Source: Blastobasis lacticolella (Eukaryota > Arthropoda > Insecta > Lepidoptera > Blastobasidae). Taken from it: a stretch of DNA of 64,000 bases. The notes under the pieces were generated by a model. The model saw nothing but the letters and a program-made list of their open reading frames with translations, was not told the origin of the DNA and searched no databases. Of this stretch, positions 1 to 64,000 are shown one piece after another. The translations under genes and the position numbers were made by a program. Where the stretch lies: assembly GCA_905147135.1 (NCBI GenBank), contig LR990040.1, positions 22,395,857-22,459,856 on the forward strand, read 5' to 3'. Numbering within the stretch: position 1 is the first letter of the stretch; each line of letters begins with the position of its first letter.

Positions 1-654
1 CGAACTAGCCCATGTAGGCGGCGGCGGGGGTATATTGTTAGATACGTAAACTTGAAATTAATTGAATATTTTTTCCAATTCCCTCTTATTTACCCACTCC
101 TCAGGCACAGCGTTCTAAAATTACACTCGGCCTTTGTGAGACTTGTCCTTTAGATACTACCGTTCATGCTGTACTGTTCTCTCATGAGGATTTCTAGGTA
201 GGAGTGAGCAGGATGGTAACGGTCACTGGGGTCCAGAGTAACCCCTGATTACCCCTGAGTCAAGATCACGCAATCTTCCCCGCCCTACGTCACGTCGTTA
301 ACTTGGGCCTTGGAATTTATTTATTCGCTGAATAATGGATAAAAACGCAACAAGAAGAATACAATATAAAGAACTGAAGAATTTGTTGGCCTAAGCTGTT
401 TTCGTTAAATAAATTAAAAGAAATAGAGCAGTCGTTTTGATGGATGTTTGTGTATTCAGGGGCGCAATTCAGATAGGGGCGCAACTAGATGTAAATTACA
501 TGCTATTGATGTTCAAGTGAAACTCAATTACAATTGAGACGAATTGGGTATTCTGCAACTTTTGACCATGAGACTGGCGTTTTAGTCCACAATCTAGCAA
601 CAAGCAAACAAGCCCAAAGTAGTTCAATGGAATATCACTAGTTTTTTAATTAGA
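1..654. other. No gene recognised
   Basis: AT-rich sequence with no convincing exon, RNA gene or repeat that I can name. Confidence 0.5.
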
Positions 655-790
655 CTAACATTTGACCGCATTTGACCGCCATCTCACCGGTGGCAAGTGA
701 CGATGCGACCGATGGTGGTGTAGGAACAGACAGCCTTGAAGGCGTCTAAATTACATTGATCAGGGAACATACTCGCAGGCGATGTACATT
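655..790 (-). repeat. LINE C-terminal tail fragment (family L1 of this window)
   Basis: On the minus strand the translation holds a NLDAFKA motif close to a stop. The same tail, with NLDAFKAKA, occurs at 7735-7880, and a related one at 54110-54305. This is the 3' end of a non-LTR retrotransposon, 5'-truncated and degenerate. Confidence 0.6.
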
Positions 791-1570
791 TGTTTGTGTG
801 TGTGTGTGTGGCGTGGTTTTAAATTAGCAGCAGATTACCAAAAAATGTGTCGTCTTCCTGTTTAGATCCAACTGTGATTCATCCATCTCAGTCATTCATA
901 AATTAGCAGACTGTTGAATTCGCAATTTAAGACACCACTTTAATGTGCTGCCCATTTTCCGAAAAAGATAAGACGTGTTAGTAGTTAACTGACCTAAATA
1001 ACCTGCTGCAAATAGACTAATTTGCTGGCTGATAAATAATGCGCATTCATTTCGCCCGTTTGAAAATAAAAGACGCCCGCTTTTCTGAACGAAATTACGC
1101 GTTAATTACAGTATAATTAGGAGAGATTATTTGCTACATTTAAAGAAGCTGTAGATCTATTTATATGTTTGGAAACAATTGAACAATGATCTTTAAACGA
1201 GTCTGGATGTCTGGAATTTGGGAAACTCGGTTGTACGCCTAGAAAATGAAAATGATATACCTTGCCTAATAGTACCTACGTGTGAATACGTGTTTGACTA
1301 TACTTGTGTTTGGTATGCTATTAAATATGATCTGTTTAAACTGACTTGACTTATTTGGTGAACAAACAATGCCCAAAATCACGACTTTCCGTATCAATCA
1401 CGCTACGTATATTGTGTATAGATGACGAGAATTATACAAAAAACACATAGAATGTGAATTTCAACGAATACTGCTGCACATTATCCATTAAAATACATAA
1501 TTTCCTTAACCAAATAAGACAAGTCAGTTTGGACAGATTATATTTCTATTTAGGTTGTAATCTATCTAAA
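791..1570. other. No gene; short TG microsatellite
   Basis: A TG run lies at about 791-810. The rest is AT-rich and shows no recognisable gene or repeat. Confidence 0.5.
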
Positions 1571-1752
1571 CATAGTATAAAATAAAGTCGCTTCCCGCCG
1601 TCTGTCCCTATGTATCTATGTACGCTTAGATCTTTTAAACTACGTAACGGATTTTAATGCGGTTTTCAAAAACAAATAAAATAATTCAAGAAGAAGGTTT
1701 ATAAGTAAAGTAAAGTAGGTATACGCGAACCAAGTTGCGCCGGGTTCACTAG
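1571..1752 (+). mobile_element. Short Helitron-like element (HLE)
   Basis: It runs from TAGTATAAAATAAAGTCGC to a CTAG end followed by T. The shared body has ACGGATTTTAATGCGGTTTT. In better copies (for example 9996-10183) a stem CGCGA / TCGCG around loop ACGAAG lies 9 bases before CTAG, matching the Helitron 3' end rule (hairpin, then CTRR, inserted before T). It is non-autonomous, with no Rep/helicase. Confidence 0.6.
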
Positions 1753-1802
1753 TAAATAATAATAATACGTGCATGGAACCTTTTCATAATATCTTGGAAC
1801 AT

Positions 1803-2209
1803 GTCATCATCATCATCTTCGCGTTAATGTCCCGTATGTGCTCTCGCGCACGAGGGCCTGGGGTCCGCCGTGACCACAATCCAGGATTTGGCAGGTCAGG
1901 TAGTCACAGGGGAACCAGACCAGATTGGATCATGGTTACACATCCAGTCGCCTGAATGTACAGGTTTCATCACGATGTTTTCCCTCACCGTAAGAGCATC
2001 GGTTATTATTCAACTAATGTACATAACTCAGAAAACAGTCATTGGTACATGGCCGGAGCGGGATTCGAACCCGGGACCTCTGGCTTACGAGTCAGATACT
2101 CTTACCGCTCGGCCACTGACGCTCTCCGCTCGGCCACTGACGCTCTCCGCTCGGCCACTGACGCTCTCCGCTCGGCCACTGACGCTCTCCGCTCGGCTAC
2201 TGACGCTCT
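1803..2209 (-). mobile_element. SINE-A, full length, head amplified
   Basis: Read on the minus strand it has a tRNA-like head (A box around GGCCGAGCGGT, B box GGTTCGAATCC), then a conserved body (CATCGTGATGAAACCTG, then GATCCAATCTGGTC), then a GC-rich tail and GATGATGATG. The head end is tandemly repeated five times. Pol III internal promoter boxes are visible. The tRNA part is a SINE head and not a functional tRNA. Confidence 0.85.
2105..2209. repeat. 21-bp tandem repeat, 5 units, at a SINE head
   Basis: Five consecutive 21-base units beginning CCGCTCGGCCACTGACGCTC; the last has one C-to-T change. They extend the outer end of the tRNA-like head of the SINE-A copy. Confidence 0.95.
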
Positions 2210-2371
2210 CACTGAATATCTTGAAACATGTACGAGAGGATATTTATCTCAAGCTTAGGCTCAAGAGACTGTTCTTCCCAGCAGAAGACCTAGGTCACCC
2301 TCGCTTCACCAATGGTATTAGGAGGCGCACCTAGCGAATGGCGAGCTCGTTGCGGTGCTGAAGTCCGATTA

Positions 2372-2445
2372 GCCAGATAGTACAAAACGGTCACCCATCC
2401 AGTTATGTAGGCGTGAGTTGCTTAACTTTTGATATCGGTCTCGCT
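2372..2445 (-). repeat. 5S rRNA-like segment
   Basis: The minus strand contains AAAGTTAAGCAAC and GGATGGGTGACCG about 20 bases apart. They match the internal promoter box A and box C regions of 5S rRNA. The ends of a 5S gene are absent, so this is a 5S-derived repeat or pseudogene. A better copy lies at 53914-53983. Confidence 0.55.
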
Positions 2446-3789
2446 AGCTGGGATCGCTGTTGACGACTCCCGTTACTGTTCTCGAAGTAAAAAGAAAGAA
2501 AAACAAAAAAAAAAACTCGAATTTCACCCTAATGAGGCTGCAGTCCAAGCTATACAAAAGCGAGTAAGTTTATTTGAATGCAAAGTAATGAAGGAGACAA
2601 ATGTCTGCCTCCTCATCTAGATAATAAATATGCCAGCTTTGTATTTTTGGTGAAAGCAAAATAATTTATTCAGATAAAAAAAAGGTGCTCGTAAAAATTT
2701 GAAGCACGGCCGCACAATGATTGCTGTTTACGTATCCGAAGTTTTGGAGTTACAGAGTTGGCCCCGGTAGTTGTATTTTATAAGCACGGTTTCCCGAGCA
2801 CGTAAAACTTAGACTTTTATCTTGAATTCAAAATTGCGAATTAAAACTTTCCCTTTGTTGCTACAAGCTGTTAAAGTGCGAAGTTTAGTATTCGACAGTG
2901 TACGCTTCCTACCCCGGGAGCGGGAACAGAGCTTGTGTTTTAATTAGGTTTAAGTACTGCTTTTCCAAATCCTGGATCATGGTCAAGTTATAACCCAGTG
3001 GTGTCCCATTTTTCTTAAATAATACGTACAACATACGTCTTATCTGCATATAATTATCATATCTCTCTTTTGTAGGCCTACGGGAAGGGATTTCTTTTAG
3101 AGATAACTGAAACTGCCTGTACTTTCTATATTTGTTATCTTGTGTACAATAAACTGTTAAATAAATACATACAAACTAACATACATATGTACTGTAGTAT
3201 AAAAATTTGCGAGAACGTCTTAGAAGTCGATGTTGGTGAATGATTATATCGAAATTAAGAATATCATCCCTGTGCAACGTATTTGAAATAAATAAAGAAA
3301 AGCAAAAAAGAGGTACGTTTTTACAGTACGCAATAGCGAACGATTTCTCTAGACTTTACTCTGAAACGCGGCACAAACGGTTTGGTCGTGCGACTTACAC
3401 CCGTAACTCAAACACAAACAAAACTTGTCTAACTAAAAAAGTTTTACTATGCGTTCTCTCAGTGCCCACTACTAAGTACTCGAACTAGTGCAGCCTACCC
3501 CGGACAACATTTCTTCTGATTCGGATCGAATGCAGTACGTAAAACACTCTCACAAACTTTCGCGCAACGCGAAGGCTTCTTCAAGTGCACTTAGAACCAC
3601 CCACTTAGTCTCAGTACACTTGAAGACAAAATATGCAATGTTGTCTTTATATTCTAGCAAATTTCAAACTTGCAACAGATTGCGTAAGTTTCGAAATTAA
3701 AATCAATAGTTCCAGTGAAACTCCTGTAAACTAAAGCAACAACTTTACCTCCTTACAATATCAATACAGTTTGCTTTACATAGAAACTG
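2446..3789. other. No gene; one retroposon tail
   Basis: About 3125-3180 ends in GTGTACAATAAACTG followed by AAATAAATACATAC, a polyadenylation-signal tail of a retroposon. Open frames at 3240-3700 show no domain or motif. Nothing else was recognised. Confidence 0.45.
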
Positions 3790-3925
3790 GTGCTCTGTTG
3801 GTACGAAAATCGTCTCAGCTGCAGTAACATTAAAATTGTGATTGGGATTGTGATATTTTCTGTATGTCTATTTTGTATACTATTTATTGTGCACAATAAA
3901 TGTTAAATAAATAAATAAATTGTTA
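3790..3925. repeat. MITE end fragment plus AATAAA tail
   Basis: AATCGTCTCAGCTGCAGTAA at about 3810-3830 matches the terminus of the MITE at 47482-47919. It is followed by a separate tail with GTGCACAATAAATG and (AAAT)n. Confidence 0.5.
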
Positions 3926-4024
3926 TACAAATGAATGATGTTAGATTTTTTCCACAATTTGTTTTCTGGTACCTTAGTTGCATTATGGTTACATTACTAA
4001 GTTGCATCTTTCTTCTGTCAGATT

Positions 4025-4420
4025 AATGAGCAGTTTTCCAATAGGTATTTAAAGCATTCCTAACCACTCCCTAGATGGCGCTCCGACAATTTTGGTAATT
4101 GATAATCGCTTGAAATAGGTTCTTAGCAAAAAGGATATAAACACCGGGTACGTTGTATTGGATAATATTGTATTTATTAATAGTTTTCAACCATTTTAGA
4201 GGTTGTAATAAATTATTACAAACAAAACAAACATCAATTTGACTGAGTCAATTCGTTTCATGGACACTAGGATCAAGAATGGACGCAATACACATATGAA
4301 AGGTTTGTATTAAAATACATTTCGTTGAACCTTTTGGTAAAAAAATTACCAAAATTGTAAGAGCGCCATCTATTGACGCTTTTTGAAACCAATTAACAAT
4401 ACCTACTGGAAAACCGCCAA
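4025..4420. mobile_element. MITE family M1, copy 1
   Basis: The ends are inverted repeats: GCAGTTTTCCAATAGGTAT at the left and ATACCTACTGGAAAACCGC at the right. Subterminal inverted copies of AGATGGCGCTC(C)GACAATTTTGGTAAT follow. A second copy, in opposite orientation, lies at 34046-34462. It has no coding capacity. Confidence 0.8.
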
Positions 4421-4797
4421 CTTAATTAATTGTCAAATTGCAATTCTGTCAACGAAAACGTGTGAAAGGTTTGATCGAACAATTATATAGCTGCAATGTT
4501 ACTCTGATGATACTCTACTCGAGCTGAGCTGAGTTGGAGTTAAACTAAAGTTGCTACTCAGAAGTAGAGCCAAAGATTATGCTATTACTAAAGTAATTAT
4601 ACGTAAGTAAGTAAAGTCAGTGTGTGGAAAAGACGATTTCCTTGTGTTTTTATGACTTAATCATTTACGTAACGCCGGACATTTGCCAAGCGTAGCGAGA
4701 CCGCGTAGCGATTGATTAAAAGCGGAACCGAGAGAATATGCTAATAAACAGGATGAAAACTTACCATTTAATTGAAGTCTCGTGTTGTAATAAAGCT
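4421..4797. other. No gene recognised
   Basis: No motif or repeat that I could name. Confidence 0.4.
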
Positions 4798-5050
4798 ACA
4801 TCATCACAGCCCATAACAGTCCACTGCAGGACTAAGGGCCTCTCCCACGAAAGGAGAGGTCATTGGAATAATCTAGTAATAAGTTGCTTGGCCGGCGGGT
4901 TGGAGATCGCAGTGTTATAAATATAATAATGGAAAACGCTGCTGCCCATTTTCCAGCCTGCGGGGACTAGATCTTTTGCCTCGAAAACATTAGTCGCGAG
5001 TGTAAGGGGTTGGTGCTATTCTACTCTGCCGGACACCACAAGGCCAACAG
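4798..5050 (-). repeat. RTE-type retroposon 3' end (family R3)
   Basis: This is the reverse complement of the block at 20125-20408, also found at 46250-46510, 48400-48660 and 59245-59485. All start near GTGTCCGGCAGAG and end CAGTGGACTGTTA, then GGGCTGTGATGATG. The constant 3' end and GATGAT tail are those of a LINE or SINE. Confidence 0.75.
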
Positions 5051-5126
5051 AGCTACATGGGACAATTTTAAACTACGCAGTGGCACCCTGATAGAAATAT
5101 CTGGATGATTAATTATATTAATCATA

Positions 5127-5416
5127 TTGCCCGGTTGTGCACTCGCACACGGGAGCCCGGTGTCCGCCTTGACCATGATCCAGGATTTGGCAGATCATAT
5201 AATTACAATGGTGCAACCTGACCTCCGTGACTCTGCTACCAGAGGAAGCTGACGCGATTAGACCATGGTTACACATTCAGTCACCTCACCGTAAGAACAT
5301 CGCATTTAATTAATATAACTCATAAAAGAGTCGTTCGTACATGGCTGCACTGGGTATCGAACGCGGTACTTCTCGCTAACGAGTCGGATACCTTTACCAC
5401 TCGGCCACTGACGCTC
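5127..5416 (-). mobile_element. SINE-A, diverged
   Basis: The tRNA-like head (TCAGTGGCCGAGTGGTAAAG on the minus strand), body and GC-rich tail are present. The part between the central motif and the head is partly deleted. Confidence 0.75.
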
Positions 5417-5667
5417 CTATCTGGGTGAGACGTAATAAGGCATGGGTTTATCGAGCAAACTGTAGTTGTCAATAGGAAATTGATTAAAATCGTCCAGTTT
5501 TTAGTTCTCACGCCTACTTTTTGTCGGTTATGTTATAAGTAGTTATGACATCGTTTCGCATCCGAAATCGTTAAATTTTTTGACTTTTATTACTTCTGTA
5601 CCTACTTTTAAGAGATATTGGGCTTATTGGGATATCCTGTTCCAGCTGGAGCCGCTCGGCTGGGGAA

Positions 5668-5780
5668 GTATGTATGTATGTATGTAAACTCTTTATTACG
5701 TATAACTACATAAAGAACAATAACAAAAGAAAATAAATATACATTGCAAAGGCAAAGGAAGTCCTTCCTTACAGAATACC
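5668..5780 (-). repeat. Retroposon 3' tail with (TACA)n
   Basis: The minus strand reads CGTAATAAAGAGTTTACA and then a TACA microsatellite, an AATAAA-type signal plus a tail repeat. Confidence 0.5.
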
Positions 5781-5932
5781 GCAGCCAAACATTACTATAT
5801 TATTTAAACAGTATCTAGTATCGTGTTGCTGTAGGTGAGTGCCAAAGGTCTTCAGTGCTCCATGGGGTACGTGGGGTGGGTAGTATAGAGACTCTAGCAT
5901 TCGCCTATTTTTATACAATACGGATTGTACGC

Positions 5933-6140
5933 TCGTACAATTCGGATGTGGAATGAGCTCCCACCCACACCCCTTTGGACTATGACATGGGATCGTTCAA
6001 GAGGTATATTAGAGGTCTCTTTAGAGGTTGGCAACGTATTGGTGACTCCCCTGGTGTTGCTGATGTCATAGGCGGCGGTGACCACGCACCATCAGGTGGC
6101 CCGCTTGCCTGTTTGTCTGCTGTGTAACATAAAAAAAATA
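5933..6140 (+). pseudogene. LINE C-terminal fragment (family L2)
   Basis: The plus-strand translation contains MWNELP, then YDMGSFKRYIRGLFRG and GDSPGVADV before a stop, followed by a short A-rich tail. This is the conserved C-terminal end of a jockey/CR1-like non-LTR retrotransposon. It is truncated and carries small indels. Confidence 0.7.
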
Positions 6141-6385
6141 CCCCCGACGTAAAAATAATTGTGTTTTAAGTATTGGGTCGGGGGCTATCCAATATTTTTC
6201 TGTCGGTTAAGTTATTTATAAGAGGGACGCAAACGGGCAAGGTCCACAAGTCCGCTAATTTACTAATGGCTCGATTGAATTGTAATTGAATCGCAAAAGC
6301 AGCTCAATGGCAGTTTGACGCGTTACATTTAAATCTGCAATAGCAATCCAATTACAATTAAATAGTGCCAAGTTTGATGACTTGA

Positions 6386-6480
6386 GGCCCAGGTCACCTG
6401 ATGGTAAGTGACCACCGCCGCCCATGGACATTCCTTGAACACTGTCCATCTGGTGGCCTACTTGCCTTTTTGTTTATCGA
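6386..6480. repeat. Degenerate LINE 3' tail
   Basis: It holds CACCTGATGGTAAGTGACCA, the untranslated end shared by the L2/L3 LINE tails. Upstream 6240-6380 is homeodomain-site-like AT-rich DNA (repeated AATTGTAATTGAA) with no gene. Confidence 0.45.
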
Positions 6481-6680
6481 TTAATATACAAAAGAGTAGG
6501 TACCTACTATAAACTTCTAAACGTAGGTTTTATGATATATTTTTAAGTAAGTAAATAACCATAAAAAATAATTAAATACCCCATGTCTAAATATTAATCT
6601 TTCAGCTTGTTGCTAGGAAAAAGTAATAAAAGATTACGCAGCACGTGACCAAACCAGCGCAAATCGTCTATACCTAAAGA

Positions 6681-6800
6681 TAGATAGATGGATAAACACT
6701 TTATTGCTCATAAACAATAACAATACCAATCAGTTACAGTAACCAGGAACACATGACGATCACACAAGTGATCTCTTCCTGGCAACCTTTACAGAAATTT
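6681..6800 (-). repeat. Retroposon 3' tail with (ATCT)n
   Basis: The minus strand shows CAATAAAGTGTTTATCC and then an ATCT microsatellite at 6681-6700. Confidence 0.5.
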
Positions 6801-7054
6801 TACAGCAGGTAGTGTTGAGCCACAGGATACAAGAGAATACTAAAGTGATACTCGTGATATGCGGTGCGGAAACTAGTTCCAAAAGATAATTAACATGTTC
6901 CCTCACTATGTCGGGCTGCGTTTTAATTAGAGAGTGTTGTGTGGTGTTACGTTATAAATGAATTAATTTACAGGCAAGATAAGTTTGAAGGTGAGTTCTA
7001 CTGAGATTCGGGATGCTAAAGTTAGGATGGGTCTCCGTTCTATTCATCTTCTTT

Positions 7055-7253
7055 ACATAGTATAAAACAAAGTCGCTTCCCGCCGTCTGTCCCTATGTAT
7101 CTATGTACGCTCAGATCTTTTAAACTACGCAACGGATTTTAACGCGATTTTCAGCAATAGATAGAGTGGTTCAAGAGGAAGGTTTGTAAGTAAGAAAAAA
7201 GGGTAGGGATAAAATAGGGCTAATGTAGGTAGAAGTCGCGCCGCGTCCACCAG
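7055..7253 (+). mobile_element. HLE
   Basis: It starts with the HLE start motif TAGTATAAAACAAAGTCGCT and has the shared body. The 3' end is degraded to CCACCAG in place of CCACTAG. Confidence 0.6.
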
Positions 7254-7355
7254 ATATGATTCGAAAGCAAACATTCACTGTTCAACATGAGTATGTAATT
7301 GATCTTGCACGCCTTACTTACTTTAAGTTAATAATGGCCCCTTTAAACAATCTTC

Positions 7356-7480
7356 AAATAGTATAAAACAAAGTCGCTACCCGCCGTCTGTCCCTCTATA
7401 TATACGTATGTATGTACGCACCGGATTTTAAAGCGGTTATCAACAATAGATAGAGTGAAGTATCACTTTATAGTAGACTT
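7356..7480 (+). mobile_element. HLE, 3'-truncated
   Basis: The HLE start and ACGCACCGGATTTTAAAGCG body are present. It breaks off near 7480, before an oppositely oriented HLE end. Confidence 0.55.
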
Positions 7481-7498
7481 CTAGTAGACCCATGGGTG

Positions 7499-7538
7499 CT
7501 AGTAGACCCGGCGCGACTTCGTTCGCGTACACCTTCTT
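7499..7538 (-). mobile_element. HLE 3' terminus
   Basis: On the minus strand it ends in hairpin CGCGAACGAAGTCGCG, then CCGGGTCTA and CTAG. It faces the truncated copy at 7356-7480. Confidence 0.6.
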
Positions 7539-7539
7539 T

Positions 7540-7695
7540 GCCCCGTATAGCCACCGCGTAGCAACCGGACGGAAAACGTACTGCGTGCCTTATTGGAGCG
7601 CCCACGACGCGGTGACTACGACTGTGCAAGTACGATACGATTACTTTGCGGTGACTATGCGGGCACAGCGCGTTTGTGTACAAGTAATAAAATAA
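7540..7695. repeat. Repeat family F1 (CpG-rich, MITE-like)
   Basis: It shares CACCGCGTAGCAACCGGAC and CGGTGACT/TGCGGTGACT motifs, then TGTN-AAATAATAAA, with 13620-13795; a related inverted copy is at 32640-32835. The open frame on the plus strand has no recognisable domain. Confidence 0.5.
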
Positions 7696-7734
7696 GTTTT
7701 CTACTATTGGTGTAGAAACTAAAACATTCGGCTG

Positions 7735-8378
7735 CATACAAATAAACATTTGTGTGCTGATCGTAAGTGACGATGCGGTCGATGATGGAGCATGCCTGTC
7801 AAGGAACAGCGTCTCCGCTTTAGCCTTGAAGGCGTCCAGATTATAATGATCAGGGACACACTCGCAGGTAATGCGTTCCATTTCTTGACCGTACGCATTA
7901 TAAAGGTTGAACTAAAGCGGCTCGTGCGGATAACTGGAAGATCCACTACATAAGGATGAAGCGCTCGTCCGGATCGCGTCTCCCGATGGCGGATAGGGGC
8001 CGGCGGAATGAGGTCGTGCAACTGCTTCGCCCACTCTCCGAAATGCAACCTGTAGAAGACCGACAAACGCGCAAACCTACGCCGATGCTCGAGGCTTTGC
8101 AGCTTAGCCTCAATCAACTGTGGATAACAAATTAGCTTCTTTGCACGTTTTTCCACCGAATCCAAAGCAGCCAGTTGGTATTTGGCTGATCCATCCCAGA
8201 GGTGGCAGCAGTACTCTATGCAAGATCGGACTTGTGCTTGATATAACTGAAGCAACTGCCTTGAAGTGAAGTACCGCTTGACCTTCAAGAGGATTCCAAG
8301 TTTTTTCGGTGCAGTCTTGGCTTTTGATTCTAATATTTTGTTACAGCTAGTTTTCCGGACTGAAAGTACAAAACCCAT
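7735..8378 (-). pseudogene. LINE reverse-transcriptase C-terminal region (L1)
   Basis: About 210 codons on the minus strand match the post-RT C-terminal region of a jockey/CR1-type LINE. Visible motifs are YQAQVRSCIEYCCHLW, then VFYRLHFGE, then HPYVVDLPVIRTSRF and WNALPASV. The frame then shifts by one base near 7855 (one T appears lost), and the expected PDHYNLDAFKAKAE continues in the other frame. The RT catalytic core is absent, so the copy is 5'-truncated and dead. Confidence 0.8.
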
Positions 8379-8454
8379 TTCCCTGAATCTTCGTGTTTTT
8401 CTTTGAACTTCATACTAACTGAACCTAGCACTGTACGTGGGACAGTGTTACGTT

Positions 8455-8545
8455 ACACGTATTATAAAGTTTGAACTAAACTTGTAAGGATAGCTGGAAG
8501 ATCCACAACATAAGGATGAAGCGCTCGCCCGCCCAGATACAATGT
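8455..8545 (-). repeat. Second partial copy of the L1 LINE
   Basis: It repeats TAAAG-TTGAACTAAA and GCTGGAAGATCCAC, seen at 7890-7970, with further decay. Confidence 0.6.
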
Positions 8546-8942
8546 AAATGTCAATTACCTCTTCTAAGCGGATAAAAACCGCCGGCATTCAACAAAAAAG
8601 TTAGGTACTTGTTGTTCAAAAGTGTAAGATAAAGGGGCAATATTACAGGCTCAGCTTATTGCATAATATTCAAAGTAAGATTGCAAACAAATAAAGCTCA
8701 AGTGAGTATGAATACGATATTAAATGAGATCGATTTTCGCCTAACCCGTATCGCAGCATCGTAGACCCTTGGCAGTAGGGATATTTATTTCTTTCAGGTC
8801 ATTATGGTTGCGTTATCGGACCTTTTTACCGACGATGGCGTAAGTAATCTAAATCTTATGACCATTAGCTTACAAATCGCAAATCAATTAAGCATGAGCT
8901 GAAGACTGAGTGCTTCTGTATGAATGTGGAGTATGAGGTCTC
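8546..8942. other. No gene recognised
   Basis: AT-rich, with no motif identified. Confidence 0.4.
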
Positions 8943-8948
8943 GAGGTA

Positions 8949-9190
8949 ATTTTTTTTTTTTAACCACTAATGTGGCAAACAAGCTTACGGCCTATCGGCA
9001 GTCACCGCAGCCTATGGACGTTTGCAATACCAGGGGCATCACCCACGCGTTGCAGACCCCGTAAAATCCTTTTTACTCCTTTCTTGAAGAACTCCATCTT
9101 GTACTTTCCAGGGAAAACCTCTCCAGGTAGTTCATTCCACAACCTTAGTGTGCGTGGGAAAAAGTTCCTTTGGAACCGCACAGTTCGCAC
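8949..9190 (-). pseudogene. LINE C-terminal fragment (family L3)
   Basis: The minus-strand translation shows FQRNFFPRTLRLWNELPGEV, then MEFFKKGVKRILRG and GDAPGIANVHRLR before a stop and an A-rich tail. Other copies lie at 27170-27420, 47305-48115, 50823-50910 and 60390-60570. It is a non-LTR retrotransposon end, 5'-truncated. Confidence 0.75.
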
Positions 9191-9204
9191 AGTTATACGG
9201 GAGA

Positions 9205-9306
9205 TAAATAATTTACCGGGCCACCTGATGGAAATTGGTCACCGCAGCTAATGGACATCAGCAACACAAGGGACTCTTCAAATGCCTGCCTCTAAAGATA
9301 CCTCGA
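9205..9306 (-). repeat. L2 LINE tail fragment
   Basis: It holds the L2 tail (ATGTCCATTAGCTGCGGTGA and CATCAGGTGGCC on the minus strand), directly upstream of the L3 fragment. Confidence 0.5.
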
Positions 9307-9424
9307 ATGTAATCGTAATTATTTTTAAGCTGCTCCGTGACAACCAAGTAGACAGTCCACCTGATGGAAAGTGGCAACTATCGCTCATAACATCATTGTC
9401 TAACTAACTAATCTAATGCCCGTA

Positions 9425-9585
9425 CACTCATCATGGCGTTAGAGTCCCGGTTGTTTTTCCCTCACATACATAACTCAGATAAAGAGTCTTTAGTAGATGG
9501 CGGCACTGGAGTTCGAACCCGTGACCTTACACTTACGAGTCGGATCCCTTAACCATTAGGCCACCGACATGGCCATAGGCCACAA
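9425..9585 (-). mobile_element. SINE-A, internally deleted
   Basis: The tRNA-like head (GGTTCGAACTCC B-box variant) and a short residue of body and tail remain. The middle is missing. Confidence 0.6.
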
Positions 9586-9995
9586 GCATGCCAGTAATAT
9601 AATAAATGTCCCATTAGTTTGGAAGCGACGATTCGAAAGACAGACACTGATACACGCCAAACTTGCAGTAACCTTCTTTAGCTTTGGCGTTGGAGGTTAA
9701 AAAAGACAAAGCCCACATAAATCCGACTATAAACAAAAAGTAACAAATTTCATAAATCAGTTTTTCCACGAAAGGGCCATAAAAAGGAAGGCCCTTAAAG
9801 ACAAAAGCTGCTAAATCTGAAAAATACCCTTGATAAAGTTGAAAACAACCGGAAAACAGCCGGACGTCAAACCCTTCCTGGTGACTTATTTCCCGTTCTA
9901 AAGATAACAGAGACGAAAAATATGCAGAGTAATTTAAAACAATTCCTTTGCGTAAGGTTTTTCAGAAACTAAAGCCTTACCGTGGGTATCTTTAT
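9586..9995. other. No gene recognised
   Basis: No convincing exon or named repeat. Confidence 0.4.
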
Positions 9996-10183
9996 TACAT
10001 AGTATAAAACAAGTCGCTTCCCGCCGTCTGTTCCTATGTATCTATGTACGCTTAGATCTTTTAAACTACGCAACGGATTTCTATGCGGTTTTCGATAATA
10101 GATAGAGTGATTCAAGAGGAAGGTTTATAAGCAAGAAAAGGGGTAGTAGGTGTACGCGAACGAAGTCGCGCCGGGTCCACTAG
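9996..10183 (+). mobile_element. HLE, full length with intact 3' hairpin
   Basis: Good copy. Start TAGTATAAAACAAGTCGC, stem CGCGA / TCGCG around loop ACGAAG, 9-base spacer, CTAG, then T. Confidence 0.7.
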
Positions 10184-10359
10184 TTTAAAATAAATCTTGG
10201 ATGTATCGTGATAAAGTTTTAATTGTAAGTTAAAATCCGTTAAAAAAACACAAGTATATGATTTTGACGCCATGCTTGTAGTTGTTAAAATTATTTTGTT
10301 TTTAGTTTTTGTTAATATAGAATACACCGTAATCGGCGGTAACTAATGCACATATCGGC

Positions 10360-10460
10360 TAGTGTGTAGTAACTGATACTCCTGGTTTTGCTAATGCTTA
10401 TAGGCAGTGGTGACCTCTTTCCATCAGGTGGCCCGATTGCCTGTTTGTCTACCGTATGAT
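10360..10460 (+). repeat. L2 LINE 3' tail
   Basis: It contains the L2 tail CCATCAGGTGGCCCGATTGC and GCCTGTTTGTCTACCGTATG. Confidence 0.55.
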
Positions 10461-10784
10461 ATACAGTAACGTCCAGAAAGTGGGCTTTTTCTATTATGAA
10501 TATTCCACATTACCTTCTTGTTTCTTTTGTCACAGCAAATTACTTGTAACTAGGTAAAGCCATATAGTTACAACATCCCGAGAAGGAAATAGTTTTTACG
10601 TAACGTTGAACAATGAGCCTCAAAGTATTTATTACTTGACATCTGTTTATTGTGCAGTGTTCGTTATGCAAAGGCAAATCCTAAAACATTATTAGGCATT
10701 CATCACAAACTAGATACGCTGGTTTACCTAAGTAATCATTACAGACCTAGTAATTAGTAACCTAATGATGAGATGGACGCACAG
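10461..10784. other. No gene recognised
   Basis: AT-rich, with no motif identified. Confidence 0.4.
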
Positions 10785-10880
10785 ATGGCAGTAGCTCCAC
10801 TGTAATTAGATGATATGACAAATCCTGGATCATGGTTAAGGCGGACCCCGAGCCCTCGTGCGCGATATCACCAACCAAGA
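10785..10880 (+). mobile_element. SINE-A 3' end only
   Basis: It contains CTCCACTGTAATTAGAT, AAATCCTGGATCATGG and GCGGACCCCGAGCCCTCGTG. The head and body are absent. Confidence 0.65.
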
Positions 10881-11206
10881 TATATTAATATGGAGTACAA
10901 GAAGATATTAGTTACCTCCATAGACTCATACGATAACAAGACTCGTCACTTCCATGATAGATTTATCCATGAGTAATCTAACTGACTGATGGTCGGATAA
11001 CTCCCGACAAACTTCACGTATTTTAATGAAACAAGCTGAGTAGTTTGCCGATTAAACTGACTTCGAAATAAAAGAAATTGGTCCAGTCGTTTAGAGCGGG
11101 GGAAAGATACTAATAGACTAACACCCCTTCTATTGCTTACGTCCATAGGCTGTGAAAGTACATACCATCAGGCAGGTGCTAATTTTGTTTTAATGTTATA
11201 TATAGT
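10881..11206. other. No gene recognised
   Basis: Includes CGATTAAACTGACTTCGAA, a short repeat also present near 21650. No gene. Confidence 0.4.
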
Positions 11207-11450
11207 TGACGACCTGAGTGGTTCAGTGGTCAACATGCCGGTCTGCCACGCAAGAGGTCCCGGGTTCGATACCCGGCCGGTCAGAAATTTAAATTATGAA
11301 TTTTAATTTTGTTACGGGTCTGGGTGTTCTATGTATAATAAGTATGTATTTTAAAGTATATAAATAGTGTATCAGTTATCTAGCACCCATAACACAAGCT
11401 TTGCTTACTTTGGGGCTAGATGGCGCTGTGTGAGTTTGTTCACGATTATT
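11207..11450 (+). mobile_element. SINE-B, full length
   Basis: The head resembles tRNA-Gly(GCC): TGGTTCAGTGGTCAACATG (A box), anticodon loop CTGCCAC and GGTTCGATACC (B box). The body has CGGGTCTGGGTGTTCTATG and the 3' part has GGGGCTAGATGGCGCTGTG. Other copies: 60042-60283 (full), 36615-36811, 19245-19360 and 45925-46025 (partial). Confidence 0.8.
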
Positions 11451-11621
11451 TAGTTATATAAATAATGTGGAAATGAAGAAATGTGCTTTATTTCTACTCT
11501 AAATTAGAGCTGTTACAACATAGCTATTTCATTGATAGATTGTCTGAGAATGGTTGAATAGTCAGGGAGTCGATTGGCACCCTGTGGCAGTATATAGGTA
11601 TCTATTATCATCCTCGACTTT

Positions 11622-11676
11622 AATACCAAAGATTCTCGATCCGGAAGACGTTGTCTTTCGGATCGTTATTGGTATT
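11622..11676. repeat. Short foldback hairpin
   Basis: Arms AATACCAA...CGATCCGGAAGAC and GTCTTTCGGATCG...TTGGTATT are separated by 3 bases. The loop is too short for a typical pre-miRNA. Confidence 0.6.
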
Positions 11677-11879
11677 GGCATAAGGATATGAAGTAATGGA
11701 GGGCTCAAGTTACATGTTGGCCTTAATTAGTATGTGGTCCTTTCATAGGAAACATGATAATTCCGTTTTCACGCGAAACTTCTTAGCTTTGTAGCTTGTT
11801 GGTCAGTATACGTTCTTAATTGTAGATATGTTAGGTATTTGCCTATGAAATTTACGTTTTGTAGGGCGAAATTGACGAA

Positions 11880-11992
11880 TATTGCAATTTCGACTTTTGT
11901 TAATTTTGACGGACGCATAGTGCCGATCGCCACACAACAACTCAAGCATTGTCAGTTGGAAGTTATTTATTCGCGCGCACTGTGTGAGACCT
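11880..11992 (+). repeat. Repeat family F2
   Basis: It shares GCCGATCGCCAC, ATTGTCAGTTGGAA and CGCGCGCACTGT with the reverse complement of 21090-21355, and AATTTTGACGG-CGCATAGT with 13905-14045. Confidence 0.55.
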
Positions 11993-12019
11993 CATAGTAA
12001 TGTTTCTGAATATTTTTTT

Positions 12020-12135
12020 TAAGTCATACGGTAGGCAAACAGGCAAGCGGGCCACCTGATGGAAAGTTATCACCACTGCGTATAGACATTAGCAACACCA
12101 AGTATATCGCCAATGCGTTGCCCACCTCTACAGCA
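12020..12135 (-). repeat. L2 LINE 3' tail
   Basis: The minus strand carries CCATCAGGTGGCCCGCTTGC and GCCTGTTTGCCTACCGTATG, followed by an A-rich tail. Confidence 0.6.
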
Positions 12136-12454
12136 CGTTGCTCTGACAGCAAAAAGGGCAAATGCCCCTCCACTGCCAAAGCCACGGTTCCCCAAATCCC
12201 CACCCCATGGAGCACTGGAGACCTTACTCACCGGCAGAAACACAATACTATTTAAAAGAGTATTACCTCCTCCTAGAGGTACCTCCCCAGTCGGGCGGCC
12301 CCAATTCGAACGGGATACCCCGCTATGCCCTACCTCTCTTAAATTATTATATTTATTATGTTTATATCGTTTGTGAATACGTATGGCGTATATGGAGTCG
12401 TCGCCATTGAAAGTGTCTACTTGACCATGTCACATCGAATATGTACCTATATTT
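12136..12454. other. No gene recognised
   Basis: Open frames on both strands have proline-rich, low-complexity translations with no domain. Confidence 0.35.
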
Positions 12455-12600
12455 AACCCCAGACGAAAAAAGAGGGGTCTGCCTATAACATCGTAGCTCC
12501 CTAACGGATGGACAAATTTCGATGAGGGTTTAATCAAGATGGTAGCTCTGTTTCATGAAATCGGTTTAGTAGTTTAGAAAATATTTGAGTACCTATCTAT
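12455..12600. repeat. Repeat family F3
   Basis: Its hallmarks are AAAAAAGAGGGGTCTGCC, CATCGTAGCTCCCTAACGGA and ATCGGTTTAGTAG. Related sequences are at 27455-27615, 31415-31560 and 41705-41780. It looks like the body of a widespread non-autonomous element. Confidence 0.5.
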
Positions 12601-12609
12601 ATCCTGTAT

Positions 12610-13029
12610 ATATTTAAAAAGACCGCTAACATTAATTGAAACCTCATATTCTACCTATGAAACTGAACAATTTTTCCCAAGAAACATACCCGCGGAAACT
12701 CATAGCTTAAATATCAAGTATCGATAACTTAATCGTTCACAATTAATTTAGACACCCAAAGTTCAAATTTAAGTTGAAATAAATGCACTTTAAGTAAAAG
12801 CGCGCAATGTAAAGCGTGCAGGCCGCCCGGCCACATGTGCGCCTAACTACCGAGTCACGTGGGCGAGCGAGAGGCCTGCGCCGAACGATGTACATTGCGC
12901 GTCGCAATCAATTATTTATTTTTGGTAGCGAAATTATGAAGTCATTTCCGCGGGTATGTTTCTTGGGGAAAGTTTTTCAGTTTCATGGGTAGAATATGGG
13001 GTTTCAATTAGCGCTAGCGGTCTTTTTAC
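12610..13029. mobile_element. Foldback DNA element with ~85-bp inverted repeats
   Basis: 12615-12692 and 12948-13026 are inverted copies; each holds AAAAAGACCGCTA at the outer end and AAACATACCCGCGG inside. A second inverted pair, GCGCGCAATGTA...GCAGGCC / GGCCTGCGCC...TACATTGCGCG, lies in the centre. ATCCTGTAT flanks both sides (12601-12609 and 13030-13038). Long inverted repeats with a 9-base duplication fit a Mutator-like non-autonomous element, but this is inference. The central CpG-rich core has CACGTG and CACATGTG sites. Confidence 0.75.
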
Positions 13030-13038
13030 ATCCTGTAT

Positions 13039-13619
13039 TGTAAGCTTGGTCGAGGGCTTTCCGCCGTTATTACAGTTCTGTCAGTTATTACAAATTCAGA
13101 TCGAAAGCAATGCGTCAGCGCTTTCACTTTTCAACGACTTACCATCGATCGATTTCTACAACGAACGTAAAGGCCGATAACTTACATTTGATTGCCTGCC
13201 GGGCCCAAATCTAAATCGACATCACAAATGTTTTAATTTACAAAATGGACGATTCCTATATGATATGAGTCATAAAGGTAATATAGCTGGAACACCCATG
13301 TTGTCTATTACGTAATTTATAGGGCAAGACAAGCGATAAATCGAGGTAGAAATTGTCTCTTCGCATTTTTGGTGTGCCATTAATTGGAACATTTGGTACG
13401 TAATTTCCTAGCACATTGATATGTCATAATCTGTGAGAATCGTGGGAATGGCACTTTATAAGAATATTTTATTAGCCACGGAACTGGTGCGGAACTGTGA
13501 TTGGCTTAATTGTGTGAGAGCTTGACAGATACCTATACTTATATTACTTATATTCAGAGTTGTATTTTATGTCTTAGTAATTGGAACATTTCGAAATAGT
13601 AGGACTATTTCAAAGGACA
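13039..13619. other. No gene recognised
   Basis: No convincing exon. 13045-13180 is open on the plus strand with no recognisable domain. Confidence 0.4.
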
Positions 13620-13795
13620 GGAACAAGAGCCCGTTTATAAGTCACCGCGTAGCAACCGGACAGAAAACGCGCAGTCTTCTCTACGCGGGTGCGACATGGT
13701 GACTCTGCGGTGACTTTGCGGGCCCCGAGCGTTTGTTAACAAATAATAAATTAATATTTCTGTCACTAATGACAGAAACCAAAACTACATGAACA
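13620..13795. repeat. Repeat family F1
   Basis: It starts with GCCCGTTTATAAGTCACCGC and contains TAGCAACCGGACAGAAAACG, as at 7540-7695. Confidence 0.5.
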
Positions 13796-13904
13796 TTTGG
13801 ACAAATTGTGCATAAATCTTATAGGTATGCTGTATGCATAAGATGCTGGTTCGTCGTCTACTGTCAATTTCCTCGTCTACGGCGGTCCTAGATGATTTTA
13901 ATAC

Positions 13905-14045
13905 TTAACACCCGTATTCAGAAATAATGCTTGTCTAAGTAAAGTAGCGTCCTAACAGTGCTCGTGTGCAGTAAACGCACTGCTTTCAATACGTTTCTAT
14001 GATCGATCAATTTCGTTCATTTTGACGGCCGCATAGTACCAACGA
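13905..14045. repeat. Repeat family F2
   Basis: It contains CACCCGTATTCAGAAATAA, CTTGTCTAAGTAAAGTAG and GTTCATTTTGACGG-CGCAT. The reverse complement of these motifs is at 21190-21350. Confidence 0.5.
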
Positions 14046-14340
14046 CTCTTTTCTGAGTTATGTGAACATTAGTTGAATGCTAACCGATGCTCTTACGGAG
14101 AGGGAAATCATCGTAATGAAACCTGCATATTAAGGCGACTGAATGTGTAACCGAAGAATAGTAGGCGAATAAATGATCCAGTCTGATCAGGTTCCCCTGG
14201 TAGCACGGTCGCGGAGGTCAGATGGTAGTCGCTACACTGTAATTACCTGATCTGCCAAACCCTGGATTATGCTCAAGGCGTACCGCGGGCCGTCGTGCAC
14301 GAGAGCACAATCTTGAGAGGGATATTAACGAAAAGACGAT
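14042..14340 (+). mobile_element. SINE-A without head
   Basis: It starts in the body (TTTTCTGAGTTATGTGAACA), continues through CATCGTAATGAAACCTGC, and ends near GGGATATTAACGAAAAGACG. The tRNA head is missing (5' truncation), and about 20 bases are inserted in the centre. Confidence 0.7.
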
Positions 14341-14479
14341 GTTTATTTTTTATGCAATACATATATTGCAATATTGCAACGCTATCAAAAAATAATTAAT
14401 TTCATGTAGCTCGTACCACCCGTCTATTTGCTTCTGTGTTTCTATTCACTACATACCAAGGTTGTCTGGATATTGTGCT

Positions 14480-14560
14480 TTTAGCATTTTGTTTGTCAAT
14501 TTGATTTGTATGTACCTATTTGTCAATTGGTGTGCAATAAAAAGTTATTGTATTGTAATG
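14480..14560 (+). repeat. Retroposon 3' tail
   Basis: It ends GTGCAATAAAAAGTTATTG plus TATTGTAATG, an AATAAA tail. Confidence 0.4.
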
Positions 14561-14614
14561 CGATCCGAATCAGATAAAATTTTATGGAGAACTAGGTGTG
14601 GCGATTGTTTATGG

Positions 14615-14796
14615 GCTTATTACATTTGACTAAATTCAGAAGTCACTTATATTATGTAACACGTCACTCCGTTTTTCAAAAGCCGTGATACAAAAATTTA
14701 CCTTATTCTATGAGTAATACATTCCAGTTCGATTTGCTCTCACGCTATTTTTCTTCTGAATTTAGGCTACTGAATTTAGCCAAATGTAATAAGTGC
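14615..14796. mobile_element. MITE family M2, foldback, 182 bp
   Basis: The left end GCTTATTACATTTGACTAAA and the right end TTTAGCCAAATGTAATAAGT are inverted copies; the arms continue through AATTCAGAAG. A half copy lies at 46678-46745. Confidence 0.7.
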
Positions 14797-15264
14797 ATTA
14801 AATAGGTAATGTGTTATCACAAATCTAGGCAGATTTCTCATGCTTGACAACTGACACCGTTTTTGTTTGTCAGACAGTTTGCAGAGTTGCTCCGATTTCC
14901 TCGAATCTCTCAGACGATATTATCGATTCCGTTGATTGAATAGGAAATACGTTAATATTAATTAACGAGAATCCCTTGATTTGTTAGCTTTCTTGGTGTA
15001 ATTGTTCTGGGAACAAGTATAGGTAGGTATTCAATTCAGGTTTCTACCGAAGCTGTTGAAGTTTCTTCGATAACAGTGCAATAATTTTATGCCGCAATTT
15101 CAATAAAACCACGGCTGCTATTAAAAAACTGAAAAACAAAATAGGATATACATATTTTTGAAATCGCCTTTTAAATAAATTTATTTGGATACCCCACTCG
15201 ATTGGTTTCAGATAAAAAAAATTCAAATCTCACAATATGGTACCTAAAATCCCCCATTTTGAAT
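14797..15264. other. No gene recognised
   Basis: A 60-codon minus-strand frame at 15044-15226 is basic with a hydrophobic stretch and matches nothing I know. Confidence 0.35.
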
Positions 15265-15560
15265 TTGTACAAGCTTTTGTTTACTTTCACATGTTACCAT
15301 CATCTCGTAATAAAATTTTGCCAGTTAAATATTACCCGTTTCTCGGTTTCCAAATGAGCTGAAATTTTAACACTCGTGTAAATTTGGTGACGAGGTAATC
15401 GAGCTAATCTGACGATGGAGACGGAAGGTGGTCATAGGAACTCCCAAACCACGTATGATAAACCCATCGATTTGAGCTCGTTTGATTAGTCATGTCAAAA
15501 ACTGACTGATTATAGAGAACGCGCGATAAAAGCTTGCTATGAAAAAAGATTTTTCAGTTT
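15265..15560 (-). repeat. Repeat family F4
   Basis: It contains GTCATAGGAACTCCCAAACC, GATAAACCCATCGATTTGAG and CGCGCGATAAAAGCTTGCTA. Related copies: 26130-26430 (+), 43330-43545 (-) and 62450-62680 (+). Confidence 0.6.
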
Positions 15561-15959
15561 ATTTGGACTTGTTTAAAATTTTTATGCATCCAGTGTCACT
15601 CGCGCGACCAAGACGAATCTTACAACACATTATATATTAAAATCCATTGAGCCATTAGTGCTGTAGCCAAAGAAATAAGCATACATACATACTTTCGAAA
15701 AAAATAACTACCCTCACAGTAAAATCAACCCTCCTGTTGTCCGGTAAAAATAAGACCACAAATTTGTAGCTCGCAGTTCTTCCAATAATAACTCCATTTG
15801 AACAAGATGAGTGACATATTTATTTTTGGTATCCTATTCTAGATCTCGGCAATATGAAGTCCCGGACATGAGATGTCTTTCAAACTAATGGCTTGATGTC
15901 ATGTTTCCGGACGTAATTTGCTAGTTGACAACCCTTTGCAAAGTTGAATGTTGGTATAC
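15561..15959. other. No gene recognised
   Basis: No motif identified. Confidence 0.4.
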
Positions 15960-16209
15960 GAAAATTTATGAAATGGAAATACGGGATGGTGAGTGACGAA
16001 CTTACTATTACTACTTTATATTAGCGACGACTTATATAACGAATGACATTAATTATGAATTTTGTGTAAATTCTGACATGTTTTTATATCAATTGTGTAT
16101 TTTATATATATGACAATAGTGTAATCAATTGTGTATCAATTAATCAATGAATTTTGACATGTAACAATGGTTACCAATAAATAAACTTGAACTTGAACTT
16201 GAACTTGAC
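15960..16209 (+). repeat. LINE 3' UTR with (CTTGAA)n tail
   Basis: AT-rich sequence ends ACCAATAAATAAACTTGAA with four CTTGAA units. The microsatellite tail resembles that of the LINE at 21902-24540 (TTGAA units). Confidence 0.55.
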
Positions 16210-16676
16210 GTTTCGTTATCATTTTACAAAGCAAAGGCGGGCTTATCCCACAATAGGATTTCTTCCACCCAACCTTAGACCCTCTAAACAGCTTAAATAT
16301 CATAGGAATAGCATAAAGAAATGAAGTAGTCCACATGGACAGAGTCGTAGTGTTTTTATTTTCCAAATAAAACACAAGGCTTCACATACTTTAGATCGGT
16401 GATAATGTCCAAGGCTTTGTTAACGAGATACAATAATAATAGGCCACCATTAGCCCTCGCAAGTTTGGTAGCAATATTCCAACAACACTGTCTCGGGTGT
16501 TTTATAGGCGGTAATTAGTCACACCAAGTATCCGCTAACGTTTAATTGTCATACTTCGGTGTCGAAATATTATAGTTGGTCCAAATCAGCGCTATTATAT
16601 CTGGCCAGTTTAGAAGCCATGTAGGACGGCCTGATATTTTGTATAGATAGATTTATTTATCACCAAATAGATAATA
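16210..16676. other. No gene recognised
   Basis: No convincing exon; ends in a short AT-rich tail. Confidence 0.35.
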
Positions 16677-17040
16677 CATCATCATCATCATCTTGGAGTT
16701 AATGTCTTGGTTCTGCTCTCGCGCACGGGGGCCCAGGGTCCGCCTTGACCATGATCTAGAAATTGGCAGATCAGGTATTTACAGTGGAGCGATTGCCATC
16801 TGACCTCCTTGACCCTGCTACCAGGGGTACCTGACCAGACTGGATCATGGTTACACATTCAGTCGCCTGAATGTGCAGGTTTCATCACAATGTTTTCCCT
16901 CATCGTAAGAGCATCGGTTAGCATTCTACTAATGTAAATAACTTAAAAAAGAGTCATTGGTACATGGCCGGAGCGGGATTCGAACCCGGTACCTCTCGCT
17001 TATGAATCGGATACCCTAACCGCTCGGCCACCGACGCTCC
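16677..17040 (-). mobile_element. SINE-A, full length
   Basis: Head, body, GC-rich tail and GATGATGATGATG end are all present on the minus strand. ATAATACAT occurs on both sides (about 16670 and 17049) and may be the target duplication. Confidence 0.85.
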
Positions 17041-17340
17041 ATAATAGAATAATACATACTGCAACATTATATGTACAGAAAATACAAAAATACATTTAAC
17101 GTAACAAGAGCGGGAAAAAGAGCATGTGAATATAAAAAAAGCGATAAAATGGGATATGGCTCAGGGGAACATAACTATAAGTTACGCTCCCCTGCTATTC
17201 TGCCATACCCCGCAAGATAAAAGAAATATTATACACACACACAACAGAAGAAAGAAAAATAGAAAATAAACCAAACTAATAGCAATTGATGCCGTGTATA
17301 CGGGTGTAAGTATAATTATCATACTGTGTCCTTTTTTCCT
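17041..17340. other. No gene recognised
   Basis: No motif identified. Confidence 0.35.
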
Positions 17341-17465
17341 ATGAACTATGACATGGAATCGTTCAAGAGGTAAGTCTCTTCAGAGGCGGGAAACGCGTAG
17401 GTAGCCCCTGGTGTTGACCACGCCCCATCAGGTGGTCTGGTTGTCATTGTTAGCCGTATAGTATA
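17341..17465 (+). repeat. L2 LINE C-terminal tail
   Basis: It contains ACTATGACATGGAATCGTTC and GCCCCATCAGGTGGTCTGG, the L2 end. Confidence 0.6.
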
Positions 17466-17792
17466 AAAAAACAACATTACTAATTGATCCAAATCGTGCT
17501 GTTTGTCCAATTTGGAAGCCGTGTGGGACGGCCTGAAATTATTGTGATATATCGTTTTAACTTGTAATTGTGCCTTTTGAAGGGCAGTGGGGACAATTAA
17601 CCTTGTCCTTATTGCCATTGTTGTTATAAATATTAATTGTATACTTTTTTAATAGCAGCCATTGTTTACGACTACTGTCTATTGATTATAGATATTGGGT
17701 AACAAACAATGTAAGGAAAATTACCGATTATGAACTCGTAATTTTCCTGTGGAGTTGTACTCTTCTATGATTTACTGGAGTCACACAAAATA

Positions 17793-17870
17793 TAAGTAAG
17801 TAAGTAACAACTCTTTATTGCACACACAAAAGTCAAATGTACAAAACAGAAAAATTAATAACGACAATTT
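17793..17870 (-). repeat. Retroposon 3' tail
   Basis: Minus strand: GTGCAATAAAGAGTTGTTAC followed by TTAC units. Confidence 0.45.
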
Positions 17871-17984
17871 ATATGCGCGTAAAGGCGGCCTTATCGCTTT
17901 AAGATATATCTTCCGGACAACCTAGATACCTATACCCTAGATACCTATAGACCTACAGCCACCTTGCAACCTAAACGTATGAAT

Positions 17985-18290
17985 TGTAGATGTTATGGGC
18001 TACAGTTACCACTTACCAACAGTAAGCTAATTACGTAACTCTGTTGCCAACAATTCTCGGATTTCATTGCTCGAAATTGTTACTTTTGCGCTTACGTATG
18101 GTCGATTTAATAGTTTCAGTTTATTGCAATTGAACTTTGTTAGCAACTGAACCCATGAAATCGATGATACGGAATCGCAAAAGTAACTATTTCAATCATT
18201 GATAAGAGAGAATTGTTTGCAACTGCGTTACGTAATTAGCCAACTGGTGGGCTGTCTGCTCGTTTGTCACTGAAATAGAAATAGACACCG
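17985..18290 (+). repeat. LINE 3' tail split by a MITE
   Basis: The two halves, TACAGTTACCACTTACCA (to about 18020) and GGTGGGCTGTCTGCTCGTTT (from about 18246), are contiguous at 33190-33235. Here they are separated by the palindrome at 18026-18240. Confidence 0.6.
18026..18240. mobile_element. 215-bp foldback MITE in a LINE tail
   Basis: The whole element is a near-palindrome. The left end GCTAATTACGTAACTCTGTT pairs with the right end AACTGCGTTACGTAATTAGC. Inner arms GTTACTTTTGCG / CGCAAAAGTAAC also pair. CCAAC borders both sides. Confidence 0.8.
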
Positions 18291-18330
18291 CTTAAATTAC
18301 TTCATTTATTTGTATAACCTAAAAGTAGTC

Positions 18331-18672
18331 AGCATGGCGATAATGTCCCGGTTATACTCTCGCGCACGAGGGCCTGGGTTCCGCCTTGACTGTTCCAGGC
18401 TTTGGTTGATCAAATAATTACAGTGGAGCGACTGCCATCTGATCTCCGTGACCCTGCTACCAGTGGAACCTGATTAGATTGAATCATGGTTACACATTCA
18501 GTCGCCGGAATGTGCAGGTTTCATCACGATGTTTTCCCTCACCGTAAGAGCATCGGTTAGTGTTCAACTAATATACATAGATCAGAAAAAGGCCATTGAT
18601 ACGCCGGAGTGGAATTCCAACCCAGTATATCTCGCTAACGAGTACCTTAACCATTCGGCCACCGATGCTCTA
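18331..18672 (-). mobile_element. SINE-A, full length, decayed head
   Basis: GGTGGCCGAATGGTTAAGG head, body and GC-rich tail are present on the minus strand. Confidence 0.8.
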
Positions 18673-18791
18673 ATATAAACTCATTTGTATAACTTAATAT
18701 GTATGTATATTCCAATATTCGCTTCATCTAAATATTCATGCCCTAATTGGAATATTAACATGGCTAGGCGATATTACAATCAATAGTATCT

Positions 18792-18966
18792 ACTAGCGAC
18801 CCGTCCCGGCTTCGCACGACTTTATACTCACATCCTTCACCTCATCAAATCGCTCTGTCTATTGGTGTAACCCACATGAAAATCCGTTCAGTAGTTTTTG
18901 AGTTTATCGCGAACAGACAGACAGACAAATGCGGCGTGGGATTTTGTTTCATAATATGTAGTGATG
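18792..18966 (-). mobile_element. Helitron-like element, family 2
   Basis: The minus strand ends TCGTGCGAAGCCGGGACGGG, then TCGCTAG and T. The body carries AAATCCGTTCAGTAGTTTTT (plus-strand reading) and a CAGACAGACAGACAAATG run. CTAG-T end as for family 1. Confidence 0.55.
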
Positions 18967-19244
18967 TATTATTATTTCTTAATAACGAATGAGTAATTAA
19001 GTAATTAGTGAATTTTGTTTTTTCGAAACGATAATTGCTTTTTTGATAACGTTAAGTGTTTACCTTAATGGGTTCTCAAGGAAACATATTGTCCTTTCAA
19101 AAGGAACGACTCTCAAAAAAGCTACAGCTACTTTAAACAAACCAAAACACATTTATTTCCGCAAGTCTTTTTAGTGCTCTCGACATTTTTATTTTCTACG
19201 TATTATTTAAAAAAATAAAATTAAAAAATTACATTGCTTTGACC

Positions 19245-19360
19245 AATTCTCATAGCGCCATCTAGCCCCAAAGTAAGCCAAGTATGTGTTATGGGTGTTA
19301 GATAACTGAGAAACTACTTATTAAAATACTTCTTTTTGTAATAACTACATACTCATAACA
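19245..19360 (-). mobile_element. SINE-B 3' part
   Basis: The minus strand has TTATCTAACACCCATAACAC and TACTTTGGGGCTAGATGGCG. The head is missing. Confidence 0.65.
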
Positions 19361-19362
19361 CA

Positions 19363-19606
19363 CTAGTGGACCTGGCGCGACTTCGTTCGCGTACACCTAC
19401 TTTACCCATACTTACCCTTATTTCTTACTTGTAAACCTTCCTCTTGAACCACTCTATCAATTGTTAAAATTCGTTGTGTATTTTAAAATATGTAAGCGTA
19501 TATAGATCCATACATACGGATTAATCGACGTACAACACAATCGCTTTTCTACCTATTCGCAATATGGATTCCGAACAAAGTCTAGTATATATACTATGTA
19601 TAGATA
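19363..19606 (-). mobile_element. HLE with internal insertion
   Basis: Minus strand: ends in the hairpin, CCAGGTCCACTAG and T. The 5' end reaches the ACATAGTATATATAC region near 19600. The 5' half is diverged or replaced. Confidence 0.55.
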
Positions 19607-19919
19607 GATATTTACATACTTATTAAGAACTTGAACGGAAGTTGCTCAAAGCGTGCGTGTATTAAACCATAAATTCCGCTGCCTAATTCATTTTTTACTC
19701 AGCCCCGTCGACAACGTACACATAAACATAATCAAATCATTATCAATCATAACTTGACATGACAAGGATCAGGTTATATTTAAAATTCCGAACATAGCGT
19801 ACTAAACTACTTACATTAAGCCATAGCTTCAAGGTCCAAATCTACAACAACCAATAGAAATACTTTCATAACTAGATCAATAGACTGGCCCATTTCTGCT
19901 TTGATTTATACACATAAAC

Positions 19920-19950
19920 TAAAACTTAAGCTGGATGGGTGACCGTGCCG
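19920..19950 (+). repeat. 5S rRNA-like fragment
   Basis: AACTTAAGCTGGATGGGTGA keeps the AAGC and GGATGGGTGACCG core seen at 53914-53983. Confidence 0.4.
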
Positions 19951-20124
19951 CAGACTTTATTTCTTCTGCCAAGTATCTACGTAGTCTGTTGTAAATAATG
20001 CACATCGTACACAGGCTCCTCATTTAAGAATAAGAACATTTATTGCCACAAGACACCACGACACGACACAAATCAACAAAATTTAAGACTAACAAAACTT
20101 AATTGAGATTCCAAGGAACCATAG

Positions 20125-20408
20125 CTCAGGAGTGGCATAGTTGGCCGTGTAGTGTCCGGCAGAGGAGAATAGCACCAACCCCTCACACTCATGGGTGTCG
20201 TACAAGGCGACTAATGTTTTCGAGGCTAAACATCAAGAGTCTCCGTAGTCTGGAAAATGGGCAGCAGCATTTTCCATTGTATTATTTAAACACTGCGATC
20301 TCCAACCCGCCTGCCAAACGTGGAGATTATGGCAATAACCTCCCCTTTCGTGGGAGAGACCCTAAGACCTGCAGTGGACTGTTACGGGCTGTGATGATGA
20401 TAGCTCAG
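20125..20408 (+). repeat. RTE-type retroposon 3' end (R3)
   Basis: Best copy of R3: GTAGTGTCCGGCAGAGGAGA to GTTACGGGCTGTGATGATGA. Any coding role is unproven. Confidence 0.75.
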
Positions 20409-21089
20409 GAGTTAGCTACATTTGTAACTTTGTAACGTGTTTATTGATCAGAAAGCCCTCTTTTGCACGCGTAATATGCAAGTTATTATTACAAACAACT
20501 ACAGAACCCTTCACTGCACGTGGCACGACACGTCATAGCCGGTATTAATTTTAATTTTTCATTTAATTTATTTACTTTTACTCATTTTACTCACACAAGC
20601 AAAATTAGCCGATATGCATTGTTTACCGCCGGTTTCTATAATTTGTATGATTACGTGGCATACTGTTTAGAGGTGGGTATATCCATACAAAGGGGTGGTA
20701 TGACTCTGTATTACTGAACAAAGTCTCCTGGTTCTGACTCCTGACTTGCTAAATCGTTAGCGATTTTGACGCCGAAAATCGATAGAAAAACGAAGGCGAG
20801 CGCTCTCCGAACGTGAGTCGCCAGATAGTACAAAGGGGACCGTGTCCAATGTGTACCTTACTTCCGCCGTGGCGAAGGTTGTGCTCGAAATGAACTTTAT
20901 TCCGGTTACTTTTTCTCTATAAAAATAGAAGGTTTTAAATTAAAAATACGAAGGTTTTTTGGTTGTTTAGTTCTTGTATACTGTGCAACAGGTAAAATAA
21001 AATAAAGTGAATTTTGTAGCTGGCAGGATGCTGTCAATTCTAAGGTGTAGCCTGGATAAGAACTTTCTGTCGCCAAGCAATAGTGCTTG
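20409..21089. other. No gene recognised
   Basis: GCCAGATAGTACAAA near 20820 recurs at about 2371, next to the 5S-like segment. No exon was seen. Confidence 0.35.
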
Positions 21090-21355
21090 TATTGTTCTGG
21101 TTTAAGGAATGACGTCGCGAGCGTATTACAGGCGTGGGGTATTCAAAAAATGTTACTGTGAGGGGTACAGTGCGCGCGAACGCACAAATTTCCAACTGAC
21201 AATATTTGAGTGGCGATCGGCGCCGTTCGTCAAAATGAACGAAACTTACCAATCCTAGAGTCGTATAGAACGCAGTGCCTTCACTTAGCAGACAAACACT
21301 GTGAGAAGGCGTAGCTTTAACGCTACTTTACTAAGACAAGTATTGTAAGTTCTCA
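21090..21355 (-). repeat. Repeat family F2, longest copy
   Basis: It contains the reverse complements of the F2 motifs of 11880-11992 and 13905-14045 in one block, which shows that those two fragments belong to one family. Confidence 0.55.
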
Positions 21356-21901
21356 CAGTGACAACACACCTGAGGTTCTGCGTTTATGTTAAAGGAAAAC
21401 TAAATTTTTTTTTTTTTTTACTAATAATAGGCCTGTATTTGACCTCAACTCACCATCATAATGCATTCATCTTAGATGTGATGGGGGACAGTTACCGCTT
21501 ACCATCAAGTTTACCACCGTTTTTCACCACCTTGTATCCCTATGACCTAACCGTAAAATGTTGGAAAACCCTTACAAAGTCTGCGTATTATTCAAATATT
21601 TTCTAAACTGCTAAACCGATTTGATTGAACAAGGGCTCAGAACAATCTCGATTAAACTGGATTTCGAATAAAGAAAATCGCATCGAAATTGTCAAACTTA
21701 TAGCATCTGTTTTTTAACTGAGTTAAAAGAATAAAAAAGGGCAGACCTATCGCCAAAACTCTTGCGGTCACCTTTAACAGGGTGACAGTTCGAATCCCGC
21801 GCTTTAGTAAACTTTTATTGAAATCTCTAAGACGAAGGTCAAGTAAATAAGAAACGATGAACTCCACAGGTAGTTCTACAGCTTTATTAGAACGAAAAAA
21901 T
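21356..21901. other. No gene recognised
   Basis: A T-run and open frames without domains. Confidence 0.4.
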
Positions 21902-24540
21902 CTCAATTCAATTCAATTCAATTCATTTATTGCCTTTCCATGTGTTAGTAAATACAAGTTCTTAAATATATATATTAGTACAAGACATGGAACCCTGGTC
22001 GGGTATAGCAAAAATTTATTACATAATAATAATAGAGAGGATGCAGTATTTGAAATTAAATATTAAATCAATTAAATACAAAATTCTCAATTATAAAATA
22101 ATGGCAAATCAAATAAATCAATTGTCACAAATATAATAAATAATACAAAATGTCAATATTAATAAAAATAGTCTAATTTTTTTTATAATCTACCTTCTTG
22201 TTTTTACAAAAAGTTCGTCTACCGTGTACAACGTTCTTTCCATGAGATACTTGTGCAGTTGTGTTTTAAAACGGTTCAGACTTTCAGTTTCTCGTATTAT
22301 TTTCGGTATGGCATTATATATTTTTGGGGCCATTGCAAAAACACTTTTGTGGAACAATGTCGTTTTGCAAGGGTGCAAATGTAACTGGTCGCGGCGCCGG
22401 GCACTTTCCACACTTGGGAATAGGCGACTGTTTGTACGTACGAACACTGTAACCTCGTATACGTATAAGGACGGCATGGTTAGTAAATTTAATTCTTTAA
22501 AGAAAGGCTTACAACTATCAGTACGTCGCAAGTCACAGATAGCCCTTATGCATCGTTTCTGTGCTTTAAATACTGAATCAATTCCAGTTGCGTTGCCCCA
22601 GAAGATAATCCCATATCTGAGCACGGAGACTACAAGACCGTGATACGCCACAATCAACGTTTTTCTACTGGCTAGTTTGCTTAGTCTATAAAGTGCGTAT
22701 GAAGATTGGCTGATCCTGTTACATACGTATTCAATGTGAGTATGCCAATTCATATTCCTATCTAAATACAATCCTAGGAATTTTGTTTCATTTGTTTCTT
22801 GTATTATATGTCCATTATGTTCTATATTTGTATGTGCAGTCCCCTTATATCTCTGTTTAAAATTAATAATTTTCGTTTTGTCAAGATTAATTTGTAGGTT
22901 ATTACTATGTAACCAGTCAATAATATTAGATAATATTTGATTAATTTCAATTATATTATTTATTAGCACAGTGCAGTCATCGGCAAACAAATTCATTAGA
23001 TTATTAATAGATTTAACGATGTCATTTATATATATAAGAAATAATAAGGGTCCCAACACACTTCCTTGCGGAACACCATAATGAACTGCATTACTATTTG
23101 ACACATATTTAGTTTCAATTTTAGTTTTGGGACATATCTTATTAATTTGTGTAATTTGTGTTCTCCCACAGAGGTATGATTTTAACAATTTATTGACATT
23201 TCCCCTAACGCCAATAGCTTCCAATTTTTCAAGTAATATATTGTGGTCAACATAGTCAAAAGCTTTAGTCAAATCTAAAAATAATGCTATTATAGGTAGG
23301 CGATTATCCATTCTTAAATAAATTTGATATAACATGTCATACATAGCCATATTAATGTTTTTATTTTTGCGAAACCCATTTTGCTGTGGTACCAATATTT
23401 TATTCGTTTCACAGTATTGGTAAAGCGAAGTATAAATTACTTTCTCTATTATTTTAGAAAATATTGGTATCAGGGCCAAAGGCCTATAATTATTAACATT
23501 TGTGCAGTCTCCTTTTTTAAACAATGGTTTTATTATTGTTGATTTCAGTTTCTCTGGGAAGACACCTTCAGCAATGCACAGATTAACAATATGGCTGATT
23601 GGTGTACAAATAGTATGCGATACGTATTTCACAACTTTTGTATTAATATCATCATAGCCCGTACTGTTTGTGTTTTTCAAGTCTTTTATTATTAAAAAAA
23701 TGTCATGAGGAATCACAGGAGTCATAAATAATGAATTGATAATAGTATTTGAGATTGTTTTCTTATAATTATTTGCAGTAGGCCTTGATGATGAGCTCGC
23801 AACATTTGAGTAGTGATCGTTAAAAACTTGTGCTATTTTTTTTGGATCATTAATGTTGCAATCATTTAATTTTATTTGGGTTATGTCTTCTTTTGGGAGC
23901 TGCTGTTTATTATCATTTATTATTTTCCATGTGGCTTTAGCTTTATTGTTTGCCGTCATGATATAATAATTATTTTGGGATTTTTGAGTTAGTTTTATTA
24001 TTTTATTTAGTTTTCTAGAATATTTTTTAAATGTATTTCTGTCGGTTTTATTCCTTGTAAACCTATATTTCCAAAGAAGTTGACGTTTGCGTTTAGCACA
24101 CATCTTTATACCCTTAGATATCCAGTTTAATCGTTTTGTAACAGTATGCTTTACTCTAATAACAGGAAAACATAGACTATAAAATAGTTGGAAAATGTCA
24201 TAAAATTCATTAAATGAATCGTTAGCATTTTTGCTTGAATAGATTGTATTAAAAGTTAAGCTTTTTAGGCAGTCAGCAAATTTAATTAGGTTTTCTTCGC
24301 AATAATCACGTCTTTCTGTGTACCAGGTTGAAATTCTGCAATATTTTTTTACTGGAAAACTGACATATTGAGCCGTATGATCTGAAATACCGAATTCGAA
24401 CACCTGACCTTCTTGGTATATTATGTATTATATTATCTAAGCAAGTACCACTCTCCAATCTTGTTGGCTCATTTATTGCAAATTTGAGATTGTATGCAGA
24501 TATAGTTTGCTGAAACTGCGTTATGCTTAATTTAAAAATT
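21902..24540 (-). mobile_element. Non-LTR retrotransposon (jockey/CR1-type), 5'-truncated
   Basis: Homology starts near 24540 with the end of the endonuclease domain (FAINEPTR, then CLDNIIHN). It runs through a reverse transcriptase frame and an AT-rich 3' UTR and ends with AATAAATGAATTGAATTGAA, a TTGAA microsatellite tail. The endonuclease N-terminus and any first ORF are missing. Similar tails are known in jockey/CR1-like elements. Confidence 0.85.
22190..24403 (-). CDS. Reverse transcriptase of a non-LTR retrotransposon
   Basis: The 737-codon frame starts inside the endonuclease (ISDHTAQYV, residues 6-14), not at a true start; the first codon is GTG. Residues ~300-480 are the RT: NNYRPLALIP (304-313), catalytic LFLDLTKAFDYVDH (374-387), GVPQGSVLGPLLF (443-455) and FADD (473-476). 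A basic post-RT region follows (ALYRLSKLASRK, VLRYGIIFWGN), then the WN-less tail typical of jockey/CR1 elements. The RT catalytic aspartates are intact and there is no internal stop, so the copy is young or recently dead. The upstream endonuclease residues are in another frame (1-base shift near 24405-24420), so no full-length protein is made from this copy. Confidence 0.88.
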   Translation of the reverse strand: MFEFGISDHTAQYVSFPVKKYCRISTWYTERRDYCEENLIKFADCLKSLTFNTIYSSKNANDSFNEFYDIFQLFYSLCFPVIRVKHTVTKRLNWISKGIKMCAKRKRQLLWKYRFTRNKTDRNTFKKYSRKLNKIIKLTQKSQNNYYIMTANNKAKATWKIINDNKQQLPKEDITQIKLNDCNINDPKKIAQVFNDHYSNVASSSSRPTANNYKKTISNTIINSLFMTPVIPHDIFLIIKDLKNTNSTGYDDINTKVVKYVSHTICTPISHIVNLCIAEGVFPEKLKSTIIKPLFKKGDCTNVNNYRPLALIPIFSKIIEKVIYTSLYQYCETNKILVPQQNGFRKNKNINMAMYDMLYQIYLRMDNRLPIIALFLDLTKAFDYVDHNILLEKLEAIGVRGNVNKLLKSYLCGRTQITQINKICPKTKIETKYVSNSNAVHYGVPQGSVLGPLLFLIYINDIVKSINNLMNLFADDCTVLINNIIEINQILSNIIDWLHSNNLQINLDKTKIINFKQRYKGTAHTNIEHNGHIIQETNETKFLGLYLDRNMNWHTHIEYVCNRISQSSYALYRLSKLASRKTLIVAYHGLVVSVLRYGIIFWGNATGIDSVFKAQKRCIRAICDLRRTDSCKPFFKELNLLTMPSLYVYEVTVFVRTNSRLFPSVESARRRDQLHLHPCKTTLFHKSVFAMAPKIYNAIPKIIRETESLNRFKTQLHKYLMERTLYTVDELFVKTRR

Positions 24541-24720
24541 CACTGTATATTAATTTGTAATTATAATTCTTGCCTAATATGTCAAAGTAAATAGTAAACA
24601 AATGTCAATTCTTGCATAAATATGTCACAGTTATAAAATCATGTCAATTCTTGCTTAATATGTCAAAACAACTATAATAAAATAATGTCAAAATTATAGG
24701 TTATTTCATAAAATTACATT
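24541..24720. repeat. ~39-bp diverged tandem repeat
   Basis: ATGTCAATTCTTGC recurs at 24602 and 24641, with a related unit near 24563. Each is followed by TAA-TATGTCA. It abuts the truncated LINE 5' end. Confidence 0.6.
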
Positions 24721-25409
24721 CAGCGTATAACGGAACAGGCTGCGTTCATATTTTGTTTCCTGCTTCTGAAGTTAACAAAACGCAATCTTATTCTTTCTTC
24801 GGTGTTTGACAATGACGTTTAACTGTCAGGCATGAAGTGTCAAAATCATAGATGTCTCAATTTTGATTGTTGTTATAAAGTAAATAGTGGTGAAATCGAC
24901 AAAGAAAGTGCCTTTTCAACTTCAAAATGCCCTCAATTTGAAATAATATGATTTTTAGATAGTCTCACCAAAACTTTCACGATGAAATAAGTATGTTTTC
25001 TCTTAATTTTGATGTAAAAAACCACCACACATCGGCGACCGTAGTTTGCGTAAGTTGATTATAACCTAATAGGACACTGTAAATCTACTTTTAACACTTT
25101 TTCCTTAATTAAATTTTGGGAGCAACAGACATCGATTGTTTACTTTCTGACTGATTTGACAGTTCTCTCATATTTCTGTTCTCTCATAAGTTCTCTCATA
25201 TAACGGTGATTGAACTTCTAAAACAAATAAAAAATAAAGTTTATTGTTCCCGCCACGTTATAATAATGCTGAGAGGCAGTGAAGGGGACATGTTTGTCCC
25301 CTTCTTAGTACCGATCAAAATAAATAAAATTTAGTTTGCCGAATGTATGTTCTTGACTAATTCTTTTTTGTTTGATTTATATTTGGCAGGACAAGGTTTG
25401 TTTGAAAGA
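24721..25409. other. Low-copy-looking sequence, no gene called
   Basis: None of the repeat families of this window is seen here. TTCTCTCATA recurs at about 25160-25200. It could be a host intergenic or 5' flanking region, but no exon is supported. Confidence 0.35.
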
Positions 25410-25505
25410 AAAAAGGGTAGGTTGGGTAGGGAAGATGTAGGGGTATGGTAAGTCTAGTGTAAGGTAAGGGGTAGGGTAGGGGTAGAGTAGGGTCGGATAG
25501 GGATT
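25410..25505 (+). repeat. G-rich GGGTAGG simple repeat
   Basis: Irregular GGGTAGG / GGGGTA units in about 95 bases, able to form a G-quadruplex. Not the insect telomere repeat TTAGG. Confidence 0.7.
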
Positions 25506-25597
25506 AGCGGTATGATCAAAGTCGCTCTGGGCCAGCTAGATTATTCTATTTTTTTGTCTTATATTTAGAAAAATGGCTAGTGTTCTTTTAAGCTTAT

Positions 25598-25785
25598 CTA
25601 TCGAGGGCTCGGGGTCCACCTTGATCATGATCGAGGATTTTTTTCCTTGACCACCAGGCCACCGACATGGCATAGGCCAAGAGCGTACCAGTAATATAAT
25701 AAATTTAATGGCGGCAGTAGGATTCGAACCCGGTACCTCTCGCATTGCGAGTCGAATACCGTTATCACTAGGCCACCGACGCTCT
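25598..25785 (-). mobile_element. SINE-A, rearranged
   Basis: Two head parts (GGTGGCCT twice) flank a short middle, and the GC-rich tail is next to an inner head. It looks like a nested or internally deleted pair. Confidence 0.6.
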
Positions 25786-26129
25786 CAAAATATTGCCCGA
25801 GCAAAATCACAGGCTAAATCCAGTAAAAAACACTGCAAGTACCTACATGGTTTCAATAGACCAGCAAATACGAGGGTCTCGGCTAATTTAACAGGTATTG
25901 CAATCCATTGAATGCGCAATCTCGACGTTCGTTCATGAAATATAAACCAATTTGTTCAATCATTGTACACTTGTTTCCCTGCACTGTATTGCACGGAAAG
26001 TGGAAACAACTCGCCCATGAAACTGAATGTAGTGATTTCAAGGATAGTTTATATGTACTGAGCACTACACTAGAAGCACAGACTACTAGAAGTAGACTCT
26101 GTCTAATAAAATCTTAAAGGAAAAATATT
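25786..26129. other. No gene recognised
   Basis: Both strands are partly open, but no domain is recognisable. Confidence 0.35.
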
Positions 26130-26430
26130 TTTTCTTAACAAGCTTTTATCGCGCTATATAGTACCTACTTACTCATCAAAACCATTCCAAAGTGACCAAA
26201 CACGATAGGGTTATCTTACTGCATTCATTTACCTTGCGACTCAATCATCAGACCAGCTCTATGGTACCATCTTAATGCATTGTCATCCAAGTTACATAGG
26301 GATACTCATAAAAATCAATGAAAGTAGTCTGTGAGTTTACCAAATTTCAGCTCAATTGGAAATTAACGAATGGTCGATAAATTGAAAATTTTAACGGGCA
26401 ACTTACAAACACACATACGAACAGTGCAAG
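26130..26430 (+). repeat. Repeat family F4
   Basis: It contains AACAAGCTTTTATCGCGC, TCATCAGACCAGCTCTATGG and AATTTCAGCTCAATTGGAAA. Confidence 0.55.
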
Positions 26431-27169
26431 TTAAATAAAAGCTTGTAAAATGTCAAGCGACTTGAGAGATTATGAGATTGATCAAATTCAACAAGTTATC
26501 AAAACTGATCGATGAACTAATAGAGACGTCGATCTTACAACAAGATAGAAGCTAAAAGATGGATGTCTTCATTATTCAAAATCAGGTTCCTTACTTGTTG
26601 ATTTCAATCAATCTTCTAATTTCCTAAGTCGCCTTACTTTTTAGACAGAGTTTGTAGTTTATAGTTTTCTCTGCGTGATGGGACTCGTTTTCTATCGAAT
26701 GATTTAAACTTGTATTCACAAACAATAATGTCTAAATAACGTTACAATGCGAAGTAAGTAAGTCACTTATCTAATTTTTACCCGACTGCGACTGAAGGCG
26801 ATTTTTAGGGCGTATATATGTATGCCTATTTCTTCACACGATCTACAGCCCTAACGGCTCAATGGATTTTAAGTTTTGGCGTGTTGTAAAATTGGTCTTA
26901 ATCACGCGTATGACACTGGGTCAATTAAATGGGTCCTTTAATGTGACTTTTGAAAATCTTTTCTCTCTAAAATCAGTCGCTTTCCAAAAAATACATGACA
27001 AATAATTTTTTCTGCTTTTCAGTTTTCGGGGATTTTAGTGTTTGTACTTACTTATTTTAACATCGTTCATTGTTTTGTTTCAGGTAAGCAATGCGTCATT
27101 GGCCCTGCGTCTGCGCCAAAACAAAATTCCCTGCAAGTAAAATATATCAGCTGTTTCATACATTTTGGA
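26431..27169. other. No gene recognised
   Basis: 26780-26930 has an F3-like passage (CAGCCCTAACGGCTCAATGG). The rest is AT-rich and unassigned. Confidence 0.35.
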
Positions 27170-27420
27170 AATACAGTCCAAATTGGTCACGAACCGTGCG
27201 GTTCCAAAGGAACTCTATCGCATGTTAGGGTTGTGCAATGACCTGGTGAGGTTTTCCCTGGACAGTACAACATGGAGTACTTCAAGGAAGGGGTAAAAAG
27301 GTTTTAAAGTGTCAGCACAGCCCGTGAGTGATACTGTGATATTTACCCTGGTATTGCAAACGTCCATAGGCTGCAGTAACTGCTCACCATGAGGCAGACC
27401 GTAAATTTGCTTGCTACCTT
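27170..27420 (+). pseudogene. L3 LINE C-terminal fragment
   Basis: Plus strand: CGGTTCCAAAGGAACT, then ACAACATGGAGTACTTCAAG and the AACGTCCATAGGCTGCAGTA tail. Frames are broken. Confidence 0.65.
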
Positions 27421-27454
27421 TGTGGTAGGTGTGTATAATAATCTAATCGACAGA

Positions 27455-27615
27455 AAAACGTCAAAACCCCCCGACGAAGTTTATATATAGGTACTCAAAA
27501 ATGTTCTAAATATTTTGAGTGACAGCTTAAAATCTCAATTAAATTGCCTTTCAAACCAAAAACATCATCGAAATCAGTCCATCCGTTCAGGAGCTACGAT
27601 GCCACAGACAGATAC
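27455..27615. repeat. Repeat family F3
   Basis: ACCCCCCGACGAAGTTTA, CAGTCCATCCGTTCAGGAGC and GACAGATACACAC, shared with 31415-31560. Confidence 0.5.
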
Positions 27616-28229
27616 ACACTTTCACACGTACACATAGCCACAGATACACCAATATACACGTCAAACTTAAAACACCCATATTTTCTCGCAGGGATCGATT
27701 TCAAAGTTTACAGCAAACAAAGTCACAAATTTCCTAAACTGTATTTATAGAGCCTCATTACAAGTTCACCAATAATTTATATCCCTATCCTTAATTACCA
27801 ACTTTCGGCCCTAAACTAACTTACAAATTAGGCGTATTGTGTCCTGTAACCTATGGTACAGCGTTGACCCTTTAATTAGAAGTACGACAGTTGGTCCGAC
27901 CGATATATTAAAGGCTTTGGTATTAGTTTGGCTCAGCTGCAGCGTGGGTCACGACCCACACGAACTCGACTCAAGACCAATGCGACATTTTGCGAATCGG
28001 AACAGGCTGAATGTGTTTGTGCGCGGTTTTAGAGTACTTAATGCGGAATGTTGGTGTATGTCTGTATCTACTTCAAATTCAGGTTACCGTTAGTGTATTT
28101 AGTTGTCTTATTTATTAATGAGGCCTCTTTGTGCTTTTTTATCTTTTTGTTTTTGTGAGAGCTGCAATTTGGGTGTAATTCACCGCCCTTGCTAGCTGGC
28201 TTTATCTTTACTTTAATAAATAATAAATA

Positions 28230-28365
28230 ACAAGGCTATAGTCTATGTGTTAATCCAGGTTTGAAACTATCTAGGTATGTGCCAAATTTTATTCAAACCC
28301 GTTTTCGCGTGATTGAGTAACAAACAAACACATAAATATTCACATTTATAATATTATTAGTAGAA
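28230..28365. repeat. Helitron-like or MITE body fragment
   Basis: It contains GTGCCAAATTTTATTCAAAC, GCGTGATTGAGTAACAAACA and a TTTATAATATTATTAGTAG end, a pattern common in moth genomes. The family is uncertain. Confidence 0.4.
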
Positions 28366-29504
28366 TTTATCTTATCATCTTTATTAATTAGAACATGTTG
28401 GCCTAGGGCAGGTTAATTTTTAGGTTCTTTTAACTTTTTTTCTGTCAAAGTGGGGTTACTTAACATCGGTACGTTAAACTCCTCCATACCTATACATACG
28501 AAATGGTTACTTACCATAGCCTAGGAACATTACTTAGATATCTGTTAATTAAGTTGTCTCAGTTATTCCCAAGAGTGCTTCTAGGCATTCCTATTTTGCG
28601 ATATCGTCGGCCAATTTGGAGGACATTTGGAACAGATTCGGCTGCTGGTCTTGTAGTTGCAAATAAATGGGCTCCAAGATACGAGTAATATTGGCTTTTC
28701 TCCATATAATTGTACGAATGTGGAACAAATATAATCCTAATAAAAATGAAGCGGAGTGGTAGATGGTAGGGTTTTAGGAACACAGATTTATTTTATTTGA
28801 CGGCACTTCTTCTCGCTTATAATTTCACTTCTCTTAATGATAATGACCTATGGTTACTGCTGGAAGATAAGAGTCCAAGTCTTATGTTTTTCAAGTAATT
28901 CTTTGTACAACTTAGTGGCTGTAAGACGAACAGCAGCCAATTTCGAAATCTACATCTCATTCTCGTTCATCTACGTTCTCAATTTACATATTGTTTAGCT
29001 TAACACTTTTGGAAGACTGTAGGCCAAAAAGCCTGAGGCATTTCAAGTCACCAACCTCCCTCCTTTTACATTATATATTTTTGTATTAGAGATACTTTGT
29101 AATAAAGATAATCACAGCATCTCCTCACTTCTTAGGTCACAAGCTCGCTCACAAGGTCATTGTCAGTGGCAAAATAAATCGTGCAAAATTAGAACTCCGC
29201 GATTTCAATTCCCAAAATGGACCAACTGTGGCAAGAACCGTAAAAGGATTTAATGTTAATATTATTTATTTACCCAACCGTTTTAGCTCTCTGTCGTTAA
29301 TTATTCAAAGCTCCCTCGGTGAAATATCAAAGGCTAAACGTCTGCTGCGATGTTGATGTGATCAAATTTTCATAATGTAGGACGCATTTTACAGGCCGGT
29401 GGGGCTAAGGCGGTACAATAGATAAAGTACCTATTTGTGATGCTCAGACATTTTGAATGGAAGTTTTAATGGATTAGTCTAGGGTTTCTATACAATTTTT
29501 TTAT
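28366..29504. other. No gene recognised (longest unassigned stretch)
   Basis: No window-internal repeat and no supported exon. The frame at 28503-28688 has no known motif. 29290-29400 is comparatively less AT-rich. Confidence 0.35.
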
Positions 29505-29700
29505 GTTATACGGAGGACAAACAATGCAAAGTGGTCACCGCCTCATATAGATATTATCAACACCAGGGGTGACGCTTATGCGTTGCCCGCCTCTGAAGAG
29601 TCTCTAATATACCTCTTGAACGATCCCATGTCATAGCCCAAAAGAAACACTGTGGCTGGAACCTCATTCCACATCTGAATCGTGCGAGCGAGGAACGTAA
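29505..29700 (-). pseudogene. L2 LINE C-terminal fragment
   Basis: The minus strand holds CGCTCGCACGATTCAGATGT, then CTATGACATGGGATCGTTCA, and the tail. Confidence 0.65.
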
Positions 29701-30204
29701 CTAATACTTTAAAGAGGAAAATTTTGTAGTTACCTACCGCTAGAGAGGAAATCGATAACTTAGTCCAATACTATGGCGGATTTGATGTTAGACAATAAGC
29801 ATTGTTACAAACCTAGTTGCCCTTTGACCTTCCTGTTAACGTTTTCTGTGTATATGAAATATACAGCGGTTCATCTTTAAAGTCACGTAGTTATTTGGTG
29901 AAACTACAAACATTGTCAAAAATGTATAGCTAGTTTAGAGACAACAGCAAAACTCTTCAAAGGCACTAAATGTTGAAACAGATTCTGTCAAGTCTGGCAG
30001 GTATACCAGGGCCAGGTGAGATTGCTCGCGGATACCAAAGGAACTAAATTTGACAGACAGTCAACAATATTAACTCACAATATAAATGACAATGACAAGG
30101 ACACCATAACTCCAAAGCAATCTTACCTGGCCCAGAGTCTAAGAGCTGTCCATGACAATGATAATGATGAAATACGACACAAATTAAGGTGTTTTTATAA
30201 GACT
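29701..30204. other. No gene recognised
   Basis: Repeated GACAATGA-AA motifs near 30085-30175. No domain. Confidence 0.35.
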
Positions 30205-30265
30205 AGCCAGACATTTGACCGCCATCTCACCTGGCGGTAAATAACGATGCGGCCGAAGATAAAGT
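30205..30265 (-). repeat. L1 LINE 3' terminus
   Basis: CATTTGACCGCCATCTCACC, the L1 3' end shared with 655-700 and 54110-54130. Confidence 0.6.
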
Positions 30266-30394
30266 GCGGCTAAAGTGAGTGGTGACGCCCGTCTGTCTAC
30301 CAGACAGCAGATTATTAGCAGAAACTCTTCGTTCTATAAGCTAAAATTGTCACCCACTGCACACGAAGACTGCAATCCAAACCTATTTTTATAC

Positions 30395-30575
30395 AAGATG
30401 GCCCGGCGCGACTTCGTTCGCGTGGTGTCCTACATAAAAGTATATTAAATAAATCTGCCTCTTAGATCACTCCATCTATGAAAACCGCATTAAAATCTGT
30501 TACATTATTTTAAAGATCTAACCGTACCTACATATATACAGAGGCTCAGACAACGACTTTGTTTGGATAGAAGAT
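30395..30575 (-). mobile_element. HLE
   Basis: On the minus strand the 3' hairpin is intact (CGCGAACGAAGTCGCG, then CCGGGCCAT) but the CTAG is lost. The 5' end (AACAAAGTCG) lies near 30570, head to head with the next HLE. Confidence 0.55.
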
Positions 30576-31068
30576 ATACATAGTATAAAACAAATTCATC
30601 CCTCCCATCGCCGTCTTGCCCTATCTATCTATGGATGATCTTTTAAACTACCCAACGGATTTTAATGCGGTTTTCAACTATAAATAAATAAGTCTTTTGT
30701 TCTGTTATATTTCTCTGTAAATCATTAGTGTGTACAATAAACAGTTAAATAAATAAATAAGCTTTATTTCGGCAACTTAACATCTATCACAATATTCCGT
30801 AACCGGAATCTCTTTTTTAGCATGGATTTGCTTGTATTAAAAGATTTCGCTCTTCCATAGCCAAAATATTAACTGTTATATAGTTCCAGTAGTTAGCAAA
30901 ATACCAAAAATATAATAAATTTATTTAAAGTAAAATGTGTGTGCGTGTGTGTGTGTGTATATGTGACAATAGATATAGTTATTCGAGGAAGGTTTATCAG
31001 CAAAAAAGAAAAGTTTGGTAGAGGTAAAGTAGGTGTACGCAAACGAAGTCGCGCCGGGTCCACAAGTA
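30576..31068 (+). mobile_element. HLE split by a ~275-bp insertion
   Basis: The 5' half is 30576-30690 (CATAGTATAAAACAAATTC, ending in GCGGTTTTCAACTATA). The 3' half resumes at 30965 (GACAATAGATATAGTTATTC) and ends with the hairpin and CCACAAGT at 31068. The insert 30691-30964 begins with a retroposon AATAAA tail and includes a GT run. Confidence 0.6.
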
Positions 31069-31414
31069 CATAATAATTTAAAAATTCATAATATCAGTAG
31101 CATACGAACGACAATATCGCCTATATCTACATTCTCTATATTTAGCCGAGTACATATTTCTATACTTAGTCGACTAATCAACAATACCGAGAAAAATTCC
31201 TACAGTGCACAGTCCCTTGCGGCGGAGGAGCCAAGTGATGGATTATCCGAGAAGTATCTGCAAATGAATGATGAGGTTCAAAGCTCAAAACCTAATTAGA
31301 TTAGACCTTTCAGGGCTCAATTGGGATAATTTAATTATCTGAATTCGGCGAGTTCGTTTCCCGTGAAAATGATAGGCTTATTTTTAAATCGAGTACGTAT
31401 TATCAAACCTACAG

Positions 31415-31560
31415 AAAATGTTGGATAACCCCCCGACTAAGTTTACAAATCGGTCCATTCGTTTGAGAGCTACGATGCGACAGACAGATACACAAAGCCA
31501 CAGATACACATGTCAAACCAATAACATCCTTCTTTTATCGGGATATTAAAATGGGTGGAG
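31415..31560. repeat. Repeat family F3
   Basis: ATAACCCCCCGACTAAGTTT, TCGTTTGAGAGCTACGATGC and GACAGACAGATACAC. Confidence 0.5.
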
Positions 31561-31689
31561 CTGAGGCGCCAACATTGAATTCGACATGAGTTCGAATTTT
31601 ACTCCGAGGTGGAACTAATAGCACAGAATAAGTACTTGAATTACATTTTTGTACTATGCCATTAGGTCATGTTTTCGGTTCTTATAGAT

Positions 31690-31865
31690 AACAAGTGGAC
31701 CAGGCGCGACTTCGTTCGCGTACACCTACTTTTCCCCTACCTGGGTAGGTATTTTTCTTGCATATAAACCTTCCTCTTCAATCACTTGAAAACCGCGTTA
31801 AGCGTAGATACATATATTCATAGGGACAGACGGCGAAAAGCGACTTTGTTTTGAACTATTTTAAG
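31690..31865 (-). mobile_element. HLE
   Basis: The minus strand ends in the hairpin, CCTGGTCCACTTG. The 5' part CAAAACAAAGTCGCTTTTCG is near 31850. Confidence 0.6.
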
Positions 31866-32039
31866 GTAGATATAATAGCAATCCTCCGCGGTTTTCACCC
31901 ACGCTTCCGGATCTCTGTGAACATTCAAACTATCCCGCAGGATCCCATTATTTGTCGGGCATTCAATTAAAGTACCCCATGAAACTTGGAAAAGTGTCGC
32001 TTCGTATAAATATAGAACGTCACGACCTGTTTAGTTATC

Positions 32040-32286
32040 TTTTGTTTTGTTTTGTTTTATTCTATTTAGTTATGTTTTATTTGTTTATTTTATAAAGTTT
32101 AAATTATTCTCAAACTCCTAGTCAATGGGCATGGCTGAAAAACAGCGCTGTACGGAACCATACCGTCCCGTGACAGCATAAGCTGAGCCAGGTCCATTTG
32201 CCTTAGTTATTTTTATTGTTTAGATGTAGTGGTAAGACACGATATTATGTTTAAGGCAATAAATGATTCTTATTCTTATATTATTA
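32040..32286 (+). repeat. LINE 3' UTR/tail
   Basis: It contains CTGAAAAACAGCGCTGTACG and AGCTGAGCCAGGTCCATTTG and ends GGCAATAAATGATTCTTATT with (TTCTTA) units. I recognise this as a common moth LINE end. Confidence 0.5.
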
Positions 32287-32476
32287 TTCTTTTCCCCTGG
32301 GGGTAGGCAGATACCATATTGTACCACTTGCTACGGTCCTGATAAACCTCTCTAGCTTCTTCCATGTTCAGCAACTTTTTAGCTCGTCGATGTAGGGTAC
32401 TCTTGACATGATATTTCTTTAAAATATCTTCAAATTGATCGTGATATGTAGGTACATTTCGTCCCTTCCAACTCAT
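32276..32476 (-). pseudogene. LINE ORF C-terminal fragment (RTE-like tail)
   Basis: 66 codons: RRAKKLLNMEEAREVYQDRS, then KWYNMVSAYPQGKR. Such a D-R-(S)-W tail closes RTE-type LINE proteins. No RT core. Confidence 0.5.
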
Positions 32477-32639
32477 CCTCCCACGTCAAAATCTTTCTTT
32501 TGGTCAAACCTCCTCTCTACATGACCAAACCAACACCATACAGCCGATCGTTAGAGTCCATACGTTTGCTACACGATTTCTACGGGATTGGTTTCATATG
32601 TTAATGCAATTTTGGTGTCTACACTAATACAGGAAGTTC

Positions 32640-32835
32640 ATTTTAATATTTGTAAACAATCCCGCAGCGTCCGCCTAGCCACCGCGCAGTCGTCGCGTCG
32701 CGTCCGCCTAGTCACCGCGAAAGTATGGTAGGCTACAGATTTAGTCGTGATTCCTACACAGTGACGAGACGAACGCGACACGCAGGCGACGCGTACGCGA
32801 TTTGTAAGCGCCGTCTTATAAACGGGCCCCAATTA
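32640..32835 (-). repeat. Repeat family F1, CpG-rich
   Basis: GTAAGCGCCGTCTTATAAAC and GGGCCCC at one end, CGCGGTGACTAGGCGGACGC inside (minus strand) and TTGTTTACAAATATTAAA at the other end. Confidence 0.5.
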
Positions 32836-33184
32836 TCTGTAAACTTGTAGATCTTCCACCCGAATTCACGGACAATGCCTTAAATTAAAGCTCGTAAAGC
32901 CCAGTTTCCGAATCTGGAACGGTTCGGGTGTCGACTAAAATCACTGAGCCGTCGCTCGTGTCTAGATTGCGGTTTTTGTTTCAATTAATTACTGGGCTCG
33001 CTTCCATCGCGGCGATACTTTATCCTCGTCTATCCTTCACACGCCCGTTGAGTAACCGGTGGGAGCGAGCGAGAGGTGTGTCTGTATTTATTGGCTATTT
33101 ATAGGCTATGGGGAGTATTTAGTGTGAAATTCAAATTCGAATCGTCGATACATGGGTTATAGTTACGAGTGTAATATTGAACTT
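32836..33184. other. No gene recognised; balanced base composition
   Basis: CpG-containing, non-repeat-looking DNA; no exon supported. Confidence 0.35.
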
Positions 33185-33240
33185 CGTCGACAGTAACCGC
33201 TTACCATCAGGTGGGCTGTCTGCTCGTTTGTCATTGAGTA
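33185..33240 (+). repeat. LINE 3' tail
   Basis: CAGTAACCGCTTACCATCAG and GTGGGCTGTCTGCTCGTTTG. It gives the unbroken version of the tail split at 17985-18290. Confidence 0.5.
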
Positions 33241-33305
33241 ATAGAAAAGGTTTTTAGATTCTTGAGAGACGAAGAAAGGGAAATTATTGCTTATTTGTTG
33301 TATTA

Positions 33306-33515
33306 TAGTTGACCCAGCGCGACACCGTTCGCGTATACCTACTTTACCCCTACCCTATCTATTGCCTTGCTTATATTTCCTCTTAAATCACTCTATCTAT
33401 TGATGACAACCGCATTAAAATCCGTTGCGTAGTTAGAAAGATCTAAGCGTACACACATTTATTACATAGGGACAGACGGCGAGAAGCGACTTTGTTCTAT
33501 ACTATGTATAGATAT
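33306..33515 (-). mobile_element. HLE
   Basis: The minus strand runs from ATAGTATAGAACAAAGTCGC to a mutated hairpin (CGCGAACGGTGTCGCG). Confidence 0.65.
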
Positions 33516-33540
33516 AAATTGTTGCATGTCAGGGATTTAC

Positions 33541-33762
33541 CTACCTATGTATAAAGAGTCTATAAATATGAGACCCGTGACAACCACAGAGATTGGTTGC
33601 TCAAAATACAAGTACAGACGACGGAACCACCGATGATGGCGACGCCGTACCCAGTTCTTGCTGATATGATCTACATACACCCTTGCAGAAGCATTTCTGG
33701 CTGGTGTTGCACCTGAACGGAACGGAACGGAACTATGTATAAAGAGTCTATAAATACAAGTC
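33541..33762. repeat. Direct repeat pair 195 bp apart
   Basis: CTATGTATAAAGAGTCTATA begins at 33542 and at 33734. A GGAAC x4 run precedes the second. Confidence 0.6.
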
Positions 33763-34045
33763 CCATAAATAAATTCATCCATCAAAATTGTACCCTTAAA
33801 CCGTACAGAGCTTAAATCGTAAATCTCTAAAGATTTACTCGTATTACACACTAATAAAACACAATGTTATTGTGTTTTAAGCCTGGATATAAAATGTTGG
33901 ATCGGTGTCGTCGAATTAATCAGACTAGGTTTACTTGACACTGATGATGTTCAAAAGACGTAAAATACACTTAATGTGGTACGTTTTTATGTAACGTTTC
34001 ATTACCATTCTTTCAAGGGTTTGAAGACTATGTATGTTTGTTCAA

Positions 34046-34462
34046 TGAGGAGTTTTCCAGTAGGTATAGATAGTTGGTTTCAAAAAGTATCAATAGATGG
34101 CGCTCCTACAATTTTGGTAATCTTTTTATAATTTGTATGATGGTGGCAATGATTTCATGCCGCCAACTAATACTAAACTTAAAAATAAAATGTTTATTAA
34201 TATAAACATAACTGTTAAAGGTTGAACAAAGTGTAAAAATAAATATTTCTAGAAGTTAGCACTATGTTCCATTATTATTACAACCTCTAAAATGGTTGAA
34301 AACTATTGACAAATACAATATTATCCGATACAACGTACCCAGTGTTTATATCCTGTTTGCTAAGAACCTATTTCAAGCGATTGTCAATTACCAAAATTGT
34401 CGGGGCGCCATCTAGTGAGTGGTTTGGAATGCTTTAGATACCTATTGGAAAACTCCTCATTG
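34046..34462. mobile_element. MITE family M1, copy 2
   Basis: TIRs CAATGAGGAGTTTTCCAGTA and TATTGGAAAACTCCTCATTG; the reverse complement of this copy aligns with 4025-4420 along most of its length. Confidence 0.8.
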
Positions 34463-35106
34463 GCCGTTAGTAAATGTATCCAACTGTGCGTGAAAAGGAT
34501 TTCACAACGCTCGGCCAATATTTAAAAAAGGCGTCCAACTCGTCCCGCCATCGCCATCTCCGTCTGGGCCTACCGCGCAACCTTGATACGTTTTGTGGGG
34601 TCCCGTCGGCGGATATTTTAGCCCACAATTCGTTTCTACATGTTAATAATAGAAAACAAAGCAATGACAAAGAAAAATAATACGTTTACTAAGAGGAGAT
34701 ATAAACCATAATACAATAATGAAGTACGAAACACTCAAACGAAGAGAATAATAAAAAAAAAATTTAGTATGAGTGACGCACTACCCTAAGTCATATTTTT
34801 GGACGTAATACAATCACTTAGTCTAGTCTTTTATATTTTCAAACGAATCTCGTTTAGCAGCAAAGTTATTTGCGCGTAATTCTAATAGAATGTAAAAAAC
34901 TACAAAGGAATTCGGTGTGCGCCCTTAAGAAACTCCAAGTCGGCCATTACACATTTTTAAAAGCTTTTATTGAATTTGCACTGCTCGTATTTACGTTTCT
35001 AAGTTGCCCGTTATTTGCAAACCATTTGTTGGTAGCGATTGGTCGAGAAGGGCATTTAACAATATTACCTGATACACGACAGAAGTTGCTGGCATAAGGT
35101 GGTATA
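34463..35106. other. No gene recognised
   Basis: The frames at 34474-34680 and 34870-35097 have no domain. Confidence 0.35.
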
Positions 35107-35114
35107 ATATCTAT

Positions 35115-35549
35115 TAGAGGTGCGCGGATCCGTTATATTCATATAACATAAAATAAATATAACATAACGTAACGTTACGCTATTAAAAAATATTATGTTA
35201 TTTTTAACGTTATAATATAACACCCTAATATAATTTTATGTACCGTATCACAGTCGCCGTTATTCAGTTTGTTTATTATTTACAGTTGATTTAGTACCTT
35301 GGGGAACAAAATCGTATATAAAAATGCATTATTAATCAATATATTTGTATTACCACGTACAAACATTAGTTTTGCGACTTTCGACGACATTAATCGCATA
35401 GATAACAAAAAATAACACAATTATGGTTATTTTGTGTTTTGTGAAATGATATTATATTAGTAGCAGAAAATATTATGTATTGATATTAGGTGTTATAGTT
35501 ATATTTTTATACCGTTATAATGTACCCGTTATTTAATATAACACCTCTA
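35115..35549. mobile_element. hAT-type MITE with 8-bp duplication
   Basis: Ends TAGAGGTG and CACCTCTA are perfect inverted repeats. ATATCTAT flanks both sides (35107-35114 and 35550-35557). The interior is very AT-rich with ATAACGTTA-type motifs and no ORF. An 8-bp duplication and a TAG(A/N)G-type end are hAT hallmarks. Confidence 0.8.
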
Positions 35550-35738
35550 ATATCTATGTAACTGATGAGGGAGCATGTTTACAGAAGCAGCTATTCATTT
35601 TAATAGGGGTCCATATTTGGTATACTGGTTCGCGGAATACACAGAAAATAGGTAATTAAATATTTGTATACATGTGCATTGCGTGGGCGTGTATGTGTGT
35701 GTGTTGTGTTAACAAATCTTTATATTTTATACTACACT

Positions 35739-35815
35739 TGTGGGCGCGACTTCGTTCGCGTACATCTACTTTACCTCTACTTACCCTTTTTTTCTTGCCT
35801 ATAAACCTTTTATTT
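35739..35815 (-). mobile_element. HLE 3' part
   Basis: The hairpin end is intact; the body stops after ATAAACC. Confidence 0.55.
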
Positions 35816-35970
35816 GTTTTACACTGATTATAGATTTTTCTAAATTAAGTTACTATTGCATTGCGTCTCTATATTTATAAATTTAAATCTTTGAATCGGT
35901 AAAAGCATTTTTCCATGAGCCATTCAGAAATGGTTCGCCTAAATTGGGTTCGAGTGCAGTCCCTTCTCTA

Positions 35971-36442
35971 AAGTGGCTGATATACGTGCGAGTAAGTACG
36001 CGTACTTGTGGCTCGACGACCTTGCTCGCTCGTGTGTCAGCCTAAGTACGCGTACTTTAAAACCGCCGAGTAAGTTCGCTGGCGATCCAACATGTTTGAT
36101 TTTTGCTCGTAGCTCGTGGCTCGCGGCTTCGGCCCGATCGTCTGTCAGCGCCGCGAGTCGCGTGCCGCCATTTTTATGTGATGTATCTCGTGCAGTGTGT
36201 TGTTTTATGCATAAAATTTGTTTAAGTTTAATTAACTTTATGCTTTTCTCTTGCAAAAGTGACTGACTTTCGAAGCAATTGACTCTAATTATTTACGGAA
36301 TTCATAGAAAAACGTGCTGAGTATGTTTGTGAACTTAAAAACCGCGTACTTTAAGTCCGTACGCCTATCACCAACGTCGAGCCGAGTAAGCTCGCGAATT
36401 TAAAAACCGCGTCTTTTAAGTACGCACGTGTGTCAGCTACTT
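35971..36442. mobile_element. CpG-rich TIR element, superfamily unknown
   Basis: The left AAGTGGCTGATATACGTGCG and the reverse complement of the right end, AAGTAGCTGACACACGTGCG, match at 17 of 20. AAGTACGCGTACTT palindromes and AAAACCGCG motifs recur inside. Open frames on both strands read through it but show no domain. Confidence 0.6.
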
Positions 36443-36614
36443 AACAACTGGATTCGAACAAGTCTAAACAAGTTCTTTTGTAATGCAAGCACATAACTTG
36501 TGCTTGTTGTTCTTATTAATTGTTATTGAGTTCGATTAGTTAGTGCTTCTAGGGAAATTTGTCGGGAACTATCATAATGATTATCATCTTCCGAGTGGTC
36601 AATCCCGGCTTCTT

Positions 36615-36811
36615 GACAAATTGAACTATTCAGTTGGTTAGCATGGCCGTCCCGCAGAGGTCCCGGGTTCGATTCTCGGTCGAGCAGAAATTTAAATGAT
36701 GAATTTGAATTTCTGTTACCGGTCTGGGTGTTATATGTACAATAAGTATCTATTTAAAAGTATATAAGTAGTTTATCAGTTATGTAGCACCCATAACACA
36801 AGCTTTACAAT
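36615..36811 (+). mobile_element. SINE-B, 3'-interrupted
   Basis: The tRNA-Gly-like head and body are present up to CACCCATAACACAAGCTTTA. The expected GGGGCTAGATGGCGCTGTG end is missing here, but a version of it appears at 41056-41090. Confidence 0.65.
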
Positions 36812-37130
36812 ATTATAAAGTACTTACATGTGACACCCTGTAAGGGCATTGCAAACAAAGTGAGAGAGAGCATGCATTATTTACATTATGTCATAACTTA
36901 AGTATTTAATTAAGAGTACATATTTTTTCCTTAAATAAAAAAAATAATCAATGAGTTGCATATTAAAATATCAATCAAATAATAATAATAATAATGTCAA
37001 GTTAGTAGATATATTAGTCAGATGTCATTCTGTATAGTAATAAATTTTTGTCATCCGTTTTCATGTCAGAATGTAATCAAATAATCAAATAGCGATGTGC
37101 CGGATTATCTTAATTCAAGGTCAATCTTAG

Positions 37131-37895
37131 TAGCTGAGGTCCTATTGAGAAAAGTGCTACAATTTTGCGTCGAGCAATGCCACTTGGCATGGACGTTATA
37201 TGGACCAAACTAAACCCAAAAAGCCCGTTAGCCACGCTCGACCCCCCGTCAGAGGGGGGCAGGAGGGGGTCAAAGTACCTGACTCCCTACATTTGAAAAA
37301 AAAATTCTAGTGGCCACATTTGACGTACAAAGCCGTGTCTGGTGTCGTTTTCAGATAAGTCGATGATGGCCGATTCAATGGGCACAATATTTTTGTGGGT
37401 AATCATAGAAAAAAAATGCGTAATGGCTATAATTATTTAAAACCAGTCTTAAAAAATTACAAATAGACCCCTATATTTTCTGATTTTTATATGAAAGATG
37501 ATAAGGAAAAAAATACTCACTAAAAGCCTATTTAATGTAGATTATGAAAACATAAACATCCAATAACTTATTCACTGATATTCATGTAAAAAAAATTTTT
37601 TAACGGACGGACCGCCTATACTGTGGCGCGGCGAAAATATAGCCCAGGCAAAATTAAAATATGAGATAGAAGAAATTAGCATTTTTTACATAAAGTGTAG
37701 AACTCTACACTTTATGTAAAAAGTCCCCATCTGTAGTTATGCTTTTGGTGTGAGGGGGCCCGAAAGGTCCCGTTTTTTGGTGTTTCGTAAATATCTCGAA
37801 AACAGTGCAATCTTCGGGAATATGGTCTATTACTAAATAAAAGCCTATAAAATTCTCTACAAATTTTTCTTTGTACACTTTTTTAAATTCCCATT
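37131..37895 (+). repeat. Left terminal inverted repeat
   Basis: It pairs with 40270-41053. It contains a perfect 19-bp-arm hairpin at 37683-37722 (TTTTTACATAAAGTGTAGA, 2-base loop) and a G/C-rich GACCCCCCGTCAGAGGGGGG hairpin-like stretch near 37240. Confidence 0.9.
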
Positions 37896-38458
37896 AGTTT
37901 ACAAACAATAGACTCTCGTTTGTAGCAGTAGGTCAAGCATCCTTTTCTGAGGGAATGGTACGAAAATTTTGTATAAAATATACATGACTGTAGTTTTTTG
38001 TGATATATGTACAAATTAACAGTTTTGGTTCTTTTACCTTTACTTGTGCTGTAAGACCTTGGTTCTTGCGAAATTTCATGATTGTAGGTAATCTGATATA
38101 AAAAACCTAAAAATAAATACAACCAGTGTTATAATTTTATAACAAACAGACCCAATTTTCAGAGATTTTCTATTGAAACATGCATAAAAGTACTATAGTA
38201 AGTTGCGCGTTAAATGTAGATTATAAAAACCGACCACGTTAGTTATGTGCCATTAGCCCGGAAAGCATTATCGGACGCGACACCAAATGGGGATGAGGTG
38301 CGCATAGCACAAAATATTATTATTTGTAATCGGAATCATTGACATTCGTTATAAAGTGACACTAATGAAACCAAAATACTTTCTTTAAAAAATCAAGGGC
38401 ATGGCTAACAAATTCCCCTATGATCATTTACTATTTAAACGTTAAAAGACTTAAAAGT

Positions 38459-39892
38459 TTATTGGCAGTTTCCACCACACTTGCACAATTCCGTGCACTT
38501 CAGCTGGCGTTTACAACAATTACACCTTGTGCCGCGAGATTTAAGGCACCTGCATCTAATTAGTTCTAGGCACGCTTGGGCAGCCATGGCCCTTTCAGTC
38601 CAAAGTGGCAACCAGGTGTCATTTTCTTTCTGCCAGCCAAATTCAGAAGGGCAGGGTGTAGTTTGTTGTTTTATTAAACATTGCCCCCAAACGTATACGC
38701 CCAGAAAAACTGCTCTTAATATGTGTTGTTTCAGAGCAGCTTCTGTGGGGGGTATATTTTCAATCTGCCTGTCCTTTTTAGTAAACAAATATTTCCGGCA
38801 TTCATTCACCGTCTCCGATGGGCACGATCTGTAAAAAGCGATTTTGATTATTCAAAAATTTTGTTATTATAATATTTTTTTGTATTCCTTACCTATCGTA
38901 CATAGTGATGATGAATTTTTGAATGTCATGGGTCTGCTTTAACATAGTTTCCTTCATAAAGAAACTTCAACCCCTGTGTTGCATTGGGGTATGCTCTCCA
39001 TGCCTCGAAGGCGGTTTTTTTGCCCCTCCCGTTAAACGTTGACGTCGTATCGCACCCCGTAAGTGAGTGGAACAGCGGCAGGACGTGAGTTTTTTCGGGA
39101 CCATAAATAAAAGAGCCTAAAATAAAAATTCAGCCCTGTAAACCTGTGCAGAAATCAAATTATTTTACAATTACCTAAACACGAAGCGATTGTGTGGCAG
39201 GCTAGATATTGATGCGCTTTCCCAGTGCCAATGTGCACCCACAGTTCTTCCATTCCTTGATTTTTTGGAACACATGCTACTGCCAAAACTACGACATCTG
39301 TGTCAACGGTTCTCACCAATACCTTGGAATGGCCTCTTGAAACCGCGTCAGCTACGTGAAGCATCAATCGCGTATCGGCCTCTTCGTGATTGCACGGTGC
39401 AATGTTCTCACAGGAGGTAGTTTTACTAAGAGCTTCAGAGGCATCTGTGATAATGAACTCTTTATCGATTGGAATGGTCATGTTCGAATAGCAGTGGGTT
39501 GATAGCAGGTGATACAGATCGGCTTTGTTTGCTGCTTCCCTGAGAAAGTTTGCCCATCCTTTCGGCATTCTTGTATTTGTATGAACTAATGTGCGTTGGC
39601 CAGGACCTCGTTTTTCTCGTGTGGCATTCTTTAGGCTAGATTTTTTGTAGGTATCCCATACTACATCTAGCCTTGACACATTTAAAAGTTCCCGCAACAA
39701 AAAGGAGCAAAACACATTAGTTGCATAGTCGCCGAAGGTTTTCGATAGCCCTGGATTTAACATGTGAACTATAGCAGAGCCATCCAATATTTTTGCGGTT
39801 ACGTCAGGAGCTGATGGAAAACTGGTTTCATCGTCAAACTCTGTGAGACATTTCAGCAAATCTGACTTTACACCAGATCTCAGTGTTCCCAT
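38459..39892 (-). pseudogene. Transposon-encoded XPG/PIN-like nuclease protein (3 exons, one frameshift)
   Basis: Exon 1 is 39892-39175 with NHEEADTRLMLHV (residues ~168-180) and VLVRTVDTDVVVLAVA (~191-206), resembling the acidic motifs of XPG/FEN nucleases (E-A-D, D-x-D). Intron 1 is 39174-39117 (58 bp, GT-AG). Exon 2 is 39116-38893 with PLFHSLTGCDTTSTFNGRGK. Intron 2 is 38892-38829 (64 bp, GT-AG). Exon 3 is 38828-38459 with PPTEAALKQHILRAVF, a W-x-PLW motif and a CxC/CXXC Cys-rich end resembling CXC domains. The exon sum has one surplus base; the frame change lies at about 38952-38970, so the copy is broken by a single indel. An AATAAA overlaps the stop. The frame is open upstream of the ATG for at least 12 codons, so the true start may lie further up. 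I know this protein only as a widespread, mostly uncharacterised invertebrate family. Confidence 0.75.
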
Positions 39893-40220
39893 GGTCGATA
39901 GAGCCGGTGGACTACTTTGGTTTAATACGTCCCAGGTTCAGGGACTCTATATAACGTTAAAATAGAATATTAAATCATGTTTATTCAGTTTTTACCATTT
40001 CTTCAGTGTTCGGTGAACTCCCCCACAATACCACGATAGTAATGATATTGCAGATTCTAGTTTTACTTCTTTAAGCAACTCGAAAGTTCATTTCCGTACT
40101 TATAATTGCATTTCTCCATCACTGTACACTTTCCACAGGTATTTGTCACTCTTTACACTATCAGTAATGTGAATAGAAACCCGAAATTCACAATAAAAAA
40201 GTCACGCGGGTAAAAAATTC

Positions 40221-40262
40221 CACATTGCGCATTTTACTCGGGTGAGTAAAATGCGCAGTGTA
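40221..40262. repeat. Hairpin at the inner edge of the right TIR
   Basis: GCGCATTTTACTC and GAGTAAAATGCGC are separated by GGGT. Confidence 0.75.
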
Positions 40263-40269
40263 TAATAAT

Positions 40270-41053
40270 GGCATTGGGAATTTGAAAAAGCGTAGGTACA
40301 CAGCAAAATTTGTAGAGAATTTTATAGGCTTTTATTTAGTAATAGACCATATTCCCGAAGATTGCACTGTTTTCGAGATATTTACGAAACACCAAAAAAC
40401 GGGACCTTTCGGGCCCCCTCACACCAAAAGCATAACTACAGATGGGGACTTTTTACATAAAGTGTAGAGTTCTACACTTTATGTAAAAAATGCTTATTTC
40501 TTCTATCTCATATTTTAATTTTGCCTGGGCTATATTTTCGCCGCGCCACAGTATAGGCGGTCCGTCCGTTAAAAATTTTTTTTTACATGAATATCAGTGA
40601 ATAAGTTATTGGATGTTTATGTTTTCATAATCTACATTAAATAGGCTTTTAGTGAGTATTTTTTTCCTTATCATCTTTCATATAAAAATCAGAAAATATA
40701 GGGGTCTATTTGTAATTTTTTAACACTGGTTATAAATAATTATAGCCATTACGCATTTTTTTTCTATGATTACCCACAAAAATATTGTGCCCATTGAATC
40801 GGCCATCATCGACTTATCTGAAAACGACACCAGACTCGGCTTTGTATGTCAAATGTGGCCACTAGAATTTATTTTTCAAACGTAGTGAGTCAGGTACTTT
40901 GACCCCCTCCCGCCCCCCTCTGACGGGGGGTCGAGCGTGGCTAACGGGCTTTTTGGGTTTAGTTTGGTCCATATATCGTCCATGCCAAGTGGCATTGCTC
41001 GACGCTAAATTGTAGCTGTCTCCATACATCGATGCTCAATAGGACCCCAGCTA
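40270..41053 (-). repeat. Right terminal inverted repeat
   Basis: Inverted partner of 37131-37895, with the same 19-bp-arm hairpin at 40450-40489 and a 15-20-base insertion near the outer end relative to the left copy. Confidence 0.9.
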
Positions 41054-41092
41054 TAGGGGCTAAATGGCGCTGTGTGAATTATCCAATCATAT
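41054..41092 (+). repeat. SINE-B 3' end segment
   Basis: TAGGGGCTAAATGGCGCTGT then GTGAAT matches the SINE-B 3' part. It touches the right end of the Academ-like element. Confidence 0.6.
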
Positions 41093-41099
41093 TGATTAT

Positions 41100-41310
41100 T
41101 TATTTATATATTATTCTGCCAGGGTCCGCTTCTTGCTCCATCTTGAGCATCCTCACGTTGTAAGCCGTTGACTCTCGCATCCGACTCAGCGATGTCAATC
41201 CATCGCTTCTTTGTTCGCCCACGGGGTCTCTCCTGATACCGGCAGATTCAGGCACATATTTCAAGCACCTTCCCTCACCGGTATCGAGTAAGCGGTATCT
41301 CCTGACAAAA
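41100..41310 (-). repeat. RTE-type LINE fragment
   Basis: Minus strand: TCAGGAGAGACCCCGTGGGC, AAAGAAGCGATGGATTGACA and GCTGAGTCGGATGCGAGAGT. The same block recurs at 42956-43210. It codes a GRPKKRW-like segment in decayed frames. Confidence 0.55.
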
Positions 41311-41394
41311 CTATAATTATTTAGAATATATCAAACGTAAGTAACACTTAAAGTAAGTGTCGGTGTCTGTAATCAGTAGGCATTGGCCGCAGTT

Positions 41395-42720
41395 GTAATT
41401 ATTAGATTAGCCAACGTCCGCCTTCCGACCTTCGCCTGGCAAAGCACAATATAAATGGACGAAGGGCGATTAGTTGGCAGTTTTATGTGCTTCAGGAAAA
41501 GACAAAACAATCGAGCACGACAATATAATTATTGTGATCATGAGAGGGGTGTCAGTTGTCACTTCGTCAGTATAGTTTCCTTATTGGACCATTTTACGTC
41601 AGTATTATTCAGTATTGTTGTATATAATTTTCTTTTGTCTATGGTAATATAGCTCGATGTCGCTGAGTAGCATAACAAATACCGTTGTAGTTCTCAATTG
41701 TTTTTAACCTGTTGATGAAAAAGAGGGTTATATAAGTTTGATGTGTGTATCTGAGGAACTAACTGTGTATGGGTGTGTCTGTCAAATATTGTAAAATAAC
41801 TATCTAACGGACAGATATTGTAGATGCGATGTTTTATTTGGAAAACATTTTTATTGAGATTAGATTTGTTTTATTAAATTAAAATCTTATTTATTTTGTT
41901 TAACTATTTATTACACACAATAAAGAAATAAAAAATCACACGAAAATCTTAGCTTTGTTTTATTTAATTAAAATCAGTTCAGTAGCTTGGGAACAATTTG
42001 ATAATGTTAAATATATTGGAGGTCGATTAGGATATTATTATGACGGCTATTTTTTTTTTTGTGATACGGCAGTCAAACATACAAGTGGGCCATCTGATGG
42101 AAAGTGGCTGCCTATGGACATCGCGTTGTCTGCCTCTAAGGAGACCTCTAATATACCTCTTGAACCATCCTATGTCATAGTCCTAAGAAAACACTGGCTG
42201 GGAGCTCATTCCACATGCGAATCGTTCGAGCGAGAAACGTTCTTTCGACTCTTCGCGTGGGGATGAGTACCCAGCCCACGGCTGGTGGTGCGATAGCGGA
42301 ATTGTGCTGTGAGCACCAGATCAAATAGTTCCTCAGAACACTTCCCATTGTACATTTTACCTGATACCTTTACATATTACCTTTAATTATATTCAATCAT
42401 TCTATTTTATTTGAATGAGATGTAGGTCCAACAGTCATTATCTCGGCTGACAATCTGCCAACAACATATCACCAACTTTACAATTCAAAAACAGTACCCA
42501 GAGTCCTTCAACAACCGTCGACCGCGATCGTGATACAAAGATAAAATGTTACAACTCAGTTGAGTATATTAACAATTAACTGCAATAACACTATAGTGTT
42601 ACGCTATTATACTTGACATCGAGTTGGCGGCCGGGTCTAATCGGTCGCAATTTCGTTCTCAAATTCTGCTTCTCCAGGTCAAGGTTGGAAGGCGGACGTT
42701 GTCTAACTAAATACTAGTAA
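41395..42720. repeat. Inverted repeat pair ~1.3 kb apart
   Basis: CAACGTCCGCCTTCCGACCT (left, ~41413) and AGGTTGGAAGGCGGACGTTG (right, ~42683) are inverted, with homology extending about 50 bases. They may bound a decayed DNA element that contains the L2 tail at 42050-42260. Confidence 0.5.
42050..42260 (-). pseudogene. L2 LINE C-terminal fragment
   Basis: Minus strand: CGAACGATTCGCATGTGGAA, CTATGACATAGGATGGTTCA and the CCATCAGATGGCCCACTTGT tail. Confidence 0.65.
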
Positions 42721-42766
42721 CAGACGCTACTATACTGGAGCCGACCAACCGTCAGTTGCATTCGAT

Positions 42767-42904
42767 ACTAATCCTTACGAAGTAGAAAATAAAGTTGCTG
42801 GTGGATTAATTGGAATCCGCGGGCGAGTCGACCTTGGTCGGACGTTCGACCACGTCCTCCGCTTCCATAAGCGACTTTATTTTATACGGCGTAAGGATTA
42901 GTAT
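42767..42904. repeat. 32-bp inverted repeats around ~70 bp
   Basis: ACTAATCCTTACGAAGTAGA at 42767 and an inverted copy ending GGCGTAAGGATTAGT at 42904; both arms include AAAATAAAGT-GC. Confidence 0.7.
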
Positions 42905-42955
42905 GTACTGTAACTGAGGGATATCGGCTTCAGTGGATACTAATTCTTAAGTAGT

Positions 42956-43210
42956 CATCATCATCGTCCTAACGCTTATCCCAGGTTTTACAAGGGTCCG
43001 CTTTCCTATAGATTCGACTTCACTTCGGCATCCCCGCGTCGTAAGCCTTTATCCCTCGTATCCGACTCAGGGATGTCAATCCATCCATCTTGTTGGGCCT
43101 TCCACGGGGTCTCCTTCCTGATACCGTCAGTTTTAGTATCCCTGGGGCTTACGCAATACGTGACTATACCAGCGCAGGTGAGCCTTCTCGACCCTATCCG
43201 TTATATCTGA
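42956..43210 (-). repeat. RTE-type LINE fragment
   Basis: GTCATCATCATCGTCCTAAC at the 3' end (tail GATGATGAC on the minus strand). The body is shared with 41100-41310. Confidence 0.6.
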
Positions 43211-43329
43211 GGGTAATCTCCGAAATCATTGAACCGATTTCAAAAATTATTTCACTAACAGGAAGCTCCACTTATCCTGAGTATCGAAATTTTTTGTACG
43301 ATCCACACGACCACTTGGAAACTCTTTCA

Positions 43330-43545
43330 AGTTAAATTTTACCCACTTGCTGTTTTCCGATTGAACTGAAATTTTCCAAAGGTACCTACTTATTCGTACC
43401 ATGAAGCTCATCCGAAGGTGACCATAGGAACTCCTAAACTACTAAGATAAACACATCGAGGATGGGCTAGCTTGACAAATAATCTGACCAACCTTAGAGA
43501 ACGCGCGACAAAAGCTTGCTATGGATTTCTATTTTCATTTAAGAA
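43330..43545 (-). repeat. Repeat family F4
   Basis: GACCATAGGAACTCCTAAAC and GAACGCGCGACAAAAGCTTG match 15265-15560. Confidence 0.6.
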
Positions 43546-43564
43546 TTTGTTAGTATGTATCTCT

Positions 43565-43745
43565 TCATCAGTCATTTGTCTGCCCTTATCCCAATAATTT
43601 AGGGTCGTCACAGTATGTTTTCATTCTCCATTCATCCCTATCCGCTGTCATCTCCACGCTCACCTCTCGCTCACTGATATCCTGTCACACAATCAAATTA
43701 TGTATGTACCTGTGATTTCGCGCCATACCACATTTAACCGTTCCA
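43565..43745 (-). repeat. RTE-like LINE tail
   Basis: TTAGGGTCGTCACAGTATGT and CCATTCATCCCTATCCGCTG, a pattern I recognise from moth LINE ends. Confidence 0.4.
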
Positions 43746-44094
43746 CGTCATCGAGTCAAGGAGGCGATTTAAAATTCCCAAGTCCCAACGCTGATGTAAG
43801 CCGAGCACAATGGTGAATGTTCGCCGTGAGTCGCGATATAGCAATTATCTTGTAAAGGAGTTTCCACAGTAATTAGCTGCCAATGTATTGCTTTGTTTCG
43901 TCCCACTGCGGCTTTGTGCTGGATTATTTAGGCAGTACACCGACGCCGTACAAATTTTTGTACCAAGTACGCTAACAATGGGAAGAAATTGTGTTGTAAG
44001 AGTTAATAAAAGGCTCTTTCTCTGAAAAGGTGGATAGAGCTGTACATAGTAAAAGCATACAATTTCGATGAAAAAAAAATCGATGAACAGGTCA
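43746..44094. other. Low-copy-looking sequence, no gene called
   Basis: Balanced composition, with no window repeat. A TAATTAGCTGCCAA site and a TACAAATTTTTGTA palindrome are present. Confidence 0.35.
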
Positions 44095-44262
44095 TTATAT
44101 CAGCCGAAAGACGCCCACTGCTGGGCATAAGCCACCCCCAGAGATCTCCACAAAGGCCGGTCCTGTGCCTCCCGCATCCAGCTGGTACCGGCGTCTTTAC
44201 CAGATTGTCGGTCCACCTTGTGGGAGGCCTACCCACGCTGCGTCTTCCGGTACCAGAATCTG
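44095..44262 (-). pseudogene. RTE-type LINE ORF C-terminus
   Basis: Minus-strand reading: GRPPTRWTDNLVK, a broken middle, then LPSSGRLSADIM-like decay. GRPPxRWxDDL is the conserved tail of RTE-like proteins. A sister copy lies at 50583-50705. Confidence 0.7.
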
Positions 44263-44263
44263 A

Positions 44264-44502
44264 CCTTCATGCTACCAGGGGAACCAGCCTCGATTGGATC
44301 ATGGATGGATTGGATTACACATTCAGTCGCCTGAATGTGCAGGTTTCATCACGATGTTTTTCCTCACCGTAAGAGCATCAGTTAGCATTAAAAAATATAC
44401 ATAATTTAAAAAAGAGCCATTGATCTATGGCCGCAGTGGGATTCGAACCTGGTACCTGTTCGTGGCGACCGGTATGTTCACCAACTGAACCACTGAAGTC
44501 GT
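44264..44502 (-). mobile_element. Chimeric SINE (B-type head on A-type body)
   Basis: The minus strand starts with GACTTCAGTGGTTCAGTTGG, a tRNA-Gly-like SINE-B head. It then reads TTCGAATCCCACTGCGGCCA and the SINE-A body (CATCGTGATGAAACCTGC, GATTGGATCATGG region). A GATTGGATGG duplication interrupts the body. Confidence 0.7.
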
Positions 44503-44524
44503 CATATCGTCGTCAATAAATAGT

Positions 44525-44720
44525 CTTCATTAATTCAATTCAAATATGGTTTATTCAAATCTCTATAAAACCGCCTTCTTACTTCTCTACCTTTCGGAGA
44601 CTTCGAGCATTAGGGGAGCACACTTAACAAGGTGGCTGACATAGATTGACGCCAAGCCACAAGCCACCTCATCAGTAACCTTATTGTGCGAAAAGACAAG
44701 GGTGATACCATGATTTATTA
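44525..44720 (-). repeat. Retroposon 3' end
   Basis: Ends TTTGAATAAACCATATTTGA then ATTGAA units on the minus strand; the body has GCCACCTTGTTAAGTGTGC. Confidence 0.45.
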
Positions 44721-45093
44721 CGTATGAAATTACCTATAGAACCGTTCAAGGACGCTTGAACCCGAGATCATGTTGAGGGTAGCAATTTTCAACCCTATTA
44801 AGAGGATTTTTGGGATCAGAGTTCTTTGTAGCATAATACCTATACTTATGGAGGACTTACGCACAATGTGGTATCCAATGGAGAATCGAATCAGCGCCGT
44901 TCACTTAAGAATATTGTGGAAGGTCACTAATATATCAGGGGCAGATCGTTTAGAAGTCCGGCAAATCAGTGTGATGTGAACCTCTAGAGTTCATTCCGCA
45001 AAGCAATTTCTATGGAATGAGATTATTAGAATCCTTCAGAATGCCTGAGGCTGTATCCAAATGGTGAACGATTACTCGTTGTTGATTTTTTTA

Positions 45094-45180
45094 TGCTACC
45101 AAGTGACAAACGAGCAGACAGCCCACCTGATGGCAAGTGGTAACTGTCGCCCATAACATCTACAATTCATACATTTAGGT
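45094..45180 (-). repeat. LINE 3' tail
   Basis: GACAAACGAGCAGACAGCCC and CACCTGATGGCAAGTGGTAA, same family as 33185-33240. Confidence 0.6.
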
Positions 45181-45324
45181 TGCAGGTAACAAAAATGCAA
45201 AAATGCTTGCGATGCGCTGTCACTGTAAAGACTAAGATGAAATGCCTCAGGCCTCTAATTTCGCTGGCTACCTTATCCTTCAAACCAATGCAAGCATTAT
45301 TGCTTGGCGGCAGAAATAGATAAG

Positions 45325-45528
45325 GCGGTGGTACTCACCCAGGAGGACTCCTCAGGCTTGACAGAGTCCTACCACTTGAATATGATACAGTGCGGCTGCC
45401 CTGAGCAGTCAGTAAATCTCATTATATTTGAATGTCCGGATACCAAGTACAGCGGGCAAGCGGAAGATTTTCAGTCCCTTTCGGCCGAAGCTCTCGCCTA
45501 CTTGACGAAATGTAAATTGAAAATTTAA
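45325..45528 (+). pseudogene. R1/jockey-type LINE C-terminal remnant
   Basis: The translation has NLIIFECPDTKYSG, then DFQSLSAEALAYLTKCKLKI and a stop. An E-CP motif followed by L-x-P/A-A-x-x-Y-L near the C-terminus is usual after the RNase H or Cys region of R1-type LINEs. Nothing upstream is preserved. Confidence 0.5.
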
Positions 45529-45794
45529 GTAGCAGTAGGAACTTAAAAGCCCTACGATAAATAAATAAATATGATACCTCCGATGGATAAACATCTTAGA
45601 TCCCAGTAGTTCCTTTTCTAGCTAGTACCACTACAACTACCACTGGGACATTTTTGTAGCTCATGTAACTGTTATATTTATTTTGGACAAGCGACCCTTT
45701 TCCTTCGGCCTCGCACGCATTTTCTCGAATTCTCATTACTATAATATGCATGTACTGTTTATATAAACTTTTCGCAAGAAACTCCGAAAAGTTT

Positions 45795-45852
45795 AGGTTA
45801 CCATTGGACAGGCCGTAAGCTTGTTTGCCACCTTAGTGGTATAAAAAAAATG
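45795..45852 (+). repeat. L3 LINE 3' terminus
   Basis: GGCCGTAAGCTTGTTTGCCA, CCTTAGTGGTATAAAAAAAA. Confidence 0.6.
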
Positions 45853-45924
45853 AGATGAGCAGATACACAGACAGGCAGACGCATTAACCTGAAAACTGAA
45901 AACTCGTTTAGCTCCTACGGTATT

Positions 45925-46025
45925 TAGGTAACCTGTGTTCAATATGCAAGAGCTCCCGGGTTCGATTCGTGTCCAAGCAGAAATTAAAATTATGAATTCT
46001 GATTTCCGTTACGGATCCGGCAATA
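45925..46025 (+). mobile_element. SINE-B fragment
   Basis: AGCTCCCGGGTTCGATTCGT (B box), then AATTATGAATTCTGATTTCC and TTACGGATCCGG. Confidence 0.6.
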
Positions 46026-46249
46026 AATCAGAAATCAATACGTATCCGTGACTCGATGACTTGACTGATTAAACAATATCGAAAGGGCTCACGGCCTTGC
46101 CTTATGAGATAGATATTACAATGGCGTGTCTCACGATTGTGGGTCGCTTGACCGTGCCATGCTATTCGCTATGGTATAACCTTTTTCATGGAACAATTTA
46201 TCTGGCGTAAATGAGTTATAAGGTAATGTAGGAACGCTGTGGAGGAATG

Positions 46250-46510
46250 TTGGCCGTGTGGTGTCCGGTAGAGTAGAATAGCACCAACCCCTTACGCTCA
46301 TGGGTGTCGTACAAGGCGACTAATGTTTTCGAGGCAAAAGATCAAGAGTCTCCGTAGTCTGGAAAATGGGCAGCAGCCTTTTCCATTGTTATATTTAAAC
46401 GCGATCTCCAACCCGCCTGCCAAGCGTGGAGATTATGGCAATATCCTCCCCTTTCGTGGGAGAGGCCCTAAGTCCTGCAGTGGATTGTTACGGGCTGTGA
46501 TGGTAGGAAC
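46250..46510 (+). repeat. RTE-type retroposon 3' end (R3)
   Basis: Close match to 20125-20408, ending CGGGCTGTGATGGT. Confidence 0.75.
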
Positions 46511-46677
46511 GCTAATTATTGTCCTTTTGATCTACGCTCAGATTTAGCTGACTCTTAGGAAGTAGCATCAATCGGAAATCGGTAGCCAGAGGGTTGCCCG
46601 GTGCATAAAAAAACTTGCGACCGGCTACCGGAGGGTTGTCAGTTGAAAGGATGATTAGAAATTCCATTATCTAACAT

Positions 46678-46745
46678 TTTCTGTACTTCACTTATTACAT
46701 TTGGCTTTCAGTCGTTTAAATTCAGAAACAACAAGCTTGAACGCA
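46678..46745 (+). repeat. MITE M2 half copy
   Basis: CTTATTACATTTGGCTTTCA then AAATTCAGAAAC, one arm of the 14615-14796 element. Confidence 0.45.
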
Positions 46746-46782
46746 AATTAAAGTGGAATCCATTTGTTCTAAAATAAGGTTT

Positions 46783-47035
46783 TCCTTTGGACTATGACAT
46801 GGGATCGTTCAAGAGGTATATTAGAGGTCTCTTCAGAGGCGGGCAACGCATTAGTGACTCCCCTGGTGTTGCTGATGTCCATAGGCGGCGGTGACCACTT
46901 TACATCAGGTGGCCCGCTTGTCTGTTTGTCTGCCGTATAACATAAAAAAAAATGTCTATAGGCAATGGTGACCACTTTCTATCAGGTGGCCCGCTTGCCT
47001 GTTTGCCTATCGTATGACATAAAAAAAAAGCTTAT
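46783..47035 (+). pseudogene. L2 LINE end with duplicated 3' tail
   Basis: ACTATGACATGGGATCGTTC and the CATCAGGTGGCCCGCTTGTC tail with its A-run end at about 46955. A second tail copy (ATCAGGTGGCCCGCTTGCCT plus A-run) follows at once, to 47030. Confidence 0.65.
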
Positions 47036-47304
47036 TACCTATGAAATGTAACAATGCAATAAACTACTACTACTTGATAGTAGTAGTGCCTAGTACTTTT
47101 TAACTGCTACGATTTAAAGGTCAACGAACACCGCGGCCGCTGTTAATTCGCATGCGTTGTATTACAATCGCCTTGAATGTTGTCGGTATTGCAAATCCGG
47201 TATTATCTGTTATCGTCCTGGACCAATGGGTCTTTCGTTTAGTGATGCAAGACTGCGAAATATTAGCAATGGATGTAGCCTACCTACGTTAATTTAATTT
47301 TTTT

Positions 47305-48115
47305 TTATACCTCCAACGTGGAAAACAAGCTTGCGGCCTGCCTGATGGTAAGCAGTCACCGCAGCCTATGGACGTTTACAATAACAGGGGCATCACCCAC
47401 GCGTTGCCGACCCCGTAAAAACCTTTTAACCCCTTTCTTGAAGAACTCCATGTTGTACTCTCCAAGGAAAACCTCTCCAGGGTACCGATTCTGGTGTGCA
47501 TTGCAGTTGTTATTATGTTGCAATGTAACTGTGATGTTACTATAACTACGTCGAGGTATCGAGTCAGTTCCAGCATCATCCCAGTTAAATTGCAGTTTAA
47601 TCATTGTTCGACCTTTGACAAGTTTTCGCTGACAGAATTGAAGGCAGTTTGACAACTAAGAAAGATGCAACTTAGTAATTTATTTATTTATTGGTGTACT
47701 AACAGCCATATAAAACCAGAATGCAACTAAAGTACCAGAAACCGAATTGTGGAAAAGTTCGAACTCATGAAAGTTGTAACTGAACATCTGTCATTTGGAT
47801 AACAATCACATGAAAGTTGCAACTCAACATCTGTCATTTGAATAACTATCACACGTTTGACATTCGATGCAATTGTAATGTTACTGTAACTGAGACGATT
47901 TCTGTACCAGAATCGAAGCCCAGGTAGTTTATTCCATAACCTTAGTGTGCGTCGGAGAAAGTTCCTTTGGTACCGCACAGTTTGCGACCAATTTGGCTCC
48001 AAGGTGTGAGGATGAACTCCCTGTCGATGGCGAGCGGTGCGATGAAAGAACGTGATGAAAAAAAGTGCTTTTAAGGGCTCAATATTGCCTCCACTGCTTT
48101 TTAGATCTCCTTGCA
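47305..48115 (-). pseudogene. L3 LINE C-terminus interrupted by a MITE
   Basis: From 48115 down, the minus strand codes FHRTARHRQGVHPHTLEP and RRTLRLWNKLPG. After a 438-bp insertion it resumes with EVFLGEYNMEFFKKGVKRFL and GDAPVIVNVHRLR, a stop and an A-run. The uninterrupted form is at 8949-9190. Confidence 0.85.
47482..47919. mobile_element. 438-bp MITE inserted in a LINE
   Basis: Ends CGATTCTGGT / ACCAGAATCG are inverted, and CCAGG is present on both sides (47477-47481 and 47920-47924) where the intact LINE has it once. Internally CATGAAAGTTG-AACTGAACATC is tandemly repeated. No coding capacity. Confidence 0.85.
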
Positions 48116-48399
48116 CCTCTGCACCCTCGTCGAATTATTATGAAAAATAATACTTCTGTTACTTTTTGACCATAATTTGCGTCTAGCTGTACCCTTATCT
48201 ATCCTCTATTTCTTGCTTAAAACTTTCACGAAACTACCAGTAGTGCGGCTTAGTAGTGTGGTGGGGAAGGAGGGAACCTTTCTCTTGAATCACTCTAACT
48301 ATTCTTGAAAAACGCATTAAAATCCGTGCTCTTTTTCGCCGACTGTTTACAACGACCACACTTTCCCAACACAATAATTATTGCCGTGTAATAATTAAG

Positions 48400-48660
48400 C
48401 TGTGTAGTATCCGGCAGAGTAGAATAGCACCAACCCCTTACACTAGTGGGTGTCGTACAAGGCGACTAAGGTTTTCGAGGCAAAAGATCCAGAGTCTCCG
48501 TAGGCTGGCAAAAGGGCTGCAGCGTTTTCCATTGTTATATTTATAACGTCCATGTCCAACCCATCAGCCAAGCGTGGAGATTAGGGCAATAACTTTCCTT
48601 TTCGTGGAAGAGACAATAAGCCCTGCAGTGGACTGTTATGAGCTATGATGACGATATCGT
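48400..48660 (+). repeat. RTE-type retroposon 3' end (R3)
   Basis: GTAGTATCCGGCAGAGTAGA to CTGTTATGAGCTATGATGAC. Confidence 0.7.
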
Positions 48661-49067
48661 ATACAGAAATACGCGAGACTACAACCAGTATTATCGCCAA
48701 GACGATGATGATTTTATAGAAATAGAAATAGACCAATAATAATGTTATTAGGTATGTACTTCCAACAATGTGACTGTTACCTGCATATTGTCAAAGTGTG
48801 GCAATTTGCTCTGCGGAGCGTGGGAAGTTTTGCTGCGCTCGTTGACAAGATCTACGTTCGGCCGACTACGAAAACTAGATCTAGGACCCACTTATAAATA
48901 CTTACACATAATTATTTTCGTTAACTACGTTTGATTGAGAAACTTGACTAAGAACATAAAGCTCACCCTCAAATCGACCTCATTAAAAGTTATAAATGTC
49001 ACCTTGGATATCTACGATTCATCCACTTAGTTTTCATGCCAATTATAATGTAGGTATATACCTTTAC
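48661..49067. other. No gene recognised
   Basis: No motif identified. Confidence 0.35.
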
Positions 49068-49125
49068 TAGACTTCGTTCGCGTATTATCCTGCCTTATAA
49101 AGATTCCTCTTGAATCACTTATCTC
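49068..49125 (-). mobile_element. HLE 3' fragment
   Basis: Minus strand: ATACGCGAACGAAGTC then CTAG; the usual CGCGCCGGGTCCA is lost. Confidence 0.45.
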
Positions 49126-49144
49126 GTTGTCTCGTTATCACTCT

Positions 49145-49225
49145 TCAAGGCGGACCTCGGGCCCGCGCGCGGGAGCACAACCGTGACATTAACGTCAAGA
49201 TGATGATGATGGTGATGATGATGAA
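49145..49225 (+). mobile_element. SINE-A 3' tail
   Basis: AAGGCGGACCTCGGGCCCGC, ACAACCGTGACATTAACGTC, then a long GATGATGATGATGG run. Confidence 0.6.
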
Positions 49226-49626
49226 GCCAAACTAGCTAATAACCTTAGTAGTAAATATTGCACGCCTAGACCTCATTTGAATGTTAAATTGAAAGTTTAT
49301 TACCTAATTAGCTAATGACATAGTCAAGATAGCGAGGCACTTAATGAGGAGTTAGTAGGTAATTTGGGACTTGGGGCATAAGTTCGTCCTTTACAAACAT
49401 GCGAACTTTAAGAATTGTGGGTATCTGAGCCTTCGGACATTAAGTACCTAGAATTGTCGGCGGTAACATCGGCAAGTTCGGATTCGTAGAGCGTTGTCTC
49501 TGTATTACTCCTGTGTGTCCGTGGTGTGTTTCCCCAGATTTCTGACATTGACCCATGCCTATATTGTTTTAAGCAGTCTCAGCTTATGAGGCGGGAAGTC
49601 GGGAATACTATATTTTCTACTCCTAC
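49226..49626. other. No gene recognised
   Basis: No motif identified. Confidence 0.35.
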
Positions 49627-50075
49627 CTCATCATCATCATTATCATCATCATTATCATCTTGGCGTTATGTCCCGGTTGCGCCCCCGCGCGATACGTTAG
49701 GCTCGCTCGGTCTTCGGCATCCTTAGTGGTGAGCTTATTGGCACGCTATCGTTCTTGACTACTTCAAGCCATCGCTTCTTGGGCCGGCCTCTCCTTTCCT
49801 TGCCCAGTGGGGCGGCATGGCCAGACACTTGTTCCCCACATAAATTGCCGGTCTGCGCAATACGTGGCCATACCATCGAAGGCGGCACTCTTCCAGCTTT
49901 TCTGCGATGTCACGGACGCCAAGGCTACCGTTAATGTGGGAATTTCGAACGCTATCCTTTCGTGAAACTCCACACATCCATCGCAGCATCTTCATTTCCG
50001 TGACACGCAGCTCCTACTTGTGTCGCTCTAGTAGGAGCCAAGTCTCGCTGACGTATAGGAAAGCAAGCAGCAGCA
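49627..50075 (-). pseudogene. RTE-type LINE ORF C-terminus
   Basis: Minus-strand frames give ELRVTEMKMLRWMCGVSRKD, VRDIAEKLEECRLRWYGHVL and RRGRPKKRWLEVVKND in broken frames, followed by ATGATGATAATGATG. Frameshifts and a stop after LLERHK mark it as dead. Same family as 55790-56378. Confidence 0.85.
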
Positions 50076-50582
50076 TTTTCTACTCCTACCTGTTACTTCT
50101 TAATTCAATTTGTTGCGAGCTGCAAGACAGTTTTAGCTTGTGGTCGGGTGCGCCTGTGTCATCCTGAGTCAGATCCTGGCTACACAGGAGTTGCAGCGGT
50201 GGTACAGAGAGGCGGGGCAAAGCCCGTTAAAAAAATGCGTGTCAGTAAATAAACCGAAGCAGAAACCAGCCAATTTTGTTTGTTTGTTTACCAAACCTTG
50301 CCACGCCAACGGTTAGGATCTCGTTGTCGCTGAAGTTCGATGAGTCTTAAGTACGATAAGGTCACCCATTAATTTACTGGCATCGATATGTAACTTTTGT
50401 TATCTGTCCCGCAAGCACCCTGCCACTAGGGGAGTGCTGCCTCCGGGTCTGGGGCGGGCGGTATGTCAGTGTGTTTTTCCTCCCTATCACTAACCTCTTT
50501 AACGAATGAAAGAGATATTTAAGGGCTTGGACCAAATTACACATTAAGTTTAAGTGAAAAAAATTTCACACGAAAGAATGTT
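50076..50582. other. No gene recognised
   Basis: GC-balanced, no domain. Contains AAGCCCGTTAAAAAAATGCG and similar unassigned sequence. Confidence 0.35.
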
Positions 50583-50705
50583 AAACCTGGTAAAGATCGC
50601 AGGTACCAGCTGGATGCGGAAGGCACAGGACCGGCCTTTGTGAAGATCTGGGGAGGCCTCTATAGGCCCAGCAGTGGGCGTCTTTCGGCTGATATGATGA
50701 TGACG
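50583..50705 (+). repeat. RTE-type LINE 3' end
   Basis: CTGGTAAAGATCGCAGGTAC, GATGCGGAAGGCACAGGACC and GCGTCTTTCGGCTGATATGA with a TGATGATGA end. It matches the inverse of 44095-44262. Confidence 0.7.
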
Positions 50706-50822
50706 AGATGTTAAAATTTTGGTGCAATCTTAGCTTCAACGATTTTTTTGTGTTTGATTTTGATAGCAATTCAACGATAAGGTCGTCCTCTACCTAAATT
50801 ACGACCCAAATATGTGAACGCA

Positions 50823-50910
50823 ACACGTGGGTGATGCTACTGGTATTGCAAACGTCAATAGGCTGCGGTGATTGCTTACCATAAGGCAATTCGTAAGCTT
50901 CTTTGTAAAA
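50823..50910 (+). repeat. L3 LINE tail
   Basis: CACGTGGGTGATGCTACTGG, GCAAACGTCAATAGGCTGCG. Confidence 0.6.
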
Positions 50911-51139
50911 CAGACAGTAAGTCACAGTCAGCTGATGATACATATCTCATATCTCCGTAAACGAGCGCTAGAAGGCTAGTTGTCGCAGGCTCCCTTACTT
51001 AGTACGCAACTTAATAAGTACGTCGTTAACTATTAACTTAGACGATTCCGTCTTTAAAGGCAAGCGGGGTGCGTGCTAAGGATACCGGTGGGGGTCCTCA
51101 AATGGATAAACAATGCCTTTATATATTTAGGTAATAACG

Positions 51140-51310
51140 CAGCTTGAGGACACAAAGGAAGAGGAAGGCCAAGATTTGTATATAGGAAGGACGTGAAGGA
51201 AAAAGTGAGCGCCGGGGATTATAAAGAGATGAAGAGGTTGGCGGGCAGGAGAGAAGAGTGGAGATTGCTCCACCGACAAGAGTCATACTCTTAAATATAT
51301 GATGATGAAC
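51140..51310 (+). pseudogene. RTE-type LINE ORF C-terminus, another lineage
   Basis: GRGRPRFVYRKDVKEKVSAG, then DYKEMKRLAGRREEWRLLHR and a stop, then ATATATGATGATGA. It has the same GRPR...W layout as other RTE tails but a different sequence. Confidence 0.65.
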
Positions 51311-51420
51311 GCAACTTGGGTTGATATAATCCGCGCCCTATACGTTTCTATCTGTACCAAAACGTGGACCTACATCTCCGAGTCCTGTACCCGCAAAAGT
51401 ATAACCTATAAGCGGGTAAA

Positions 51421-51742
51421 AACCTCCCGTACACGGGTAGAGACAATGGTAGAGTTAACAAGCATACTATTCTATCAGTTCCAAATACTCTACCGGTTTT
51501 GGTAGAGTACACGTAATTTAAAATTTTGTGAAGTAATTATATAGGTAATTTTGGTGTAATGTATGGTAGAGTAGAGTGTCCGCCGGGGCGAGGGAAGGAT
51601 AGCAGTAGAGTAACTTTCCTTTTCCTAGCTACTCTACTTTAACAAATTTACGTACTATACTCTAGCAATGCTGTCTACATTAATATAGTCAGTACATTAC
51701 CAAACTACTCTACCGTGTACTCTACCCGTACATGGGAGGCTT
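51421..51742. mobile_element. MITE with GGTAGAG repeats
   Basis: ACCTCCCGTACACGGGTAGA at the left and TCTACCCGTACATGGGAGG at the right are inverted. Many GTAGAGTA / TACTCTAC units lie inside. Confidence 0.65.
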
Positions 51743-52235
51743 GAATGTGTATGTAACCTACATTACCATTGTACGAAACTTTAAAACTAAATTTAAGAAA
51801 AAAACGGCAATTTCAATAAATTCACTGGTAGTTACACTTTCCACCTCATGCCTTGAGCCGGCCCTGTACAACCTATTTATGTCCTAGATCTACGATCTAG
51901 CCAAACTCAGGACGCTTTACGACGCTAGCGGAATGTCTAGATTGAATCTAGATTGAACGTGCCTCGTTTACAGCAGTACAAATTCGTCAATAGTCTACGA
52001 AATGCAATGTATATCTTTGGTATTCTCTTATTGAGATTTCGGATCGAAATTTGTGCAATTATACTCGCTATTCGAAAGGCAATATGAACGATAAAGGCTT
52101 AACGCGTGACTCCATTCTATTTCGATCTACCTTTGGATGTTAGTGTGGATAGTAGATATGATTTTGTGATGAAGGTTAAGGGCTAGGTAATACGACGACA
52201 TGAATAGGTCTCAATTATCGCTTTTGATAAAAGTG
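51743..52235. other. No gene recognised
   Basis: Includes several CTAGATCTACGATCTAG-like palindromes at 51885-51960. Confidence 0.35.
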
Positions 52236-52477
52236 GAGTGTCGGAGGCCGAGTGGTAAAGGTATCTGACTCGTAATCGAGAGGTGCTGGGTGTGAATACC
52301 ACTGCGGCTATGTACCAATGACTGTTTTCTGAGTTACGTACATTAGTTGAATTCTGGTCGATGCTCTTGCGGTGAGGGAAAACATCGTGATGAAACCTGC
52401 ACATTCAGGCGACTGAATGTGTGACCCATGATCCAATCTGGTCAAGTTCGCGTAGTAGCAGAGGTCAGAAGGCAGTA
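52236..52477 (+). mobile_element. SINE-A, 3'-truncated
   Basis: Head GTCGGAGGCCGAGTGGTAAA with anticodon-loop region CTCGTAATCGAG, then the body. It stops before the GC-rich tail. Confidence 0.75.
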
Positions 52478-52924
52478 ATAAACCCAGAAAATTTACTCTG
52501 ATTAGGTCTATTTACTCCGAAATTGAAAATGCGAAGTTCTAAAAGCAAATCATATTACTTTTTGGTATCCAATATTTTCTTTCTAATCGACCCCGCTGAC
52601 AGAGACACTTCGGAGAGGAAAAGTTTACTACCACGGTTTACTAACCGTGGTAACAAACCCGAAAATATGTGTGACGAAAATGTAGTGAATAACCACGAAA
52701 GTCTTAACCTATATTGTTCTTAACTGCTCTAGCAGTCGTCATAGTACGTACGAACACATTGCAAACACAGTCTTTGATTTCAGGACAAAACGAGACCACA
52801 TCGTTTAATTTGCCATGGTCCTGGCACACCTCTGTTTGCGTCTGTCCATTTTTTTTACTAACTTATAGCTAGTGTCAAATAAGAAGAGACTTGGCGAGTC
52901 ACGTGGTTCGACTTGCGTTGTATA
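52478..52924. other. No gene recognised
   Basis: The frame at 52523-52723 has no known domain. A CCACGGTTTACTAACCGTGG hairpin lies at 52632-52651. Confidence 0.4.
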
Positions 52925-53110
52925 CGATTACCCGCGCAAAATCCCCTCCACTGCCATTTGACATGTCTCTTCTTTCGTGATGCGCGTTATACCTGCGCGA
53001 AATCCCCTCCACTGCCATTTGACAAGTCTCTGCTTTCGTGACGCGGGTTATATCTGCGCGAAATCCCCGCCACTGCCATTTGACAAGGCTCTTCTTTCGT
53101 GACGCGGGTT
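52925..53110. repeat. 61-bp tandem repeat, ~3 units
   Basis: GCGCGAAATCCCC-CCACTGCC starts recur at 52932, 52993 and 53054 (exact 61-base period). Each unit ends CTTTCGTGACGCGGGTTATA. Confidence 0.9.
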
Positions 53111-53309
53111 ATACCTACTTGACGCTAAAATTGCAACGAAATACATGTGTCGGCGATACGAAGGTCGCCCCACATAGTTTCATGCCCCACTGACTCAATG
53201 AACTTGCGTAAATGTGCGATAGAATTGGATTTTAGGGTTACGTGGGCTGATGTAGACGCGGGGTAATGTTACACTCTGTTTGTATAATTATATATTATAA
53301 TACGAGTAC

Positions 53310-53545
53310 TAGCTTTTGCACGCGACTTCGTCTGCGTAAAATTCAGTTTTTGTGTCCCGGACCCGTTTCTGCGGGAAACATATTGAATTAATACAACAAA
53401 GTTCCACGCTGCGTCTGCCTATCTGTCTGTCCGCGATACACAAAAAAAATCTCAAAGGATTTTCACCAATAGACAGATTGATTAATGAGGAAGGTTTAGG
53501 TATATTTGTTAAGGTTAGTACCCGTGCGAAGCTGATCGGGTTGTT
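53310..53545 (-). mobile_element. Helitron-like element, family 3
   Basis: The minus strand ends ACGCAGACGAAGTCGCGTGC, then AAAAG and CTAG-T. The body has a TAGACAGATTGATTAATGAG-type segment. Confidence 0.5.
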
Positions 53546-53614
53546 AGGTAAAAGATAAATCATAACCTATGTGGTATACTAGGTTATAAGCTACAGTACC
53601 TACTACAAAATTTT

Positions 53615-53657
53615 GGACTAATGTGTACGCGAACGAAGTCGCGCGGGGTCCACTAGT
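53615..53657 (+). mobile_element. HLE 3' terminus
   Basis: Hairpin intact (CGCGAACGAAGTCGCG), then CGGGGTCCA and CTAG-T. Confidence 0.65.
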
Positions 53658-53913
53658 ACCTAATATAAAAAACTATTTCACGGAACCCTTGACCCTTGCG
53701 ACACTCGAACCTTGCCGCTTTTACAACACTTACTGTCCTTAGTAATCGTCTATTTCAAGTAGTTACTGCGCTAGCTAATCGCTTGAATGACTCCAAAAGC
53801 AATTAAATCTAATATTTAAGAACTACGTGTGTATTCTTAGAAACATTTAGGTAGTGCAATTATTTTTAGTATTAATTTTGAGAATGCAGCGGCTACAGTC
53901 CAGTAGCTGTTTA
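53658..53913. other. No gene recognised
   Basis: No motif identified. Confidence 0.35.
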
Positions 53914-53983
53914 CGGGACCGATAACAAAAGTTAAGCAACATGCCCATACCGGTAACTGGATGGGTGACCGTTTAGTACTTTG
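53914..53983 (+). repeat. 5S rRNA-like segment, best copy
   Basis: GGACCGATAACAAAAGTTAA, GCAACATGCCCATACCGG and TAACTGGATGGGTGACCG follow the order and spacing of the 5S gene interior. The 5' and 3' thirds of 5S are not recognisable, and no T-run terminator follows. Confidence 0.6.
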
Positions 53984-54109
53984 AGGTCAATCGAACTTTA
54001 GCACATCTAACATCTCGCCACTTGTTATAAATGCCGGATATGTTATACCCTCTATCATAATACGGCTGTCACATTCGCAGCGGTTTTTTATATTAGACTA
54101 GATAGGCAT

Positions 54110-54425
54110 TTGACCGTCATCTCATTTGTTGGTAAGTGATGATACGGCCGAAGATGAAGAAGTCTAGGAACAGACTATTCGCTTTAGCCTTGAAGGCTTC
54201 CAGAATATAATAATCAGGGAACCAAAGCGGCTCTTGCGGATAGCTGGAAGATCCGCCCTGATCTCGTCTCCCGATCTCGGCAAGGGGCCGGCGGAAATAG
54301 GTCATGCAACTTCACACACTCTCCGAAATGTAAGCTGCAAAGCATGCAACTTCACACACTCTCCGAATGTAAGCTGTAGAAGACTGATAGACGTGCAACC
54401 CAACCTTGTTTTAGAACACCTCCAG
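54110..54425 (-). pseudogene. L1 LINE C-terminal fragment with a 40-bp tandem duplication
   Basis: PDYYILEAFKAKANSLFLD on the minus strand, with the L1 3' end ATGACGGTCAAATGCC. CATGCAACTTCACACACTCT recurs at 54303 and 54343. Confidence 0.7.
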
Positions 54426-54800
54426 ATTGGCTTGGCATAATCACATTTTACTACTAGCAACAGTTGAATTTTTATGCCGAAAATCAAAATTCAAAACCGT
54501 TTGACATTAGGCGAGTGGTTAAACAATTGACCTCGGCTTGCTAATATCTTATTTAAATAGTGTAGGTAGTTGCTAGTTTATAGATTCGATCTGCAATGCG
54601 AAATGCGAATGCGAAAACATTTATTCTTCGTGTTCAAATATTTGTATTACGAATTTTGCTTTTTAATTTCGCGCACCAGTGCGGTACGCCGCAACGTGAT
54701 TTGTCCCGCTTATTCAAGATGGTTGATGACACAATCGAGCATATAGGGATGCGCCATGACTGTAGTAGAATCGATTTATTGTTTAACAATTTATTTATTA

Positions 54801-55060
54801 TCAACTAGTATCCTTCGGTTTAATTCGCAGGTCGGATTTCTGTAAGCATTCCAGTTTCTCGCGAGGCATGATTATGTCTCCGGGATCAAAAGTACCAAAA
54901 GACACTTGGGATCTTATTATTTGTGAAATAATTATATAATCGGTTAAGTAAATAGTTGTGAAAATTATCCCCATCATACAAATAAACAAACCAACTTTGC
55001 CTCTTTTATAATATCGCGTCGAATGAAGCTGCTCACATAATAGACATCGAAGTTCACAAG
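54801..55060 (-). CDS. Possible host exon: membrane-anchored protein, function unknown
   Basis: A minus-strand frame starts near 55060 (LHSTRYYKRGKV), passes a hydrophobic stretch VGLFICMMGIIFTTIYL, then SQVSFGTFDPGDIIMPREKL, and stops at 54801. A positive-inside, single membrane helix and a soluble part look like the N-terminus of a type II membrane protein. The reading frame is short and no splice partner was found. Candidate acceptor ...GTGAGCAG at about 55033. It is not a window repeat. It could also be a chance frame. Confidence 0.3.
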
Positions 55061-55084
55061 TTCGTTTGATTTACTAGGTTGTAA

Positions 55085-55180
55085 TTACTAGGTTGTTTGA
55101 CCGCTATCTCGCCTGATGGCAACAATGCGGCAGAAGATGGGCATGCCTGCCCAAAAGCAGCCTATTCACTCTGACCTTGA
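55085..55180 (-). repeat. L1 LINE 3' tail
   Basis: GTTTGACCGCTATCTCGCCT and CGGCAGAAGATGGGCATGCC. Confidence 0.55.
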
Positions 55181-55789
55181 GTCAGAGTTGAGTCTTGATA
55201 AGTCGATTCAAAAATTTCTGATAGTAAAATAATATTATATGAATTTCTATTATATGAATTTCTATAATATGATAATTTTTTAAATAATTATATAATTTTG
55301 TCTGTTATTCTATATTTAGACCGGTCGAACCATACTTCGATATTAGTCAAACGAATATTAATAATAATAGTATACAGTTTATTGTAGCTTCACAATAATA
55401 CAATTACATGAGTATTGGTACTATTACATTATGTTGTGTTACAAACTAAGTAACAAGTCAAACGAACATTGTAACCATATGAATAATTTGAATCAATCTA
55501 TTAAACAATCGCATGGCGTTGAATTGATTAAAAAATGGCCGGAACGAAATCGGAGCGGCGCATCCCTAAGAAGTTTCGATTCACGGCAAGTTGGGAATTC
55601 AAAGTTATTCGAATGTGAGCTGACACTTGGCGCCAGAAAGTTCTCGAAGCAGCAACAAAGTTGCCAAATTGAATTTTGAGATGCACATACCAAGTAAACG
55701 TGAAATGAAATGTTATTGTAGCGCAACTAAATTCTTGTTGGTCTCACTCTACTGCATTCATTGTTTTGACGCGATGTTCACGTCTTCAT
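55181..55789. other. No gene recognised; AT-rich
   Basis: Includes ATTATATGAATTTCTATAAT repeats near 55230-55270. Overlapping frames on both strands at 55430-55730 lack domains. Confidence 0.35.
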
Positions 55790-56378
55790 TTATAGGGAGG
55801 AATGCTAGCCCGAATATCCGCGGCTTGGGCAAAGTGGCGGGAGGTGACGGCTGTCATTTGTGACCCCAAGATGCCGATGAAACTGAAGGGACAGGTCTAC
55901 AAGTCCATTATTAGACCTGTTCTCTTATACGGCAGCAAGACTTGGCCTCTACTAGAGCGACACAAGCAGGAGTTGCGAGTCACGGAAATGAAGATGCTGC
56001 GGTGGATGTGTGGGGTTTCCCGCAAAGACCGCGTGCGGAGCGCCCACATCCGCGGTAGCCTTCGTGTCCGTGACATCGCAGATAAGCTACAGGAGTGTCG
56101 CCTTCGATGGTATGGCCACGTCTTGCGCAGACCGGCAAATTATGTGGGGAACAGATGTCTGGCCATGCCGTCCCCACCAGGCACGAGAAGGAGAGGCCGG
56201 CCCAAGAAGCGATGGCTGGACGTCGTTAAGAGTGACATGCGTGCCAACGGACTCACTATGAAGGATGCCGAAGACCGAGCAAAGTGGACTAGACATAGCA
56301 GGAAGGCGGACCCCGGGCACCCGCGTGTAGCGCGGGGGCGCAACCGGGATTTAACGCCGAGATGATGATGATGAATGC
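55790..56378 (+). pseudogene. RTE-type LINE ORF C-terminus, best copy
   Basis: An uninterrupted frame (55802-56365, 187 codons) shows WAKWREVTAVICDPKMP, YKSIIRPVLLYGSKTW, MLRWMCGVSRKDRVR, RLRWYGHVLRRP and TRRRGRPKKRWLDVVKSD. It ends with a stop at ~56365 inside GATGATGATGATGAATG. This is the post-RT C-terminal region of an RTE-type element. The endonuclease and RT catalytic motifs are missing (5' truncation at ~55790). Its last ~70 bases match the SINE-A tail. Confidence 0.88.
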
Positions 56379-56436
56379 TAATATTTATTTTGAAAATAAT
56401 AATCATATGAAGTACCCGTCTATCTATCTATATATA

Positions 56437-56620
56437 GCATATAACAAAGTCGCTTCCCTTCGTCTGTCCCTATATTTCTGTGTACGCATAGGTCTTTTAA
56501 ACTACGCAACGGATTTTAAAGCTGTTTTTATCAATAGATAAGAGTGATTAGAGAGGAAGAGAAAAAGGGAAGGTAGGGCTAAAGTAGGAGAACGACAACG
56601 AAGGCGGGGTCCACAAGTAC
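56437..56620 (+). mobile_element. HLE, full length, eroded end
   Basis: AGCATATAACAAAGTCGCTT start. The 3' hairpin is degraded (GAACGACAACGAAGGCGG) and the end reads CCACAAGT. Confidence 0.6.
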
Positions 56621-56686
56621 CTAATAATGCCTTCATAGAAGTGGTATAGTATTTTATGTTGTACAAGCTGGCTTGCCGCGACTTGT

Positions 56687-57054
56687 CATTATCTTGGCGT
56701 TAATGTCCCGGTTGTGCTCTCCCGCACGAGGGCCCGGTGTCCGCCTTGACCAAGATCCAGGATTTGGCAGGTCAGGTTATTACAGTGGAGCGACCGACCT
56801 CCATGATCCTGCTACCAGGGGATCCCGACCAGATTGGATCATGGTTACACATCCAGTTGCCTGAATGTGCTGGTTTCATCACGATGTTTTCCCTTACCGT
56901 AAGAGCATCGGTTAGTATTCAATTCGTCTATGTCTATGTCTAATTAATGTACCTAACTCAGAAAACGGTCATTGTTACATAGCCGGAGCGAGATTCGAAC
57001 CCAGGATCTCTGGCTTATGAGTCAAATACTCTAACCGCTCGGCCACCGACGCTC
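56687..57054 (-). mobile_element. SINE-A, full length
   Basis: Head, body and tail (CCTTGACCAAGATCCAGGAT and CTCCCGCACGAGGGCCCGG on the plus strand) are complete on the minus strand. Confidence 0.85.
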
Positions 57055-57061
57055 GGCAAGA

Positions 57062-57225
57062 CTTATTTCGCGTCCTACACTCTAAACCTTCCTCTTGAAT
57101 CACTCTGTTTATTGTTGAAAACCACATTCAATTCCGTTGCGTAGTTTAAAAGAAATAAGCGTAATACATAGATACTGAGGGACAGACGGCGGAAAGCGAC
57201 TTTGTTTTATACTATGTAAATATAC
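57062..57225 (-). mobile_element. HLE, 3' end lost next to SINE-A
   Basis: The start ATAGTATAAAACAAAGTCGC is at ~57210-57225. The body ends in TAGAGTGTAGGACGCGAAAT adjacent to the SINE. Confidence 0.55.
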
Positions 57226-57308
57226 TGTATTAGCGAGGACTAAAATAATAACCATTAGACTGTGAGAGCGTAGGTTATTTTACGTCATTGAGTAGGCAAT
57301 CAAATCCC

Positions 57309-57438
57309 CTTGTGTGGGTTCTTTAGGCAAGTAAACAAAACCGGTCTCACATCCTCTTGGCAGTTATACTAGTAGTTACCAAACCGAAAAGTGTTTTTAA
57401 GTCAGTAAGAAAAGTTTACTTAAAGAACCCACACAAGA
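57309..57438. repeat. Foldback with ~25-bp arms
   Basis: CTTGTGTGGGTTCTTTA (left) and TTAAAGAACCCACACAAG (right), followed by paired AAGTAAAC / GTTTACTT, around about 75 bases. Confidence 0.75.
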
Positions 57439-57931
57439 GCATATGTAAGTGCTATTGCTACGAAGTCGAAGTTTGGTTTACTATAAAAAAAAATTGTGGA
57501 TACCTAAACGTCTGCTATCACAACGAAGTGGAATTTTTTTCGTAGTCGATAAAGTAGGATAACATGTAAGAAAAATAATAACGACTAAATCCAATCACGC
57601 TATTTAGTAAAAAAACCCACCCACGCAAAACGTTTTAAAAGCATTGCATTGCATTCCTTAGCTTATTAGAAAGCTATCGGAATTAAATCAACTAGTCCCT
57701 TTGAATTCAAAAGGAAACTGCGGTTTCGATTTATGAAAGACTTTTGTATAGTTCCATATCGTTTTCTATTCGACATTCGTGCGCCTGCAAACATTTTATG
57801 GGCAATATCTCTTTCACACATATCTGCGACGGAAAAACATAAATACTACGGTGGACCTTGTGAGAGGACCGCCCCTTTTATCGTATGTTTGGCGCACTTT
57901 TATCGCTTAGAAAGTTAGGTATTTGGAGCTG
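57439..57931. other. No gene recognised
   Basis: Frames at 57357-57545 and 57733-57918 have no domain. Confidence 0.35.
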
Positions 57932-58100
57932 AGAGCGTTGGTGGCTTAATGGTTAAGATGTCCGACTCGTAAGCGAGAGGTGCCGCCACAGTACCAAAGA
58001 CTGAGGGAAAACATCGTGTGTGATGAATAAATAACATTAATTGTCAAACATAGATCCCGTGCGCGAGAGCATAACTGGAGTATTGACGCCAAGATACTGG
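57932..58100 (+). mobile_element. SINE-A, internally deleted
   Basis: Head GTTGGTGGCTTAATGGTTAA with loop CTCGTAA, then a short AACATCGTG body and ATTGACGCCAAGAT tail. Confidence 0.7.
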
Positions 58101-58249
58101 TACTGTAGGAACTGTTTTTCACAGAGTACGATAATAAGTTTTTGAGAGTCAGTCGGTATGTATGAAGCTGTTAGCTTATGCCCGCGATTTCGTCCGAATC
58201 CTGTTCGTAAATACCATACATGAGAATAATATGGTGTTATCACCAGCAC

Positions 58250-58470
58250 TTCTATACTACTCCAATGTTGAACATAGGCCTTCAATGCACCCTGTCTTGG
58301 GTTTGCCACATCCAGATTCCACTTGGAACCACCCTCAAATCGTCACTCCACTGGCCGGAAGGCGTCCCACACTACGTTTGCCGAGTCGCAGTCTCCACTC
58401 AAGAACGCGTTTACCCCAGCGGTTGTCGGTTCTTCGACAAGCCTACTGCCTCTTCAGCGTACTAGATAGT
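58250..58470 (-). repeat. RTE-type LINE fragment
   Basis: CCAATGTTGAACATAGGCCT, GCCACATCCAGATTCCACTT and GGCGTCCCACACTACGTTTG are a moth RTE LINE 3' pattern in antisense. Confidence 0.5.
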
Positions 58471-59244
58471 TCTGTGCGCTTAAAGAAATTTTACGTAGAG
58501 GCATAGACAGAGCCTGCTCTGGCCTGCTCACAGCTGAAGTGACAGTCTATATTTTGTTTTCTTTTTAAATGTTGCATGTAACGTTTCCAAAAGAGACGGC
58601 AACAAGTTGTCATAAACCCTCCATAACCACTACTATTGCCAAATTTTGTGGCCTTGGTCACCTAATATTCTAGCTTTTTGTATGACTTTGGGTCATTTGT
58701 ATAAATCTGTGACATAGTGACATTCTCTCTAGATCGAGGCTCCATATATGCTCTGTATCCAATATCCTTGTGTGCGCTATATCGGTATCTTTGGTTCTCT
58801 GTCGGATTATTTCGTTGCAAAGTTTATCTTTCAGAGAGACTCCGAGCATAGCGTATAATGTTGTTATATGTTATGTTATAATGGCGAATATGGTGTTGTA
58901 CAAAATCGAAAATTCATAACAAAATTCTTATGCTATGCTACGCCCGATTTCGAAAATTCGATAAGGATGCGACCTACTGTGTTTCCAATGACATTATTTC
59001 GCTTGTGCGAATTACACGCGCACTTTATATCATTCCATTCATAATATTTCATGTAAAGTGTAATTTAAATCTATAAACAAATATGTATAAATTGGTTGGT
59101 GAATGTGGAAGAAGATAGTAATGAGGCATGACGGTACGTAAACATAATTTCCTCGAACATGCTTGAGCTAGGCATTATTTTAAGAATATATGTTTATTTG
59201 AATATAAAGAAATTAGTGTTACTAAACTGCTTTTCGGGCGTGGC
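58471..59244. other. No gene recognised
   Basis: AT-rich; no exon or named repeat. Confidence 0.4.
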
Positions 59245-59485
59245 CGTGGCCGTGTGGTGTCTGGCAGAGTAGAATAGCACCAACCCCTTACACTCGTTGG
59301 TTGTTCAAGGCATTGTTTTCGAGGCAAAAGATCTAGTCTCCGTAGGCTGGAAAATGCGCAGCAGCGTTTTCCATGGTCATAATTATGACACTGCGATCTC
59401 CAACGAGATTATGGCACTAACCTCCCCTTTCGTGGGAGAGGCTCTTAGTCCTGCAGTGGACTGTTATGGGCTGTGATGACAATGA
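59245..59485 (+). repeat. RTE-type retroposon 3' end (R3), deleted
   Basis: GTGTGGTGTCTGGCAGAGTA to ACTGTTATGGGCTGTGATGA, with small internal deletions. Confidence 0.7.
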
Positions 59486-59497
59486 AACTGCTTTCGC

Positions 59498-59615
59498 CCG
59501 GCGCGACTTCGTTCACGTACTTTGCCCTTACATACCCTTTTTCTTGCTTATAACCCTTCCTCTTTAATCACTCTATCTATTGTTGAAAACCGCATTAACG
59601 CAAACGGCGACAAAT
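59498..59615 (-). mobile_element. HLE, 5'-truncated
   Basis: Hairpin mutated (CGTGAACGAAGTCGCG) and CCGGGCG end. Confidence 0.55.
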
Positions 59616-59864
59616 AAAGAAATGGACCCCAAAATGACTATGATGTAAAAACCTCCGCTGGTGCAGCGCTGCTGCAGCGCGACTAACGCCCGAATACTGG
59701 AATGCTTCTTATCTTTAACAGCTCCTAAAAGCACATGCAGACACTTTCAAATCTTCGACATTCAAAAGAGATAGCATGATATCTATTGAGCCCATAAAAT
59801 TATGAGACTTTCGAGTATTCGGGCGTAAATGTCCTATTAATATGTGAAAGCGCTCTTAGAGACC

Positions 59865-59932
59865 CATAGTCCCAGCTTAACCGACATTTTGTGGTCACAA
59901 ATGACACCGTCAACTCCCGATATTAGCCGCGG
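59865..59932 (-). pseudogene. RTE-type LINE short fragment
   Basis: Minus reading DGVICDHKMSVKLG matches AVICDPKMPMKLKG at 55851-55895. Confidence 0.65.
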
Positions 59933-60041
59933 ATATTTGAACTTTGACGTCGCTGTCGATGTCCTCGGTTGCCCTAAGTATAGATCCCAAGTCTTTGCAG
60001 AAGATTTCACCCCTACCTTTATGTTCTGGATACAATATAGA

Positions 60042-60283
60042 CGACCTGAGTGGTTCAATGGTCAACAAGCCGGTCTGCCACGCAAGAGGTCCCGGGTTCG
60101 ATTCCCGGCCGGGCAGAAATTGAAATGATGAATTTTAATTTCTGTTACGGGTCTGGGTGTTCTATGTATAATAAGTATGTATTTAAAAGTATATAAGTAG
60201 TTTATCAGTTATCTAGCACCCACATAACACAAGCTTTGCTTACTTTGGGGCTAGATGGCGCTGTGTGAATTTGTCCACGAATA
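60042..60283 (+). mobile_element. SINE-B, full length
   Basis: Head GACGACCTGAGTGGTTCAAT, anticodon-loop CTGCCAC, B box GGTTCGATTCC, full body and GGGGCTAGATGGCGCTGTG end. This is the least decayed copy. Confidence 0.85.
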
Positions 60284-60389
60284 AGGAATATTAATTACGT
60301 CGGAAATTTTAAAAACGTGTCCGAATTATCGCTACAATCTTTCCTTATTCTGAGCTCTATTAAGATGTTTTTCGCGCCAATGATGACGT

Positions 60390-60570
60390 GGTTTTTTTTT
60401 ATACCACTAAGGTGGCAAACAAGCTTATGGTCCGCCTGATGGTAAGCAGTCACCGCAGCCTATGGACGTTTGCAATACCAGTGGCATCAACCACGCGTTG
60501 CCGACCCCGTAAAAACCCTTTTAACCCCTTTCTTGAAGAACTCCATGTTGTACTCCCCAGGGAAAACAAT
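60390..60570 (-). pseudogene. L3 LINE C-terminal fragment
   Basis: MEFFKKGVKRVFTG on the minus strand, the tail, and an A-run at 60391-60400 (minus sense). Confidence 0.7.
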
Positions 60571-60950
60571 TTGGATACCCTTAGAAAATAAACTTGTAAA
60601 ATCAGCTTTTGGTACCGATGTTCTATTTAAGTACTTTAGCCTATTCATAGGAACGAAGTTTTGGAGCAAGTATGCTAATAGCGCAACTTAATAGCTTCGC
60701 AACGTAAACTTTCAATAAGAAACTTTAGTAACGTCAACGTCAACTTTGGTCTTTAATTAGTTCTAAGTTCACTTAAATTTATTTTCGCATTCAAAGTCTA
60801 GATTCTAGGCACAGCGTCACTAGACCGAACGTATTTTGTTGTTGTGCTAGCAACTTAACCTGTTTTCTATAGTTACAAAATATACAGGCTGATTCTGAAG
60901 ATGTGATCAGAACCAACGTAACAAAATAAGTTTTTATGTATTACCTACTT
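60571..60950. other. No gene recognised
   Basis: No motif identified. Confidence 0.35.
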
Positions 60951-61085
60951 GTGGAGACGGCGCGACTTCGTTCGCGTACACCACACCCTTTTCTCTAAGT
61001 CTTGCTTAGGTAGTTTGAAAGATCTAAGCGTACGTAGATACAGTTTGCGGAAAGCGACTTTGTTTTATGCTATGTATGTATAGAT
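60951..61085 (-). mobile_element. HLE with internal deletion
   Basis: The 5' part ACATAGCATAAAACAAAGTC is at ~61075. The hairpin end is intact and the middle is shortened. Confidence 0.6.
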
Positions 61086-61133
61086 TGCAGGAAAAGTATG
61101 TACGTTTGTAAGTTTGGATCTTGAGTGTAATCT

Positions 61134-61394
61134 TTGAAACTTATGAACCGGATTTTAAAATTCACTAACAGGAAGCTAATTCCTTCTTGGGTTAAGGCAA
61201 TCCCGAGAAACTACGAGACGTCCCCACTAACGAGGGCATTTCCGAAGCTGGGGCTTTCCGAAAAGAACCCACACCGACCATTCCTGATCGATTGTGTTGT
61301 GAGAGACTGGAACGGGCTGCCTGAAGCGGTGGTGACCGCAGGGAACATAAACGAATTTATAAATAGATTAGACATATTCTTAAGATCAGAATAA
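61134..61394 (+). pseudogene. LINE ORF C-terminal remnant (CR1/L2-like)
   Basis: NPHRPFLIDCVVRDWNGLPE, then AGNINEFINRLDIFLRS and a stop. The WN-LP motif followed by a short helix is the closing segment of many non-LTR proteins. It is not one of L1-L3. Confidence 0.55.
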
Positions 61395-61892
61395 TAGGAA
61401 GTAATATTGGTTGGAGAGAAGCCGGATGCAGGCAACCCAACAGTTGCTCATAACTGCCTGCCTGCCTGTTAAACAATAAGCTAACAAACAATAATAATAA
61501 TAAATTAATAGCATCCAGGGGGAGAATCGTACTACAAGCTTGCCTGTGTGTCTGCCGTATAATACAAAAAAAGCTAGTGACAAACACGGAGTCAAGAACA
61601 GAGTACGGTTGGTATTGATATGATCAAGTCTCAAAAATCACCCTGTACAAACTAAAGCAGATGCAAAAATCGAGTTTTCTCTTAAACACCGACAGTATAA
61701 TCTTGAGATTTGAGTGAATAGGCTGTGTATATCTTCAGCTGGTAATTTCCTGGCTTACTATCTGGTGATGATGGCGGGCAAATGTCTGGTAAGTATAAAG
61801 TAGACAAAGACACTTTATTTGGTTGCACATCACATTCTTAATTTAACCTAAAACAAATATAATTATATGCCATAATCATTAAAAGGCATAAC
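61395..61892. other. No gene; retroposon tail at 61795-61870
   Basis: GACACTTTATTTGGTTGCAC is an antisense AATAAA-type tail. The rest is unassigned. Confidence 0.35.
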
Positions 61893-62285
61893 GGTATGTA
61901 TGCCCTCGACTTCGTCTGCTTACAGTCTGGTCAATTGCAATGTTATAGCTGTAAGTCTTCCGAAAATAAATAAATAAATAAATAATTATAGCGTAAAAGA
62001 GTAATAAACATTCAAACATTCTTTCATATTTTCAAAATAATTATAAATGCCATAAAGCTATATGTCATAATCATTCACGTAATTATAAAGAAACCAAACG
62101 ATAACGATAACGATTATAAGGATGTATGGATATTCACGCAAAACCTACTGTACGGATTTTGACAACATTTGGCAGTGTTATTGCATACGAGTACCTACAT
62201 TTCAGAACAAAACAGGCTATAATAATGTATCACGAAATTCAGTGAATTTTACGCGGACCAAGTCGCGGGCAAATGCTAGCTAATA
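61893..62285. mobile_element. Helitron-like family 3 fragments
   Basis: CCTCGACTTCGTCTGCTTAC (61903, antisense end) and GCGGACCAAGTCGCGGGCAA then ATGCTAG (62253-62278). The pair may be two fragments in opposite orientation. Confidence 0.45.
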
Positions 62286-62449
62286 TTGAAATATTAATAA
62301 AGCTTGTCCAAGTTTAATATCCAATCGTTGGTGAATATTCAAATTTAGACAATAATTTATACAGCCACCGAATTCGATTTGCAATCAAAATCACTGGAAT
62401 TTAACTTAGTTCGTTGAACGCCGTCTTACTAATAAAAAAGTTAAAATGA

Positions 62450-62680
62450 AAAATATTTTTTCATAGCAAGCTCAAATACCCGCTATGGGTTCTCTATGAT
62501 CATTCAGAGTATTTGTCAAGACTAATTAAACGAGTCTAAACTCGATGACTTACCATGCGTAGTTTTGTAGTTCCTATGGCCATCTTCCGTCTCCATCATC
62601 AGATCAGGTCGATGGTATTGTAACATGGCATTGTCACGGATCTTACTTATGTGTGAGTAACGTGTAATCTAAGTAAGAGC
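62450..62680 (+). repeat. Repeat family F4
   Basis: TTCATAGCAAGCTCAAATAC, TAGTTCCTATGGCCATCTTC and ATCAGATCAGGTCGATGGTA. Confidence 0.6.
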
Positions 62681-62696
62681 GTGTACTTAGCTAAGT

Positions 62697-63081
62697 AAGA
62701 GCGCCGGGGGCCGAGCGGTTAGAGTATCCGATTCATAAGCCAGAGGTCCCGGGTTCGAATCCCGCTCCGGCCATGTACCAATGACTGTTTTCTGAGTTAT
62801 GTACATTGATACAACTGATATTGTACGTTTTCTGAGTTATGTACAGTTGAATACTAACCGATGTACGGTGAGGAAAAACATCGTGATGAAACCTGCACAT
62901 TCAGGCGACTAGATGTGTAACCATGATCCAATCTGGTCAGGTTCCCCTGGTAGCAGGGTCATGGAGGTCAGATGGCAGTCGCTCCACTGTAATTACCTGA
63001 CCTGCCAAATCTTGGATCATGGTCACGGCGTACCCGAGCCTTTGTGCGCGAGACCACAACCGGGACATTAACGACAAGATG
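62697..63081 (+). mobile_element. SINE-A, full length
   Basis: Best forward copy: head GGGGCCGAGCGGTTAGAGTA, B box GGTTCGAATCC, a partly duplicated GTTTTCTGAGTTATGTACA, CATCGTGATGAAACCTGCAC, and tail GGGACATTAACGACAAGATG. Confidence 0.85.
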
Positions 63082-63769
63082 TTTTTTTTAACGTGTAATT
63101 TCAGCTCAATCGGAAACCGGGAAATGGGTCTAATTTTTGTTGCAAGATTTTATTACAAACAGATGAGACTAAAAACAAGTTCAAATGAAAAAAAAAGTAA
63201 TAGCAAGTTTTAATCGTGGGTTAAATGTTTTTGGTATACCCATACATTTCAATTGGCGACACTTAGTTCTAGTTTTGGAAATAAGTTTGTCACCACAAGT
63301 TTGTGTAACTTGACAGAAACTAATGGTACTCTCCGAGATAATAACTCCATAAATTATCTGACCCGATGAAACGCTTGTCAATTTTTATTATCGATTAAAA
63401 ATCCTTTCCGTCTCTTTCTACAACTGACCATAGAAAAGGTGACAAATTTCAATGGATGGTTAACAATTTATTAATGTACGAGACTGTACGAGAGTGTACT
63501 GTAGTGGAAACTGGCACTAAGCGTTGCCATTTTAAAATGTCATGCCAATTCCAATAACAGCGACGCGGCGACGTTGTCACCGGGTCAGATATTTGTTAAT
63601 AAAAATACGTGTGGCACTCGGGGACTGCCCCGGCAAAGCTATTGCATAGTTATTTTTATCAACTTATGCAATTATAATTATTTATTTATTTTATTTATGC
63701 AGTATTTTTTTTTCTTTGATATTAATTCGAGCTTCGTACAGTCGTACCATACACGTTAAGGTTCAACTA
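63082..63769. other. No gene recognised
   Basis: No supported exon; AT-rich with TTTATTTATTTTATTTATG near 63680. Confidence 0.35.
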
Positions 63770-64000
63770 GTCGCGGGCTCGAACTCACTCGTGGACGCGG
63801 CCAAAAAGCACGCTGTCTGCCTAGCATTGTGTCTAAAAGAGATAGAATCAGTTATGAGCAGTTAGCAGCTAGTCTACACGCATACGTCTAGTCGCACGCA
63901 CCGTGCCGAAGTCTGCCGAACTGAAACGACGTTAGACGATGCACGGCTTTCAACGTCGCACCGCTGTGCCGGTCGGAGTGGGGGGTGTTAGGTTTTTTTC
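63770..64000. promoter_or_regulatory. CpG-rich, promoter-like block at the window end
   Basis: Base composition changes sharply to CpG-rich (CGTCGCACCGCTGTGCCGG), with an arthropod initiator TCAGT at 63848-63852. No TATA box or ORF could be tied to it. It may be the promoter/5' UTR of a gene beyond the window, or a regulatory element. Confidence 0.25.

Follow-up and report, generated by a model that had tools for sequence, protein, structure and literature searches.

An internally deleted, Academ-like DNA transposon copy in Blastobasis lacticolella and its full-length sister copy

The feature at positions 37131..41053 of the window, i.e., of the whole 64,000-nucleotide stretch of DNA analysed here, is very probably a copy, shortened by an internal deletion, of a DNA transposon that moves by cut and paste and falls in the AcademX-like branch of the Academ superfamily. 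This 3.9-kb window copy is a non-autonomous, broken internal-deletion derivative, and it is a member of a recently active DNA transposon family. The genome holds at least 17 copies with both ends, on 15 contigs. L012 (contig C16, 10850075-10858214), at 8,140 bp, is the only full-length copy among the 17 two-ended copies examined, and its exons, once joined, form an uninterrupted frame of 1,481 amino acids (aa).

Ends and gene remnant of the window copy

The initial annotation had described two near-identical inverted repeats of about 770 bp with TAG on both outer sides, and our comparisons agree with both observations. The inverted arms at 37156-37876 and 40296-41016 span 721 nt with a complementarity of 98%. 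If the outer tips are included, as well as a weaker inner extension of 20 nt, the terminal inverted repeats (TIRs) cover about 37131-37893 and 40275-41053; the tip lengths of the two ends differ by 12 bp and the TIRs are therefore about 763 and 779 bp long. Allowing up to two mismatches, we found the outermost 18 bp, TAGCTGRGGTCCTATTGA, at exactly two places in the window and at none in 100 shuffles of it. Since all 17 two-ended copies have a 3-bp target-site duplication (TSD), the TAG at the ends of the window copy is such a duplication. Each TIR also contains a 40-bp near-perfect palindrome, which is possibly a protein-binding site. Single-strand folding of the left tip gave no signal of unusual stability (z 0.17), and ARAGORN and Rfam (at gathering thresholds) found no match in the whole window. 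The features of the window copy, in window coordinates, are as follows.

37128..37130, no strand: left TSD, TAG (3-bp duplication in 17/17 two-ended copies)
37131..37893, plus strand: left TIR, about 763 bp (inverted-arm comparison and copy alignment)
37131..37148, plus strand: left terminus, outermost 18 bp TAGCTGAGGTCCTATTGA (end-pattern and shuffle search)
37683..37722, no strand: 40-bp near-perfect palindrome within the left TIR (reverse match in the genome search)
38459..38828, minus strand: exon 6, with the end of the nuclease part, a Cys-rich CXC-like tail and the stop
38829..38892, minus strand: intron 5, 64 nt, GT-AG (splice signals and gene model)
38893..39101, minus strand: exon 5, containing TGCDTTSTFNGRGKKTA, with a 1-bp insertion that shifts the frame (alignment to L012 and sister copies)
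39102..39174, minus strand: intron 4 of the family model, its AG acceptor lost in this copy (the 58-bp intron of the initial annotation ends at 39117)
39175..39922, minus strand: retained 3' part of exon 4, the FEN/XPG-like nuclease core with DGSA, VWD, HEEAD and TVDTD motifs
39922..39923, minus strand: internal deletion junction (breakpoint 1131/5341), with about 4.2 kb lost (L012 element positions 1132-5340)
40275..41053, minus strand: right TIR, about 779 bp, with 12 extra bp near its tip
40450..40489, no strand: the same 40-bp palindrome within the right TIR (reverse match in the genome search)
41036..41053, minus strand: right terminus, outermost 18 bp TAGCTGGGGTCCTATTGA (end-pattern and shuffle search)
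41054..41056, no strand: right TSD, TAG (3-bp duplication in 17/17 two-ended copies)

As first described, the minus strand of the window carries the motifs NHEEADTR and TVDTDVVVLA as well as a Cys-rich C-terminal end; the three exons placed there correspond, by comparison with L012, to the last three of a gene with six exons, exon 4 being represented by its 3' part. These exons stand but the intact small gene built from them does not, as the joined exons lose frame in the second one; what was taken for a small, separate gene with three exons is a deletion derivative, the full protein of which has 1,481 aa in L012. The second intron, of 64 bp and with GT-AG ends, is as described, but the first had been given as 58 bp and has to be redrawn, since its AG adds five codons that are missing in the homologues P0026 and P0001. 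At the intron 4 junction these homologues read CLGPEK and SLGPAM, respectively, which fits an acceptor 15 nt downstream. Among the 16 coding copies, the window copy alone has lost the acceptor AG of this intron, which the other 15 keep; with this loss and the frameshift in exon 5, the window copy holds no working gene. A segment of exon 5, TGCDTTSTFNGRGKKTA, is presumably similar to the helix-two-turn-helix of FEN enzymes.

The deletion removed exons 1-3, including the D/D/E residues, together with the first 592 nt of exon 4, and its breakpoint is common to the window copy and L010. TIRs of this length had seemed unusual for so small a protein. The window gene is a remnant of a 1,481-aa gene and the copy itself an internal deletion of the 8,140-bp form, so that the long TIRs around it are no longer puzzling.

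Sister copies, deletion classes and age

A search of the genome (577 Mb) with the left TIR as query returned 60 matches, namely 42 longer pieces and 18 short ones; 40 of 475 candidates were scored in this search and all copy counts given here are therefore lower bounds. Among 20 stretches examined, 17 have both ends by the fixed end pattern TAGCTGAGGTCC...GGACCCCAG(C/T)TA. The remaining three (L026-L028) have one matching end within the examined stretch and are left out of the TSD count, and three partial places, on contigs C12, C25 and C30, lie outside the examined set. The tabulation of flanking duplications that had been proposed as a check gave a single length: a perfect 3-bp TSD flanks every two-ended copy (17/17) and extends to 4 bp in none (0/17). 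The duplicated trimers are TAG, TAA (2), TAT, CTA (3), CAA, CCA, GTA (2), TCC, ATA, TTA (2), AAT and CAG. TA is contained in 12 of the 17, as against an expected fraction of 0.175 from the trimers of the window (P = 2e-6), and we therefore see a preference for TA at the target. One two-ended copy, L025 (TSD TTA), is a more distant relative, in which tblastn found no similarity to the L012 protein.

The exon model of L012 is a prediction based on homologues, open frames and splice signals. In element coordinates, the six exons lie at 1801-3226, 3294-3955, 4034-4472, 4749-6089, 6163-6370 and 6437-6806, and the five introns between them (67, 78, 276, 73 and 66 nt) are all GT-AG. The acceptor of the 58-bp intron was also tried in this model and rejected, since it yields a stop; a shift of 15 nt gives the unbroken frame.

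Deletion derivatives of the L012 form account for 15 of the 16 coding copies. When defined by their breakpoints on L012 element coordinates, these 15 derivatives fall into the following classes.

1107/4958: 5 copies
1107/5014, with filler: 3 copies
1107/4964, with a 0.4-kb insert: 1 copy
1131/5341: 2 copies, including the window copy
736/4902: 2 copies
2368/5723: 1 copy
1089/5649: 1 copy

The three classes with a left breakpoint at 1107 probably descend from one deletion, and there were thus probably at least five separate deletion events. Identical deletions occur at different loci with different TSDs, and as four classes have two or more copies at different loci, the deleted copies appear to have moved after they formed. 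The D/D/E codons are absent from all 15 derivatives; the enzyme was therefore supplied from elsewhere, most simply by a full-length copy. Likewise, the window copy has lost the D/D/E part and kept its ends and the nuclease exons, and so would be mobile only via the protein of a fuller copy. Mobilisation in trans is indicated by these deletions, probably at least five, and by the four classes that have multiplied since.

The mean difference among the 16 coding copies is 1.03% across L012 positions 5735-6895, and L017 and L018 are the same at all compared bases of this 1.16-kb stretch, gaps ignored. Private changes in the retained coding part comprise 64 non-synonymous, 23 synonymous and 6 stop changes, against 65.9, 23.3 and 3.8 expected without selection when transitions are weighted twofold (chi-square P 0.52), and give no sign of selection on the nuclease-only copies. 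Few changes are shared between copies (3 non-synonymous, 4 synonymous). The low divergence and the neutral-like private changes thus suggest recent movement followed by neutral decay.

Domains of the 1,481-aa protein

The L012 protein is laid out as two N-terminal CxxC...HxxC fingers, a D/D/E set, a FEN/XPG-type nuclease and a nine-cysteine tail. A protein search with L012 found 75 homologues, 46 of them 1,400-1,600 aa long; the query used for this search and for the Pfam scan of L012 had five residues too many, one of them an X. The best homologue is a thrips protein with 44% identity across the whole length, and an annelid, a sea anemone and a lancelet are among the other source names shown. 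In Pfam, L012 weakly matches DUF6589 (function unknown), at an E value of 1.4e-4, which is below the cut-off. DUF6589 is above the Pfam cut-off in the homologue P0012 and reaches E <= 0.01 in 8 of the 30 homologues scanned. A DDE_Tnp_4 match was found in one of these 30, probably P0053, in which the domain possibly belongs to a nested element. At a maximum E value of 10, with filters that drop most matches above 0.1, Pfam found neither DDE_Tnp_4 nor any other named transposase in L012; no helicase domain was found in L012 by Pfam. Sequence searches against solved structures with the window exon and with the profile of alignment A1 (63 sequences) gave no match each up to E 10, and the viral contigs searched held no relative.

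An XPG-like nuclease had been proposed from acidic motifs in the window, with a profile search and a structure prediction as checks. No XPG profile matched L012, P0012 or the 30 homologues in Pfam. The structure prediction did find the proposed nuclease: the window's own exon is predicted with a pLDDT of 93 and the structure aligns with XRN2, EXO1 and FEN1, and the model of P0026 has the FEN/EXO1/XPG/XRN fold, with 208-317 aligned residues in the matches listed. Identity to the listed solved structures is 9-17% for P0026 and the window exon, and the acidic metal-binding residues of FEN/XPG enzymes were found by the 63-sequence alignment. The Foldseek matches of both models are weak, with one PDB match each at E <= 0.001 (XRN2 for P0026 and XRN1 for the window exon), and ubiquitin-type E1 enzymes are among the next-ranked matches of the window exon. 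A viral structure library gave 11 matches at E <= 0.001, to XRN-type exonucleases of large viruses and to uncharacterised or unnamed viral proteins, which we read as the same predicted nuclease fold. The domain thus resembles the FEN1, EXO1, XPG and XRN 5' nucleases in predicted fold and acidic residues, whereas here it is one domain of a transposon protein that also has a D/D/E-type region and a Cys-rich tail.

In the middle part of the protein, three acidic residues, D53, D227 and E449 (numbered as in P0026), are invariant in all 63 sequences of A1, and the motifs around them, DNIDHN, DQPLY and DQAHEQ, are each strongly conserved. In the P0026 model (pLDDT 88.1, pTM 0.80), the secondary-structure string, read by eye, places D53 on strand 48-56, D227 right after strand 223-226 and E449 on helix 444-456, which follows a helical stretch. 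The middle part, at about residues 390-870 of L012, is a candidate, and a likely one, for an RNase-H-like D/D/E transposase core, with its acidic residues in the expected order. The fold-search matches shown mainly cover the nuclease part, and no transposase core appeared among them; as nuclease matches filled these results, the fold searches are no test of the D/D/E core. The Cys-rich domain that had been noted next to the nuclease is present, with nine C-terminal cysteines each kept in at least 95% of the A1 sequences that reach there, and this tail has a pLDDT below 50 in places in the P0026 model.

Classification and proposed mechanism

In the initial annotation, Academ elements are described as pairing an XPG-like nuclease with a Cys-rich domain. 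None of the papers searched names both 'Academ' and 'XPG' as whole words, and the XPG link therefore comes from that description and from the structure result obtained here. The proposal of an Academ-like element with an XPG-like nuclease remains the best reading, given the 3-bp TSD of all 17 two-ended copies and the FEN/EXO1/XPG/XRN fold, though not the separate small gene that went with it. Membership in AcademX is well supported on the grounds of TSD length, domain make-up and published descriptions rather than of sequence comparison with Repbase, and the element is a new family within the known Academ type. In the available text of PMC10045372, AcademX has a 3-4 bp TSD and encodes a nuclease, AcademH has a 9-10 bp TSD and a helicase (as also in an extract of PMC10799480), and TSD length is suspected to be tied to nuclease versus helicase in these lineages. 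Extracts of other papers list Academ among the Repbase superfamilies with a DDD/E transposase (PMC9587614) and mention a RecQ helicase in Academ (PMC3627910). AcademH thus belongs, as far as the quoted parts of PMC10045372 and PMC10799480 go, to the same superfamily, but differs in its 9-10 bp TSD and helicase from the family described here, with its 3-bp TSD and no helicase domain found by Pfam in L012. With AcademX, as known from its published description, the family shares the 3-bp TSD and the element-encoded nuclease; L012 has no Pfam helicase match, and a D/D/E-type core is likely. Here the TIRs are about 770 bp long, all but one of the 16 coding copies are deletion derivatives, and DUF6589 is the sole, weak match of the core.

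A coding stretch between two long inverted arms could also arise by local inverted duplication around a gene, with no mobile element involved; this has practically no probability left and is refuted by the spread of 17 same-ended copies over 15 contigs and by the separate 3-bp TSD of each copy. Harbinger and EnSpm/CACTA-like elements have 3-bp TSDs as well, and the TA in 12 of the 17 TSDs, some of them TAA or TTA, and the DDE_Tnp_4 match in one of 30 homologues would fit such a superfamily. It is nonetheless highly improbable, since the TSDs also include CCA, TCC, CAG and CAA, the Pfam scan described above gave L012 neither DDE_Tnp_4 nor another named transposase domain, and the single homologue with DDE_Tnp_4 may hold a nested element. 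The target of PIF/Harbinger is a narrow, TWA/TNA-like 3 bp, whereas GTA and CTA are found here alongside these four trimers.

We also consider it unlikely that the family is a separate, undescribed superfamily that is like Academ solely in TSD length and nuclease. Such a reading would account for Pfam yielding only DUF6589, weakly, and for the fact that no transposase is among the names shown as sources of the 75 homologues, and the likeness to Academ is set by descriptions instead of a Repbase sequence comparison; however, a 3-4 bp TSD with a nuclease is the very pairing published for AcademX (in the available text of PMC10045372), and the TSD of insect Academ is given as 3 bp in the part of PMC5199201 at hand. 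A further possibility is that the derivatives encode a working nuclease or repressor with a helping or regulating role in the family, and that selection keeps their 3' exons. All 15 keep the element from 5723 to its end, bar small indels, across probably at least five deletions, and L016 and L017 have neither indel nor stop in the retained coding part. This appears distinctly improbable all the same: the private changes fit neutrality, the deletions in L019 and L020 take the first aspartate of the nuclease with them, the window copy has a frameshift and no longer has the intron 4 splice acceptor, and the copies were chosen by their TIRs in a search that scored 40 of 475 candidates.

For an AcademX-like transposon, which we prefer, the following steps can be envisaged. 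Judging from their composition, the CxxC...HxxC fingers at the N-terminus may help bind the long TIRs, as may the Cys-rich tail, and the D/D/E RNase-H-like core of the predicted model would excise the element and insert it at a staggered cut in the target DNA. Once repaired, the stagger would leave the 3-bp TSD found in 17/17 copies, and the FEN/XPG-type domain perhaps trims flaps, or other intermediates that arise as the element is excised or the ends are repaired. A bolder and rather unlikely version holds that one protein combines the D/D/E-type core with a complete flap nuclease of the FEN1/EXO1 class, which would set the 3-bp TSD by processing the cut ends, and that nuclease-only copies may tune the movement of the family. 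The role of the FEN-like domain is open to experiment, as the unbroken frame of L012 and the young deletion copies form a natural helper-and-donor pair; apart from this pair, nothing here departs from ordinary transposon biology. L012 itself, with which the unusual chemistry of the Academ group could become testable, is the most useful by-product.

At 8.1 kb, L012 is longer than the curated bivalve Academ elements, the mean length of which is 5,565 bp in the available part of PMC10294476. The Academ elements among the insect MITEs of iMITEdb, as described in an extract of PMC5199201, are alike in their 3-bp TSD but average about 470 bp, whereas one copy of the present family carries a 1,481-aa frame.

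Palindromes and a deletion junction within the family

Each long terminal repeat of the window element carries a near-perfect 40-bp palindrome (37683-37722 and 40450-40489). The two-ended copies together have 34 such terminal repeats, and, among the matches listed, at least 16 of these show a reverse match to the palindrome. In L022, a family copy with an internal deletion, a short-period tandem repeat array of ~0.25 kb lies within the deletion junction (element positions ~1086-1498).

A more distant relative

The related element at positions 501-5748 of the genomic stretch L025 is flanked by a TTA target duplication and has the same ends as the family except for one base at one tip. Its terminal parts are ~84-89% similar to those of the family, and tblastn found no similarity to the transposon protein in its interior.

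Surroundings of the element

A short distance to the left of the element, a tRNA-like, SINE-looking sequence was observed by eye (36620-36690); ARAGORN predicted no tRNA genes in the 64-kb window. Elsewhere in the window, three LINE-like open frames, the longest with reverse transcriptase-like motifs, were judged by eye, and two tandem repeats are present.

LINE-like open frames and tandem repeats in the window
22190-24427, minus strand, LINE reverse transcriptase-like open frame, 745 aa
7719-8414, minus strand, LINE-like open-frame fragment
55796-56365, plus strand, LINE-like open-frame fragment
52929-53116, tandem repeat, 61-bp unit, 3.1 copies
46875-47029, tandem repeat, 77-bp unit, 2 copies
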